From assembly GCF_002073895.1 (NCBI RefSeq), contig NZ_CP012839.1, forward strand, positions 236,013 through 289,409: DNA of 53,397 bases, written 5' to 3'. Positions 1-53,397 of this stretch are shown piece after piece. The notes under the pieces are model-generated. The model saw nothing but the letters and a program-made list of their open reading frames with translations. It was not told where the DNA came from and did not search any database. This DNA is from Candidatus Riesia pediculischaeffi. Its GTDB lineage: Bacteria; Pseudomonadota; Gammaproteobacteria; Enterobacterales; Enterobacteriaceae. Each line of letters begins with the position of its first letter. Positions within the stretch are counted from its first letter, which is position 1. The translations under genes and the position numbers were made by a program.

Positions 1-475
<475 letters not shown>

Positions 476-566
476 AACTGTTGAAGATGTCAAACGATTC
501 GAATATATTCGGTAAAGATAGCTTGTTTTACAAAGATTTTAATCCGCATATAACGGTCTTTGCTTT

Positions 567-691
567 TGTCCGGCAGCGATGACGCGATGGAACCACCTGA
601 ACATGATTTATCCATTCCGAACTCAGAAGTGAAACTTCGTGGTGCCGATGGTAGTGTAGTCTCTATGCGAGAGTAGGAAACTGCTGGACAT
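567..691 (+). rRNA. rrf: 5S ribosomal RNA
   Basis: About 120 bases matching 5S rRNA, with the conserved CCGAACTCAGAAGTGAAAC block and the GCCGATGGTAGTGT segment. The ends (TGTCCGGCAG at the start, CTGCTGGACA at the end) pair to form helix I. It lies downstream of 23S on the same strand, as usual. Boundaries may be off by a few bases. No clear terminator follows, and coaE starts within about 35 bases. Confidence 0.95.
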
Positions 692-725
692 ACTTTTCGA
701 TGTGAAAGAGAGATAGGTGTTAGAA

Positions 726-1382
726 ATGCTACGAAGAACTGTGGCTATTACAGGCGGTATTGGGTCCGGAAAGACGGTTGTTTCAAGGATGTTTTCTAAT
801 TTTAAAATTCCTGTGATTGATTTTGATGTAATTGCGAAGGGTATAATTTTTTCTAACTTTTTTTTTAATCACGTACAATATGCATTTAAAAATGATATTT
901 ATATGATAAATGAGGAATTTTTCGATAGAAAATTCCTACGCAATGTTTTTATCGGTAACGTTCGCGTACAAAAATTTTTTGAAAGCTTCATTCACCCGAT
1001 GGTATATCGGATCGCGATTTTAAATTGGAGATCTCTTATTCGTCATCATCCTTATGTGATATTGGTTATTCCATTGCTCTTTGAGAAAAAATTAGAGAAG
1101 TTTTTTGATCGAATATTGATCATAGATAGCTTTGCAGAGGTTCAAATAGAGAGAGTTATCAAAAGAGATGATATGTCCCAATATGAAGCGGAATGGTTTA
1201 TCTTTAATCAAATTCGTAGAAGAGATAGAACAAAGAAAAAATATATTGAAAATGTCGATATCATTGAAAACAATAGCGTTAACGATGAGATTACCTTGAT
1301 GAATCAAGTTCTTGAAAAACACGTTCAATACTTGGACATGATGAACGACAGATATAAAATCAAATTGGAAGAATATTTCTAG
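726..1382 (+). CDS. coaE: dephospho-CoA kinase
   Basis: CoaE phosphorylates the 3' hydroxyl of dephospho-CoA, the last step of coenzyme A synthesis, in the cytosol. The N-terminus has the P-loop TGGIGSGKT, followed by the DxD-like motif near residue 30 (DFD here, DAD in E. coli). Later come the LLFE segment and the lid region rich in R/K (QIRRRDRTKKK). The length, about 218 residues, is close to the usual 206. I chose the ATG at 726 because MLRRTVAITGG aligns with the E. coli start. A GTG at 717 is in frame and also possible. The gene sits directly behind the rRNA operon and converges on der. Identification is secure. Confidence 0.93.
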   Translation: MLRRTVAITGGIGSGKTVVSRMFSNFKIPVIDFDVIAKGIIFSNFFFNHVQYAFKNDIYMINEEFFDRKFLRNVFIGNVRVQKFFESFIHPMVYRIAILNWRSLIRHHPYVILVIPLLFEKKLEKFFDRILIIDSFAEVQIERVIKRDDMSQYEAEWFIFNQIRRRDRTKKKYIENVDIIENNSVNDEITLMNQVLEKHVQYLDMMNDRYKIKLEEYF

Positions 1383-1408
1383 GATAGAAATCGGTATCCT
1401 TCTTTTTC
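1381..1408 (+). terminator. weak intrinsic terminator after coaE
   Basis: A 6-bp stem (AGGATA / TATCCT, loop of 8) starts on the coaE stop codon and is followed by TCTTTTTC. The stem is short, so the call is tentative. It lies between the convergent coaE and der genes, where a terminator would be expected. Confidence 0.4.
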
Positions 1409-1412
1409 ATAT

Positions 1413-2867
1413 CTATTTATTAGAAGATTTGTACCTCTTAAAGATTATTTTAACCGGTCTACCTATCATTTTGACATCTTCCGATAGATATCGATATATT
1501 TTATTTTCTACATATTTCATATAATTTCTTTTTATTTTATCTAAGCTCTTCGAAAAGATTGTGATCTTTAATGTTCTATTAACTCCTTGAGATATTCTAA
1601 TATCTTTCAGTCTCATCGCATCAGGGTTTAAACCTTTTTTAGTTGTTAGATGATTTCTCTCGATATTTTCGACGATCTCTCTTAAATGATCTTTTTTAAT
1701 GTCGGTAAACTTAGATTGAAAAGTTATCTTTATTGAACGTAACAAACTTTTAAAATCATCCTGATACAGCGCGGAAATGAAGTGTATTCTAAAGAATTTT
1801 ACGAAATTTAATCCATCTATGATAGTTTTTCGAAACTTATCTCGATCGCGATGTGGAATTTTATCTAATTTGTTGAATACTATCATGAAAGATGATCCCA
1901 TTTTAATCATCAAGTTGATCAGTAAATTCTCTGATCTAGTTAATCTCTCTGGATCTATTAATAACAAAACAACCTCGGAACATCTTATGCGTTTCATAAT
2001 CTCTCGTACTGAGATGTTCATCTCATTCATTTTTTCTGAGATATTCTTTGTGATACCTGCCGTGTCTGTCAGATAACACCGATCCTTCCCGATTTTAAAA
2101 ATTTTGCTTATGGAGATATCTATGCTCTCCCGAGTCGTTCCTGGAGTATCGCTAACTACTATACGGTTCTCTCCAAGAATTCTGTTGATTAATGTAGATT
2201 TTCCAACGTTCTGTCGTCCGATGATCGTTATTCTGATAATGTTCGATTTTTCTTTCTTAATGTTCTTTTGATGAATCGTGTGAAGACGGTTCTGTAAAAA
2301 AACTTCTTTTCTACCGCGTTCACACGATGTTCGATGATAGAGATCGGTTACATTTCTCATCAATCGGTGGATACCGATCTTATGTAAAGCGGAAATCAAG
2401 TAGATCATATCTCTTTGAACGTTCAAAACAAAAAAGTCCTTCAGAATATGATTACCTTTCGATGCTTTAAAAGTTTTACTGGAATCGAAAAAATTTACTA
2501 CCAAATAGATGAATTTTTTATTTTTTTTATATTTTTTAAATTCATTAAAGAGGACGAGATCCTCTTTTAATAAGCCAACCCTAAAATCTACCATAAAGAA
2601 CAATATATCACATGATCGAACGGCCGATATAGTTTGTTGTTTCACCTGATAATGAATGTCATCCTGATTCGAACATAGGATACTTCCCGTATCAACCACT
2701 TTGAAGCTATTGGAGAATAGGTTAGAAACTTTACACCTTCTATCCCTGGTGAAAAACGGTAACTTTGAAACCATCGCATCTTTCGATTTTGTTAGTCAAT
2801 TAAATAAGGTAGATTTTCCAACATTTGTCCTACCTACTATCGCGATAGTCGGAATGTACAATTTCAT
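1413..2867 (-). CDS. der: ribosome-assembly GTPase Der, interrupted by an in-frame TGA
   Basis: Der (EngA) has two tandem GTPase domains and a KH-like domain and acts in 50S assembly. Reading from ATG 2867, the P-loop GRTNVGKST is present, but codon 24 (2796-2798) is TGA where the family has Arg (NRL). The frame then continues open for about 450 codons. Domain 1 is eroded: DTGGI is DTGSI and NKxD is NFFD. Domain 2 is intact (GRQNVGKST, DTPGTTRES, DTAGI, FNKLD), as is the C-terminal KH-like part ending near the usual point. Re-initiation at ATG 2774 would lose only the first P-loop. In E. coli bamB lies between yfgM and der; here it is gone. The interruption could be a nonsense mutation, read-through or a base error (CGA to TGA is one transition). 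Confidence 0.88.
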
Positions 2868-2968
2868 TGATCTCATCCTGTTCAAAAAAAAAGTTAAAAG
2901 TTCAAAACAAATATCGAAGATCTTCGAAAAACTTCACAATGATATTCGCCTTCAAGAAATAACAATTA

Positions 2969-3598
2969 TTACTCAAAAAGAGTGCTAATCTTGTTTTCTA
3001 TCTTCATTTTCAACGACGCAATCTTACAAAATTTCAAAGATTCCTCATAGGACAACCTCGCTTTTTTAAAACTTTTTTTCTTCATCAAAGCGTCTCCATT
3101 CAATTCTTCTGTAATACAACGTAAAGATTCTCCTTTAATCATACGTAACGTATTCATCGATTCTTCAACTTTATTCAAAGCTATCTGTATCCTCGCTATA
3201 CGAAGGTTTATCAAATCCTTCAGATGGCAATCTCCTTCAAATTGACGAACAACTTTCGATAATACCTCCTCTGCTCTGTTCAAATTCCCTCTTTTTACAA
3301 GATCGCTTGCTAATGTGATTTCATGAAAAATCTCCCCAACATCTTTCTTTTTAAAAAGGAACGCTCTAATTCTTTCGAAATTTTCCATTAACGTTCTTGA
3401 AAATTTTTTCATCGTACTGATTGTTGAATCCTTAGATCGGTCAACAATCTTAACAACGTCCGTCATACACCACATTGAAAAAAAAACGACCACAAGAGAA
3501 AAAAAAATACGAAGCAACGATTTATTTCTCTTCATAATGCTCTCTACAAATTGAACAAAATCAATTTGAACATCCTGATATACAAAAACGACGAACAA
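2969..3598 (-). CDS. yfgM: YfgM-like ancillary SecYEG-associated membrane protein
   Basis: YfgM is a single-span inner-membrane protein with a periplasmic TPR-like domain. In E. coli it associates with SecYEG and periplasmic chaperones. Here a cytosolic N-terminus is followed by one hydrophobic span around residues 27-46, then helical repeats with the AEEVL, LRMIKGESL and YEESLKF segments typical of the family. The length of 209 is close to the E. coli 206. The start is TTG at 3598, immediately after the hisS stop, and residues QIDFVQFVE align with the E. coli N-terminus. ATG 3535 is the alternative. Position after hisS matches E. coli; the next gene there, bamB, is missing. Confidence 0.8.
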   Translation of the reverse strand: MFVVFVYQDVQIDFVQFVESIMKRNKSLLRIFFSLVVVFFSMWCMTDVVKIVDRSKDSTISTMKKFSRTLMENFERIRAFLFKKKDVGEIFHEITLASDLVKRGNLNRAEEVLSKVVRQFEGDCHLKDLINLRIARIQIALNKVEESMNTLRMIKGESLRCITEELNGDALMKKKSFKKARLSYEESLKFCKIASLKMKIENKISTLFE

Positions 3599-4900
3599 TC
3601 AAATATTATTAAAGTATTCGTACAGTTTATCTAAATGAACGATATCTGATCTCGATTTTTTTTGTAAGTTCTGTATCAAAACTTTTTTCGATCTATATAT
3701 ATCCTCCCGCAAAACTATCAGAATCTTTGCATTATTTTCGTTCGCTCTGAAGATCTGTTTTTTGATCTTATCGCTTCCATAATGCATCATAATACTTATG
3801 TTCGTGATCTGATCTCTTATCTTTTCAGAAAAAAAGAACATCTCTTCTAGTTCGACAGAACCATGTTTACAAAGATAAATATCTATCGATCTTGATGAAT
3901 AGTATCGATCGATCAAACTACGATTTGCGATTCCTATCAACGTAATCAACCTCTCTACTCCAATAGCGCACCCTAAAGAGGGAACAGACCGGTGATATCC
4001 TAACATATCTGATAGATGATCATACCTCCCTCCAGCACATATTGTCTTCCGAAAATCAGGTACATCGGAAATCCATTCAAAAACCGTACGATTATAATAA
4101 TCTAATCCTCTTACTAAACGTTTATTAATCGTGTACTGTATCCCAATCTTTCTCAGAATTTTACAAAACTTACGGAAATGTTCTACACTTCCCTTATCTA
4201 TGTGCTCCTCTAACGAAGGAGCATGAATTAACAGACGGTTCAAACCAGGATCTTTGGAATCTAATAGCCTGATGGGATCATTTATCGCCAACTCTCGATA
4301 TTTGACGTCTAATTTTTTTAAGTTAGATCGAAAAAATTTTTTCAATGAAAAGCTGTAAACTTTCCTATCATGAATCGATCCTATTGAATTTATCTCCAAT
4401 CTGACACAATTTTCAATGGAAAAAAGTCTCCAGATTCTTGATATAATTGATATCAGCTCAGCATCGAACGATGGGGCATCGAACCCGAACATCTCAATCC
4501 CTATCTGAGAAAACTGACGATATCTCCCAGATTGTGGTCTGTCGTATCGAAACATAGGACCCGAATACCACAAGCGTTGTCTACTGTTGTGAAACAAACC
4601 GTTCTCTATTCCAGCTCTGACACAACCAACCGTATTTTCAGGTCTCAAACTGATCTTGATGTTACCGTTCTTGTCCAAGAAGGTATACATTTCTTTCCGA
4701 ACAACCTCCGTATTCTTCCCTATGGTCTTATCGAATAGATCGGATCTCTCTAGTATAGGAGTGCGTATCTCCTGGAAATTGTATTGAAAAAGAATTTTTT
4801 GAATCTTCGATTCTACGATACGATAGACGTATGAATCTTTTGGTAAGACGTCCCTCATACCTCTCAAAGACCGTATTTTTTTATGAAAATCACTTGACAT
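3599..4900 (-). CDS. hisS: histidyl-tRNA synthetase
   Basis: A class II synthetase that charges tRNA-His in the cytosol. The N-terminus LRGMRDVLP and the motif 2 region (FRYDRPQSGRYRQFSQIGIE) are clear. The histidine-binding LVRGLDYYNRTVFEW and AGGRYD segments are intact, as is the motif 3 region GCAIGVERL. The C-terminal anticodon-binding domain is complete, giving 433 residues against 424 in E. coli. It lies in the order ispG-hisS-yfgM, with 9 bases to ispG and direct abutment to yfgM, so the three are probably co-transcribed. Confidence 0.96.
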   Translation of the reverse strand: MSSDFHKKIRSLRGMRDVLPKDSYVYRIVESKIQKILFQYNFQEIRTPILERSDLFDKTIGKNTEVVRKEMYTFLDKNGNIKISLRPENTVGCVRAGIENGLFHNSRQRLWYSGPMFRYDRPQSGRYRQFSQIGIEMFGFDAPSFDAELISIISRIWRLFSIENCVRLEINSIGSIHDRKVYSFSLKKFFRSNLKKLDVKYRELAINDPIRLLDSKDPGLNRLLIHAPSLEEHIDKGSVEHFRKFCKILRKIGIQYTINKRLVRGLDYYNRTVFEWISDVPDFRKTICAGGRYDHLSDMLGYHRSVPSLGCAIGVERLITLIGIANRSLIDRYYSSRSIDIYLCKHGSVELEEMFFFSEKIRDQITNISIMMHYGSDKIKKQIFRANENNAKILIVLREDIYRSKKVLIQNLQKKSRSDIVHLDKLYEYFNNI

Positions 4901-4909
4901 AACGGTAAT

Positions 4910-6040
4910 TTATGACTCCTGTTTCGAATTCGACTGACAATTGGAACCACATTTTCGTTCCCTTATTTCGATAACCTTTCTGACTTCATCTTCTAATTCC
5001 TCCGAGATTATATCGTTGTGTACAAATTTTTTTTTATTTTCCACCCTATTTAGGAGAACACTTCTCGTCCTCCTACCAATAATGCCAAAATCAGAGTTCT
5101 CTGCCTCTCCGAATCCGTTCACAACACATCCTATTACGGAAATCTTTAAAGGATCCTTGACGTCAGATAACCTCTCTTCGAGAACCTTTACGACGTTGAT
5201 CACATCGAATTCCTTTCGAGAACAGGTTGGACAAGCAACTATCTGCACTCCTACCGAACGAATCTTCAAAGAGTTTAATATAGATAGAGCAACCTTCACT
5301 TCTTCCACCGGATCATCCGCCAAAGAAACCCGTAAGGTGTCTCCAATACCATCTAACAACAAGGATCCTATCCCGATAGCGGATCTTATGGATCCATTTC
5401 TTCTCCCTCCAGATTCAGTGATCCCCAAATGAATTGGCTGATCGGTCCTGCTGGAAAGCAAACGATACGCCATTATTGATGTGAGAACATCGGAAGATTT
5501 CACGCTAACCTTGAATTGGTCGAAATTTAACTTATCGAAGATATCAATTTGTCGTACAGCCGAATGAACGAGAGCTTCTGCGGTAGATCCTCCGTATGAT
5601 CTTTTAATATCTTCTTCCAACGACCCGGAGTTCACTCCTATTCTAATCGATACATTTTCATCCTTGGCAGATTGTGTTATCATACGTATCTTATCGTAAT
5701 TTCCGATGTTCCCAGGATTGATCCTCAGACAATCTGCACCATATTGAATAACTTTTAAGGCAATCCGATAGTTGAAATGCACGTCAGCTACGATTGGAAC
5801 ATCAACTTGTTTCTTAATTTTTTTAAAAGCTTCTGCAGAATCCATGGTTGGTACGGATATTCGAACAATGTCTGCTCCAGCGTCATTCAAAGATCGAACC
5901 TGTTTAACTGTTTCGGAAACATCTAAAGTGGAAGTGTTGGTCATAGATTGTACTGAGATACGTGAACCCTGACCTATTGGAACGTTTCCAACATAAATCT
6001 TCTTAGTCTTTCTTCTTTTAACAATGGACTGTTTCTTCAT
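4910..6040 (-). CDS. ispG: 4-hydroxy-3-methylbut-2-enyl diphosphate synthase (flavodoxin)
   Basis: IspG is a [4Fe-4S] enzyme of the MEP pathway. It converts methylerythritol cyclodiphosphate to HMBPP for isoprenoid synthesis. The TIM-barrel N-terminus starts [15 protein letters not shown], and the [13 protein letters not shown] and LRINPGNIG segments are nearly identical to E. coli. The cluster cysteines are present in [11 protein letters not shown] and [12 protein letters not shown]; the usual GPGE is GFGE here. Length 376 against 372. The upstream E. coli neighbour rodZ is absent; a 339-bp gene-free stretch stands in its place. Confidence 0.95.
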
Positions 6041-6379
6041 GTACGTAACGATCTAAAAATGCGAATTTTAAACAACTAAAATTTTAAAACATCTCATCCA
6101 CGATGGACAAGATGGTTGAAAAATTGTAAAACAACGACGCTGAGTTATCATTCATAAAACTACGAAACTATCCGTGATAATTGAACATCACATGCCACGC
6201 TATCATACACGATAGAACATTACTCTGTCGAACAGATCCTACATAATAATTTAAGATGAGACATGTTTCATCATTCGGAACCTTTCACGAGATCCATATT
6301 CGATAAAGAAAGCGATCGCATGAAGTCTTAATACAAACATCGTTTAATACCTTTCATATCAAAAGAATAAATCATTTCG
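6041..6379. other. gene-free spacer where rodZ would lie
   Basis: About 340 bases between ispG and rlmN, both on the minus strand. In E. coli the cell-shape gene rodZ sits here. I see no open frame or recognisable RodZ fragment on either strand and no strong hairpin, so it is probably eroded gene remains. Confidence 0.5.
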
Positions 6380-7445
6380 TTATCGATAAGACAATTGCCC
6401 ACATGAAGCTCGAATATCTAGACCCTTCGTTTTTCTGACGGTTGTCACAAAACCGAATTTTTTTAAAATTTTTAAAAATTGATGAGTACGTTCGGCCGTG
6501 CTGCATTCGTAGTCCACACCGTCAACTGGATTGAAAGGAATCAGATTAATCTTAACGGAAAGACCTTTCAAAATCTTTGCCAACTGGTATGCACATCGAA
6601 GATCGTCGTTGATTTTTTTTAACATGACGTATTCGATGGTGATATTTTTAGTTCCAACATGTCTTTTTTGGCATCGATGGATGCTATCTAAGATAGATTG
6701 GACGTTATATTTCCTGTTGATTGGCATAATACTACTTCGAATCTCATCATTTGGAGCATGTAGAGAGATAGCTAGCCCTACATTGGAGTATTCAAGTAAC
6801 TTTTCGATCATAGGTGAGATTCCTGAAGTAGAAAGAACAATCTTCTTTTCTGAGAAGTTGAACCCGTGATGATCAGCGACAATCCTGATGGATCGAATAA
6901 TGTTATTAAAATTGAACAACGGTTCTCCAGTTCCCATGATCACGATGTTTGTAAACGGTAAAGAATTAGATCTTTTGATATGTTCAGACAAAAATCGTTC
7001 CCTCAGTCTTTTTCCAGCTGTCCAAATTTGTCCCACTATTTCGGAAACTTTTAAGTTTCTTCTAAATCTTTTGTTTGAAACAAAGCAGAATCGACACTTC
7101 ACAGAACATCCCGATCTGGGAAGATATACATAAAGTTATCCTACCCTTATCGCGTATACAAACCGTTTCGAACGTATCCTTTGAGCTAGAAATCAACCTC
7201 CACTTTATTGTTCCATCCAACGAAACCTTTTCCTCCTGTATTCTAGGAGGAATTATCTGAGAGATAGAACCTATTCTCCTTCGTAGAGATCTAGAAAAGT
7301 TTGTCATTAATCTGAAATCATCGCAGTAACGACGGTAAATCCAATGCATCATCTGATCTGCCCGAAAGGAGTCCTCTCCGACGTTTGCGAAAAAACTTCT
7401 CATCTCTGAAATATCGTATTGTAAAAGGTTCAGTTTTTTTGACAT
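6380..7445 (-). pseudogene. rlmN: 23S rRNA/tRNA m2A methyltransferase RlmN, frameshifted at the Fe-S motif
   Basis: RlmN is a radical-SAM enzyme that methylates A2503 of 23S rRNA and A37 of some tRNAs. The N-terminal part from ATG 7445 runs through FRADQMMHWIYRR to LCISSQIG. One extra base then shifts the frame near the CCC run at 7110-7112 (plus strand). The next frame continues C-SVKCRFCF, completing the CX3CX2C cluster motif, then NLKVSEIVGQIW, MGTGEPLFNFNN, ISLHAPNDEIR and the C-terminal SCGQL with the methyl-carrying cysteine. Deleting one base restores a full family alignment, slightly short at the C-terminus. As it stands, the first product ends just before the cluster. Either a recent pseudogene, a recoded gene or a base error. 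Confidence 0.88.
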
Positions 7446-8085
7446 GACAAATCGTTGGAACTTTACCGATCGATCGTGATCGCTGTTATCTTTCAAGAAT
7501 GTTCGAACGTCATAACCGACACAACCTATAAAATCGTCCGCAAGATACGGTCTATCATATCTATTAACGTGCACCGTACTCCATTGGAACTGAAACGTAA
7601 GATATCTATAAGAATGTCCTCCTCTGTAGATTTTTTCAAGGAATTAACTCGATCGGATTTGAGTACGACAAGAGATCACCGTTTAAAAACATCTTCCAGA
7701 TAACATTCTTGCGTAAAGCATAATCGATATTTATCCCGTAAAACGTGATGCAACACCTTCTTTTGCGTCAAAACTCCAAAACTTCATTATTTCGAAAGCT
7801 TTCCACAACATAACGTTAAACATCTAAAGGTATACAGTACCCCATCAGGAAGCATAGCAAGGAACAATCTCAACGAGAAGATGTACGCAACTAACAGATG
7901 CTGGCAAACATCAATACATACCAACTATAGATATCAACAGTTTCTCTTAGGTGAGGGATCTTCATATATCTAAAGATCTGCTGTGATATCCTCGATAGAA
8001 GATAAGACATCCTAACATGTTGCATTTTAACGATGTATCCTCTATTCTAGGCATGTCGTAACAATTATTCTTCATCGCTTCAAAA
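7446..8085. other. gene-free spacer between divergent rlmN and suhB
   Basis: About 640 bases between divergently transcribed rlmN and suhB. Both promoters must lie here. In E. coli ndk is beside rlmN, but I could not recognise any Ndk fragment. Only short frames that look like chance are present. Confidence 0.45.
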
Positions 8086-8967
8086 ATGAACCCTTTATTG
8101 AACATAGCAATTAGATCGGTTTACCAGATCGTCGGAAAATTGATCTCGAAAATGTACGATGCGATCTACCATTGTAAACATCAAGATTATGATAGAGAAA
8201 TAGCATTTCTCATCGATAATATCGAGGAGACCATCGCCTACTGTATATCTAAGCACTACTCCGAACATGAATTCTTTCTAAATAATAAAAGAATTTTCAA
8301 TCAAAAACAACATCGGAAATCAACAAGGTGGTTCATAAACTTCCTAAAAGATGATGTCAACTGGATAAAAAGAATTCCTCACTTTTGCATATCGATTTCA
8401 GTTGTTCAGAAGGATCGTTTGGTTATTTCGGTCGTATATGATCCGATGTTGAACGAAACGTTTTATGCACACCAAGGGAGTGGTGCGAGATTAAACCAAT
8501 ATCGACTGAGAATCCAAGATAAACGAACCATATCGTCCACCAGTAGATCTCCTATTGTCCTATCCATCAATCAAATTTTTCAAGAAGATATGGAATATCT
8601 TACGATATATTCAGATGTTCTAAACGTTCTCTTAAAAGCGTGTTCTGTACGTATCACGGGATCCATCGATCTCGATTTAGCATATGTGGCAGCTAATAGA
8701 ATCGATGCGATGGTACTAATGGGAAACGAAAAAATGATAGAGGATGAAATTTACAACGCTTCCTTGATCGTCAAAGAAGCAGGAGGAACGATCACCTACG
8801 GATATTGCTCAGAGAAAAAAGAAGAAAAACCCTTTAAAAAAAATACTACGGAAAAAGATCAGCATGTTCATTTTTTACAGATAGTTTGTGCTGGAGAACC
8901 TCAAACCGTAGGACTCATAGCAGATCTGCTTCAAAGTAAGTTCGATGTCATCCACTTCAAAACCTAA
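8086..8967 (+). CDS. suhB: SuhB-like inositol monophosphatase-family protein, catalytic residues lost
   Basis: E. coli SuhB is an inositol monophosphatase that also joins the NusA/NusG antitermination complex on rRNA operons. The match spans the whole protein: MNPLLNIAIRS at the start, IKRIPHFCISISVV and VVYDPMLNETFYA in the middle, then ITGSIDLDLAYVAANRIDA and VKEAGG. However, the metal-binding motif IDPLDGTTN is replaced by INFLKDDVN, TEES by LNNK, and PWDFAAG by an unrelated segment. The phosphatase should therefore be inactive. The fold and the region around the conserved RxTGS helix are kept, which fits retention for the transcription role (inference). Length 293 against 267. It converges with hcaT. 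Confidence 0.88.
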   Translation: MNPLLNIAIRSVYQIVGKLISKMYDAIYHCKHQDYDREIAFLIDNIEETIAYCISKHYSEHEFFLNNKRIFNQKQHRKSTRWFINFLKDDVNWIKRIPHFCISISVVQKDRLVISVVYDPMLNETFYAHQGSGARLNQYRLRIQDKRTISSTSRSPIVLSINQIFQEDMEYLTIYSDVLNVLLKACSVRITGSIDLDLAYVAANRIDAMVLMGNEKMIEDEIYNASLIVKEAGGTITYGYCSEKKEEKPFKKNTTEKDQHVHFLQIVCAGEPQTVGLIADLLQSKFDVIHFKT

Positions 8968-8993
8968 GAAATTTTCATCTTCAAGGTTCACAT

Positions 8994-10130
8994 TTATTTC
9001 GGTCTAAAAAAAATCACCGGAGATGCAACTAAAGACATTAAGAAGAATACTAAGTTATGATTATCATGAAAATGTTGATATATAAAACCAGAGATGATCG
9101 CTAAAATCGCCAATCCTATTCCTAAACCTAGAGAAGAATACAGAGCATTAAGCAATATCATCTCTTTGTCAGAATACCGGTTGATAAACTTCATAGATGC
9201 TAGATGACATAAGGTGAATGTTCCGCTATGAAGAAGTTGGCTGAATAAAATGACCAGGAAAGAGGTAGAGAATGCCACCACGCTCCATCGAGCGATGGTA
9301 CAAATGGTCGAATATAGAAAGATCGATCTAACCTTAAAGAAACTGAAATTGATCTTCTCAAAAATCATCAACATGACTATTTCTGATAGTATGCTTACAG
9401 ACCATAAAGTTCCGATATGATGTATCGAATACCCTATCTCTCTCCAATATATGGAAGAAAATCCATAATAAGCCGCGTGAGAACTTTGCAACAACGTTGT
9501 GCAGAATAAAAATTTTACGATCTCTCTATCTTTCAACAGTTCAGAAAAAGAGATATCTCTCACTTCTCGATGAACACGATGTCCTAAACGGAAATTTGGA
9601 TGCATTATGACTAAAAAGATCGTGTAAGCTTCGCTGATAAGAAGAATATATATAATCGTTTGATATCCAAATCGGTCGGAGAGATATCCAGTTAAAAAAG
9701 CGCTCAGAATGAACGATACTGAACCCCATACTCTAACACTACCATATTCAAATGGTATGCTCTTTTGGAGGTGTGTCGTCAAGATATCTGTTAGAGGAAT
9801 CATTGGAGAAAAAAAGAAATTAAAACTGAGTATGATAAGTAACATCGAGAACCATTCCGTACCTACCATGAATCCTAAAGATAAAACGAACGTTATCACC
9901 GAAAGGCATCGAATAAACGTCATGATCTGGCTGATCTTATCGATCATCTTCATGATTACCAAAGAGCCGACGAACCTTGCGATCAATCCTAAAGATATCA
10001 ACACCCCGACCTTACTTACATCGATCCCCAAATGATTCAACCAAATCGGAATGAATGGGAAAAACACACCATTTGTAAAAAAATAGCTGAAATAACCTAA
10101 TGCCAGCCATCGAATCGATGAATTATACAT
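8994..10130 (-). CDS. hcaT: HcaT-type major facilitator superfamily transporter
   Basis: A 378-residue, 12-span MFS transporter that matches E. coli HcaT (YfhS), annotated as a putative 3-phenylpropionate transporter, along its entire length. Matching segments include RWLALGYFSYFFTNGVFFPF at the N-terminus, NFFFSPMIPLTDIL, YGSVRVWGSVSF, HAAYYGFSSIYW, HSGTFTLCHLASM, and FFRPK at the end. No hca catabolic genes are nearby, so the natural substrate here is unknown. It abuts glyA (7 bases) and is likely co-transcribed with it. Confidence 0.85.
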   Translation of the reverse strand: MYNSSIRWLALGYFSYFFTNGVFFPFIPIWLNHLGIDVSKVGVLISLGLIARFVGSLVIMKMIDKISQIMTFIRCLSVITFVLSLGFMVGTEWFSMLLIILSFNFFFSPMIPLTDILTTHLQKSIPFEYGSVRVWGSVSFILSAFLTGYLSDRFGYQTIIYILLISEAYTIFLVIMHPNFRLGHRVHREVRDISFSELLKDREIVKFLFCTTLLQSSHAAYYGFSSIYWREIGYSIHHIGTLWSVSILSEIVMLMIFEKINFSFFKVRSIFLYSTICTIARWSVVAFSTSFLVILFSQLLHSGTFTLCHLASMKFINRYSDKEMILLNALYSSLGLGIGLAILAIISGFIYQHFHDNHNLVFFLMSLVASPVIFFRPK

Positions 10131-10137
10131 TGTCCGT

Positions 10138-11412
10138 CTATTTAATTTCTGAACGATCTCGATATCTATGAGGATAAACTGGAAACTTTCTGGTCATCTT
10201 TAAGACCATATTTTTCACTTCTCGAATTAACTTATCATTCTGCACATTATCTAATATATCACATATCCAGCTTGACACAATTTTTGATTGTTCTTCTTTA
10301 AACCCTCTTCTAGTAACTGCGGAAGTTCCTATTCTAATTCCGGAAGTATCTTTGGGACCTCTTGGGTCGTTAGGAACGTAATTTTTGTTCACAATGATAT
10401 CTGATAAACCTAGTTGAAGCTCTGCTACCTTTCCTGAGATACATTTATCTTGAAGATCCAAGACGAACAGGTGATTTTCAGTGCCTCCAGAAACGATACG
10501 ATATCCATTATCAAGGAATACCCGTACCATAGACTTAGCGTTCTTCAAGACTTGTATTTGATAATCTCTGAATCTCGATTCCATAGCCTCCTTGAAAGCG
10601 ATAGCCTTACCGGCGATAACATGCATTAACGGTCCGCCTTGACTTCCAGGAAAGACAGAAGAGTTAATTCTTCTGTATAACTTCTCATCACCGCCGTTTG
10701 CTAGAATCAGTCCACCTCTCGGTCCTCCGAGAGTCTTGTGTGTAGTAGCAGTCATGAAATGTGCATAGGATGCCGGATTCGTGTGAATTCCTGCAGCTAC
10801 TAGACCTGCAACATGCGCAATATCCGCCAGAAGATAAGAATCGAATTCATCCGCGATATTTCGCATCTTCTCCCAATCAACCGTTCTAGAATAAGATGAA
10901 AAGCCAGCAATGATCATTTTCGGTCTATACATATCTGCTTTTCTTGAAATTTCCTCGTAGTTAATTGTACCATCTTCTAGAGTACTGTAATGGACGAAAT
11001 TATAAAATTTTCCAGAGAAGTTCGAAGGGGAACCGTGCGTCAAATGTCCTCCATCTTTTAACCTCATGGATAAAATCGTATCTCCAGCATCGAGTACAGA
11101 CATGTAAATCGCTAAATTCGCTTGGGAACCAGAGTGTGGTTGAACGTTAGCGAAATCAACTTTGAACAGTTTTTTAGCCCTTTCGATGGCTAGCTCTTCA
11201 ATTAGATCGACATATTGACATCCACCGTAGTACCGATCTCGTGGGTACCCTTCTGCATACTTATTCGTCAAACACGAACCTTGTGCTTCCATCACCGGAT
11301 AGCTCGCATAATTCTCCGAAGCGATCAACTCAATCTGTCCTTCTTGTCTGTCGAATTCCTTTCTTAAGATATTCCATACTTTTCTGTCATATTTTCGGAT
11401 CATCTCTTTCAT
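10138..11412 (-). CDS. glyA: serine hydroxymethyltransferase
   Basis: A PLP enzyme that interconverts serine and glycine while loading tetrahydrofolate with a one-carbon unit, cytosolic. Conserved segments include [48 protein letters not shown], the PLP-lysine motif [13 protein letters not shown], and [15 protein letters not shown] start it at ATG 11412 (MKEMIRKYD) because this aligns with E. coli and an AGGAT lies about 9 bases upstream. A longer in-frame start at 11457 is less likely. Works with folD in this window to run folate one-carbon metabolism. Confidence 0.95.
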
Positions 11413-11618
11413 AAAAAAATATCCTGTTCCCCTATAGTATATGTAAAACATGGACATAATAGCACAACATCCTCGATGAAAACAGTAAAAATAATCATGA
11501 AAAATCAGAATACAACGATGACCATCGACAACCTTTAAATGATCTAAGATTTTTTAATATAGCGATTTTGTTTGAAGGTTCATAACATGCTACGTACATT
11601 TAGAGACAACTTCACGAT

Positions 11619-13262
11619 TTAGTTATTCTTACAATATCTAAAACAACAGGAAAAATGACGATAACTAACCGGATATCTTTTATATGAAAGATCCCTAGAA
11701 TATACCATCGGTCCGATAGGAGATTGTCTTCTTTTGAATTCATTGGAATGAAATAGATCCATGACATCGTATATCTCCTTTTTTAAATGAGGTAATTTTA
11801 AAAACATTTCTTGAATCGAACTTTTTAAATCGATATAGTGAAATAATATACTATCCAGAGAACTATAATTGGGAAGATCATCCTCGTCAAATACATCTCT
11901 TCGTAACTCTGATGTAGGTTTTTTGTAAAGTACGCTTTCTGGAATAATGCTGGAAACGGTGTTTCTATACTTTGATAACTGAAAAACAACAGTTTTTGGA
12001 ATATCTTTCAAAGGAGCAAATCCTCCTGACATATCCCCGTAAATTGTAGTATACCCCGTATAAAGTTCACTTCTATTGCTAGTGGAGAGAAGTAAATATT
12101 TAATCTGATTAGATATCCCCATCAACAGCACCAAACGACAACGTGCTTGTAAGTTCTCTAAAACGACAGATTTTAAATCCTTGAAGATCTTGCCCAATTT
12201 TTTAGAAAAATCAACGAATACTTCCTGGATGGAGATCACTTCCAACTTTAATCCGATTAATTCACATTGTTTTTTAGCATCTGTAATACTTTGATTAGAA
12301 GTATAGATCGATGGAACCATAACCGGTTTAACAAACTCTTTTCCGACCGCATCCACCGCTATTGATAAGGATAATGAAGAATCTATTCCTCCTGACAAAC
12401 CGATGACAATTCCTGAAAAAAAATTCTTTTTAACGTAATCTCTGACCGATAAAACCAACGCTTCATACAATCTGGAGATGCTCGATGGACGTCCAGTGGA
12501 AACATTTTTAGAGGTTGTCGACATCTTATCAATCTTGATAAGATGACTTCTTTCTGCAAAACTAGGAAAGAGGTGTAGAACGTTTCCTCTACGATCGAAG
12601 ACCTTCGAACCACCTTCAAAGACAAGATCATCCTGACATCCTACTGCATTGAGGTGTATCGTGTAAGAACATAGTTCCAAGCTGACTTTCCTAAGCATTT
12701 CATGAGATACGATATCGTTCGTAAACGAGTATGGAAAAGAACCGACCAAAAATAATATATCGATTTTCTTTTTTTTGTTCCGAAAAAATTCCTTTTTCAG
12801 AAAGATATCCTCTCCTATCAAAAATGATATTTTATATCCATTAATGCACAAGATATGTTGGCCATTATATCTACGAGAAAGGTGATCATATCTTCTATAC
12901 GAGATACCATCAACATCACCTTTAAAAAACCTTGCTAACAGTTTCTTACTTTGAAAACAGGACAGAACATTATAAAATCTTCTTTGAACTTTCAAAGGAT
13001 GTCCTACGACAACGATCATACTACCATCGTTCAATTCACGTATCTTCGATATATAGGAACAACAAGATTCATAAAAATCCGGATGAAGGATTAACTCATC
13101 TACAAAAAAACCCGTCAGAGATAACTCTGGAAAAACTACTATATCCACCCCTTTTCTTTTGAAATGTTCAATTTCTCTTCTTATATTTCGAAAGTTTTCA
13201 TCTATATCTCCTGATTTTAAGTTCATCTGCACCAATGCAATACTGACACATTTATTCAACAT
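11619..13262 (-). CDS. nadE: long-form NAD+ synthetase with defective glutaminase domain
   Basis: NadE amidates deamido-NAD to NAD+. This 547-residue form has an N-terminal nitrilase-type glutaminase domain (about 1-260) and a C-terminal ATP-pyrophosphatase synthetase domain (about 265-547). The synthetase P-loop is intact (GLSGGIDSSLS), with LLLSTSNRSEL and YGDMSGGFAPLKDI also conserved. In the glutaminase domain the triad Glu (FPELSLTGF) and a candidate Lys (ARFFKGD) remain. The catalytic Cys of the usual ICED motif is Gly (IGED; codon GGA). The protein probably uses free ammonia. E. coli itself has the short ammonia-only form; long forms occur in other gammaproteobacteria. Confidence 0.9.
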   Translation of the reverse strand: MLNKCVSIALVQMNLKSGDIDENFRNIRREIEHFKRKGVDIVVFPELSLTGFFVDELILHPDFYESCCSYISKIRELNDGSMIVVVGHPLKVQRRFYNVLSCFQSKKLLARFFKGDVDGISYRRYDHLSRRYNGQHILCINGYKISFLIGEDIFLKKEFFRNKKKKIDILFLVGSFPYSFTNDIVSHEMLRKVSLELCSYTIHLNAVGCQDDLVFEGGSKVFDRRGNVLHLFPSFAERSHLIKIDKMSTTSKNVSTGRPSSISRLYEALVLSVRDYVKKNFFSGIVIGLSGGIDSSLSLSIAVDAVGKEFVKPVMVPSIYTSNQSITDAKKQCELIGLKLEVISIQEVFVDFSKKLGKIFKDLKSVVLENLQARCRLVLLMGISNQIKYLLLSTSNRSELYTGYTTIYGDMSGGFAPLKDIPKTVVFQLSKYRNTVSSIIPESVLYKKPTSELRRDVFDEDDLPNYSSLDSILFHYIDLKSSIQEMFLKLPHLKKEIYDVMDLFHSNEFKRRQSPIGPMVYSRDLSYKRYPVSYRHFSCCFRYCKNN

Positions 13263-13396
13263 AAAAACACCTACGATTGATCATAGATTACAAAAAACTT
13301 TTGGTTTGTTCTCTTCTATCTCGAAGAAACACGTTCTCACCGATACGAATCGATCGATAAACATCGAACAAAAATAAAGTATCAATATTCTCATTT

Positions 13397-13924
13397 TTAA
13401 ACGGTATCTACTGTTTTCAGGTTAGAAACTTTTCTTCTTTTTTTAAAGAAATTCTTCAATATTGCAGAGCAATTGTCGGATAAAATTCCACCACATATAT
13501 CGATTCGATTTCTACCGAACATGTTGTTATTCTTACCTTTTAGATTTTCAAAAAATATAGAAGAACTATTTTTATAGTTTTCTGCACCATATACCAATCT
13601 CCTAATTCTAGCGTGAAATATAGCACCTATGCACATGATGCAAGGAAACACAGTGACGTACATTGTAACATCCTCTTTCAAACGATAGTTCTCGAAATAT
13701 TTTGCTCCATTTCTAATGGATACGATTTCTGCATGTGCTGATGGATCTTTCTGAGAAATTGCCTCGTTCCAACCTGAAGCGACCATATTATCCCGGTAGA
13801 CGAGAACTGACCCTATGGGAACTTCTCCTATTAGCTCAGCTCGTTTAGCGAAATTGATTGATTTTTCCATCCAAAAAAAATCCTTCTTTAACTGCTCTGT
13901 GTTTAAATGCGGTTTTATGATCAT
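13397..13924 (-). CDS. tadA: tRNA-specific adenosine deaminase
   Basis: TadA converts A34 to inosine in tRNA-Arg(ACG), an essential wobble modification. Zinc-deaminase motifs are visible: HAE (DPSAHAEIVSIRNG) with the catalytic Glu, and PCIMCIGAIFHARI with two zinc cysteines. NYRLKEDVTMYVT and the C-terminal GGILSDNCSAILKNFFKKRR also match. I chose ATG 13924; a longer frame extends to 14005 but has no family match. It is divergent from yfhL with about 70 bases between. Confidence 0.92.
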   Translation of the reverse strand: MIIKPHLNTEQLKKDFFWMEKSINFAKRAELIGEVPIGSVLVYRDNMVASGWNEAISQKDPSAHAEIVSIRNGAKYFENYRLKEDVTMYVTVFPCIMCIGAIFHARIRRLVYGAENYKNSSSIFFENLKGKNNNMFGRNRIDICGGILSDNCSAILKNFFKKRRKVSNLKTVDTV

Positions 13925-13993
13925 CTTAATATTTGTTATTATCTGAACATTACGTATAAGATGAACGTTATAGATGTTCATAAAGGAGGAAAT

Positions 13994-14191
13994 ATGAGTT
14001 ATCAAATAGGTAAGAGGTGCGTTAAATGCGGAATTTGTGAATTAACTTGTCCGAAAGAGGCCATTTCAATCAGAAACAGAAACTACTACATCGAAAGATC
14101 GATCTGCGATGGGTGCGATAAATATGAAAAACCAATCTGTAAAAAAGTATGTCCAATAAAAAAAGCAATCGTAGAAAAAACCGAAACATGA
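13994..14191 (+). CDS. yfhL: YfhL-type [4Fe-4S] ferredoxin
   Basis: A 65-residue small ferredoxin matching YfhL. The first cluster motif is CVKCGICELTCP; the second is CDGCDKYEKPICKKVCP, with the family's spacer between the cysteine pairs. The E. coli protein is 86 residues, and the missing part is only its cysteine-free C-terminal tail. The start is set by a near-perfect Shine-Dalgarno sequence (AAAGGAGGAAAT) just before ATG 13994. The position beside acpS is as in E. coli; it converges on acpS with 8 bases between. Confidence 0.9.
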   Translation: MSYQIGKRCVKCGICELTCPKEAISIRNRNYYIERSICDGCDKYEKPICKKVCPIKKAIVEKTET

Positions 14192-14199
14192 TTTCGACC

Positions 14200-14580
14200 T
14201 CACCCTTCTACAATCACAACGCTACAAACATACTCCCTATCATCCGTGATCGATATTTCTGCGTTTCTTGCCCCTAGAAATTTAAAACGTGATCTAGAAT
14301 CTCCCAGGAGGTTGATAAATGGTTTCCCTGTTTTCTCATGAAGGATCTCAAGTTGATTAAAGTGAACGCCCATCTTAAAACCTGTTCCTAATGCCTTTGA
14401 AATAGCTTCTTTTGCACAAAATCTCTTCGCTAAAAAACCTGCTTTATCCTTTTGATTCTCATACTCTTTCATCTCTTTATCTGAAAGTATCTTTCTTGCA
14501 AATTTATTCCTATATATAAGGAAAATTTTTCTAATTCTATCAACGTTGATCAAATCAACACCTAACCCTACTATCGACAC
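14200..14580 (-). CDS. acpS: holo-[acyl-carrier-protein] synthase
   Basis: AcpS transfers 4'-phosphopantetheine from CoA to acyl carrier protein. The GLGVDLINVDRI N-terminus holds the metal-binding Asp, and LAKRFCAKEAISKALGTG holds the catalytic Glu/Lys helix. The C-terminus ITDDREYVCSVVIVE fits. I chose the GTG start at 14580 because AGGAGG lies 4 bases before it and the resulting N-terminus aligns with E. coli. The upstream ATG at 14598 precedes that ribosome-binding site. The gene overlaps the end of pdxJ by about 26 bases, indicating translational coupling. Confidence 0.93.
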   Translation of the reverse strand: MSIVGLGVDLINVDRIRKIFLIYRNKFARKILSDKEMKEYENQKDKAGFLAKRFCAKEAISKALGTGFKMGVHFNQLEILHEKTGKPFINLLGDSRSRFKFLGARNAEISITDDREYVCSVVIVEG

Positions 14581-15319
14581 GTCGCCTCCTAGCTTCATGT
14601 AGAATACTTTTCATCTCTCTAATCGCACACTTTACTCCGACGAACAACGATCTACTAATGATAGAATGTCCTATATTTAACTCATAGATCTCAGGAAATT
14701 TAGCGATATCAAATACGTTAAGATAGGTTAATCCATGTCCAGCATTTACAGTCAAACCCTTAGATTTTGCGTAAATTGCAGAAAGTTCGATCTTTTTAAG
14801 TTCTTCCTGTCTTTCCTTCATACTCTTTAAATTAGAGTAACGTCCAGTATGAAACTCTACGATATCTGCACCAACCTCTACTGCAGAGTCGACCTGATGT
14901 TTTTCCGGTTCTACAAATAATGAAACCATTATCCCATTACCTTTTAATATATCCACGGAACGTCCTACTTCTTTTTTACGATTATATACATCCAGACCAC
15001 ATTCAGTAGTGATCTCCTCCCTTCTCTCAGGAACTATACAACAGGAGAAAGGCTTAATCGTACAAGCAATATCGACTATTCTTTTAGAAACGGACATCTC
15101 CAAATTCATCCTAGTTTTCAAAATCTGAGATAACCGATAAACATCGTTCTCTGTAATATGTCTTTGATCCTCTCTTAAATGCACCGTGATACCATCCGCT
15201 CCATGCTCCTCTGCGAGGACAGCGAACCTTACAGGATCGGGATAGTTTTCCATTCTACTGTTCCTGACAGTAGCAACATGATCTACATTTACTCCAAGAA
15301 ATATCTTTTTCATCTTCAA
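14555..15319 (-). CDS. pdxJ: pyridoxine 5'-phosphate synthase
   Basis: PdxJ condenses 1-deoxyxylulose 5-phosphate with 3-amino-1-hydroxyacetone phosphate in the DXP-dependent route to vitamin B6. LGVNVDHVATVRNSR, GADGITVHLREDQRHIT, TRMNLEMSV, FHTGRYSN and LTVNAGHGLTYLNV are all typical of the TIM-barrel enzyme. Length 254 against 243. In E. coli recO and era separate pdxJ from rnc; here only about 140 bases remain, so both genes are missing from this locus. Confidence 0.95.
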   Translation of the reverse strand: MKMKKIFLGVNVDHVATVRNSRMENYPDPVRFAVLAEEHGADGITVHLREDQRHITENDVYRLSQILKTRMNLEMSVSKRIVDIACTIKPFSCCIVPERREEITTECGLDVYNRKKEVGRSVDILKGNGIMVSLFVEPEKHQVDSAVEVGADIVEFHTGRYSNLKSMKERQEELKKIELSAIYAKSKGLTVNAGHGLTYLNVFDIAKFPEIYELNIGHSIISRSLFVGVKCAIREMKSILHEARRRRVDSRVRC

Positions 15320-15429
15320 ATCGTTATACCTCCGGTAGAGATTATACTAATATTTAAAACGTTTTCAAACAATTCATCCATAAACATGAAAAAATTTAAA
15401 AGTATACGATATAATAATTCAAAAGTTGA

Positions 15430-15472
15430 ACCTTCCTCAAAGGATTTCTAACATGTTCTTTAAGAGGAAGGT
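15430..15472 (-). repeat. interrupted inverted repeat at the rnc 3' end
   Basis: ACCTTCCTC and GAGGAAGGT (9 bp), extended by AAAG/CTTT with a two-base bulge, form a hairpin that overlaps the rnc stop codon. In the rnc transcript it is followed by TCAACTTTTG, a weak U-run, so it may act as a terminator or a processing hairpin before pdxJ. Confidence 0.5.
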
Positions 15473-16176
15473 GGACGATTGATGATCTTTTCAAACATAT
15501 CCTTAGCTGCTGATTGTTCTGCCTCCTTGCAATTCTTTCCGATTCCAACGGTAATAAGATAGTTCGTCTTATCAAATCCATACGTTTGACAGGAAATCGT
15601 AAATTTTTTTTCATGATCATGTCCTGTACTGCTCAAAAATCTATATTTCGGTAACGGTAAGTGCAGTTTTTGTAGGTATTCTTGCAGTTCAGTCTTTGGA
15701 TCCTTTTCATTTTTTAATAAATCAACCGGATCCATACGATTATGATACCAATTGAGTACAATGATCTCCGTCTCTTTCATGCTGTTGCTATCTAAAAATA
15801 TAGCTCCTACAACAGCTTCTAAGGTATCTGAAAGTATCGAACGTTTTAAAAAACCTTGGTTTCTGAACTCACCAGATCCTAACTTGATAAACTTCCATAT
15901 CTTCAGCTCCATAGCGATCTCAGAGAGAGTATTTTTTTTGACCAAGTTAGATCTGATTCTGCTCATCCTTCCTTCATCGCATGTAGGATGTCGTTTATAG
16001 AGGAAATTTGTAACGATGAGATTTAAAACAGAATCTCCTAAAAATTCCAATCTTTCGTTATGAGCGAAACTCGCACTTCTATGAGTTAAAGAACGATAGA
16101 GAATCTTCAAATTATTAAATTTATAACCAATATGATCCTGTAATATTTTTACATCTTCGTTTTCGCAGTATTCCAT
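15460..16176 (-). CDS. rnc: ribonuclease III
   Basis: Double-strand-specific endoribonuclease that processes rRNA precursors and structured mRNAs. The catalytic signature HNERLEFLGDSVLNL is intact, as is the second acidic site (DTLEAVVGAIFLDS). A C-terminal double-stranded-RNA-binding domain follows from about residue 160 (DPKTELQEYLQK ... KEAEQSAAKDMFEKI). Length 238 against 226. It is downstream of lepB as in E. coli, with about 85 bases between. Confidence 0.95.
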   Translation of the reverse strand: MEYCENEDVKILQDHIGYKFNNLKILYRSLTHRSASFAHNERLEFLGDSVLNLIVTNFLYKRHPTCDEGRMSRIRSNLVKKNTLSEIAMELKIWKFIKLGSGEFRNQGFLKRSILSDTLEAVVGAIFLDSNSMKETEIIVLNWYHNRMDPVDLLKNEKDPKTELQEYLQKLHLPLPKYRFLSSTGHDHEKKFTISCQTYGFDKTNYLITVGIGKNCKEAEQSAAKDMFEKIINRPPSS

Positions 16177-16261
16177 AAAATTATAGTTGAAAGATATTTG
16201 AATGTGTTATTTTTAAATATTTGAACCACGGTTCATATTCTTGATATATAGGAAGAATCAT

Positions 16262-17201
16262 CTAATACACTTTTCCGATCCTCTCGAAACGAATTCCAGT
16301 AGGCCATTGATGTTCAACTTTGTTCAAACTAAACCAGACCATGGTCACTTTTCCTATCAAATCATCTTCTGAGATTAGACCCCAACTTCTGCTGTCTGAA
16401 CTGTTATCACGGTTATCTCCCATTACGAAATAACTTCTCTTAGGAACGATCCATTGATTCTTTGACATATATCGCTGCTTGTAATGTGATTCCGTATATA
16501 TTCCAGGAATAGATAAAATAGTGTATCCTTTTCTTTGACCGATTTTTTCAACCCTCTCTTCTTGTCTCAAAGAATACTTAGGAGTTTGATCGTATATTGA
16601 TATTCTACGATGACTCTGTTTTTTTTGAGAAAACATGTCGTCCATAAATAAAGTCCATTCGCTTTCCTTCTTTACGGAATAATCGACCGGAATATAAGTT
16701 TTCTGAAGGTCATTCAGGTAGTTTGAAAAAATCTTCAGTTCTTTTTGTCGACAATCGTATATCACTTTATCACCCGGTATTCCTATTATTCTTTTTACGA
16801 AGTTTATTTTACTATCTAAAGGATACTTAAACACCACTATATCTCCTCTTCTCGGTTCTTGAATTCTGAATATGGTAGATTGATCGATAGGGTTGATCAA
16901 TCGATAAGAAAATTTTTTCACCAATATGAAATCTCCAACTAAAAGTGATGGAATCATGGAACCTGATGGAATTTGAAAAGGTTCATACAAAAAAGAACGA
17001 AATAAAAAAGTAGAAATTAGAATAGGAAACAATGAGGCAAGAGAGACAAGATAGGAGTGTCTATATGATATGATTCTCTGTACTATATTTATAAATTTTT
17101 TTTTTAAAAAGATTTTTCATAGATATCACGTTGAAAAACAACCAAAGTATTCCGCTTACGATCATTAAATTGTTGAAAAAATTAGAAAGAATCTCTGACA
17201 T
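16262..17201 (-). CDS. lepB: signal peptidase I, split by an A10 tract
   Basis: LepB cleaves signal peptides at the periplasmic face of the inner membrane. The main frame carries FLYEPFQIPSGSM with the catalytic Ser, RGDIVVFKYP, FVKRIIGIPGD with the catalytic Lys, and FVMGDNRDNSSDSR. The true N-terminus is ATG 17201, behind AGGAG, and encodes the first membrane span (NNLMIVSGILWLFF). That frame ends at TAG 17061-17063. An A10 run (plus-strand T run 17096-17105) lies where both frames are open. Reading nine A's joins them into KNLFKKKFINIVQRIISYRH and on to the second span. This fits transcriptional slippage. The first ATG is 12 bases after the lepA stop. Total length is about 310 against 324. 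Confidence 0.9.
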
Positions 17202-17213
17202 ATATCTCCTCAT

Positions 17214-19041
17214 TTAACTGTCAAACATTTTTTTATTGAGAGAAAAAAAAACCGATTTAGGAACGGTGAGACACCTTAAATTTTGCATCCTTTTCTTTCC
17301 TTTTTTCTGTTTATTTAATAACTTTATCTTCCTTACTGGATCTCCTCCATCGCACTTAGCAAGAACGTTTTTACGAAAAGGGTTGACTTCAGGATCTCAT
17401 AATAACAGTTTTTCCGATAGCTGCTTGAATAATAACATTGAATTGTTGTCTCGGAAGAGATTCTACGATTAGTTTAATTAATTTTTTAGAATGTTCCTTC
17501 GATTTCTTCTGATGTACTATCGAAGATAAACAACTCATTTTTTTTCCATTGATCAATATATCTACACAAACTATTTTTTCTTTTTTAAATCGATGAAATT
17601 TATGTTCTAACGAAGCGTATCCTTCAGAGACAGACTTCAAAAGATCAAAAAAATCAGATATCACTTCAGAGGTAGGAATCTCATATATCAGTAATATTTG
17701 ATTACCTAAATGTAGAACCTCTATTTGTTTTCCTCTTTTTTTAACGCACAAATCAATGATTTTTCCAAAATATTTTTTAGGAGAAAGTATTTTACAGCGA
17801 GAGAACGGTTCCCGAATTTCTTTTATATTCTTAATAGCAGATAATTTGTTAGGATCGTTCGTATGCAAGACTGTTCGATCTTTCATCTCTATTTCATGAA
17901 TTAACTTCGGAATGGTCGAGATCACTTCTACATTATATTCTCTCCTTAACCTCTCCTTCATAATCTTCAAATGAAACAACCCTAGGAATCCACAGTTGAA
18001 CCCATTTCCAAAAATATCAGAACATTCTGGAACAAACGAAAAGGAAGAATCGTTGAGATGCAACTTAATCAACGCATCTCTCAACGATTGATACGATCCA
18101 TCTTCCGTAGGAAATAAACTAGAATATATCTGAGATTGAACCTCACCAATGTTTGAAGATCTCTTAATAATTCTTCGATTAGAGTAATGTGTTATCATCC
18201 TTCCAACCGGTTTTTCATCGATATGTTTTATTTTACATATTATCCAACCTATTTCTCCAACAGATAATTTTTTTCTTTCCACCTTATTTGGATTAAATAT
18301 TCCCATACTTTTGATACAATAAGATCTATCAATTCCTAAAATTTTGATTCGATCTCCTACGAGGACCCTACCAGATTTAATTCTAATTAAAAAAATAATC
18401 CCCAAGTATCTATCAAACCAAGAGTCAATTATCAAAGCTTCTAAAAGATCCTCCTCCCTTCCAGATGGGCTAGGAACATACCGAACTACATTTTCTATAA
18501 TATTTTTTACTCCATATCCAGTTTTTGCAGAACATGTTAAAAAATTATTCGCATTGATTTCAGTGATCCTGCTAATATTTGATACAATCGGAGAAGGATC
18601 TTGATCTATTAAATCAATCTTATTGATCACAGGTATGACTTTTACATCCATTCTTTTAGCATGAAGTAATGTATCTAATGTCTGTGCCTGTATCCCTTTC
18701 CTTGCATCTATAACTAACAAAGCACCTTCACAAGCTGAAAGTGATCGGAAAACTTCGTATATAAAATCCATATGACCAGGGGTGTCGATTAAATTTAGTT
18801 GATATTCGTTTCCATCATCCGATATGTATCGTAGTGTAACATTCTGTGCTTTGATAGTAATTCCTTTTTCTCTCTCTAAGTCCATAGAGTCCAAAATTTT
18901 TTCTGAACTTTTAAGTTTAAAGAGTTTGGATGATCTACTACAGATTTCAATGATTCTATCAGATAGAGTAGATTTTCCATGATCTATGTGAGCGATAATG
19001 GAAAAATTTCTGATATATTTAGTTTGATTTTTCACAATCAT
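17214..19041 (-). CDS. lepA: elongation factor 4, C-terminus displaced by a +1 shift
   Basis: LepA (EF4) is a ribosome-bound translational GTPase. The G domain is intact (HIDHGKST, DTPGHMDF, NKIDL), and the following domains align to QAAIGKTVIMRS. There the frame meets TGA (17389-17391). Skipping one T at this stop (TCC-T-GAA) gives EVNPFRKNVLAKCDGGD and KQKKGKKRM, which match the E. coli C-terminal domain residue for residue to a stop at 17214. That end overlaps the lepB ribosome-binding site, as expected for the intact operon. The shift lies exactly on the stop codon, which is the geometry of +1 programmed frameshifting. A decayed tail or a base error would look the same. Confidence 0.9.
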
Positions 19042-19206
19042 TATTTCTATGAGATCCTAATTTATGAAAATAAATCTCTTCTGAGATTTCTTTGTTTCTA
19101 TTAATTCTGTGCGTTAATGATCAAAAAAAACAGACCGAGATTGTAACTTTTTACAATTCAGCAAGATATAATTCTATAAAAAAATGAAGATTCATCAATA
19201 CAACCA

Positions 19207-19893
19207 ATGATAAAAGAAAAAAGAGAAAACAACTTTAATTGGACGAAATTTCTTTCACAAGAAAGCAAAAAACCATATTTTATAAAGATTATAAAAAAAA
19301 TAAAAGAGGTAAGAAATTCTGGAAAGATAATATATCCGAAAGATGAAGATATTTTTAACGCATTACACTATACTGAATTTCAAAAAATCAAGGTAGTCAT
19401 CTTAGGGCAAGATCCTTATCATCATCCGAATCAATCTCATGGTCTGTCTTTTTCCGTTTTTCCAAGCGCTAAAATCCCACCTTCTTTAAGAAACATTTAC
19501 AAAGAACTAAAAGATGACGTAGTAAACTTCAAAATACCGAATCATGGGTGTTTGATAAAATGGGCAAGACAGGGTGTTCTTCTATTAAATAGTATACTAA
19601 CAGTTGAAAGAGGAAAACCACTTTCTCATGGTGATATCGGTTGGCAAATATTTACAGATAGAATCATTTCCCAAATTAGTTTACTGAAAAGTGGGGTAGT
19701 TTTTCTGTTATGGGGAAATTTCGCCAAGAGGAAAAGGAAAGTAATAGATGAAAACAGACATTATATCCTTGAATCCACACATCCTTCTCCGTTCTCTTCA
19801 AATTTTGGATTTTTCGGGTGTAAACACTTTTCAAAAACAAACCGAATATTGAAGGAACAAAAATTGAAGTTAATCGATTGGAACTTATCCTAG
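19207..19893 (+). CDS. ung: uracil-DNA glycosylase
   Basis: Ung removes uracil from DNA and starts base-excision repair. The water-activating motif GQDPYHHPNQSHGLSFSV is intact, as is the minor-groove intercalation motif HPSPFSSNFGFFGCKHF. LLNSILTVERGKPLSH and VFLLWGNFAKRK complete the family pattern. Length 228 against 229. It is divergent from lepA and meets grpE tail-to-tail with 9 bases between. Its retention next to nth suggests a minimal base-excision pathway. Confidence 0.95.
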   Translation: MIKEKRENNFNWTKFLSQESKKPYFIKIIKKIKEVRNSGKIIYPKDEDIFNALHYTEFQKIKVVILGQDPYHHPNQSHGLSFSVFPSAKIPPSLRNIYKELKDDVVNFKIPNHGCLIKWARQGVLLLNSILTVERGKPLSHGDIGWQIFTDRIISQISLLKSGVVFLLWGNFAKRKRKVIDENRHYILESTHPSPFSSNFGFFGCKHFSKTNRILKEQKLKLIDWNLS

Positions 19894-19902
19894 TCGGATC
19901 CT

Positions 19903-20520
19903 TCATTCCCTTTTTTTCGCATTCACAACAACCATAGACGGTCGTAACAATCTGCTATGAATGGTATAACCTTTTTGGACTATATCTATTATTTTATTAT
20001 CTTGATGTTCTTCTGAATTGATAGTTGAAACAGCTTCGTGAAACCTAGGATCGAACGGTTCTCCAATTTGAACGTCAATAGGTCGTATCCCATATTTTTT
20101 AATAACAGATAGAAATGATCGAATAGTCAACTGAACACCTTCTAAAATCAATGAAAAACCATTTTCTGCGTTCTTTGTTAAAGATATGGATCTTTCCAAA
20201 TTATCTATAACAGATAGGAGATCATAAGAAAATTTCTCTAAAGCAAATTTGTGCGCCTTCTCCATATTCTTTTCAGATCTACGTATAATGTTTTCTACCT
20301 CTGCTTTTGAGCGAAGAATGATTTCCCTTTCTCTTTTCTCAAAAGACCCTAACTTTTCATTCAGCTCTTTAATCAAAGAGCCATATTTTTCTTCCTTTTT
20401 AGAAAAATCCTCTTTTAATATCTCATAAACATCGTCTCTTTTTGTAGAGTTCATCTCTTTTGGTTCCTCTACAGAAAATTTTTTATTTTCGTGATTTTTA
20501 CGGTCTTTTATAGTATTCAT
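19903..20520 (-). CDS. grpE: nucleotide exchange factor GrpE
   Basis: GrpE releases ADP from DnaK in the Hsp70 cycle. The charged N-terminal half forms a long coiled coil (about residues 30-95: EEKYGSLIKELNEKLGSFEKRERE). It is followed by the four-helix and beta-wing region (FDPRFHEAVSTI, DIVQKGYTIHSRLLRPSMVVV). Length 205 against 197. dnaK itself is not in the window. Upstream is a 10-bp inverted repeat shared with the divergent nadK, and a TATAAT-like box; I see no sigma-32 promoter for it. Confidence 0.93.
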   Translation of the reverse strand: MNTIKDRKNHENKKFSVEEPKEMNSTKRDDVYEILKEDFSKKEEKYGSLIKELNEKLGSFEKREREIILRSKAEVENIIRRSEKNMEKAHKFALEKFSYDLLSVIDNLERSISLTKNAENGFSLILEGVQLTIRSFLSVIKKYGIRPIDVQIGEPFDPRFHEAVSTINSEEHQDNKIIDIVQKGYTIHSRLLRPSMVVVNAKKRE

Positions 20521-20537
20521 AAACTTTCTCTCGTTTA

Positions 20538-20562
20538 TAATCGATTGCTGACCAATCGATTA
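20538..20562. repeat. perfect 10-bp inverted repeat between grpE and nadK
   Basis: TAATCGATTG, five bases, then CAATCGATTA. It lies about 17 bases upstream of the grpE start and 70 upstream of nadK. It could be a protein-binding operator or a hairpin in either leader; the sequence does not say which. Confidence 0.6.
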
Positions 20563-20631
20563 ACTTTTTCTACTATTATAGTAACAAAAGTTCGATATTC
20601 AATAGGATTATTATCTTCGACAAGGAAAATT

Positions 20632-21528
20632 ATGCTTCGTAAAAACTCAAAAAAAGTATTTTTTTTTAAAAATATAGGCGTCGTCGGTCGAATCAAACAT
20701 CCATCAGTTTTAAAGACTTTTAAAAATCTTTGTATTTGGTTGAACAGAAAAAACTACCACGTAATGATCGAAGATGATTTAACTGATCATTTAAAATATG
20801 ATAAAGGGATCATTTTCAGCGATATTCACGAAATAGGGAAACAAGCAGATCTAATTGTTGTGATAGGAGGGGATGGGAGTATGTTGAATGCCATGAGAAA
20901 ATTTTCTAAATATGAACAAAAAATTATTGGAATCAACCATGGAAAGTTAGGGTTCTTAACTGATTTGAATCCAAATCATGTATTGAATCAACTATCTAAA
21001 ATATTAAACGGTTCCTTCTTCCAAGAAAAAAGATTTTTGTTAGATGTACGAGTCGATAAGAAAAAAAAAAAGATGTTCAACAATCAAGCTATTAACGAAA
21101 TCTCCTTCAATTCTTGTAAGATAAAGAATATGATTGATTTCGAAGTTTTCATCGATAGAAATCTAGCCTTCTTTCAAAGATCTAATGGTCTCATTATATC
21201 AACTCCAACTGGATCTACGGCACACTCCCTTTCCATCGGAGGTCCAATATTAACTCCAAACCTAAATGCGATTTTGTTAGTTCCAATTTTTCCACATTCC
21301 ATTTGTTTTAGACCGCTTCTAATTCATGGAAATAGTCGTATTAAATTGAAAATAAAAAGTCAAAGTAACCATCAAGAAATTAATTGCGATGGACAAATCG
21401 TACATTCCATCCATTATGGAGATGAGATATTGATCAAAAAGAGTAACTATACAATCAACTTGTTACATCCAAAATATTTTGATTACTTTAAAAATCTGAA
21501 AAATAAGTTGGGTTGGGGAAAATTTTAA
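20632..21528 (+). CDS. nadK: NAD kinase
   Basis: NadK phosphorylates NAD+ to NADP+ using ATP. The GGDGSMLNAMR motif (GGDG signature) and IIGINHGKLGFLTDL are clear. NEISFNSC, RSNGLIISTPTGSTAHSLSIGGPIL and FPHSICFRPLLI also match. I start at ATG 20632 because AAGGAAA lies just upstream and family similarity begins soon after; the open frame extends upstream without a match. Length 298 against 292. Together with nadE it completes the end of NAD(P) synthesis. Confidence 0.93.
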   Translation: MLRKNSKKVFFFKNIGVVGRIKHPSVLKTFKNLCIWLNRKNYHVMIEDDLTDHLKYDKGIIFSDIHEIGKQADLIVVIGGDGSMLNAMRKFSKYEQKIIGINHGKLGFLTDLNPNHVLNQLSKILNGSFFQEKRFLLDVRVDKKKKKMFNNQAINEISFNSCKIKNMIDFEVFIDRNLAFFQRSNGLIISTPTGSTAHSLSIGGPILTPNLNAILLVPIFPHSICFRPLLIHGNSRIKLKIKSQSNHQEINCDGQIVHSIHYGDEILIKKSNYTINLLHPKYFDYFKNLKNKLGWGKF

Positions 21529-22001
21529 GTCTTTAAAGATCTTCGGTTTTCATCATAGACGTATGAAATATCAAGAAGTTATAAAATATATCGTTTAAAG
21601 AATAGATTATTCAGTTTATATTAAATTAATTTTTTTTGAAGATAAGGAGATATATCTTATAGAAGATCAACCCTAGAAAATGAAGACCTCAAAAATAATA
21701 AATCTCGATTTATATAGCGATATTCATTATCAAAAAATTAAAATACATGAAAATAAAAAATATAGAAACACATCACATAATTCTAACAATGACAAACTTT
21801 TAATCGAATTATTGTCATTAAACTGGAAGAATAATCGCTAGAAATATCCCCATGTATGGGACCAATAAAGTTTTATCAACTAATCGATATCTTAAGAACG
21901 AATCTATTAAGTTTGAGATAATATTATATAATTAACATATCGTGAAAATGATCATCTTAAAAAACTTCCTACAATAAAACAGAGAATAAATAAAATGAAC
22001 C
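21529..22001. other. gene-free spacer between nadK and smpB
   Basis: About 470 AT-rich bases. In E. coli recN, bamE and ratA/ratB occupy this interval. A 53-codon open frame at 21680-21841 has no recognisable similarity and no Shine-Dalgarno sequence. I see no clear relic of the missing genes. Confidence 0.45.
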
Positions 22002-22487
22002 ATGATAAGAAAAGATAAAAAAATTCAAATGATTGCATTCAACAAAAAATCCTTTTATAACTATTCAATACAAGAAATAATTGAAGCAGGGATAATCTTA
22101 TACGGATGGGAAGTTAGATCAATTAGACAAAAAAAAGTAGATATTACAAATAGTTACATAACAATTAAAGATAAAGAAGTGTATGTATTAGAAATGAACA
22201 TCACTCCAGAAAAAACTGTCACCACTCTTAAAAAATCTTCAGACAAAAAAAGACCTAAAAAACTCCTATTAAAGAAAAATGAAATTCTTTCTATTAGTTC
22301 TTATATTAATCAAGAAAGATGTGCAGTTGTTGTAGTATCTTTGTATTGGAAAAAAAATATATGCAAGATAAAGATTGGAATAGGAAAAGGAAAGAATAAA
22401 TATGACAAACGTGCCAAAATCAAAGAAAATGAGTGGAGGATAAATAAAATAAGAACTTTAAAAAATCTCAATTTTATGTTAGAATGA
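22002..22487 (+). CDS. smpB: SsrA-binding protein SmpB
   Basis: SmpB binds tmRNA and brings it to stalled ribosomes for trans-translation. The OB-fold core is recognisable: EAGIILYGWEVRSIRQKKVDITNSYI, the RPKKLLLKKNEI segment, VVSLYWKKNICKIKIGIGKGKNKYDKR, and the basic C-terminal tail that enters the mRNA channel (IKENEWRINKIRTLKN). Length 161 against 160. The tmRNA gene begins 21 bases after its stop, as in E. coli. Confidence 0.94.
   Translation: MIRKDKKIQMIAFNKKSFYNYSIQEIIEAGIILYGWEVRSIRQKKVDITNSYITIKDKEVYVLEMNITPEKTVTTLKKSSDKKRPKKLLLKKNEILSISSYINQERCAVVVVSLYWKKNICKIKIGIGKGKNKYDKRAKIKENEWRINKIRTLKNLNFMLE
22457..22485 (+). promoter_or_regulatory. candidate sigma-70 promoter for tmRNA
   Basis: TTTAAA (-35 like), 17-base spacer, and an extended -10 (TG-T-TAGAAT) lie inside the last codons of smpB, ending about 24 bases before the mature tmRNA 5' end. 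Inferred by consensus only; AT-rich sequence produces such matches by chance. Confidence 0.4.
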
Positions 22488-22508
22488 TGGTGTTTTCGTT
22501 GCTTATAA

Positions 22509-22875
22509 GGGGCTGAATAGGGTTCGACGAAATTTATTGATCTTGTAACAGCATGTCGAGTGGATTTCTCGTTTAAAAATCCGAAAAAATAGTTGCAAAC
22601 ACAAAAAAGTACACGTACGCGCAAGCAGCTTAACTATTCTTTAAGAGTAGTGTAGTTTTCGTGTCCTACTTATCTTTCTCTTCGAAAAGTAGGGGTCAAG
22701 AAGAAGGGATCGCATACAGTTTTTCTTATCGTTCTGATATGCAAAAATTAGATAAGATAGTCAGATGTTTCAGAAAAGTTTACTTAAGTACTTCTGATAA
22801 ATAAATCAGTAAACTAAACATGTAGAAGTAAAAAGTGAAAAGTTTCGGACGCGGGTTCAAATCCCGCCAGCTCCA
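22509..22875 (+). ncRNA. ssrA: transfer-messenger RNA
   Basis: The ends fold as a tRNA-Ala-like domain: GGGGCTG at 22509 pairs with CAGCTCC near the 3' end, and the T-arm GACGCGGGTTCAAATCCCGC is intact. The resume codon is GCA at 22595. The encoded tag reads ANTKKYTYAQAA, then TAA at 22631-22633. It lacks the acidic residues of the E. coli tag ANDENYALAA and ends QAA rather than LAA. The 3' CCA is not encoded (CTCCA then TGA). It pairs functionally with smpB, directly upstream. Confidence 0.95.
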
Positions 22876-22891
22876 TGAGTTAGTTCGATTA

Positions 22892-23454
22892 TCACGATCT
22901 GACTCTACACCTGGATTCATAAGTTCTTTCTTTGGTATTGATCTTAATTGTATCTCCAACTCTTATGAAATACGGGACTTTTATGATAGCTCCCGTTTGG
23001 AGAATTACAGATTTCCACTCTCCGACACAACGATCACCAAACTCTTTTTTATCAACTGTATGAATTACTTTTAATGTTACGAACTTCGGTAATCTGATAG
23101 ATATTGGACGATCCTTCCAAAATATTACATCACATCTTAACTGATTTGGGATCAAATCCACCTGATCTTTAATTCTTTCTTTTGAAATACAAAACTGATC
23201 ATATCCTTCTTCTCCCATAAAAAACCAAAAATTTCTATCATTGTAAATATATATTGATCTAATTTCTAAAATACTATCCGTTATTATAATCGATCCCATC
23301 GATTTAAACGTTTTTTCTAAAACTCTATTGGATGACAAACGATCTGTAACCTTACAAAAGGTTTACCTTTTCCTGGATTGACAAACTCAGATTTTAAACA
23401 CTCGTATGGTTCCTTTCTGTATATGATCTTTGTTCCAGATTTAATTTTATTCAT
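22892..23454 (-). pseudogene. efp: elongation factor P, one-base frameshift
   Basis: EF-P relieves ribosome stalling at polyproline. From ATG 23454 the frame gives IKSGTKIIYRKEPYE and then EFVNPGKGKPFVRLQI, including the lysine that is modified in E. coli (K34 in PGKG). It then runs to a stop. A one-base deletion somewhere in 23340-23360 displaces the rest into another frame, which continues NRVLEKTFKS, IYIYNDRNFWFFM, ISIRLPKFVTLKV and TGAIIKVPYFIRVGDTIKI to a stop at 22892. Both halves are well conserved, so decay is very recent, or the gene is recoded, or one base is missing in the sequence. Its place downstream of groEL matches E. coli (epmB lost). Confidence 0.88.
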
Positions 23455-23508
23455 TTCAACCAGTAAAGATATTCTTAAAAAATCTCATGAACTTCAAAAT
23501 TAAGCACC

Positions 23509-23546
23509 AAAAAAAAGAACCTAGAAAAGTAAAATCTAGGTTCTTT
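23509..23546 (-). terminator. intrinsic terminator of the groESL operon
   Basis: On the minus strand AGAACCTAGA, a nine-base loop and TCTAGGTTCT form a perfect stem, extended by A/T pairs, followed directly by a run of eight T's. It lies about 55 bases after the groEL stop and upstream of efp, so it ends the groE transcript. Confidence 0.88.
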
Positions 23547-23599
23547 TCATAAAAGTAACTAAAGCTCAATCTAATGTAAGAAGTTGAATTCCTTTCATC

Positions 23600-25249
<1,650 letters not shown>

Positions 25250-25282
25250 TTAATTCGTTGATCTAGAAACATAAGAGAAAAA

Positions 25283-25576
25283 TTATTTCTCAACTATTGC
25301 AAGAATATCACTTTCTGACATAATCAGAACTTCTTCATTATCGATTTTTTCCGTTTTCACACCATATCCATCGTTGAATATAACAACATCTCCTATCTTT
25401 ACATCTAACGGTTTATTTTCTCCATTCTCTAATATCCTTCCTTTTCCTACGGCCAATATCTTTCCTCTGGTTGATTTGCCAGCAGCAGAACCAGTCAGAA
25501 CGATTCCACCAGTAGATTTGGATTCAACTTCCTCTCTCTTGACAATCACTCGATCGTGTAATGGACGAATCTTCAT
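25283..25576 (-). CDS. groES: co-chaperonin GroES (10 kDa)
   Basis: Forms the heptameric lid on Gro[40 protein letters not shown] covers the start and the mobile loop that contacts Gro[38 protein letters not shown] completes the 97-residue protein, the same length as in E. coli. An AGGAGA sits just before the ATG. It lies 45 bases upstream of groEL. Confidence 0.98.
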
Positions 25577-25664
25577 CGACAGATCTCCTATAAATAAAAT
25601 CTAAGTAAGTACAAGTTATTTTTGTTCTGTAGGAACAGTTTGGAATCACCGTTCTCATGAAATG

Positions 25665-25692
25665 AGATGGGGATAAATCAGATTAGTTCAAG
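25665..25692 (-). promoter_or_regulatory. sigma-32 (heat-shock) promoter of groESL
   Basis: On the minus strand CTTGAA (-35) and CCCCATCT (-10) are separated by 14 bases, matching the E. coli groE heat-shock promoter (CTTGAA, 13 bases, CCCCATTT). It lies about 90 bases upstream of groES. This implies that a sigma-32-like factor (rpoH) is still encoded elsewhere in the genome. Confidence 0.85.
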
Positions 25693-25824
25693 GGTAGTTA
25701 TTGAAATATTTCAAAAATAACCAATTCTTCATTGAAGTGTTCTAGATGTACCTTTATAAATGCTCGATATGATAAAAAATCTTTGAATAAACGAAGCAAT
25801 AGAATTTTACTTTGCACGCGATTA

Positions 25825-26304
25825 TTATTTAATATACCTTTCGGATAAGGTATGAGCTATCGCAACCGCTAAAGCATCAGCTACATCTTGCTGAGGATAA
25901 AAAGATAATTTTAATATCGTATGAACAGCGCGTTGGATTTGTTCTTTTTTAGCAGAACCTGTTCCAACAACTGACTTCCTAACTTGCTTTGTCGAATATT
26001 CAAAAACAGGTAATCGATTGTTAACCGCAGCTAGTATTGTGACGGCTTTGGCTTGACCTAGTTTTAACGCAGAGCTAACGTTTTTTGATACGAAGATCTG
26101 TTCTACTACAAAAATATTAGGACGATACTCACGGATGACATTTTGAATACCATCGTAAATGATTTTCAATCTTCTTGGTATATCTAAGATCAACCTGCTT
26201 TTAATGTATCCTCCATCTATGTAAAGAATCTGTCCTCTATTTTTTCGTACTATCCCGTACCCCGTAATATGAGATCCAGGATCAATACCAAGTACAGTAT
26301 CCAT
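25825..26304 (-). CDS. ruvC: Holliday junction resolvase RuvC
   Basis: RuvC cuts four-way junctions in homologous recombination. The four acidic catalytic residues are in place: GIDPGSHITGYG near the start, FVVEQIFV in the middle, and QQDVADALAVAIAH near the end. Length 159 against 173; only the C-terminal tail is shorter. In E. coli yebC and nudB lie between ruvC and aspS, and ruvA-ruvB lie just beyond; none of these is in this window. The gene order ruvC-aspS is otherwise kept. Confidence 0.94.
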   Translation of the reverse strand: MDTVLGIDPGSHITGYGIVRKNRGQILYIDGGYIKSRLILDIPRRLKIIYDGIQNVIREYRPNIFVVEQIFVSKNVSSALKLGQAKAVTILAAVNNRLPVFEYSTKQVRKSVVGTGSAKKEQIQRAVHTILKLSFYPQQDVADALAVAIAHTLSERYIK

Positions 26305-26602
26305 ATTTTACCACCATATATTCCTATCAGATTTATTTTGGAAGATACAACAAAAATATTCTCGAAATCTACATGTAGAATACCGCTTTAGAATTCCTAT
26401 ATAACTCTTCGAATAATCACGGTCATCAAAACTCTGCTCGATGATCAATTAACGAAGGATATCGTCATATAACGATCTTAATGATCGTACTCGATACAGC
26501 GATCTTTAAATGAATATAAATGGCTAATCTTTGTATTCTATGAAAAGAAAATTTCACATGTAAAAATAGTTTTGATGTTCATAAAGTTGATCAAAGAACA
26601 GA

Positions 26603-28330
26603 TCAACCCGTAATTTTACTAGGAGCGTTCGTCATAAGACAAGATGCAGAAGTTGTTTTAGGAAAAGCGATAACATTTTTTATGTTCGTCTGATTCAACA
26701 TTATCATCATTATTCTATCTAACCCGAATGCAAATCCAGCATGGGGTGGAGCTCCATATTGCATTGCATCTAGTAAAAAACCGAACTTACTTATTTGATC
26801 TTTTTCTTCTATTTGCAATATCTTAAAAATTTCCTTCTGTATTTCTCTTTTATATATTCTAACAGATCCACTTCCAAGTTCTTGTCCGTTAATCACCATA
26901 TCATATGAATCAGAGATAACTTTCGTTGGATCCGATCGTAATTTGGATAGATCACATGATTTTGGTGATGTAAAAACGTGATGTGTAGGTTTCAAACTTC
27001 CACTCTCTTCCTTTTTAAACATTGGAAAATCGACTATCCATACTGGCTTCCATATATTTTTTTTTGTGATGTTCAGATCTTCTCCTATCTTTAGTCGAAT
27101 ATTCCCCATGAATCGATTTACTAGAGATTTTTTCCCAATTCCAATACATATCATATCTCCATCTTTTAGATGAAAAGTTGAAGAAAGTAAACGAAACATA
27201 TCCATATCTAAAAATCCATGAAAGATCTTTCTATTTAGTCTATCAATTATATTCGAACTTACCTCTACAAATAGAAAATGTTTAATTTTAAATTTCGAAC
27301 CGATATTTTGATATTCTTTTAAGCAATCCGCATTGGTTTTTTTCAATGGTGATTTGACGTGAATTAAAATACAATTGTCTTCTAAAGAACAATATTCCAT
27401 GAAACGATTGAATCGAAAGGATTGCAGAAGAGACGTGATGTCAACTAGCTCTAAATAATTTCTGAGATCTGGTTTATCCGTCCCATATTTACGAACAGCA
27501 TCTTTAAACGTTACTTTCGGAAAACGATCTGGAAGATCCACTCCTAAAAATTTCTTCCAAAGTTTACAAATGAATTCTTCTATGAACCTTCTAATCTGCT
27601 TCGAACTGATGAATGACATTTCTATATCAAGTTGAGTAAATTCTGGTTGACGGTTCGATCTAGAATCTTCGTTACGAAAACATCTTGCTATCTGATAATA
27701 GCGTTCGAATCCAGATATCATTAACATCTGTTTAAACATTTGAGGAGATTGTGATAGTGCATAATAACGGTTATTTTTTATTCTGCTTGGAACAAGGAAA
27801 TCCTTAGCTCCTCCATCCGTTAGATTAGATAAATATGGAGTCTCAATGTTGATGAATCCATTCTTATTCATGAATTCATGGATAAAATAGGTGATTTCTG
27901 ACCGTCTAACTAATATTCTAGTTATATCTGGATTTCTTAAATACAAGTATCGATACTTCAGTTGTATTTTTTCGGATGGAATTTGACGAAAACTGATATC
28001 TATTGGAAGTGCTTTCGATGTATTGAGGATATTCAAAGAAACGACTATAACCTCTACATCTTTTTTGATGTAACCTTTAGTTTTTCTTATTCTCCCTTGA
28101 ACAACCCCTGATGCTGTAATACAAAACTCCTGTTGCAACTCTAACGATTGAAGAAAGATGGATGGAGAAACTTCTTTTGAACAAACCGCTTGTACAGTCC
28201 CTGTCCTATCACGTATATTTAAGAAAGTTAAGTTTTTCAGAAAACGTAAGTCGTATATCCATCCTAAAATAGTTACAGAATTCCCAACATGGGAAGAATT
28301 TATTTCTCCGCAGAAACACGTTCTTAACAT
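26603..28330 (-). CDS. aspS: aspartyl-tRNA synthetase
   Basis: A class IIb synthetase that charges tRNA-Asp. The N-terminal OB-fold anticodon domain begins MLRTCFCGEINSSHVG. The catalytic core has motif 2 (FRNEDSRSNRQPEFTQLDIEMSF), the bacterial insertion domain, MVINGQELGSGSVRI, and motif 3 (GAPPHAGFAFGLDRIMMI). It ends ASCLMTNAPSKITG, about 15-20 residues before the E. coli end. The flipping-loop segment TPEGA of E. coli reads TDGGA here, so a normally conserved Glu is Gly. Length 575 against 590. Confidence 0.95.
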   Translation of the reverse strand: MLRTCFCGEINSSHVGNSVTILGWIYDLRFLKNLTFLNIRDRTGTVQAVCSKEVSPSIFLQSLELQQEFCITASGVVQGRIRKTKGYIKKDVEVIVVSLNILNTSKALPIDISFRQIPSEKIQLKYRYLYLRNPDITRILVRRSEITYFIHEFMNKNGFINIETPYLSNLTDGGAKDFLVPSRIKNNRYYALSQSPQMFKQMLMISGFERYYQIARCFRNEDSRSNRQPEFTQLDIEMSFISSKQIRRFIEEFICKLWKKFLGVDLPDRFPKVTFKDAVRKYGTDKPDLRNYLELVDITSLLQSFRFNRFMEYCSLEDNCILIHVKSPLKKTNADCLKEYQNIGSKFKIKHFLFVEVSSNIIDRLNRKIFHGFLDMDMFRLLSSTFHLKDGDMICIGIGKKSLVNRFMGNIRLKIGEDLNITKKNIWKPVWIVDFPMFKKEESGSLKPTHHVFTSPKSCDLSKLRSDPTKVISDSYDMVINGQELGSGSVRIYKREIQKEIFKILQIEEKDQISKFGFLLDAMQYGAPPHAGFAFGLDRIMMIMLNQTNIKNVIAFPKTTSASCLMTNAPSKITG

Positions 28331-28616
28331 AATTTTCTCTAAAATCTCCTAAGTTTGAACAACATATCTCTACTATTTTTCATAAAAATATGAAGAGTTA
28401 TGTTGAACGATCTAATTCAATTACATTGATATTTATTAAACTACATGTTCAAGATATACTCAATAAAGATTATTTTAAGATCGTTAAATGAACAAGAAAC
28501 TATTGAATTAAATATTTTAACATCATAACGGAATACATTTACGATCAATTCTTAAAATCTTAGGACACTGTTCAAGTATGAATTCCTCATCAAAATTTTA
28601 AATAGTCTTACCATTT

Positions 28617-29345
28617 ATGAAAAAGAAAGATCAATTATCTAAAAAATATCTAACTTCAGGTAGTTGGAAATTTAATCGAAAGGTTTCAGAAGTATTTCAC
28701 GATATGGTGCATAGATCCATTCCGGGATACAAAAATATCTCTGATACGATCGGATATTTTTCTCAAAAATTTGTACAACCAAAGAGCAATATATACGACC
28801 TAGGATGTGCGATAGGGGGAGTTACCGAATCTATCATCAAATACGTAAAGAATGAAGATTGCAAAATCATCTCTATAGACAAATCGTCAGATATGATTGA
28901 TGAATTTAAAAAAAGATTTTCTAACAAATATGGAGAAAATTTTTCAGTAAAAATCATGAAGCAAGATGTGCTTAAAACAGATATCAGAAACGCATCAGTA
29001 GTGATTTTGAATTTTACATTACAGTTCATTCGACCTTCCAAAAAATCGTATATCTTAAAAAGGATCTATAATGGTCTTAATAAAGGTGGAATCTTAATCC
29101 TCTCGGAGAAAGTGAGATCAGAAAATAAAGATAACTTGTTTATAAACGCACATAAAGATTTTAAATTGTCAAATGGGTATAGCACTTTAGAAATTTCACA
29201 AAAGGAAAGAATGTTGAAAAATGTCATGTTTGTAGAATCAATCAGACAGAATCGATATAGGCTGAAACATTCTGGTTTTCGTCGTACTGTACTGTGGTTT
29301 CAATACTTGAATTTCATATCATTAATCACATTTAAATTACAATAG
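28617..29345 (+). CDS. cmoA: carboxy-SAM synthase CmoA
   Basis: Makes carboxy-S-adenosylmethionine from SAM and prephenate. CmoB uses it to build 5-carboxymethoxyuridine at tRNA wobble position 34. Matching segments: VSEVFHDMVHRSIPGYKNI, the SAM-binding YDLGCAIGGVTESI, VVILNFTLQFI, KGGILILSEK, and NGYSTLEISQKERMLKNVM. Length 242 against 247. cmoB starts 2 bases after its stop, so the pair forms one operon. Prephenate supply would need at least part of the shikimate route or host import. Confidence 0.95.
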   Translation: MKKKDQLSKKYLTSGSWKFNRKVSEVFHDMVHRSIPGYKNISDTIGYFSQKFVQPKSNIYDLGCAIGGVTESIIKYVKNEDCKIISIDKSSDMIDEFKKRFSNKYGENFSVKIMKQDVLKTDIRNASVVILNFTLQFIRPSKKSYILKRIYNGLNKGGILILSEKVRSENKDNLFINAHKDFKLSNGYSTLEISQKERMLKNVMFVESIRQNRYRLKHSGFRRTVLWFQYLNFISLITFKLQ

Positions 29346-29347
29346 AG

Positions 29348-30319
29348 ATGTTACATTTCATAAAGTTTTATGAGGCAGTGTTCATTATCTTTTCCGAAAA
29401 ATGGATAAAGATCTCTTCCAATAGAATTAAAAAATGGAAAAATTTTTTTACAAATAGAAAATTCGACCATTTTTTAAAAATCGTCGATAAACTACCTAAA
29501 GTGAAACCAGATGTATTAAATATCAAGACCGAAATTTCAGTAAAAAATCTCACACAAGATAGTGAGTTTTTAAGAAAAAAAATAAAAAGTTTGTTGCTTC
29601 AACTTTCTCCTTGGAAAAAAGGTCCATTCGATTTGTATGGACTAGAGATCGATTCAGAGTGGAGGTCTGATATGAAGTGGAACAGAATTATCCCTCATAT
29701 ATCTTCGCTGAAAAACAGGACAGTTCTTGATGTAGGATGTGGAAACGGATATTATTTATGGAGGATTCTTGGAGAGCAAGCAAAATTTATCATAGGAGTA
29801 GATCCATCTATTTTATGTTTTTTTCAGTTCAAAGCGGTTGAAAGACTCATCGGTCAAAAAAAAAACGTAAACTTTTTTCCAATGCGAATCGAACATATTC
29901 CTTATCTGAAAATTTTTGATACAATTTTTTCGATGGGAGTGATCTATCATCAACCATCTCCTATAGAACACTTAAGACATCTGAATAATCAACTAAAAGA
30001 TGGAGGAGAGTTGGTTCTAGAAAGTTTAGTGATCCAAAAACAACACCATGATTGTTTAGTACCAGTTGAAAGATATTCAGGTATGAGAAATATCTACTTC
30101 ATTCCATCGGTCGATATGTTGAAAGTTTGGTTAAAAAAATGTGGTTTTTCTAATATCAAAATCATTAGTCAGACATATACTTCAATAGAAGAGCAGAGGT
30201 CGACTGATTGGTCCAATTTTAGTTTGTTGGAGAATGTAGTACATTCAAATGATCCGAACATCACTAGAGAAGGTTATCCTTCCCCTATCAGGGTGATCGT
30301 GTTAGCTAAAAAATCTTAA
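29348..30319 (+). CDS. cmoB: tRNA U34 carboxymethyltransferase CmoB
   Basis: Transfers the carboxymethyl group from carboxy-SAM to 5-hydroxyuridine 34 of several tRNAs, widening wobble decoding. SPWKKGPFDLYGLEIDSEWRSDMKW is a hallmark block, followed by the SAM site VLDVGCGNGYYLWRI and then FSMGVIYHQPSPIEHL. Length 323, the same as in E. coli. Tightly linked to cmoA. Confidence 0.95.
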   Translation: MLHFIKFYEAVFIIFSEKWIKISSNRIKKWKNFFTNRKFDHFLKIVDKLPKVKPDVLNIKTEISVKNLTQDSEFLRKKIKSLLLQLSPWKKGPFDLYGLEIDSEWRSDMKWNRIIPHISSLKNRTVLDVGCGNGYYLWRILGEQAKFIIGVDPSILCFFQFKAVERLIGQKKNVNFFPMRIEHIPYLKIFDTIFSMGVIYHQPSPIEHLRHLNNQLKDGGELVLESLVIQKQHHDCLVPVERYSGMRNIYFIPSVDMLKVWLKKCGFSNIKIISQTYTSIEEQRSTDWSNFSLLENVVHSNDPNITREGYPSPIRVIVLAKKS

Positions 30320-30490
30320 AGATAAACCATTTTGGGTCAGATATCAAGATTAACTACTCAATAGATTTTATGATAAAAGCGACGAATGTAACATATTCAA
30401 AGTTGTACAGGATACCTTTCAAGATTTGATCGTTTTCAATTTCCATCCGATTCATATATTTAATTTTTTACGATTTTATAAATTTTCAGA

Positions 30491-32239
30491 ATGAACATTA
30501 AACAAATTATCCAAGAAAAGATACGATCTATAGTAACCTTTGAAAATTTCTGTGACAGCGTTGAAGTTCGAGTGCGTTTTTCTAAAAATAGGAAAACATT
30601 CGGAGATTATCAGATAGAAGGATTATCCAATATTTTAAAATCAAATCGAATATCTTTGGAAACTTTCAAAAGAAAGTTATGCTATCTTTTTTCAAAGGAA
30701 GAGTATATAAAAAGTATAAAAATAATCGAACCGAATTTCATCAATATCTTTCTTCATGAAAGATGGATCTCTAGACAGATAGATACAATTTTTTCGAAGG
30801 ATCGTTTAGGTGTCTCTCAAGATAACTATCAAAAAAAAATTGTTACAATAATAGACTACTCTTCCCCAAATATGGCGAAAAACATGCATGTTGGACATTT
30901 AAGGTCTACAATCATTGGAGATACAGTAGTGAGGGTATCAAAATTCCTAGGGAAGAAAGTGATCAAAGCAAATCATATTGGAGATTGGGGTACTCAATTT
31001 GGAATGATTATAGCCTATTTGAAGGAAATACTAAGAAAAAATTGTGTGAAAAACATAACATTAGAAAAAATTGAAGATATTTATCAGAGATCTAGAAAAA
31101 TTTTTGATCAAAATGGACGATTCTCCCATATTTCTAGAAGATATATTCAACAATTACAATCTGGAGATGATGAATTACTCACTTTATGGAACGATCTCGT
31201 TCAGATTACGATATTAGAAAATCAAAGAATATACGATCTTCTTGGAGTATCCCTTAATAAGGGAGATATAGTAGCAGAAAGCTTTTACAAGGATATGTTG
31301 CAAGATATAGTCGAAGATTTAAAACAAAAAAAAATAGCGGTGATACACAATGGGGCCGTGGTGGTCTATTTAGACGATTTCAAAAATCATCATGGAAGAT
31401 CTTCAGCCGTGATGATTCAAAAGAGCGACGGAGGGTATCTATACGCAACCGTCGAAATTGCCTGTTTAAAATATAGATGTGAAAAGTTAAAGGCAGATCG
31501 TATCATATATTACGTTGATTCAAGACAAACACGTCATTTACAACAATCTTGGGCTATCGCTAGGAAAGCTGGTTATATCAAAAAACGAGTAAAACTGGAA
31601 CATCATCAGATCGGTATGATTTTAGGAGAAGATAAAAAACCGTTTCGAACTAGATCTGGAAGGAACATTAAATTATTTGATCTTCTGAAGGAATCAATTA
31701 CGAGGGCAAGAAAATTCATTGTCGATAAAAATTCTGAACATCTTAACAAAAGAAGTATCTCTCGAACTGCGCGTAAGATAGGAATCGGATCAGTTAAATA
31801 TTCTGACTTATCTAAAAATAGAAAAACGGACTACGTATTTGATTGGAATAATGTATTTTCATTCATCGGAAACACTTCTTCATACATCCAATATACGTAT
31901 TCTAGGACAAAATCTTTAATAAATAGATCGAATATAAGTCCTAAGGAACTGAAAAATGATTTCTACTTATCTGACAGGTATGAGAGAGAATTATCTATAC
32001 AATTGTTGAGGTTGGAGGAAGTGTTACAAGACGTCTCCAAAATGGGTTTACCGAACATCTTGTGTTGTTACTTATATGAATTATCTAATATATTTTCAAA
32101 ATTTTATGAACATTGTGCTATTCTACATTCAATAGACGACATTCAAAAAGAAAACAGAATTAAGTTAGTCTTCTTAACTGAGAGAACCATAAAGATCGGT
32201 TTGAATCTTTTAGGAATTCAAACCGTGTCAAAGATGTAA
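30491..32239 (+). CDS. argS: arginyl-tRNA synthetase
   Basis: A class I synthetase that charges tRNA-Arg, including the tRNA-Arg(UCU) encoded later in this window. The HIGH-type motif is in SSPNMAKNMHVGHLRSTIIGD. NHIGDWGTQFGM, the substrate-pocket region DSRQTRHLQQSWAIARKAG, and the C-terminal DALR-type anticodon domain (SNIFSKFYEHCAIL ... LGIQTVSKM) are all present. Length 582 against 577. Confidence 0.95.
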   Translation: MNIKQIIQEKIRSIVTFENFCDSVEVRVRFSKNRKTFGDYQIEGLSNILKSNRISLETFKRKLCYLFSKEEYIKSIKIIEPNFINIFLHERWISRQIDTIFSKDRLGVSQDNYQKKIVTIIDYSSPNMAKNMHVGHLRSTIIGDTVVRVSKFLGKKVIKANHIGDWGTQFGMIIAYLKEILRKNCVKNITLEKIEDIYQRSRKIFDQNGRFSHISRRYIQQLQSGDDELLTLWNDLVQITILENQRIYDLLGVSLNKGDIVAESFYKDMLQDIVEDLKQKKIAVIHNGAVVVYLDDFKNHHGRSSAVMIQKSDGGYLYATVEIACLKYRCEKLKADRIIYYVDSRQTRHLQQSWAIARKAGYIKKRVKLEHHQIGMILGEDKKPFRTRSGRNIKLFDLLKESITRARKFIVDKNSEHLNKRSISRTARKIGIGSVKYSDLSKNRKTDYVFDWNNVFSFIGNTSSYIQYTYSRTKSLINRSNISPKELKNDFYLSDRYERELSIQLLRLEEVLQDVSKMGLPNILCCYLYELSNIFSKFYEHCAILHSIDDIQKENRIKLVFLTERTIKIGLNLLGIQTVSKM

Positions 32240-32363
32240 AACCTAATCATTACTCTGATAAGGCACATTACGTTTGATCTATTCATTTGATATGACATTT
32301 GTTCTGAAGATTGATAGAATCTTTAAACAACGACTTTTCATAAAGTTTAAATATTTTTAGATT

Positions 32364-32472
32364 CGTTCTACTTGGTTCGAAATCAGTAATATCATAATAC
32401 CAAACTGGTCAGGTCTGGAAAGAAGCATCCAAAGGTATTTGGATATGTACCGAACGAAACCAAGTAGAAGAA
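32364..32472 (+). ncRNA. ffs: signal recognition particle 4.5S RNA
   Basis: The apical domain GGTCAGGTCTGGAAAGAAGC matches the Ffh-binding core of E. coli 4.5S RNA, including the GGAA tetraloop. The flanks pair: TTCTACTTGGTT at 32366-32377 with AACCAAGTAGAA ending at 32469. Length of about 108 agrees with the 114-nt E. coli RNA. Ends are set by the outer helix and may be off by a few bases. It lies upstream of dnaX, as in E. coli. Confidence 0.92.
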
Positions 32473-33383
32473 CGAGATTTAAAATTTTTTTTCGGTCGTG
32501 TCTTACACGAGCATTCAACCATAAAAATAACGGTGCGAAGATTTAACAAATCTGTCGAAAGAATCTGTGTATATGACACTTTTATTGATTTATTCAAATA
32601 TTATGGAGGTGCAAAGAAGATCTTTGAAGGTCTTTCCATGAAATATATAATATATTTTTAAATCGTTTTAACCGACCATATCGGCTTAAAAACAATTTAT
32701 GATCATTGATCAATAGGGTCTTCCTTTTGACGATAGGAATCAGAGGTTCTCTCCATCGAGACGGAACATTTTAGATGAGTGCACCATTTCGATTTGAACA
32801 GCCTAGAGTGATTAGATAATTGGATTATTTCTAATTGAATCTTTCAGAAAATTAAGATTTTTATTATGATATGGTAAAATTTATAGACATAAATGATATG
32901 ATGTTTTATTACCTTCAAATTTTTGAAAAAATGCCATATCTGTTAGGTAATCGTACCTGTTGCATAGAATCTTATTCGACTTTTCAGTCACAAATAATCT
33001 CAAATTTTTTGAATGGATAACATCATTCTCCGTCAAATCATTTAACGATGGAACAAGAGAAGTATCTTCAATGGATTCGTTTGAAAAATATTCTTCTAAT
33101 TAAAGGGAGATGTTTCTTTGAACATTTTCAAAGGAGTGATTTATAAAGAAAAGATATAACAGGATGAGATAAATATCTGAAAGTTATCTAACATCAATTT
33201 TTCTGATCAATTCTTCTAAACAGTTGAAATTACCGTCGAAATAATCCATGTTAATGATCGTAAAGAGAATATCTAGAAATTAATACGAAGATTATTCGAC
33301 CCATTTCGTTTTAAGAACGATTTTAAAGGTGCAAATAATTCTGATGTTTCACCAACACCGTCAATCGCCAAAGAATCGTGATC
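32473..33383. other. gene-free region between 4.5S RNA and dnaX
   Basis: About 900 AT-rich bases. In E. coli this neighbourhood includes apt. Short open frames are present on both strands but none has recognisable similarity. The promoter of dnaX should lie near its right end. Confidence 0.45.
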
Positions 33384-34505
33384 ATGAAAGATCTTACGCT
33401 AGCTAGAAAATGGAGACCCATTTCTTTTCAAGACATTTCTGGACAAGAACATGTCATCGAATCGTTGTCCTATTGTTTACACGAGGGGAAGTTGCACCAT
33501 ACATATCTTTTTTCCGGATCTCATGGGGTCGGAAAAACAACAATAGCCAGAATTTTCTCTAAAGGAATGAGTTGTAAATCAGGAATCACTGATCATCCTT
33601 GTAACCGATGTGATAATTGTACTGAGATTCAGAATGGATCTTTTATCGATTTGATCGAAGTAGATGCAGCATCTAAATCTAAAATAGAACATATAAAAGA
33701 AATATTGGATAATTCAGAATATCTTCCGGCAAAAGGAAAATTTAAAATATTCTTAATAGATGAAGTGCACATGTTATCCAGGTATAGTTTTAACGCTTTA
33801 TTGAAAAAATTGGAAGAACCTCCAGAACATATAAAATTTTTGCTAGCAACAACTAATCCAGAAAAGTTACCTTCCACGATTATCTCTAGATGTTTACATT
33901 TTCAACTGAACATATTAAGTGAAGAGAAAATTTGTGATAGATTGGAAAGAATCTTTCTATGCGAGAATGTGCAAAACGATCTTTCGTCTAGGAAGTTAAT
34001 CGCAAGATTATCAGGAGGAAGTTTAAGAGACGCTTTGAATATTTCAGAGCAAGTTATTTCGGTTGGAAAAGGAAAGATATCAAAGGATCTCATAATTGAC
34101 ATCATCGGAATACCAGATGAAGATTGCTCATTTCAAATCATGAAATCTATTGCACAGAACGATTTCAAAAAAATGATGTCTATAGTAGAAGAGTTTTCAA
34201 AAAGAAGTGGAAACTGGGATAAGTTGTTGTCAAGTTTATTAAACTTCATCCACGAAATAATCATTGCAAAGTTTTTGCAAAACGATAGAGCACACTACAA
34301 AGAAATTCATAAGAACATCTGGATCATGTTAAATTTGATCAAATCCACGGAAGATCTATACTTCTATTACCACACCATACTATCCGGAAGAAAGAACATC
34401 TCTTTCTCTCCGACTAGAAGAATTGGTGTGGAAGTTACTCTATGCAAAGCCATAACGAAGTTCAATTTCTCTGATGTTTCAAATAAATCGAAATCTTCGA
34501 CATAA
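33384..34505 (+). CDS. dnaX: DNA polymerase III clamp-loader subunit (gamma-length DnaX)
   Basis: DnaX is the ATPase of the sliding-clamp loader. The N-terminus LARKWRPISFQDISGQEH, Walker A GSHGVGKTTIAR, the zinc cysteines (CNRCDNCTEI with an earlier Cys), DEVHMLSRYSFNALLKKLEEPPEH, and sensor 1/arginine-finger region (LATTNPEKLPSTIISRC) are intact. The protein ends soon after domain III (SGRKNISFSPTRRIGVEVTLCKAI), about 374 residues. E. coli gamma is 431 and tau is 643, so the tau domains that bind DnaB and the polymerase alpha subunit are gone, as is the slippery A AAA AAG signal. A GTG two codons earlier is an alternative start. Confidence 0.93.
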   Translation: MKDLTLARKWRPISFQDISGQEHVIESLSYCLHEGKLHHTYLFSGSHGVGKTTIARIFSKGMSCKSGITDHPCNRCDNCTEIQNGSFIDLIEVDAASKSKIEHIKEILDNSEYLPAKGKFKIFLIDEVHMLSRYSFNALLKKLEEPPEHIKFLLATTNPEKLPSTIISRCLHFQLNILSEEKICDRLERIFLCENVQNDLSSRKLIARLSGGSLRDALNISEQVISVGKGKISKDLIIDIIGIPDEDCSFQIMKSIAQNDFKKMMSIVEEFSKRSGNWDKLLSSLLNFIHEIIIAKFLQNDRAHYKEIHKNIWIMLNLIKSTEDLYFYYHTILSGRKNISFSPTRRIGVEVTLCKAITKFNFSDVSNKSKSST

Positions 34506-34583
34506 TTTCTAAAAACAGGAGGTAATGTATTGATTCTGAACGTATAAATATTTTTGAGATGCATAAATCGTACACAACGTAGG

Positions 34584-34877
34584 ATGATATTTTTTGGACG
34601 AGGTATTTTAATTTTGACGATAAAATCGATGAGGGTCATCGTCGTAACGATCAATGATCGACTGTGAAGATGGTTGCAAAATAGAGTTCATGAGGTTCGA
34701 TGTTCATTTTTATTAACGAATACGCTCAAGATATCTTTTCGATCGAATCTAAAAAATGAAGAAGAAATCTTAACTTCGTCAATTTCTTCGACTTTTTCGA
34801 ATAGATCACATATGAATTTTCGATTGGCTATCTTCTGTGATTATCCTATCTCGACGATAAACTACTGCACGGCTTAA
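34584..34877 (+). pseudogene. possible relic of ybaB (nucleoid-associated protein)
   Basis: In E. coli ybaB follows dnaX. Here one frame reads MIFFGRG (YbaB starts MFGKGG), then VVTIND (YbaB VKVTING), then a TGA. It continues with SNLKNEEEILTSSISSTFSN, which resembles the YbaB segment [20 protein letters not shown]. All pieces are in one frame and in the right order. An orphan AGGAGGTAATG at 34517-34527 may be the old start region. The similarity is weak and partly subjective, so this is a candidate only. Confidence 0.35.
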
Positions 34878-35252
34878 CCCGAGCGTTATTGAGCATAAAA
34901 CGATATCGATCACCGTACAGAGTCAGAGAAATTTTGATGATTTTAAAAGTCTTTCGTAAAAATATTTAGGTACGGTTGTAGCATACTTGATTCATCCAAC
35001 TATCTTATCACCTGAAGACTGTTTCTTTGATACGACTTGTAGAAAGATCCATGAATCTTAATCACATAAAAGATCGTGATCATAACTCAGTGATACATAA
35101 AATGATTGCACGAATGGAAATCTAAGAATTTATTGTACGGTAGATTGTGAATCTGCTAAAAAATAATGATCGAATTAGAACTATTTCGAAATTGACCTAA
35201 AGTTCATACAAACATAAGAATAATTCAAATGTAATGAGATCGAGGTAATACG
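34878..35252. other. gene-free spacer upstream of htpG
   Basis: About 375 bases where E. coli has recR. No RecR fragment is recognisable. A sigma-70-like promoter candidate for htpG lies near the right end. Confidence 0.4.
35192..35220 (+). promoter_or_regulatory. weak candidate promoter for htpG
   Basis: TTGACC (5 of 6 to the -35 consensus), 17 bases, then TAAGAA (3 of 6). No CTTGAA/CCCCAT sigma-32 pair is visible upstream of htpG, in contrast to groES. Confidence 0.3.
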
Positions 35253-37133
35253 ATGGAAGAGACAAAAAAAGAAGTGTTACAATTTCAGTCCGAGGTGAAA
35301 CAGCTCTTGGGTTTGATGGTTTATTCGCTTTACTCCAACAGAGATATATTCATTAGAGAACTTATCTCAAATGCTTCCGATGCGATCAACAAACTTAAGT
35401 TCATTGCTATCTCTGATTCCTCCCTATACGAAAAAGAACATGATTTTGAAATTAGGATTTCCTTAGATAAAAAGAATAAAACAATATCCATCAGAGATAA
35501 TGGAATCGGGATGAGTAAAAGTGATATCATCAAAAACTTAGGAACCATTGCGAAATCTGGAACCAAAGAGTTCCTAAAATTCTCGAAAGATTGTGATAAA
35601 AAAAATATAAATCAGTTGATCGGTCAGTTTGGAGTAGGGTTTTATTCTTCTTTTATCGTCTCCAAAAAGGTGATCGTGAAAAGTAGACTCGCAGGTTCAG
35701 AACGTAGTCAAGGAGTTTTATGGGAATCTGAAGGGACAGGGGAGTATTCTATCAAATATGAAGACAAGGTAGACCGTGGTACGGAGGTAATCCTACATGT
35801 TAAAGAAGATCAGGAAGATCTACTAAGTCATTCAAAGCTATCTAATATCATCAAACGATACTCTAACCATATCGATATTCCAATAAAAATGAAGACAGTT
35901 GATCGAAGAGAAAATCGAACATTTTGGAAACAGATCAATCTTGCCACAGCTCTATGGAGAAAAGATAAAAGTAATATTTCAGAAAACGAATATAGAGAAT
36001 TCTACAAAAATTTGTTCAAAGATAGTTTTGATCCGATATTTTGGATGCATAATAAAGTGGAAGGAACACAAGAATATATCAGTTTAATGTTTATACCTTC
36101 TAAATCCTCTATAGATTTATGGAACCGTGAAAAGAAAGGATCGTTCTACCTTTATGTGAGGAGGGTCTTTATCAAAGACATCTCCGATCAAGTTGTTCCG
36201 AACTATCTACGTTTCATAAGAGGATTAATTGATTCTGAACATCTTTCTTTGAACATATCCAGAGAAATTTTACAGAAAGATGAAAACGTGCGAAAGCTAA
36301 AAAAACAGATTACTAGAAGAATTCTAAATTCTTTGGAGATGTTGTCTAAGAATCATCCAGAGAAGTATCAGATGGTATGGGATGGATTCGGTTCGGTCTT
36401 AAAGGAAGGTCCTGCAGAAGATATATCGCATAAATCATCCATCATCAACCTGTTGAGGTTCTCGTCTACTTTTGTAGAAGACGAACAACAGACGGTCTCT
36501 CTGAGAGAATATTGTGATAGGGCAGAGAAAGGACAGAACAAGATCTATTATCTTACAGCAGATAACTATATCTCTGCGAAAAAAAGTCCACATCTGGACT
36601 GCTTCAAAAATCAAAATATTGAAGTCTTGTTGCTATATGATAGAATTGACGAATGGATGATGAACTATATATTTGAATTCCGAGGGAAAGAGTTCCAATC
36701 GATCAGCAAAAACGATTCTTTTCTGGAAGATACAGTCACTCAACGAAAAAACGATATCATCATCTCTGATGAAAAGATCTTCCAACCTTTTCTTAAAAGG
36801 GTGAAGATGGTTCTGGAAAAAGATATAAAAGATGTTCACATGACTTGCAGATTAGAAAAATATCCCTGTGTTCTGAAAACTGATAAAAATGAAATGAGTA
36901 GTCAGATGGCCAAACTGTTCTCATCGGTTGGTCAATCTGTTCCTCCAATTAAATATGATTTCTTCTTGAATAGATCACATCCAATAATAAATAAAATCAT
37001 GAAGATAGAAGATGAGAATCTATTTTCTAGATGGGTAAAAACAATCTTTAATCAAGCTTTGCTGATAGAACAAGGTTATTTAAAGGATGTTAATCAGTTT
37101 ATCATTGATATTAATCAGCTGCTCTCTTCATGA
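35253..37133 (+). CDS. htpG: chaperone HtpG (Hsp90 family)
   Basis: ATP-dependent cytosolic chaperone. The GHKL ATPase domain begins LQFQSEVKQLLGLMVYSLYSNRDIFIRELISNASDA and includes IRDNGIGMSKSDIIKNLGTIAKSGTKEF and GQFGVGFYSSFIVS. The middle domain has FIKDISDQVVPNYLRFIRGLIDSEHLSLNISREILQ. The C-terminal dimerisation domain is complete. Length 626 against 624. An aGGTAAT box precedes the ATG. It lies next to adk as in E. coli. Confidence 0.96.
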   Translation: MEETKKEVLQFQSEVKQLLGLMVYSLYSNRDIFIRELISNASDAINKLKFIAISDSSLYEKEHDFEIRISLDKKNKTISIRDNGIGMSKSDIIKNLGTIAKSGTKEFLKFSKDCDKKNINQLIGQFGVGFYSSFIVSKKVIVKSRLAGSERSQGVLWESEGTGEYSIKYEDKVDRGTEVILHVKEDQEDLLSHSKLSNIIKRYSNHIDIPIKMKTVDRRENRTFWKQINLATALWRKDKSNISENEYREFYKNLFKDSFDPIFWMHNKVEGTQEYISLMFIPSKSSIDLWNREKKGSFYLYVRRVFIKDISDQVVPNYLRFIRGLIDSEHLSLNISREILQKDENVRKLKKQITRRILNSLEMLSKNHPEKYQMVWDGFGSVLKEGPAEDISHKSSIINLLRFSSTFVEDEQQTVSLREYCDRAEKGQNKIYYLTADNYISAKKSPHLDCFKNQNIEVLLLYDRIDEWMMNYIFEFRGKEFQSISKNDSFLEDTVTQRKNDIIISDEKIFQPFLKRVKMVLEKDIKDVHMTCRLEKYPCVLKTDKNEMSSQMAKLFSSVGQSVPPIKYDFFLNRSHPIINKIMKIEDENLFSRWVKTIFNQALLIEQGYLKDVNQFIIDINQLLSS

Positions 37134-37220
37134 TAGAGGAGATATGTTATTAGATGAAATTTTTAGAAAGCACTTTCTTTTTTTGATCAGAGGGTATCAA
37201 TATTTCTTAGGATCGTTTAA

Positions 37221-37913
37221 ATGATAGGAATCATACTAATAGGAGCTCCATGTTCTGGAAAGGGGACTCATTCTGAGTTCATCTGCAGGAGATATGATGT
37301 ATCAAAAATTTCTGTAGGGGATCTTCTAAGATCTCGGACATCTTTGATCGATCCATATGATGACAGAGTAGATCATTTAATTAGTCGAGGTCGTTTGATC
37401 GAGGATGAAACAATCATCGATATTATGAGGAAAAAATTTGCCGAGATGAATTGTAGAAAGGGATTTCTTTTAGATGGTTTTCCAAGAACGGTACGACAAG
37501 CTCGATCCATGCTTGAATTAGTAGAGGATGTTCGCTACATATTGATCGAACTAATGGTCGATACAAGTAAGATTATGGATCGAATATCTGGACGTTTGAT
37601 CCATATCCCTTCCAACAGAATATATCACTCCACATTCAATCCTCCTAAAAAGAAAGGTTTGGATGATCTTACCGGAGAAAAATTAGAAGTTAGGATAGAC
37701 GATACATCTGAGATAGTACGAAAAAGAATCGATATATACCATCGTTGTACAGAACCTTTGATACGTTTCTGTAGAGAAATAGAAAGGGTTTCGTGTTTTA
37801 AGGTGGATGCAAACAAAGGTATCAAAGATGTTCAAAAGGAAATCGTTAAAATATTGGATCGAGCTCATTCTAACGATCTACATCGAAGGCTGACACGTAG
37901 ATCCAATCTTTAA
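37221..37913 (+). CDS. adk: adenylate kinase
   Basis: Balances AMP, ADP and ATP. The P-loop reads GAPCSGKGTHS (GAPGAGKGTQ in E. coli, with C for G). SVGDLLRS and LLDGFPRTVRQA are typical. The LID domain (GRLIHIPSNRIYHSTFNPPKKKGLDDLTGE) is present. Length 230 against 214, the extra residues forming a basic C-terminal tail ending RRLTRRSNL. It follows htpG; the E. coli neighbour hemH is missing, and ybaL converges on it. Confidence 0.94.
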   Translation: MIGIILIGAPCSGKGTHSEFICRRYDVSKISVGDLLRSRTSLIDPYDDRVDHLISRGRLIEDETIIDIMRKKFAEMNCRKGFLLDGFPRTVRQARSMLELVEDVRYILIELMVDTSKIMDRISGRLIHIPSNRIYHSTFNPPKKKGLDDLTGEKLEVRIDDTSEIVRKRIDIYHRCTEPLIRFCREIERVSCFKVDANKGIKDVQKEIVKILDRAHSNDLHRRLTRRSNL

Positions 37914-37926
37914 AACCTTTTGGATT

Positions 37927-37943
37927 ATCCAACCTAATTGGAT
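37927..37943. terminator. weak hairpin between convergent adk and ybaL
   Basis: ATCCAA, five bases, TTGGAT, followed by TTTTCC on the plus strand. The stem is only 6 bp, so a terminator role is a guess from position. Confidence 0.28.
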
Positions 37944-37970
37944 TTTCCGATGAGAGGGTGGCTGTTTAAT

Positions 37971-39167
37971 TCATTTTCTGAAGAAACCTGTTACGTTGTT
38001 TATTTTCACTAAAAAAGAATTAACAATGATAGAAATTACGGCTCCTGAAAGAATCAGATTCTGAACCTCGTGGCTGAATAAGTGTAGATTTGTGCCTATT
38101 TTAGATAAAATAAATGAAAACTCTCCTATTTGTGTTAAATTGACGGCCACTCCAAAAGAATCTTTGTAGCTGTATCCGAACAGTTTGATCAGAAAAGAGA
38201 TAAAAAACAGTTTTCCAAACACTATAATTGTTAAGATTATCAAAATTTGTATTGGATACGTCAACAACACAGTTGGATCGAGCAACATACCGACTGACAC
38301 AAAGAAGAGGACCGCGAACGCATCCTTCAATGGGAGGATGTCCTTTGCTGCTTTTTTACTTAATTTAGATTTATTTAGCGTTATTCCAGCAAAAAATGCA
38401 CCTATTGCGAAAGAAACATTGAACAAAGTAACGGAAGCGTACGCGATCCCTATCGCGAACACTAGAATCGCTAGAGTAAAGAGTTCTCTAGAATCAGTTT
38501 CCTCTGTTTTCGAAAGAAGGTATGGAATTAATCTCTTTCCAAACATCAAAGTCAATACGATGAAACAAGAAACCTTTACCATCGTCAACAAGGTTCTTAT
38601 GAAAATCGAAAAAAGATGATTCTCTTGTACCACATCGTTGACCAGATTATACAATACTGGCAGTATCAGCAGGATCAATAGCATAATCAAATCTTCAACG
38701 ATCAACCATCCAATAGAAATTTTTCCAATTTTACTGCAAACAATCTTTTTTTCTTCTAAGGTTCTTAACAACACCAAAGTGCTAGAAGTCGAAAAACATA
38801 GTCCGAATAGAACTCCAGAAAAAATTTCACAACCTATGCATCTCGATAATATAAAGCCTAACAACGTCGTGATAAGAACTTGTATGATTGCCCCTGGGAC
38901 TGCGATAGATTTAACTGAGAGGAGATCATTCAATGAAAAGTGCAAACCAACTCCGAACATGAGCAATATTATTCCAATTTCGGCAAGTTCACTGGCAAGC
39001 ACGGTATTCACAACGAACCCTGGTGTAAAAGGACCGATAATAAATCCAGCTGTTAGATACCCTACCAAAGGAGATATTTTAATTTTTTGAGAAATCATCC
39101 CAAAAAGATATGCTAGACATAGTCCTCCTGTGATTGTAGCCATCAAAGATTGAGAAGAATGATCCAT
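37971..39167 (-). CDS. ybaL: YbaL-type cation:proton antiporter, membrane domain only
   Basis: E. coli YbaL is a KefC/CPA2-family antiporter of 558 residues with a C-terminal NAD-binding RCK (TrkA-N) domain. Here the whole 12-13-span membrane domain is conserved: ISPLVGYLTAGFIIGPFTPGF, LMFGVGLHFSLNDLLSVKSIAVPGA, STSSTLVLLRTLEE, GWLIVEDLIM, SFAIGAFFAGITLNKSKLS, KDAFAVLFFVSVGMLLDP. The protein stops at about 398 residues, and adk lies where the RCK domain would be. I start at ATG 39167 (MDHSSQ), which aligns with the E. coli start; the frame is open to 39290. Loss of RCK removes the likely gating domain. Confidence 0.88.
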   Translation of the reverse strand: MDHSSQSLMATITGGLCLAYLFGMISQKIKISPLVGYLTAGFIIGPFTPGFVVNTVLASELAEIGIILLMFGVGLHFSLNDLLSVKSIAVPGAIIQVLITTLLGFILSRCIGCEIFSGVLFGLCFSTSSTLVLLRTLEEKKIVCSKIGKISIGWLIVEDLIMLLILLILPVLYNLVNDVVQENHLFSIFIRTLLTMVKVSCFIVLTLMFGKRLIPYLLSKTEETDSRELFTLAILVFAIGIAYASVTLFNVSFAIGAFFAGITLNKSKLSKKAAKDILPLKDAFAVLFFVSVGMLLDPTVLLTYPIQILIILTIIVFGKLFFISFLIKLFGYSYKDSFGVAVNLTQIGEFSFILSKIGTNLHLFSHEVQNLILSGAVISIIVNSFLVKINNVTGFFRK

Positions 39168-40554
39168 GATATTGTGATACCTTTTAATCTCATATTCGAT
39201 CGTCTCATTATATTTTAAAAATCGAGAAACCCTTCGAGAAAAATCTGAACTGAAATAGATTTTTAGAAAGTTGTCGATTAATATATGCAATTACTAATCA
39301 ATTAGTCAAAATATTTTTGATCAAAATAATTCTAGGATATTCTATTAAAGATATCTGTACTCATGAATATATGCTATATAAAAATCAATTTTCAAACGGT
39401 CTCATATCTAGAATATCTTAAAAAGGAAGATTGTTTGATATTCATTTCTTTATAACGATGATTCGTTTATAAAAGAAATAAAACTTTTCCTTATTCTCAA
39501 TAAAATCATCGATTTTAGAGATCTTAATCTAGTTGTAGGATTTTTGAAGTATGCGTAAGAATTCATATTACTCATTTGATAGAGTGATAAGGTGATCTTA
39601 AAAAATTTAAGATCATGATGTTTTACAGGTAGATCGTTGGGATCTCAACGATGTCGTGTAGAATCATTTTCATCAAGTAGATTGAACCTCGTGAAGCTAC
39701 AGTTAGTTATTTTAATAAAACTATAAACATAACTGATATTCGATTCAGATCATTATGAAAATCGACAATTGTTGAAAAAGTTGTGAAATTAAACTCTGTG
39801 AATGCGAATTTGATTTCAACAAACTGCACAAATATCTTAATCATGATAAGATATCTCGGATACGAACGTGTCAACCTTAATCTTCTTCCCCATACATCAC
39901 AGATGATATGAACAGATCGTTTCCAGATATCTCATTGCAGTTGAATGAAAGAAAAATACATCACACTTATTTCAAACGTGTGAAATACGTTCAAATCACA
40001 TTAAATAGCCCGAGTGTTAGTACTTTAACCGATCGTATTTCATTTTTTATACGAAGATAATCAAAATATTTTAGAAATAACGCACTATACGTTCTCAATA
40101 GAAGGGAATCTTCTTCAACGAAAGATAAATCGTTTTGAACGGTAGAGTATTTTTTCAAAACATTTCTTATGCCTTAGATTTTTCTACTGAAAACTGCGAT
40201 CGAAAATTCACGATTGTTGATAGGATCATTAAAAACTCATTACTTTAATAAACTCATCTTACCAAACACAATCGGTAACTAATGTTCATTAGCTTATCAT
40301 ATTCAAAAGGAAACAACGTTCTACAGAATATGTAAAACGTAACTTCAAATGATTAGTTATTTTTTTTAAGTTCTTAGAGATCCATGATCTAAAAATCATT
40401 ATACATTTCAATAAATTTTTGATAGATTTTTCATCATGTTTAATATTATACTCTGAATAGTTTTAAAGTGTACGAAAAATTTTATTAAGAATAAAAAACT
40501 TCTAGAAAAGTATTCCGATAAAACCGTTTTCGATCAAATCTTCATATTCTTAAA
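39168..40554. other. long gene-free region between divergent ybaL and cysS
   Basis: Almost 1.4 kb, the longest gene-free stretch in the window. It is AT-rich, with only short open frames and a few small inverted repeats (for example ATCGTTG / CAACGAT around 39630-39655). I recognise no tRNA, ncRNA or gene fragment. Promoters for ybaL and cysS should be at its ends. Confidence 0.45.
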
Positions 40555-41965
40555 ATGTTAAAGATTTACAACACTATTCGTCGAAAGAAAGAGGAGTTTA
40601 TACCGATTGTTGAAGGAAAAATAGGCATATATGTGTGCGGAGTCACCGTTTATGATCTATGTCATATCGGACACGGAAGGACCTTTACTATTTTTGATAT
40701 GATAGTAAGATATTTACGATTTATTGGGTACGAAGTGAACTACGTTCGTAACATTACTGATATAGACGATAAAATCATTCAAAGATCATCCCAAAAAAAT
40801 GTTGGCTATGCTAGTTTTACGAACACGATGATTGAAGAGATGAAAAAAGATTTCAATCGTTTAAAAGTCATTTCGCCAAACATTGAACCACACTCCACAT
40901 CGTATATCCAATCGATGATCGATCTGATAACGGATCTGGAGAAGAATGGACAAACTTATCGCGGCAAATCTGGGGATATATTGTTCGATACCACAATAAA
41001 TTCAGAATACGGTAATCTTTCCAACAGGGACATTTTTCTTGGAAGCAAAAAAAAATTTAGCAGAAACGTTGAACGTAATAGCTTGAAAAGATTTCATTCA
41101 GATTTCATTCTTTGGAAATCTTCGAAAAAAGGAGAACCTTTCTGGGAATCTCCTTGGGGTAAAGGAAGACCTGGATGGCATACAGAATGTGCTGCAATGA
41201 GCATGAAGATTCTTGGAAAAAATTTTGATATCCATGGTGGTGGATCGGACCTGATATTTCCACATCATGAAAATGAAAGGATTCAATCGATCGGATTGAA
41301 CGGCAATAACTTTGCAAACTATTGGATTCATACAGGTATGTTGACAATAAGAGAAGAAAAAATGTCCAAATCTAGCCGAAACTTTTATACAATCCGAAAC
41401 ATCTGTTCCATGTATGATCCAGAAGTTATACGTTACTTTTTCCTATCTTCACATTACCGGTAGCCATCTCGATTATTCTTCTAGCAAAATAGACCAATCG
41501 AAAAGATCTCTAGAAAAACTTTATTTTTCTCTCATCGGAACTGATCCAGAATATCAGCTCTGTGAAAAAAAGGATAAATTCATAGAAAATTTTAGGAAAG
41601 AATTCATAGAGGCGATGAACGATGATTTCAATACACCGAAAGCATACTCTATACTGTTCAGGATATCTAAAAAAATAAACTTGTACAAAAAGATAGAGAT
41701 AAGAGTAGCGAACAAGTTGGCAAGAGTTTTGAGAGAATTAGCTAACTCTATCGGATTACTAGAACAACCGATCCATCAATTTTTTAGAATGAATCGTGTT
41801 CCTTCAAAGATCACGACAGAGATGATCAATAGCGTCGTACGAACAAGAGAAAGAGCAAGAAAAAATAAGAATTGGAAGGAAGCAGATCGTATTAGAAAAA
41901 ATTTACAGAAGATCGGTGTCGTTCTAGAAGATTTCAGCGATCGAACAAATTGGAGGATGAAGTAG
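40555..41965 (+). CDS. cysS: cysteinyl-tRNA synthetase, +1 frameshift at an internal stop
   Basis: A class I synthetase that charges tRNA-Cys. The N-terminal part has the zinc Cys (IGIYVCGVTVYDLCHIGHGR), with the HIGH-type motif, GRPGWHTECAAMS, GGSDLIFPHHENE, and the KMSKS loop (EEKMSKSSRNF). The frame stops at TAG 41461-41463 after SSHYR. Skipping one T at that stop (CGG-T-AGC) gives SHLDYSSSKI, NDDFNTPKAYSILF and the C-terminal VLEDFSDRTNWRMK, matching E. coli without a gap. The gene is essential in most bacteria, so recoding or a sequence error is likelier than loss, but I cannot decide. It converges on folD with 15 bases between. Confidence 0.92.
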
Positions 41966-41980
41966 ATTTGTCGAAAAAAA

Positions 41981-42829
41981 TTAATGGATTTCACAAGCAT
42001 ATAATATGTTTCTCATCAACATTGTGACAGTCATTGGTCCAACACCTCCCGGGACGGGTGTAATCCATCCAGCTATCTCTATAGCTTCCTTATAGCATAC
42101 ATCCCCGACGATTTTTCCATCATCTGTACAATTAATTCCGACATCTACTACGATCGCTCCTGGTTTTATCCAATCTCCAGGAATGAAGTTAGGTTTACCG
42201 ATAGCAACCACCAGTAGATCAGCATTCTTAATATGGTAAACCATGTTGTTGGTGAAACGATGAACCATCGTGATGGTACATCCTTCTGAAAGCAACTCTA
42301 GAGAAATAGGTCTTCCGACATAATTGGATGCACCGACTACTACCGAGTTCAATCCAATCAATTTGATTTTATAACGCTTTAGAAGCGTAATAATTCCCTG
42401 AGAAGTGCACGGCTTCAATTTAGGTGTTCTTTGACAGAGACGTCCAATATTGTACGGATGCAAACCATCTATATCTTTATCCGGTCTTATCTTCTCAAGA
42501 ATTTTAATTGAATTAATATTCTTTGGAAGAGGTAAAGAAACGAATATTCCATCAATTTCTTTATCTTTATTTAATCGACTGATCAAATTTAGAAGATGAA
42601 CTTCATCGATATCTTTTGATAGATCATATAATTTCGAAAAAAATCCAATTGTTTTACAAATCTTATATTTCTCTCGAACGTAGACTTTAGAAGCTGGATT
42701 ATCTCCAACTAATATAGCAGCTACTCCTGGCACTCTTTTTCCAGAAGCGATTCTAACTTTTACTCTTTCATAAATTTTTTTTCTGATAATTTTAGAAATT
42801 TTTTTTCCATCAATAATTTTTGCTAACAT
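41981..42829 (-). CDS. folD: methylenetetrahydrofolate dehydrogenase/cyclohydrolase
   Basis: A bifunctional enzyme interconverting methylene-, methenyl- and formyl-tetrahydrofolate. Conserved blocks: the lysine-bearing [45 protein letters not shown], the NADP site [18 protein letters not shown], and [17 protein letters not shown]. Length 282 against 288. Supplies formyl donors for purines and initiator tRNA together with glyA. Confidence 0.95.
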
Positions 42830-42903
42830 ATTGTGCTTAATCCAAATATTATTTTATAATAAAATGAACGTGATGATGTAATCAATTCAATTGAAGTACT
42901 TCT

Positions 42904-42977
42904 GCGCCCTTAGCTCAGTCGGATAGAGCAACGACCTTCTAAGTCGTAGATCACAGGTTCGAATCCTGTAGGGCGCG
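42904..42977 (+). tRNA. argU: tRNA-Arg (anticodon UCU)
   Basis: The 74-base cloverleaf is nearly identical to E. coli argU. The acceptor stem is GCGCCCT / AGGGCGC, the D-arm TAGCTC-GAGC, the anticodon loop CTTCTAA with TCT, and the T-loop GGTTCGAATCC. The discriminator base is G and CCA is not encoded. It reads AGA/AGG codons, heavily used in this AT-rich genome. The folD-argU neighbourhood also matches E. coli. Confidence 0.96.
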
Positions 42978-43183
42978 TTTCGTACGTTGGAACTGAAAAC
43001 TGAACTGAACGAGATGATTAGAAACCCTCTTGCAATATGGTCGGACTGTCTTTATTCGATTATATGTTTCAAACGTTGTCAAACAATTAGGAGATATAGA
43101 TTACAGGATGCTTTTCTCTTTGAAAAGCAAATTGCGGACTATTTTACGATTGTTTTTATGTCTTGGAATTTCAATTTAACTGT

Positions 43184-43678
43184 TCATTTCATTTTTTTCT
43201 TTAATAAAAGATAATTCAGTTTCATCAGTTGAATTTCTAAATTCTCTTCTCTTTTCATCGAATTTCTAAAACTCTCCTTCATTTTGCTCAAACGATAAGA
43301 GTTTACTATTTGTTCGGATAAGGAACAATATGTATCCTCGCAGAATGCATCCTCATCGAAAGAAAGATAAGGATTAACGATAATGTGAATTGAAGATAAA
43401 GCTGGCAGTACAGAATCTTTTAAAACTTTTATTAACAGCGGCAGTTCAAAACATAATCTCATTTTTCTACTTGCATTAATTACCTCAAGTATTAAAATAA
43501 AATCTCGATAATTAGCTACTCGACATTTATTTTTCAAATCTTTTGGAAGAATTCTCAGGACAATTTTGTTCAATCGAATCAACAACTTTGCCTTCTCATG
43601 AATCATCTTTAATTTACTTTTTCTGAACTGATCTTCTTGTAACAAGAAAGAAAATGTTTTTGGATAATTATCGCACAC
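43184..43678 (-). CDS. DUF721 / DciA-like protein
   Basis: A 164-residue protein divergent from secA. The pattern fits DUF721: helical IRLNKIVLRILPKDLKNKC, a beta strand run (DFILILEVINASRKMRLCFELP), then LLIKVLKDSVLPALSSIHIIVNPY. A lysine-rich C-terminal tail follows. DUF721 includes DciA, the ancestral loader of the DnaB helicase in bacteria that lack DnaC. In many gammaproteobacteria such a gene lies beside secA, so position supports the call. SecM, found at this spot in E. coli, is a possible alternative, but no arrest motif or signal peptide is visible. Confidence 0.6.
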   Translation of the reverse strand: MCDNYPKTFSFLLQEDQFRKSKLKMIHEKAKLLIRLNKIVLRILPKDLKNKCRVANYRDFILILEVINASRKMRLCFELPLLIKVLKDSVLPALSSIHIIVNPYLSFDEDAFCEDTYCSLSEQIVNSYRLSKMKESFRNSMKREENLEIQLMKLNYLLLKKKMK

Positions 43679-43920
43679 GTTTGATCTTTTTAAGTATCTT
43701 ATTTAATCGTTCAACTTTGGGATAGATAGAATATTTTCGATGCTGTTCGATTAGATAAGTTCATTTTTTTAAATGGTGGTTAGTTTATCTTAAATATGAT
43801 AAATCATAAAGTTTAGAATAAGATATCAACCATTCAGCTACATAAATTTCGTATTGATCTCTATCATTAAATTAAAAGAACATATTTTGATTTAATTATA
43901 CATTTGATTGAGAATAATTT

Positions 43921-46524
43921 ATGGTAACCAAATTATTAACCAAAATTTTTGGAAGTCGAAATGATCGAGTTATAAAGAGATTAAACAGATCAGTAGAAAT
44001 GATCAACAAGTTAGAAAATCAATTTGAAAAACTATCAGATTGTGATCTCAAGAGTAAAACTGATGAATTTAAGAAAAGATTATCTCTTGGAGAGAAATTA
44101 AATGATCTCATACCGGAAGCTTTTGCGACAGTTAGAGAAGCTAGTAAACGGGTTTTAAAAATTAGACATTTCGATGTGCAATTGCTAGGCGGTATTGTAT
44201 TGAACCAACGATGTATTGCAGAGATGAAGACCGGGGAGGGAAAAACTTTAACTTCAACGTTACCAGCTTACTTGAATGCTTTATCCTGTAAAGGAGTTCA
44301 TATTGTTACTGCAAACGAATATTTAGCTAAAAGGGATGCAGAGAGCAACAGACCGTTGTTCGAATTCTTGAAAATTAGTGTTGGACTAAATTTATCAGGC
44401 ATGTCATTGCGAAAGAAAAGGGAAGCATATATGAAAGATATTACATATGGAACGAACAATGAATACGGATTCGACTATCTTAAAGATAACATGACGTTCA
44501 GTAGAGAAGATAAAGTTCAGAGAAATTTACATTACGCCTTGATAGATGAAGTTGATTCAATCTTAATAGACGAAGCGAGAACCCCTTTGATAATATCCGG
44601 GTCTTCAGAAAGTAATGTGGATTTATATCGAAAAGTTGATGATTTAGTACCTCATTTTAAAAAACAAGAACGAGAAGATTCAGAAAATTTTTCAGGAGAT
44701 GGTCATTTTTCGATAGATGAAAAACATAAACAGGTCACCCTGACAGAAAGAGGATTAGATCTGCTTGAAAGGCTGTTGATCAAAATTCAACTTACCTCTC
44801 CTGGAGAATCTTTGTATTCGACAAAAAATATAATTCTTTTACATCGAGTGATATCTGCTTTGCGAGCACATACCCTGTTTCACAAAAATATAGATTATAT
44901 TGTTAAAAATGGAAGAATAATTATCGTGGACGAACATACCGGAAGAATGATGGAAGGAAGGAATTGGTCGGATGGATTACATCAAGCTATTGAAGCAAAA
45001 GAAGGTGTAAGGATACAAGAAGAAAATCAAACTTTGGCTTCGATTACATTTCAAAACTATTTTCGATTATATGATAAATTAGCTGGAATGACAGGAACTG
45101 CGGATACGGAAGCTTATGAGTTCAAAACGATCTATCAATTAGATACGATCGTAATACCAACTCATCGTCCAATGATTCGAAATGATTTTCCAGACTTAGT
45201 ATATATTACTGAAAAAGAAAAAATCCTTGCGATCGTCGATGAAGTTCGAAGATGTTTTCGCAGAGGACAACCTGTACTGGTCGGAACTATTTCTATTGAA
45301 AAATCAGAGAAAATCTCAAAAATTCTACATCGATCTAATATTCCACATCAGATCTTGAATGCAAAGTTTCACGATCTGGAAGCGGATATCATAGCTAATG
45401 CTGGGAAGATAGGTTCTGTAACTATTGCGACCAACATGGCAGGTAGGGGAACAGATATTGTCCTTGGAGGAAATTGGAAATCGGAAATTGAAAGGAATAG
45501 ACGTTTAGGTTCTGTACAAATCGATCCTATTAAAATGAAATGGAAAAAGCAACATGATCAGATAACATCTATGGGCGGATTGCATATTATTGGAACAGAA
45601 CGACATGAATCACGTAGGATCGACAATCAATTGAGAGGAAGATCGGGAAGACAAGGAGATCCAGGATCTTCTAGATTCTATTTATCCATGGAGGATCCCT
45701 TGATGCGGATATTTGTTTCAAAAAAAATCATCAATGTTATGAGAAAGTTGGATATAGAATTTGGAAAAGCAATAGAACATCCATGGATAACGAAAGCAAT
45801 AGAAAACGCTCAGAAAAAGGTAGAAGGCAGGAATTTTGAAATTCGAAAACAACTTTTAGAATACGATGATGTTATCAATGATCAAAGATATACGATATAT
45901 CTACAGAGGAATCAACTGTTAGAGACAAAAAATATCAGAAAAATCGTCTATAACATAAGAAAAGAGATTGTTTTTAAGTTGATAGATGATTATTTTTCTT
46001 CAAAATTCATCCTAAAAAGTAGAAAAAATGACCTTTTAAAAACGTTAAGGAATAAACTTGATTTTAATTTATCGAAACAAGAATGGGAATCTCAGTTCTC
46101 TCAAATGAAAAAGGAGGAGATAAAGAATAGGATAATGAGGAAGATCAGTGACACATATAAAAGAAATGAGAAGAAGGTCGGAAAGTCTTTTATGCGTAAC
46201 TTTGAAAAAAATGTTATGATAAGTATCATAGATAGTTTTTGGAGAGATCATCTATCCGTCATGGATTGTTTGAGGCAGGGGATTCATTTAAGAGGATATG
46301 TTCAGAAAGATCCGAAATTAGAATACAAAAGAGAATCTTTTGTATTATTTTTGAATATGATAGATTCTATCAAGTGCGAAATAACGCGGATCTTATCTAA
46401 TTCTGATGTGATGAAGATCGTTGACTATCAAAAAAATCTTACAAGAACATCGGAAATCGAAGAGGAAGTGTTGAGGAGTCTTGATGTAAAAAAAGATGTC
46501 CATATCATTAAGAAATATTCTTGA
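43921..46524 (+). CDS. secA: preprotein translocase ATPase SecA
   Basis: Motor that pushes secretory proteins through SecYEG. The Walker A region [18 protein letters not shown], the DEAD-like [62 protein letters not shown], and [15 protein letters not shown] are intact. [24 protein letters not shown] and the scaffold and two-helix-finger region are also intact. The protein ends at residue 867, so the flexible C-terminal linker and the zinc-binding CxCxSGxxxxxCH tail of the 901-residue E. coli protein are missing. With LepB, YfgM and 4.5S RNA in this window, it shows a working Sec export route. Confidence 0.95.
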
Positions 46525-46613
46525 TGAAAACGATATCTAATAGAAATATCTCATCTATCCAAAAATGGTAAGAAGTCTGTAAAATCACTTGACCTTTATT
46601 CAACGAACGGCTT

Positions 46614-47918
46614 CTATAATAAGGATCTGAAAAAATAACAAAATTTTTCGATGACTTTATTCCAGAGTGGACGATGATTCCATCTTTGGTGATCGACTTT
46701 GCTACAACATCTGATGTATCGAGTCTGTAATTTTACAATTTGATCTACAAAAATGAAATCGTTTATCACGGCAACAACCTCAAAATTAACGGAGAGACTC
46801 CTGATATCTAAGTTGATCGAACCAACTATGCTGAACTTTTTGTCGATTATTATTATTTTTGTATGTAAAAAACCTTTATAAAAATGATAAATTTTCACTC
46901 CAGATCTTAAGAGTACTTCGTATAGATTTCTACTAGCCCAATGTACAAAACAGGAGTTATTTTCTTTCGGTAAAACGATCGATACATGTACTCCGCTGAG
47001 AGATGTTGCGCAGATTAACTTTAAAATTGTTTTGCTAGGTATGAAGTATGGTGTGGTGATAAGAATATTTTTTTTTGCGTTCTTAATAGAATATATTAGG
47101 AAATTTTCGATGAGATCTTTAGGAAACAAAATCCCAGAAGATAGAATTTTTATCTCCGGATTTTTTTTTTTGAACTTTTCGGATATTTCTCCAGTTTCTA
47201 TATACCAGTCGAACGAATGAATATGATTCAGAATGCTTGAAACTTCTTCTCCTTCGATCCTGATCAGAATATCTACTGTAGAATGATGGTTTCCATCTTT
47301 TTTACGATATTCTGGATCCACCATATTCATGCTTCCAATGTACGATATACGATCATCTATCGTAACTATTTTTTTATGTTGACGAGAATCTAACCTATGA
47401 GAGAATATCAGGTGATGTATTAGGCTGATCTTTAATGATTTTACGATCTTGATTCCTGCTCTTTTCATTCTTTTTAATTGGTAACTGCGAAAGAATAACC
47501 AGCTACCTACATAATCAGCTATGATCTTGCATTCCACTCCTCTTCCAGATGCTTCAATCAACGAATTAGATACTTTATCTACCAATCCTCCTGAACTCCA
47601 TATGTAAAACATCATATTTACGTTTTTCGAAGATTGATCGATATCTTGAATAATAGATCGTAAAGACTCATGATTTTCAAAAAGTTGTATTCTATCGTAT
47701 CTCGCATGATATCCATCTTGATTTTTTTGAAGCAGTTTGGAGTATGAAAGGATGAAATTCACTTTTTGTATTTCTTTCCTAAAAAAAGATTTTATTTTTT
47801 CTAAAATTGATATCGATAGTAACAAACTTAAGAATTTTTTTTTTATTATTTTCATTTTTGAAACATGGATCAGTTTGATAACAATATTGTTTATCTTATC
47901 CACCCTTTGATAGATCAT
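46614..47918 (-). CDS. clsA: cardiolipin synthase A
   Basis: A phospholipase-D-family enzyme that joins two phosphatidylglycerols into cardiolipin at the inner membrane. Both HKD motifs are present: RQHKKIVTIDDRISYIGSMNM and FLHTKIIIIDKKFSIVGSINLDIRS. MMFYIWSSGGLVDKV, TTPYFIPSKTI and the C-terminal FCYFFRSLL match E. coli ClsA. Length 434 against 486; the deficit is at the N-terminus, where the two membrane spans of ClsA are not evident, so membrane attachment may differ. Start uncertain (47918 or the ATG 21 codons later). Confidence 0.9.
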   Translation of the reverse strand: MIYQRVDKINNIVIKLIHVSKMKIIKKKFLSLLLSISILEKIKSFFRKEIQKVNFILSYSKLLQKNQDGYHARYDRIQLFENHESLRSIIQDIDQSSKNVNMMFYIWSSGGLVDKVSNSLIEASGRGVECKIIADYVGSWLFFRSYQLKRMKRAGIKIVKSLKISLIHHLIFSHRLDSRQHKKIVTIDDRISYIGSMNMVDPEYRKKDGNHHSTVDILIRIEGEEVSSILNHIHSFDWYIETGEISEKFKKKNPEIKILSSGILFPKDLIENFLIYSIKNAKKNILITTPYFIPSKTILKLICATSLSGVHVSIVLPKENNSCFVHWASRNLYEVLLRSGVKIYHFYKGFLHTKIIIIDKKFSIVGSINLDIRSLSVNFEVVAVINDFIFVDQIVKLQTRYIRCCSKVDHQRWNHRPLWNKVIEKFCYFFRSLL

Positions 47919-48110
47919 TCATCCTATCATAACAAGAATTAATCGCTGAACAGAATGACTTCCAAAATTCCATTTTAGAATAACTGTTCAGTTAAAATTG
48001 AGATAGATAGTAAATGTTAGTAACTCATCCTTCAATATTATGAATTTCATGACAGAGAAGATGATCAGGTAACAATTACGCTCCATACAATCACTAAAAC
48101 TCTATACCAT

Positions 48111-48875
48111 TCATTCCATCGTTTTTCTAAACATGCTAAGTGTATACAATCGAAAAAAACAGATTAAAACAAAGGAAGTAAACAAATTTTTTACCGTGAA
48201 ATGCACGACGTTCTTGACAAAAATGTTATTGATATAAAACATCTTTTCAAAGATGATCGAAAAAAACATCTGAAGGAATATCCATACTAACCATATGAAC
48301 AATATCTGCCAGAAATATCGAAAAGAAATGTTCCAACTTTCGATCATCGCTTTGAAGGGAACTGTATCTTCTCTTACTATTAAAATAATTGGAGAGAGGG
48401 AAAATCCGATCGATATCATGATTCCAGGTAGTATAAAAAATAAAAACCCGAAATAAATAGTTAAAGCATGAGATATCAAAAGAATCAACATTTTCGGAAC
48501 CATTTTCAACGATAAAAAAAGAGATCGAACCGGATCGATTAGTTTTCTTTTATCCCATTCATTTAAGTAAGCAACAACGGATGAAGTAAGTATGGTAAAT
48601 CCTACAACGATCGTTATTAATGAAAGAAAGGATGTCCTTATGAGGAACGTTTTATCATCTTTAGATAATTTTTGAATCCAAGATACTACAGAATGTACAT
48701 TTTTCTTTTCTCTAACGATTTTTACAATTTTATTAATTTCTTCCGTTGAAATCATGGAATGGTAAATAGTTGCACTGATCACAGCTGAGATAAGTGATAG
48801 TAACAAGATATCGCCAAATCGATTTTTTAAAAAGTTTGAACTTTCTTGAAGAATTGAAGATGTTTTGATTGACAT
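48111..48875 (-). CDS. yciC: YciC-type UPF0259 membrane protein
   Basis: A 254-residue multi-span inner-membrane protein. The start MSIKTSSILQESSNFLKNRFGDILLLSLISA and the end FRLYTLSMFRK match E. coli YciC (247 residues), and IMISIGFSLSPIILIVREDTVPFKAMIESWNISFRYFW fits the middle. About five or six hydrophobic segments are visible. The family's function is not well established; a role in envelope homeostasis is only suggested by its location in membranes. Confidence 0.82.
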   Translation of the reverse strand: MSIKTSSILQESSNFLKNRFGDILLLSLISAVISATIYHSMISTEEINKIVKIVREKKNVHSVVSWIQKLSKDDKTFLIRTSFLSLITIVVGFTILTSSVVAYLNEWDKRKLIDPVRSLFLSLKMVPKMLILLISHALTIYFGFLFFILPGIMISIGFSLSPIILIVREDTVPFKAMIESWNISFRYFWQILFIWLVWIFLQMFFSIIFEKMFYINNIFVKNVVHFTVKNLFTSFVLICFFRLYTLSMFRKTME

Positions 48876-49433
48876 TGATATTTTTATACCAGTTACGTTA
48901 GCTGCATATTCTGAAATACTTCGATCATGTTCTTAACGAAAACTTTGAAATGTTAAAAATTAATCGATTATACAAAAATCCATGTGAATTCTATGTGATC
49001 AAAAAATACGTTATTTTCTGAACAAGATCTATCCCTTATAACTGGGATAGATCTTGTTTAAAAAAGATTGGTACTCAAAAAAAAAATAACGAACTGATCA
49101 AAAAATTGTAAGGATTTTAAATTAAAAACGTCCAATTCCACTCATTCCAACGATGAAAACCTTATTACATTCAAGAAAAACGTCTGTTGCGATCGATTTT
49201 TTTTTTGAAGATCTGGCAATAATGTTAAATATCACCTCTTTTGAGGACGTATACGTTGAAAAATCCCTAAATTGATGAGAGTATCAAGTTTATTTTTAAA
49301 ACTTTTTATACCGAAACTAGATCGCTTACCATGTTTTTATCACAACACTAACAAGATCAAAATGTGTGTTTGTCCTATAGCACTTCGATGAACACAATAA
49401 GTGAAAGCGACTTTTAATACTCTGATCTAGTGA
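48876..49433. other. gene-free spacer between yciK and yciC
   Basis: About 560 bases. It holds a strong 15-bp hairpin (separate entry) but no open frame with recognisable similarity. Confidence 0.45.
49021..49058. repeat. perfect 15-bp inverted repeat
   Basis: AACAAGATCTATCCC, an eight-base loop, GGGATAGATCTTGTT. No U-run follows directly on either strand; on the minus strand a TATTTTTTG lies about 12 bases further on, so it is not a standard intrinsic terminator. It is the longest perfect hairpin I found. It might be an mRNA 3' stabiliser, a decayed terminator, or a small RNA element. Confidence 0.7.
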
Positions 49434-50198
49434 TTATTTTGGTTTAAAACACTGGGATTTACGATCAAAACTAAAAACACGTCCAGAAATTCCGATGCTT
49501 TTATCGCTCATAAGATAAAGGTATATTGACATAATTTCACCGGGAGTTTTTAAATCATCTTTACGGCTTTCTGAAGGATATGCTTGCAATCTCATTTTAG
49601 TTCTTATGGCTCCAGGATTAATGCAGTTTATTCTTAAACTGCTATCCTGATATTCTTGATACAAAGTCTTCATAAGACCTTCTATTGCAGACTTTGAAAC
49701 GGAATAAGGAGACCAATTTTTTTTTCCATCTTTTACAACATTAGAAGTAGTAAACAACAGAGAACCATTTTTTGAATTTAATAAACACGGAAGTAAAAAT
49801 TTTGTTATAATGAAGACCGAGTTAAGGTTTACTTGTAGAACTTTGTTCCATGACCTGATTGTCTGATTAATAAGGGGGGAAATTTTTCCTAATATCCCTG
49901 CATTATGTACTAATCCGTCTAGTGTTGGAAAATCTCTCCGTATTTTTTGAGTTAACTTAAAATATTTCGACTCATTTTTCTCAGATAGATCAAATATATA
50001 ATTTTCTATTTTTTGAGAAAATTTTTTAGATCGAATCAATGATCTTTTGACGAGATTCATTTTTTCTCTATTTTTTCCGATCAACAACAAATTAGCTCCA
50101 TGACGAAAGTATGTTTTTGCGACCTCTTTTCCAATTCCGTCACTAGCTCCGGTAATTAAGATGTTTTTTTTAAAAAGATTTAGAAATTTACATACCAT
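49434..50198 (-). CDS. yciK: YciK-type short-chain dehydrogenase/reductase
   Basis: An NAD(P)-dependent oxidoreductase of the classical SDR family, matching E. coli YciK (252 residues) over its length. The Rossmann motif ITGASDGIGKEVAKTY, LDGLVHNAGILG, the catalytic YSVSK (PYSVSKSAIEG), and RINCINPGAIRTKMR are present; the usual catalytic Ser region reads TTSNV. The physiological substrate is unknown. Beside sohB as in E. coli, but divergently arranged here. Confidence 0.9.
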   Translation of the reverse strand: MVCKFLNLFKKNILITGASDGIGKEVAKTYFRHGANLLLIGKNREKMNLVKRSLIRSKKFSQKIENYIFDLSEKNESKYFKLTQKIRRDFPTLDGLVHNAGILGKISPLINQTIRSWNKVLQVNLNSVFIITKFLLPCLLNSKNGSLLFTTSNVVKDGKKNWSPYSVSKSAIEGLMKTLYQEYQDSSLRINCINPGAIRTKMRLQAYPSESRKDDLKTPGEIMSIYLYLMSDKSIGISGRVFSFDRKSQCFKPK

Positions 50199-50296
50199 TA
50201 TAAAATCGTAAAAAATAGGATAATTTGATCTCGATGATTATAAAAATTTTTTATTCATGATGTCAATTATTAACCATGATCTGAAGGAGGTATAAC

Positions 50297-51274
50297 ATGG
50301 AGTTTTTTTTATCTTATGGATTATTTTTAGCGAAAACTGTCACTATTGTTTTCGGAGTGATTTTAACGTTTTCATTTGCTTTTTCTGCTGGAAATAAAAA
50401 ACATAATAAAAAAGGAAATTTTAAGATTGTGAACGTAAGCAAAAAATATTCATCTAGAAAACAAAATATGATGCGATTCAAAATGAACGCAGAAGAATAC
50501 AAAAAATGGAGAAAATCGGAAAAAAGAGCAAAAAAAATAAAAGAAAAGAAGAATAAAGATACAAAAGAGAGAGAACCTTGTTTGTTTATAATAAATTTCA
50601 AAGGTACAGTTGATGCAGAAGAAGTAAATTCTCTAAGAAAAGAAATCACGACAGTCCTTTCTATCGCTGAAAAACATGATGAAGTATTACTTAATTTGGA
50701 GAGTCCTGGAGGGACAGTGAATGGATATGGATTAGCAGCTGCTCAGTTGGAAAGATTGAAAAAAAAAGTAAAGTTAACTATATCGATAGATAAGATAGCT
50801 GCTAGCGGGGGATATATGATGGCTTGCGTAGCAGATTATATAATTGCAGCACCATTCTCAGTTGTTGGATCTATCGGGGTTGTTGGTCAAGTACCGAATA
50901 TCTATCGATTTCTAAAAAAACAAAACGTTGATATCGAGTTACATACAGCTGGGCAACATAAAAGAACCCTAACATTTTTAGGAGAAAACACTGAATCTGG
51001 AAGAAAAAAATTTATTCAAGATCTTAACAATACTCATATTCTCTTCAAGAAGTTCGTCCAAAAAAACAGACCTAATCTAGATATCGATATTGTGTCTACT
51101 GGAGAATATTGGTACGGTGTTCAAGCAAAAGAGAAAGGATTAATAGATGAATTGAGTACCAGCGACGAATACATCTTGAAAAACGTTCAGGAAAAGAAAA
51201 TAATTTCGATTAGGTACGTCGTTCATAAAGGGGTTTTAAACAGAATCTTAAATATCTTTTCTACGATTATTTAA
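50297..51274 (+). CDS. sohB: SohB-type inner-membrane serine peptidase
   Basis: A signal-peptide-peptidase-like S49 family protease. An N-terminal membrane span (LFLAKTVTIVFGVILTFSFA) is followed by a very lysine-rich cytosolic or periplasmic linker. The protease domain carries the nucleophile Ser in AASGGYMMACVAD and the general-base Lys in HTAGQHKRTLTFLGENTE. Length 325 against 349; the tail is shortened. AGGAGG lies 8 bases before the ATG, one of the strongest ribosome-binding sites in the window. It may help clear cleaved signal peptides left by LepB (inference). Confidence 0.93.
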   Translation: MEFFLSYGLFLAKTVTIVFGVILTFSFAFSAGNKKHNKKGNFKIVNVSKKYSSRKQNMMRFKMNAEEYKKWRKSEKRAKKIKEKKNKDTKEREPCLFIINFKGTVDAEEVNSLRKEITTVLSIAEKHDEVLLNLESPGGTVNGYGLAAAQLERLKKKVKLTISIDKIAASGGYMMACVADYIIAAPFSVVGSIGVVGQVPNIYRFLKKQNVDIELHTAGQHKRTLTFLGENTESGRKKFIQDLNNTHILFKKFVQKNRPNLDIDIVSTGEYWYGVQAKEKGLIDELSTSDEYILKNVQEKKIISIRYVVHKGVLNRILNIFSTII

Positions 51275-51478
51275 CGTTCTTGAGTAAAAGATTTATATCG
51301 CTCGAAGTCTGAATGTTTAATCGATATTTTATTATTCGATTGCTAAAGGACGGTTGTACTTTAAAAATCTTAAATTGATCATATGTACAATCCTAATCAT
51401 CTTAAAGAGACCTTACGTCAGGATTGAATAATTTATAGAATTAGAATAATAAAGAAGGGAGAATATCAGATTCGATCT

Positions 51479-52063
51479 CTACAAGAGATGTCCTAGTTTT
51501 TTAACCTTTGTATTCAAATAATGATAATTTTTTGAATTTCTTCCGACTATCATCGGAATTCTTTCAACAACCCTTATTCCAAAATGTTGCATCATTTTAA
51601 CTTTTTCGGGATTGTTGGTAATCAATTTTATCCTATTGATGGATAACAGATGATACATATCTGCACAGATCTGAAAATCTCGCTCATCCGATTTAAAACC
51701 TAATTTTAAATTCGCTTCTACAGTATCAAATCCAACATCTTGAAGGGAATAAGCGCGAATTTTATTTAATAGTCCAATATTTCTTCCTTCCTGACGATGA
51801 TATAAAAATACTCCGCTACCTTCTTGAACTATCTTCATCAAAGATGCTCTTAATTGAGATCCGCAATCACACCTCATACTCAAGAAAACATCTCCCGTTA
51901 AACACTCAGAATGAATCCTCGATAAGATTGGTTTTTTTTCGATAACATTTCCATAAATAAGCGCTATATGGTTGTTTCCATTGATAATTTCCTCAAATCC
52001 GACCAAAGTAAACTCGCCGAATTCTGTTGGTAATTTAGTTTCTGAAATAAGTTTTAAGCGCAT
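51479..52063 (-). CDS. ribA: GTP cyclohydrolase II
   Basis: First step of riboflavin synthesis: opens GTP to the diaminopyrimidine with loss of formate and pyrophosphate. The zinc ligands are in [51 protein letters not shown] and LITNNPEKV form the substrate site. Length 194 against 196. It converges with sohB. Confidence 0.95.
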
Positions 52064-52745
52064 AATATTTTACAAACGATTACAATGATCATCCAAAGAA
52101 TTGATGTTTTCAAAAACCTCTAAATATCTCTCGTTAAACTTATAAAAGTTTACTTATTCATATAATGCTTTAAAAATTTTAACAAGTCGATATGTTCAAA
52201 AGAAACAATTGGAAATACGAATATTACTTAATTTTCTGTATCGTACAACAATTTCAATTTATTTTTAAGGTACATAATTCTTATGTGATGAAGTGATTTC
52301 ACGTTTTATTTTTAATAAATCATTAATTAGAAATATTCCATTTGTTTCTATTATTCGTTTATTGTGACAGACTTCTACAATATAGAAAACATAGCTAAAT
52401 ATGTTTTATTACGTTATTATGAACTAAACAATATTCGAAATGAATTTAAAGAGCACTCGATCTTATCAACTTATCGTTTTAACAAGATTAACCAGTACGA
52501 TATAAATCCTTCGATTATAAATAAACAATATCAAAAAAATATTAACAGATATATGACGTAACACTTACAAATAACCTTGCAAATTACTGAAAGAAGTCCC
52601 CAATTTTTGAAATCTTCATATCAAAAAAAATCATTATCTTTTCATGGGAAAAATTGCGCAATTTATCTCATCGTGATGAACTTTTATTTCATCAAGAATT
52701 AATTGAATATTATAAACACCATTTGTTACAATGATTAACCAGTTT
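52064..52745. other. gene-free spacer between ribA and nth
   Basis: About 680 very AT-rich bases. A 65-codon frame at 52364-52561 (plus strand) has no recognisable similarity, no Shine-Dalgarno sequence and biased composition; I treat it as unproven. Nothing else is visible. Confidence 0.4.
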
Positions 52746-53381
52746 TTATATATTTTTATACCTAAATTCGCATAAATCAACGATAAAACAACAAGAACAT
52801 AAGGGACGATTGTAAGTGCAAATAACTTTCCCGTGCAAAAAGAAGATATAATGAAATCTCTTCTTAAATTTTTCTGGAATGAACTGTAACAACCATTTTT
52901 CCAACTTAAAAGGATCTGAGAAGTTAGCGAAACCAATCCTATTACAAACTCTAAAAACATGAGTATCTACCGCGATCGTTGGAATACCGAAACCAACGTT
53001 CAGTACCACATTAGAAACTTTTCTTCCTACTCCTGGAAGAGATTCTAGTTTCTCTCTGCTATCGGGAACTTCTCCATTATGTTTTTGAATCAAAATCCGA
53101 CAAATTTTCAAAATATTTCTTGATTTAGTATTAGATAATCCTATCTTCTTTATGTATTTTTTGATTCTTTTATAACCCAAATTTAACATCTTTCTTGAAT
53201 CATCAGCTAATCTATATAGATTTTGAGTTACAGTATTAACCATGTTATTTCTCGATCTCGTAGATAATACCGTAGAGATCAATAACTCAAAATTAGAACG
53301 TACGAACAGATCGATGTTAGAAGAACATGTGTCTCGATTTTTGAATCTATTTAGAATAGCTATTCGTTTTTCATCATTCAT
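52746..53381 (-). CDS. nth: endonuclease III
   Basis: A bifunctional DNA glycosylase/AP lyase for oxidised pyrimidines. The helix-hairpin-helix LPGVGRKVSNVV keeps the catalytic Lys, and IAVDTHVFRVCNR keeps the catalytic Asp. The four [4Fe-4S] cysteines fit CX6CX2CX5C (CTYNRPLC ... CCFIVDLC) with one extra Cys. The DNA-contact segment LSAQATD of E. coli reads LSTRSRN here. Length 211, equal to E. coli. The start is near the right edge of the window. Confidence 0.94.
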   Translation of the reverse strand: MNDEKRIAILNRFKNRDTCSSNIDLFVRSNFELLISTVLSTRSRNNMVNTVTQNLYRLADDSRKMLNLGYKRIKKYIKKIGLSNTKSRNILKICRILIQKHNGEVPDSREKLESLPGVGRKVSNVVLNVGFGIPTIAVDTHVFRVCNRIGFANFSDPFKLEKWLLQFIPEKFKKRFHYIFFLHGKVICTYNRPLCSCCFIVDLCEFRYKNI

Positions 53382-53397
53382 TTTACAAAATAAATTT

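What the first reader, a model, noticed from the sequence alone, without database searches (positions are those of the whole stretch)
17061..17201. lepB split at an A10 tract: candidate transcriptional slippage
The correct LepB N-terminus (first membrane span) is encoded from ATG 17201 behind AGGAG but runs into TAG at 17061. The rest is in the +1 frame. The frames overlap across an A10 run (17096-17105). Removing one A yields a complete LepB. Rescue of endosymbiont genes by RNA polymerase slippage at poly(A) tracts is documented in Buchnera and Blochmannia. Signal peptidase I is normally essential, so some rescue is expected.
Basis: partly seen in the sequence, partly recalled or inferred. 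Interest (0 to 1): 0.72.

Follow-up and report, generated by a model that had tools for sequence, protein, structure and literature searches.

The report
Signal peptidase gene split at poly-A
In a chimpanzee-louse symbiont, the gene for the enzyme that trims exported proteins is broken across two reading frames near a run of ten A's, and similar breaks recur in many aphid-type symbionts, which suggests that slippery RNA copying of the A-run keeps the gene working.

Summary
Strain PTSU has the same split (its tract is A11, deduced from two overlapping protein fragments). R. pediculicola lepB is intact. The PTSK assembly is indel-prone: 18 of 202 compared genes change frame internally, rpoC, rho and fusA among them, and many junctions resemble the Illumina adapter; the lepB junction does not. 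The main new result is comparative: lepB is split at an A9-A15 run in the same TM1-TM2 linker in 13 of 36 and 8 of 11 species of two Buchnera-type genera, plus two other symbionts. One nine-species split clade keeps TM1 under purifying selection (pN/pS 0.40, against 0.90 and 1.25 in shifted frames). Breaks occur in both directions, which favours RNA-polymerase slippage over -1 ribosomal shifting. Slippage itself was not seen: no RNA or protein data. This kind of rescue is known in Buchnera and Blochmannia; its recurrence in lepB was not found in the papers I could search.

The parts
17206..17210 (-). Shine-Dalgarno-like AGGAG before lepB
17061..17201 (-). lepB frame 1: first membrane span (TM1) and start of the linker, 46 aa, ends at TAG
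   Evidence: 55% identical over its first part to R. pediculicola LepB; near-identical 46-aa prediction P0121 in the 303,941-base contig
17096..17105 (-). A10 run (A on the lepB strand), proposed slippage site
   Evidence: inside the frame overlap
17061..17116 (-). overlap of the two open frames (56 nt)
16262..17116 (-). lepB frame 2: rest of linker, second span and catalytic domain
   Evidence: PF10502 over cut-off; NF008114 and TIGR02227 over cut-off, E. coli signal peptidase structures matched along 10-255
16958..16960 (-). codon of the Ser in PSGSM that aligns with the E. coli nucleophile region (catalytic role recalled)
   Evidence: alignment
16793..16795 (-). codon of the Lys in FVKRIIG that aligns with the E. 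coli general-base region (catalytic role recalled)
   Evidence: alignment
17030..17032 (-). TTG, the only ATG/GTG/TTG in frame 2 before the second span; candidate internal start, no SD-like sequence seen before it

Best explanation
lepB is a working gene that is out of frame in the DNA. RNA polymerase slips on the A10 (A11 in strain PTSU), so the mRNA pool holds tracts of several lengths; a fraction is in frame and gives full-length LepB with both membrane spans, and the rest gives a 46-aa TM1 peptide. The unconserved, lysine-rich cytoplasmic loop between the spans tolerates A-runs whose length drifts in and out of frame, and slippage buffers the loss. Shown: the split, the tract, the same split in two strains, recurrence at the same place in other symbionts, and retained selection on TM1 in one split clade. 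Inferred: slippage, its efficiency, full-length protein, and that the A10 is the site in Riesia.
For: Two strains share the split; the PTSU tract is fixed as A11 by its two overlapping translations. The LepB fragment is 100% identical between strains over the 256-residue query, while the short linker before it differs at two places. Split at an A-run in the same linker: 13 of 36 species of genus g74 (A9, A10, A12, A15), 8 of 11 of genus g45 (seven A10, one A11), G010 (A11) and by eye G018. 23 of 23 resolved splits have a run of 9 or more in the overlap, in five of them the overlap is only 16 nt; 8 of 31 intact genes have such a run nearby. Nine split species form one supported clade (100/99) in which TM1 has pN/pS 0.40 in its own frame against 1.25 and 0.90 in shifted frames, and the catalytic part 0.32. 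In 60-kb samples, G392 proteins flag 2 of 52 genes in split genome G178: lepB and one gene at a masked stretch, and 0 of 51 in G258. Breaks of both directions occur (17 rows D 2, 6 rows D 1, Riesia D 1), as expected of polymerase slippage. Published precedent: 12-50% corrected transcripts in symbionts (PMC5009743, passage), about 30% (PMC3017870, passage); insertions in A/T runs rise exponentially with run length in Buchnera (PMC5574713, passage).
Against: No RNA or protein evidence. PMC5574713 states that no transcription error restoring a reading frame was detected in Buchnera (passage), and that deletions in runs, the kind needed in Riesia, are rarer than insertions. Alignment puts the Riesia switch past the A10. 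The species rows are related: on the tree only 4 independent pairs on well-supported branches exist, b agreeing in about 2.4 and opposing in 0, not significant. In genus g45 the TM1 contrast is weak (pN/pS 0.48 own frame, 0.57 and 0.75 shifted). tblastn missed the lepB split in G258, so the background census can also miss breaks near gene ends, and one other A9 break was flagged in G392. The PTSK assembly contains many doubtful indels.
Confidence: 0.65

Rival explanations
1. Assembly error: the true Riesia lepB is in frame, and the break is one of the indel errors of this assembly.
For: 18 of 202 compared genes change frame internally in 253 kb of PTSK, rpoC, rho, fusA, rpsA and cysS among them (names are my reading). 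7 of 16 scored junctions resemble the TruSeq adapter core at p<0.05, against at most 5 for any of 60 shuffles, that one nearly the adapter itself. The lepA break is in both strains, so artefacts could recur.
Against: The lepB junction is not adapter-like. PTSU has the same frame relation although its tract differs by a substitution. Similar breaks recur in many separately assembled symbionts, two of which show hardly any other break in 60 kb.
Confidence: 0.15
2. LepB has become a single-span enzyme made from an internal start in frame 2; TM1 is a vestige.
For: G088 and G275 have no TM1 candidate. One source predicts a 283-aa protein from the second frame in PTSU (P0001). Bacillus-type signal peptidases with one span exist (recalled).
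Against: Riesia offers only TTG 17032 before the second span, without an SD-like sequence, and it would cut into that span. Over 23 split rows 11 have an in-frame ATG, 8 only GTG or TTG and 4 none before the catalytic part. TM1 stays under selection in the nine-species split clade.
Confidence: 0.08
3. Ribosomes, not RNA polymerase, change frame on the A-run.
For: A-runs are known ribosomal slippery sites; in 17 of 23 split rows the second frame is the -1 frame. Reporter constructs with 7, 9 and 11 A gave 10, 40 and 63% frameshifting (PMC3711429, passage), where transcription and ribosome effects are hard to part.
Against: Riesia and five other rows need the +1 (or -2) frame, which the common -1 shift does not reach; both directions occur in one genus.
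Confidence: 0.08
4. lepB is a dead or dying gene in Riesia pediculischaeffi.
For: lepB looks broken in more than one place in G006, G033 and G157 (by eye); PMC11188193 lists lepB with an asterisk among genes lost in Phyllaphidinae Buchnera (passage).
Against: 100% identity between strains over 256 residues; full catalytic domain with family scores over cut-off; conserved split genes elsewhere under selection. Signal peptidase I is essential in E. coli (recalled).
Confidence: 0.04

Closest known systems
Transcriptional slippage rescue of frameshifted Buchnera and Blochmannia genes at poly(A) tracts (original 2008 report recalled, not held; described in PMC5009743 and PMC3017870, passages)
   Same: AT-rich insect symbiont, essential-looking gene broken at a run of 9 or more A, no decay of the gene, break sometimes shared between species
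   Different: There mixed transcripts were measured; here none could be. The passages name other genes (such as dnaX, dnaG, pth, erfK, ytfM), not lepB; here one gene is hit again and again in the same linker
dnaX programmed transcriptional slippage (PMC3711429, passages)
   Same: A-run of 9 to 10 yields two products from one gene
   Different: dnaX makes two useful subunits; for lepB no use of the short TM1 peptide is known
Citrobacter rodentium tssM, interrupted gene rescued by transcriptional frameshifting (PMC4256274, search listing and abstract start only)
   Same: Interrupted membrane-protein gene rescued by transcriptional frameshifting
   Different: One gene in a bacterium that is not an obligate symbiont

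Membership tests
Bacterial signal peptidase I (LepB) | catalytic domain above curated cut-offs | tested here: met
   frame 2: PF10502 151.7 bits (cut-off 22.9); NF008114 289.4 (277) and TIGR02227 147 (47); PDB 1t7d E 7e-64
Bacterial signal peptidase I (LepB) | Ser and Lys of the catalytic dyad at the aligned places | tested here: met
   PSGSM and FVKRIIG align with the E. coli chain; that these are the dyad is recalled
Bacterial signal peptidase I (LepB) | both N-terminal spans in one open frame, as in R. pediculicola | tested here: not met
   spans lie in different frames; R. pediculicola 313 aa intact
Poly(A) transcriptional slippage genes of symbionts | run of 9 or more A inside the overlap of the two frames | tested here: met
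   A10 in a 56-nt overlap
Poly(A) transcriptional slippage genes of symbionts | break shared by strains or species without decay of the gene | tested here: met
   PTSU; clade of nine split species
Poly(A) transcriptional slippage genes of symbionts | mRNA tract lengths broader than DNA, with in-frame transcripts | not testable with these tools
   no RNA reads at hand
Poly(A) transcriptional slippage genes of symbionts | full-length protein | not testable with these tools
   no proteome at hand
Programmed -1 ribosomal frameshifting | second frame is the -1 frame | tested here: not met
   Riesia needs +1 or -2 (D 1); it is met in 17 of 23 split rows
Adapter-related assembly artefact | junction resembles the Illumina adapter core | tested here: not met
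   score 4.0, background p 0.92 at both candidate sites; full adapters p 0.41 or more

The most novel reading that the evidence does not exclude
The TM1-TM2 linker of signal peptidase I is a convergent, long-lived transcriptional-slippage site in obligate insect symbionts: whole clades keep lepB permanently out of frame at an A9-A15 run and decode it statistically, so that the dose of LepB is set by the length of the run.
Probability: 0.42. Interest if true: 0.75.

Novelty: new member of a known kind. Interest (0 to 1): 0.6.

Why it matters
If true, an essential membrane enzyme is expressed, for the lifetime of whole symbiont clades, from a gene that is broken in the DNA. The relatives give a natural series of tract lengths (A9, A10, A11, A12, A15; in and out of frame) on which slippage in living symbionts can be measured. 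It also matters for annotation: several LepB proteins in the databases start inside the second span (P0084, P0102, P0104, P0115), and P0115 is identical to the second frame of the split gene in G409, so an active gene can be taken for a truncated or lost one. And the PTSK assembly should be checked before its other frame breaks are read as gene loss.

Tried and rejected
Considered a genome-wide +1 decoding system in Riesia, because some broken essential genes have a stop at the junction (cysS, lepA). Rejected: breaks go in both directions, and many junctions look like sequencing adapter. Considered GATC-linked indels; GATC is common (7.3 per kb) and not over-represented, and the adapter core fits the sites.

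Rows dropped or changed. Internal frame changes (more than 20 residues from both ends) number 18 of 202. The adapter test used 16 of these; I left out p9923 (a weak 121-aa ORF) and p99170, which one search shows to be another likely A11 split. The first census flagged 14 of 203 by a cruder rule and missed lepA and lepB. The reverse comparison flagged 2 of 210. Fisher's test was first run with 9 of 31 intact rows, then with the recounted 8 of 31. Of 60 rows, 23 are split, 31 intact, 4 could not be anchored (G018, G246, G371, G164) and 2 have no TM1 (G088, G275); G018 is called split by eye only. The rows are all species held of genera g74 and g45 plus chosen loci, not a random sample. The 20 small-genome loci, by eye: 2 split at an A-run, 1 without TM1, 2 otherwise broken, 15 intact. 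The 20 loci, chosen partly for short frames: 5 split, 1 otherwise broken, 1 without TM1, 13 intact. The g45 TM1 count was misaligned and is replaced. A paper search for E. coli LepB without its first span gave nothing that I used. No structure prediction was run.

Full report
Identity. The window lies in a 571,864-base assembly of two contigs. The larger, 566,667 bases, has the size given for Riesia pediculischaeffi PTSK, GCF_002073895.1 (PMC12175528, passages). The other genome of the genus, G099 (574,389 bases), has the size of R. pediculicola USDA (same table: 574,390). Both are louse symbionts.

The observation. On the minus strand lepA is followed by lepB and a ribonuclease III gene (rnc, my reading). 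lepB starts at ATG 17201 behind AGGAG, reads a hydrophobic first span and stops at TAG 17061. The catalytic part is in the next frame, open from 17116 to 16262. The 56-nt overlap holds A10 at 17105-17096. The second frame passes family cut-offs and aligns along the E. coli enzyme. R. pediculicola has an intact 313-aa lepB with an in-frame A11 in the same linker. Riesia sp. GBBU has a 306-aa LepB (P0065).

Is it a sequencing error? A 303,941-base contig, the N50 contig length of strain PTSU (Illumina, 120-150x; PMC4232544, methods and results sections), carries a 46-aa N-terminal and a 283-aa C-terminal prediction. Both translations together fix its tract as A11. So the frame relation is the same although the tract differs by a substitution. 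Against this stands a warning. Aligning 202 R. pediculicola proteins to 253 kb of PTSK gives 18 genes with an internal frame change, rpoC, rho, fusA, rpsA, cysS and pgk among them (names are my reading of the sequences). Seven of 16 scored junctions resemble the TruSeq adapter core at p<0.05; 60 shuffled cores reach at most 5. The PTSU methods section describes quality trimming and no adapter removal; how PTSK was sequenced I did not find. I think many of these breaks are assembly artefacts. The lepB overlap shows no such resemblance. The lepA break, in both strains, may be either.

The comparison that decides. Family-wide searches showed symbionts whose catalytic LepB frame is too short to include TM1. 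Reading the DNA showed TM1 in another frame, with an A-run of 9 or more in the overlap, in the same cytoplasmic linker: 8 of 11 species of genus g45, 13 of 36 of genus g74, G010 and, by eye, G018. All 23 splits resolved by script have the run in the overlap, against 8 of 31 intact genes with one in the region (Fisher p 7e-9). Because species are related the tree matters: intact and split need at least 8 changes on the best tree and at least 4 by well-supported branches, while a strict independent-pairs test has too few pairs to decide.

Function retained. In the nine-species clade of split genes (support 100/99) TM1 has pN/pS 0.40 in its own frame and 1.25 and 0.90 in the others; the catalytic part has 0.32 at 74-89% identity. 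So TM1 seems to be read and selected although no DNA frame joins it to the enzyme. In g45 the contrast is weaker (0.48 against 0.57 and 0.75). In 60-kb samples, proteins of intact G392 flag 0 of 51 genes in G258 (its lepB split escapes tblastn) and 2 of 52 in G178, lepB and one at a masked stretch; the reverse comparison flags one other A9 break in G392 (1 of 48). Frame breaks are rare there and lepB is a special place, though not the only possible one.

Mechanism. In 17 of 23 split rows the second frame is the -1 frame, in 6, Riesia among them, the +1 frame, and both kinds occur in g45. Polymerase slippage yields both; the usual -1 ribosomal shift only the first. Corrected transcripts of 12-50% are reported for symbionts (PMC5009743, passage) and 30% (PMC3017870, passage). 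Insertions in A/T runs rise steeply with length in Buchnera, but the same study detected no restored frame, and deletions in runs were rarer than insertions (PMC5574713, passages). An internal start is unlikely as a general answer: of 23 split rows 11 have an ATG in the second frame before the catalytic part, 8 only GTG or TTG, 4 none. I read the linker as a place where A-runs are tolerated and drift, with slippage buffering in-frame and out-of-frame states alike.

Novelty. Searches of the held papers: Buchnera with lepB and frameshift, 0 papers; Buchnera with lepB, 8 papers, one passage seen; wider searches whose listings show no title about lepB slippage. The mechanism is a known kind; the gene, its recurrence and its long life in a clade are what I have not seen described.

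Noticed in passing
window 41462 (cysS), 23341 (efp), 17390 (lepA), 7111 (rlmN); genome C2 near 166269, 133804, 374277, 331745 and others: 18 of 202 compared genes (lepB included) change frame internally in this assembly, several of them in genes that should be indispensable; many junctions resemble the Illumina adapter core. Probably assembly artefacts.
   Followed up: partly
window 17390: lepA ends at 550 aa instead of 607 in R. pediculicola, and in strain PTSU too.
   Followed up: partly
window 21061-21071: An in-frame A11 inside an ORF that looks like NAD kinase (my reading), where slippage would lower the yield of an intact gene.
   Followed up: no
genome C2 near 427611 (L220): A 452-aa R. 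pediculicola protein (p99170) is split near its start at an A11 run in this genome: a second slippage candidate.
   Followed up: partly
L159 (G088) and L272 (G275): lepB without any TM1 candidate; the frame begins near an ATG followed by an A10 run. G275 has the contig length of a Donacia fulgens symbiont record.
   Followed up: partly
L278 (G371): A run of 27 A in the lepB linker, read in frame.
   Followed up: no
L303 (G405): A15 in the split lepB linker, the longest run among the split genes.
   Followed up: no
L144 (G006), L149 (G033), L267 (G157): lepB looks broken in more than one place by eye, so some lineages may be losing it.
   Followed up: no
P0084, P0102, P0104, P0115: LepB proteins predicted to start inside the second span, as expected when a split TM1 frame is overlooked.
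   Followed up: partly
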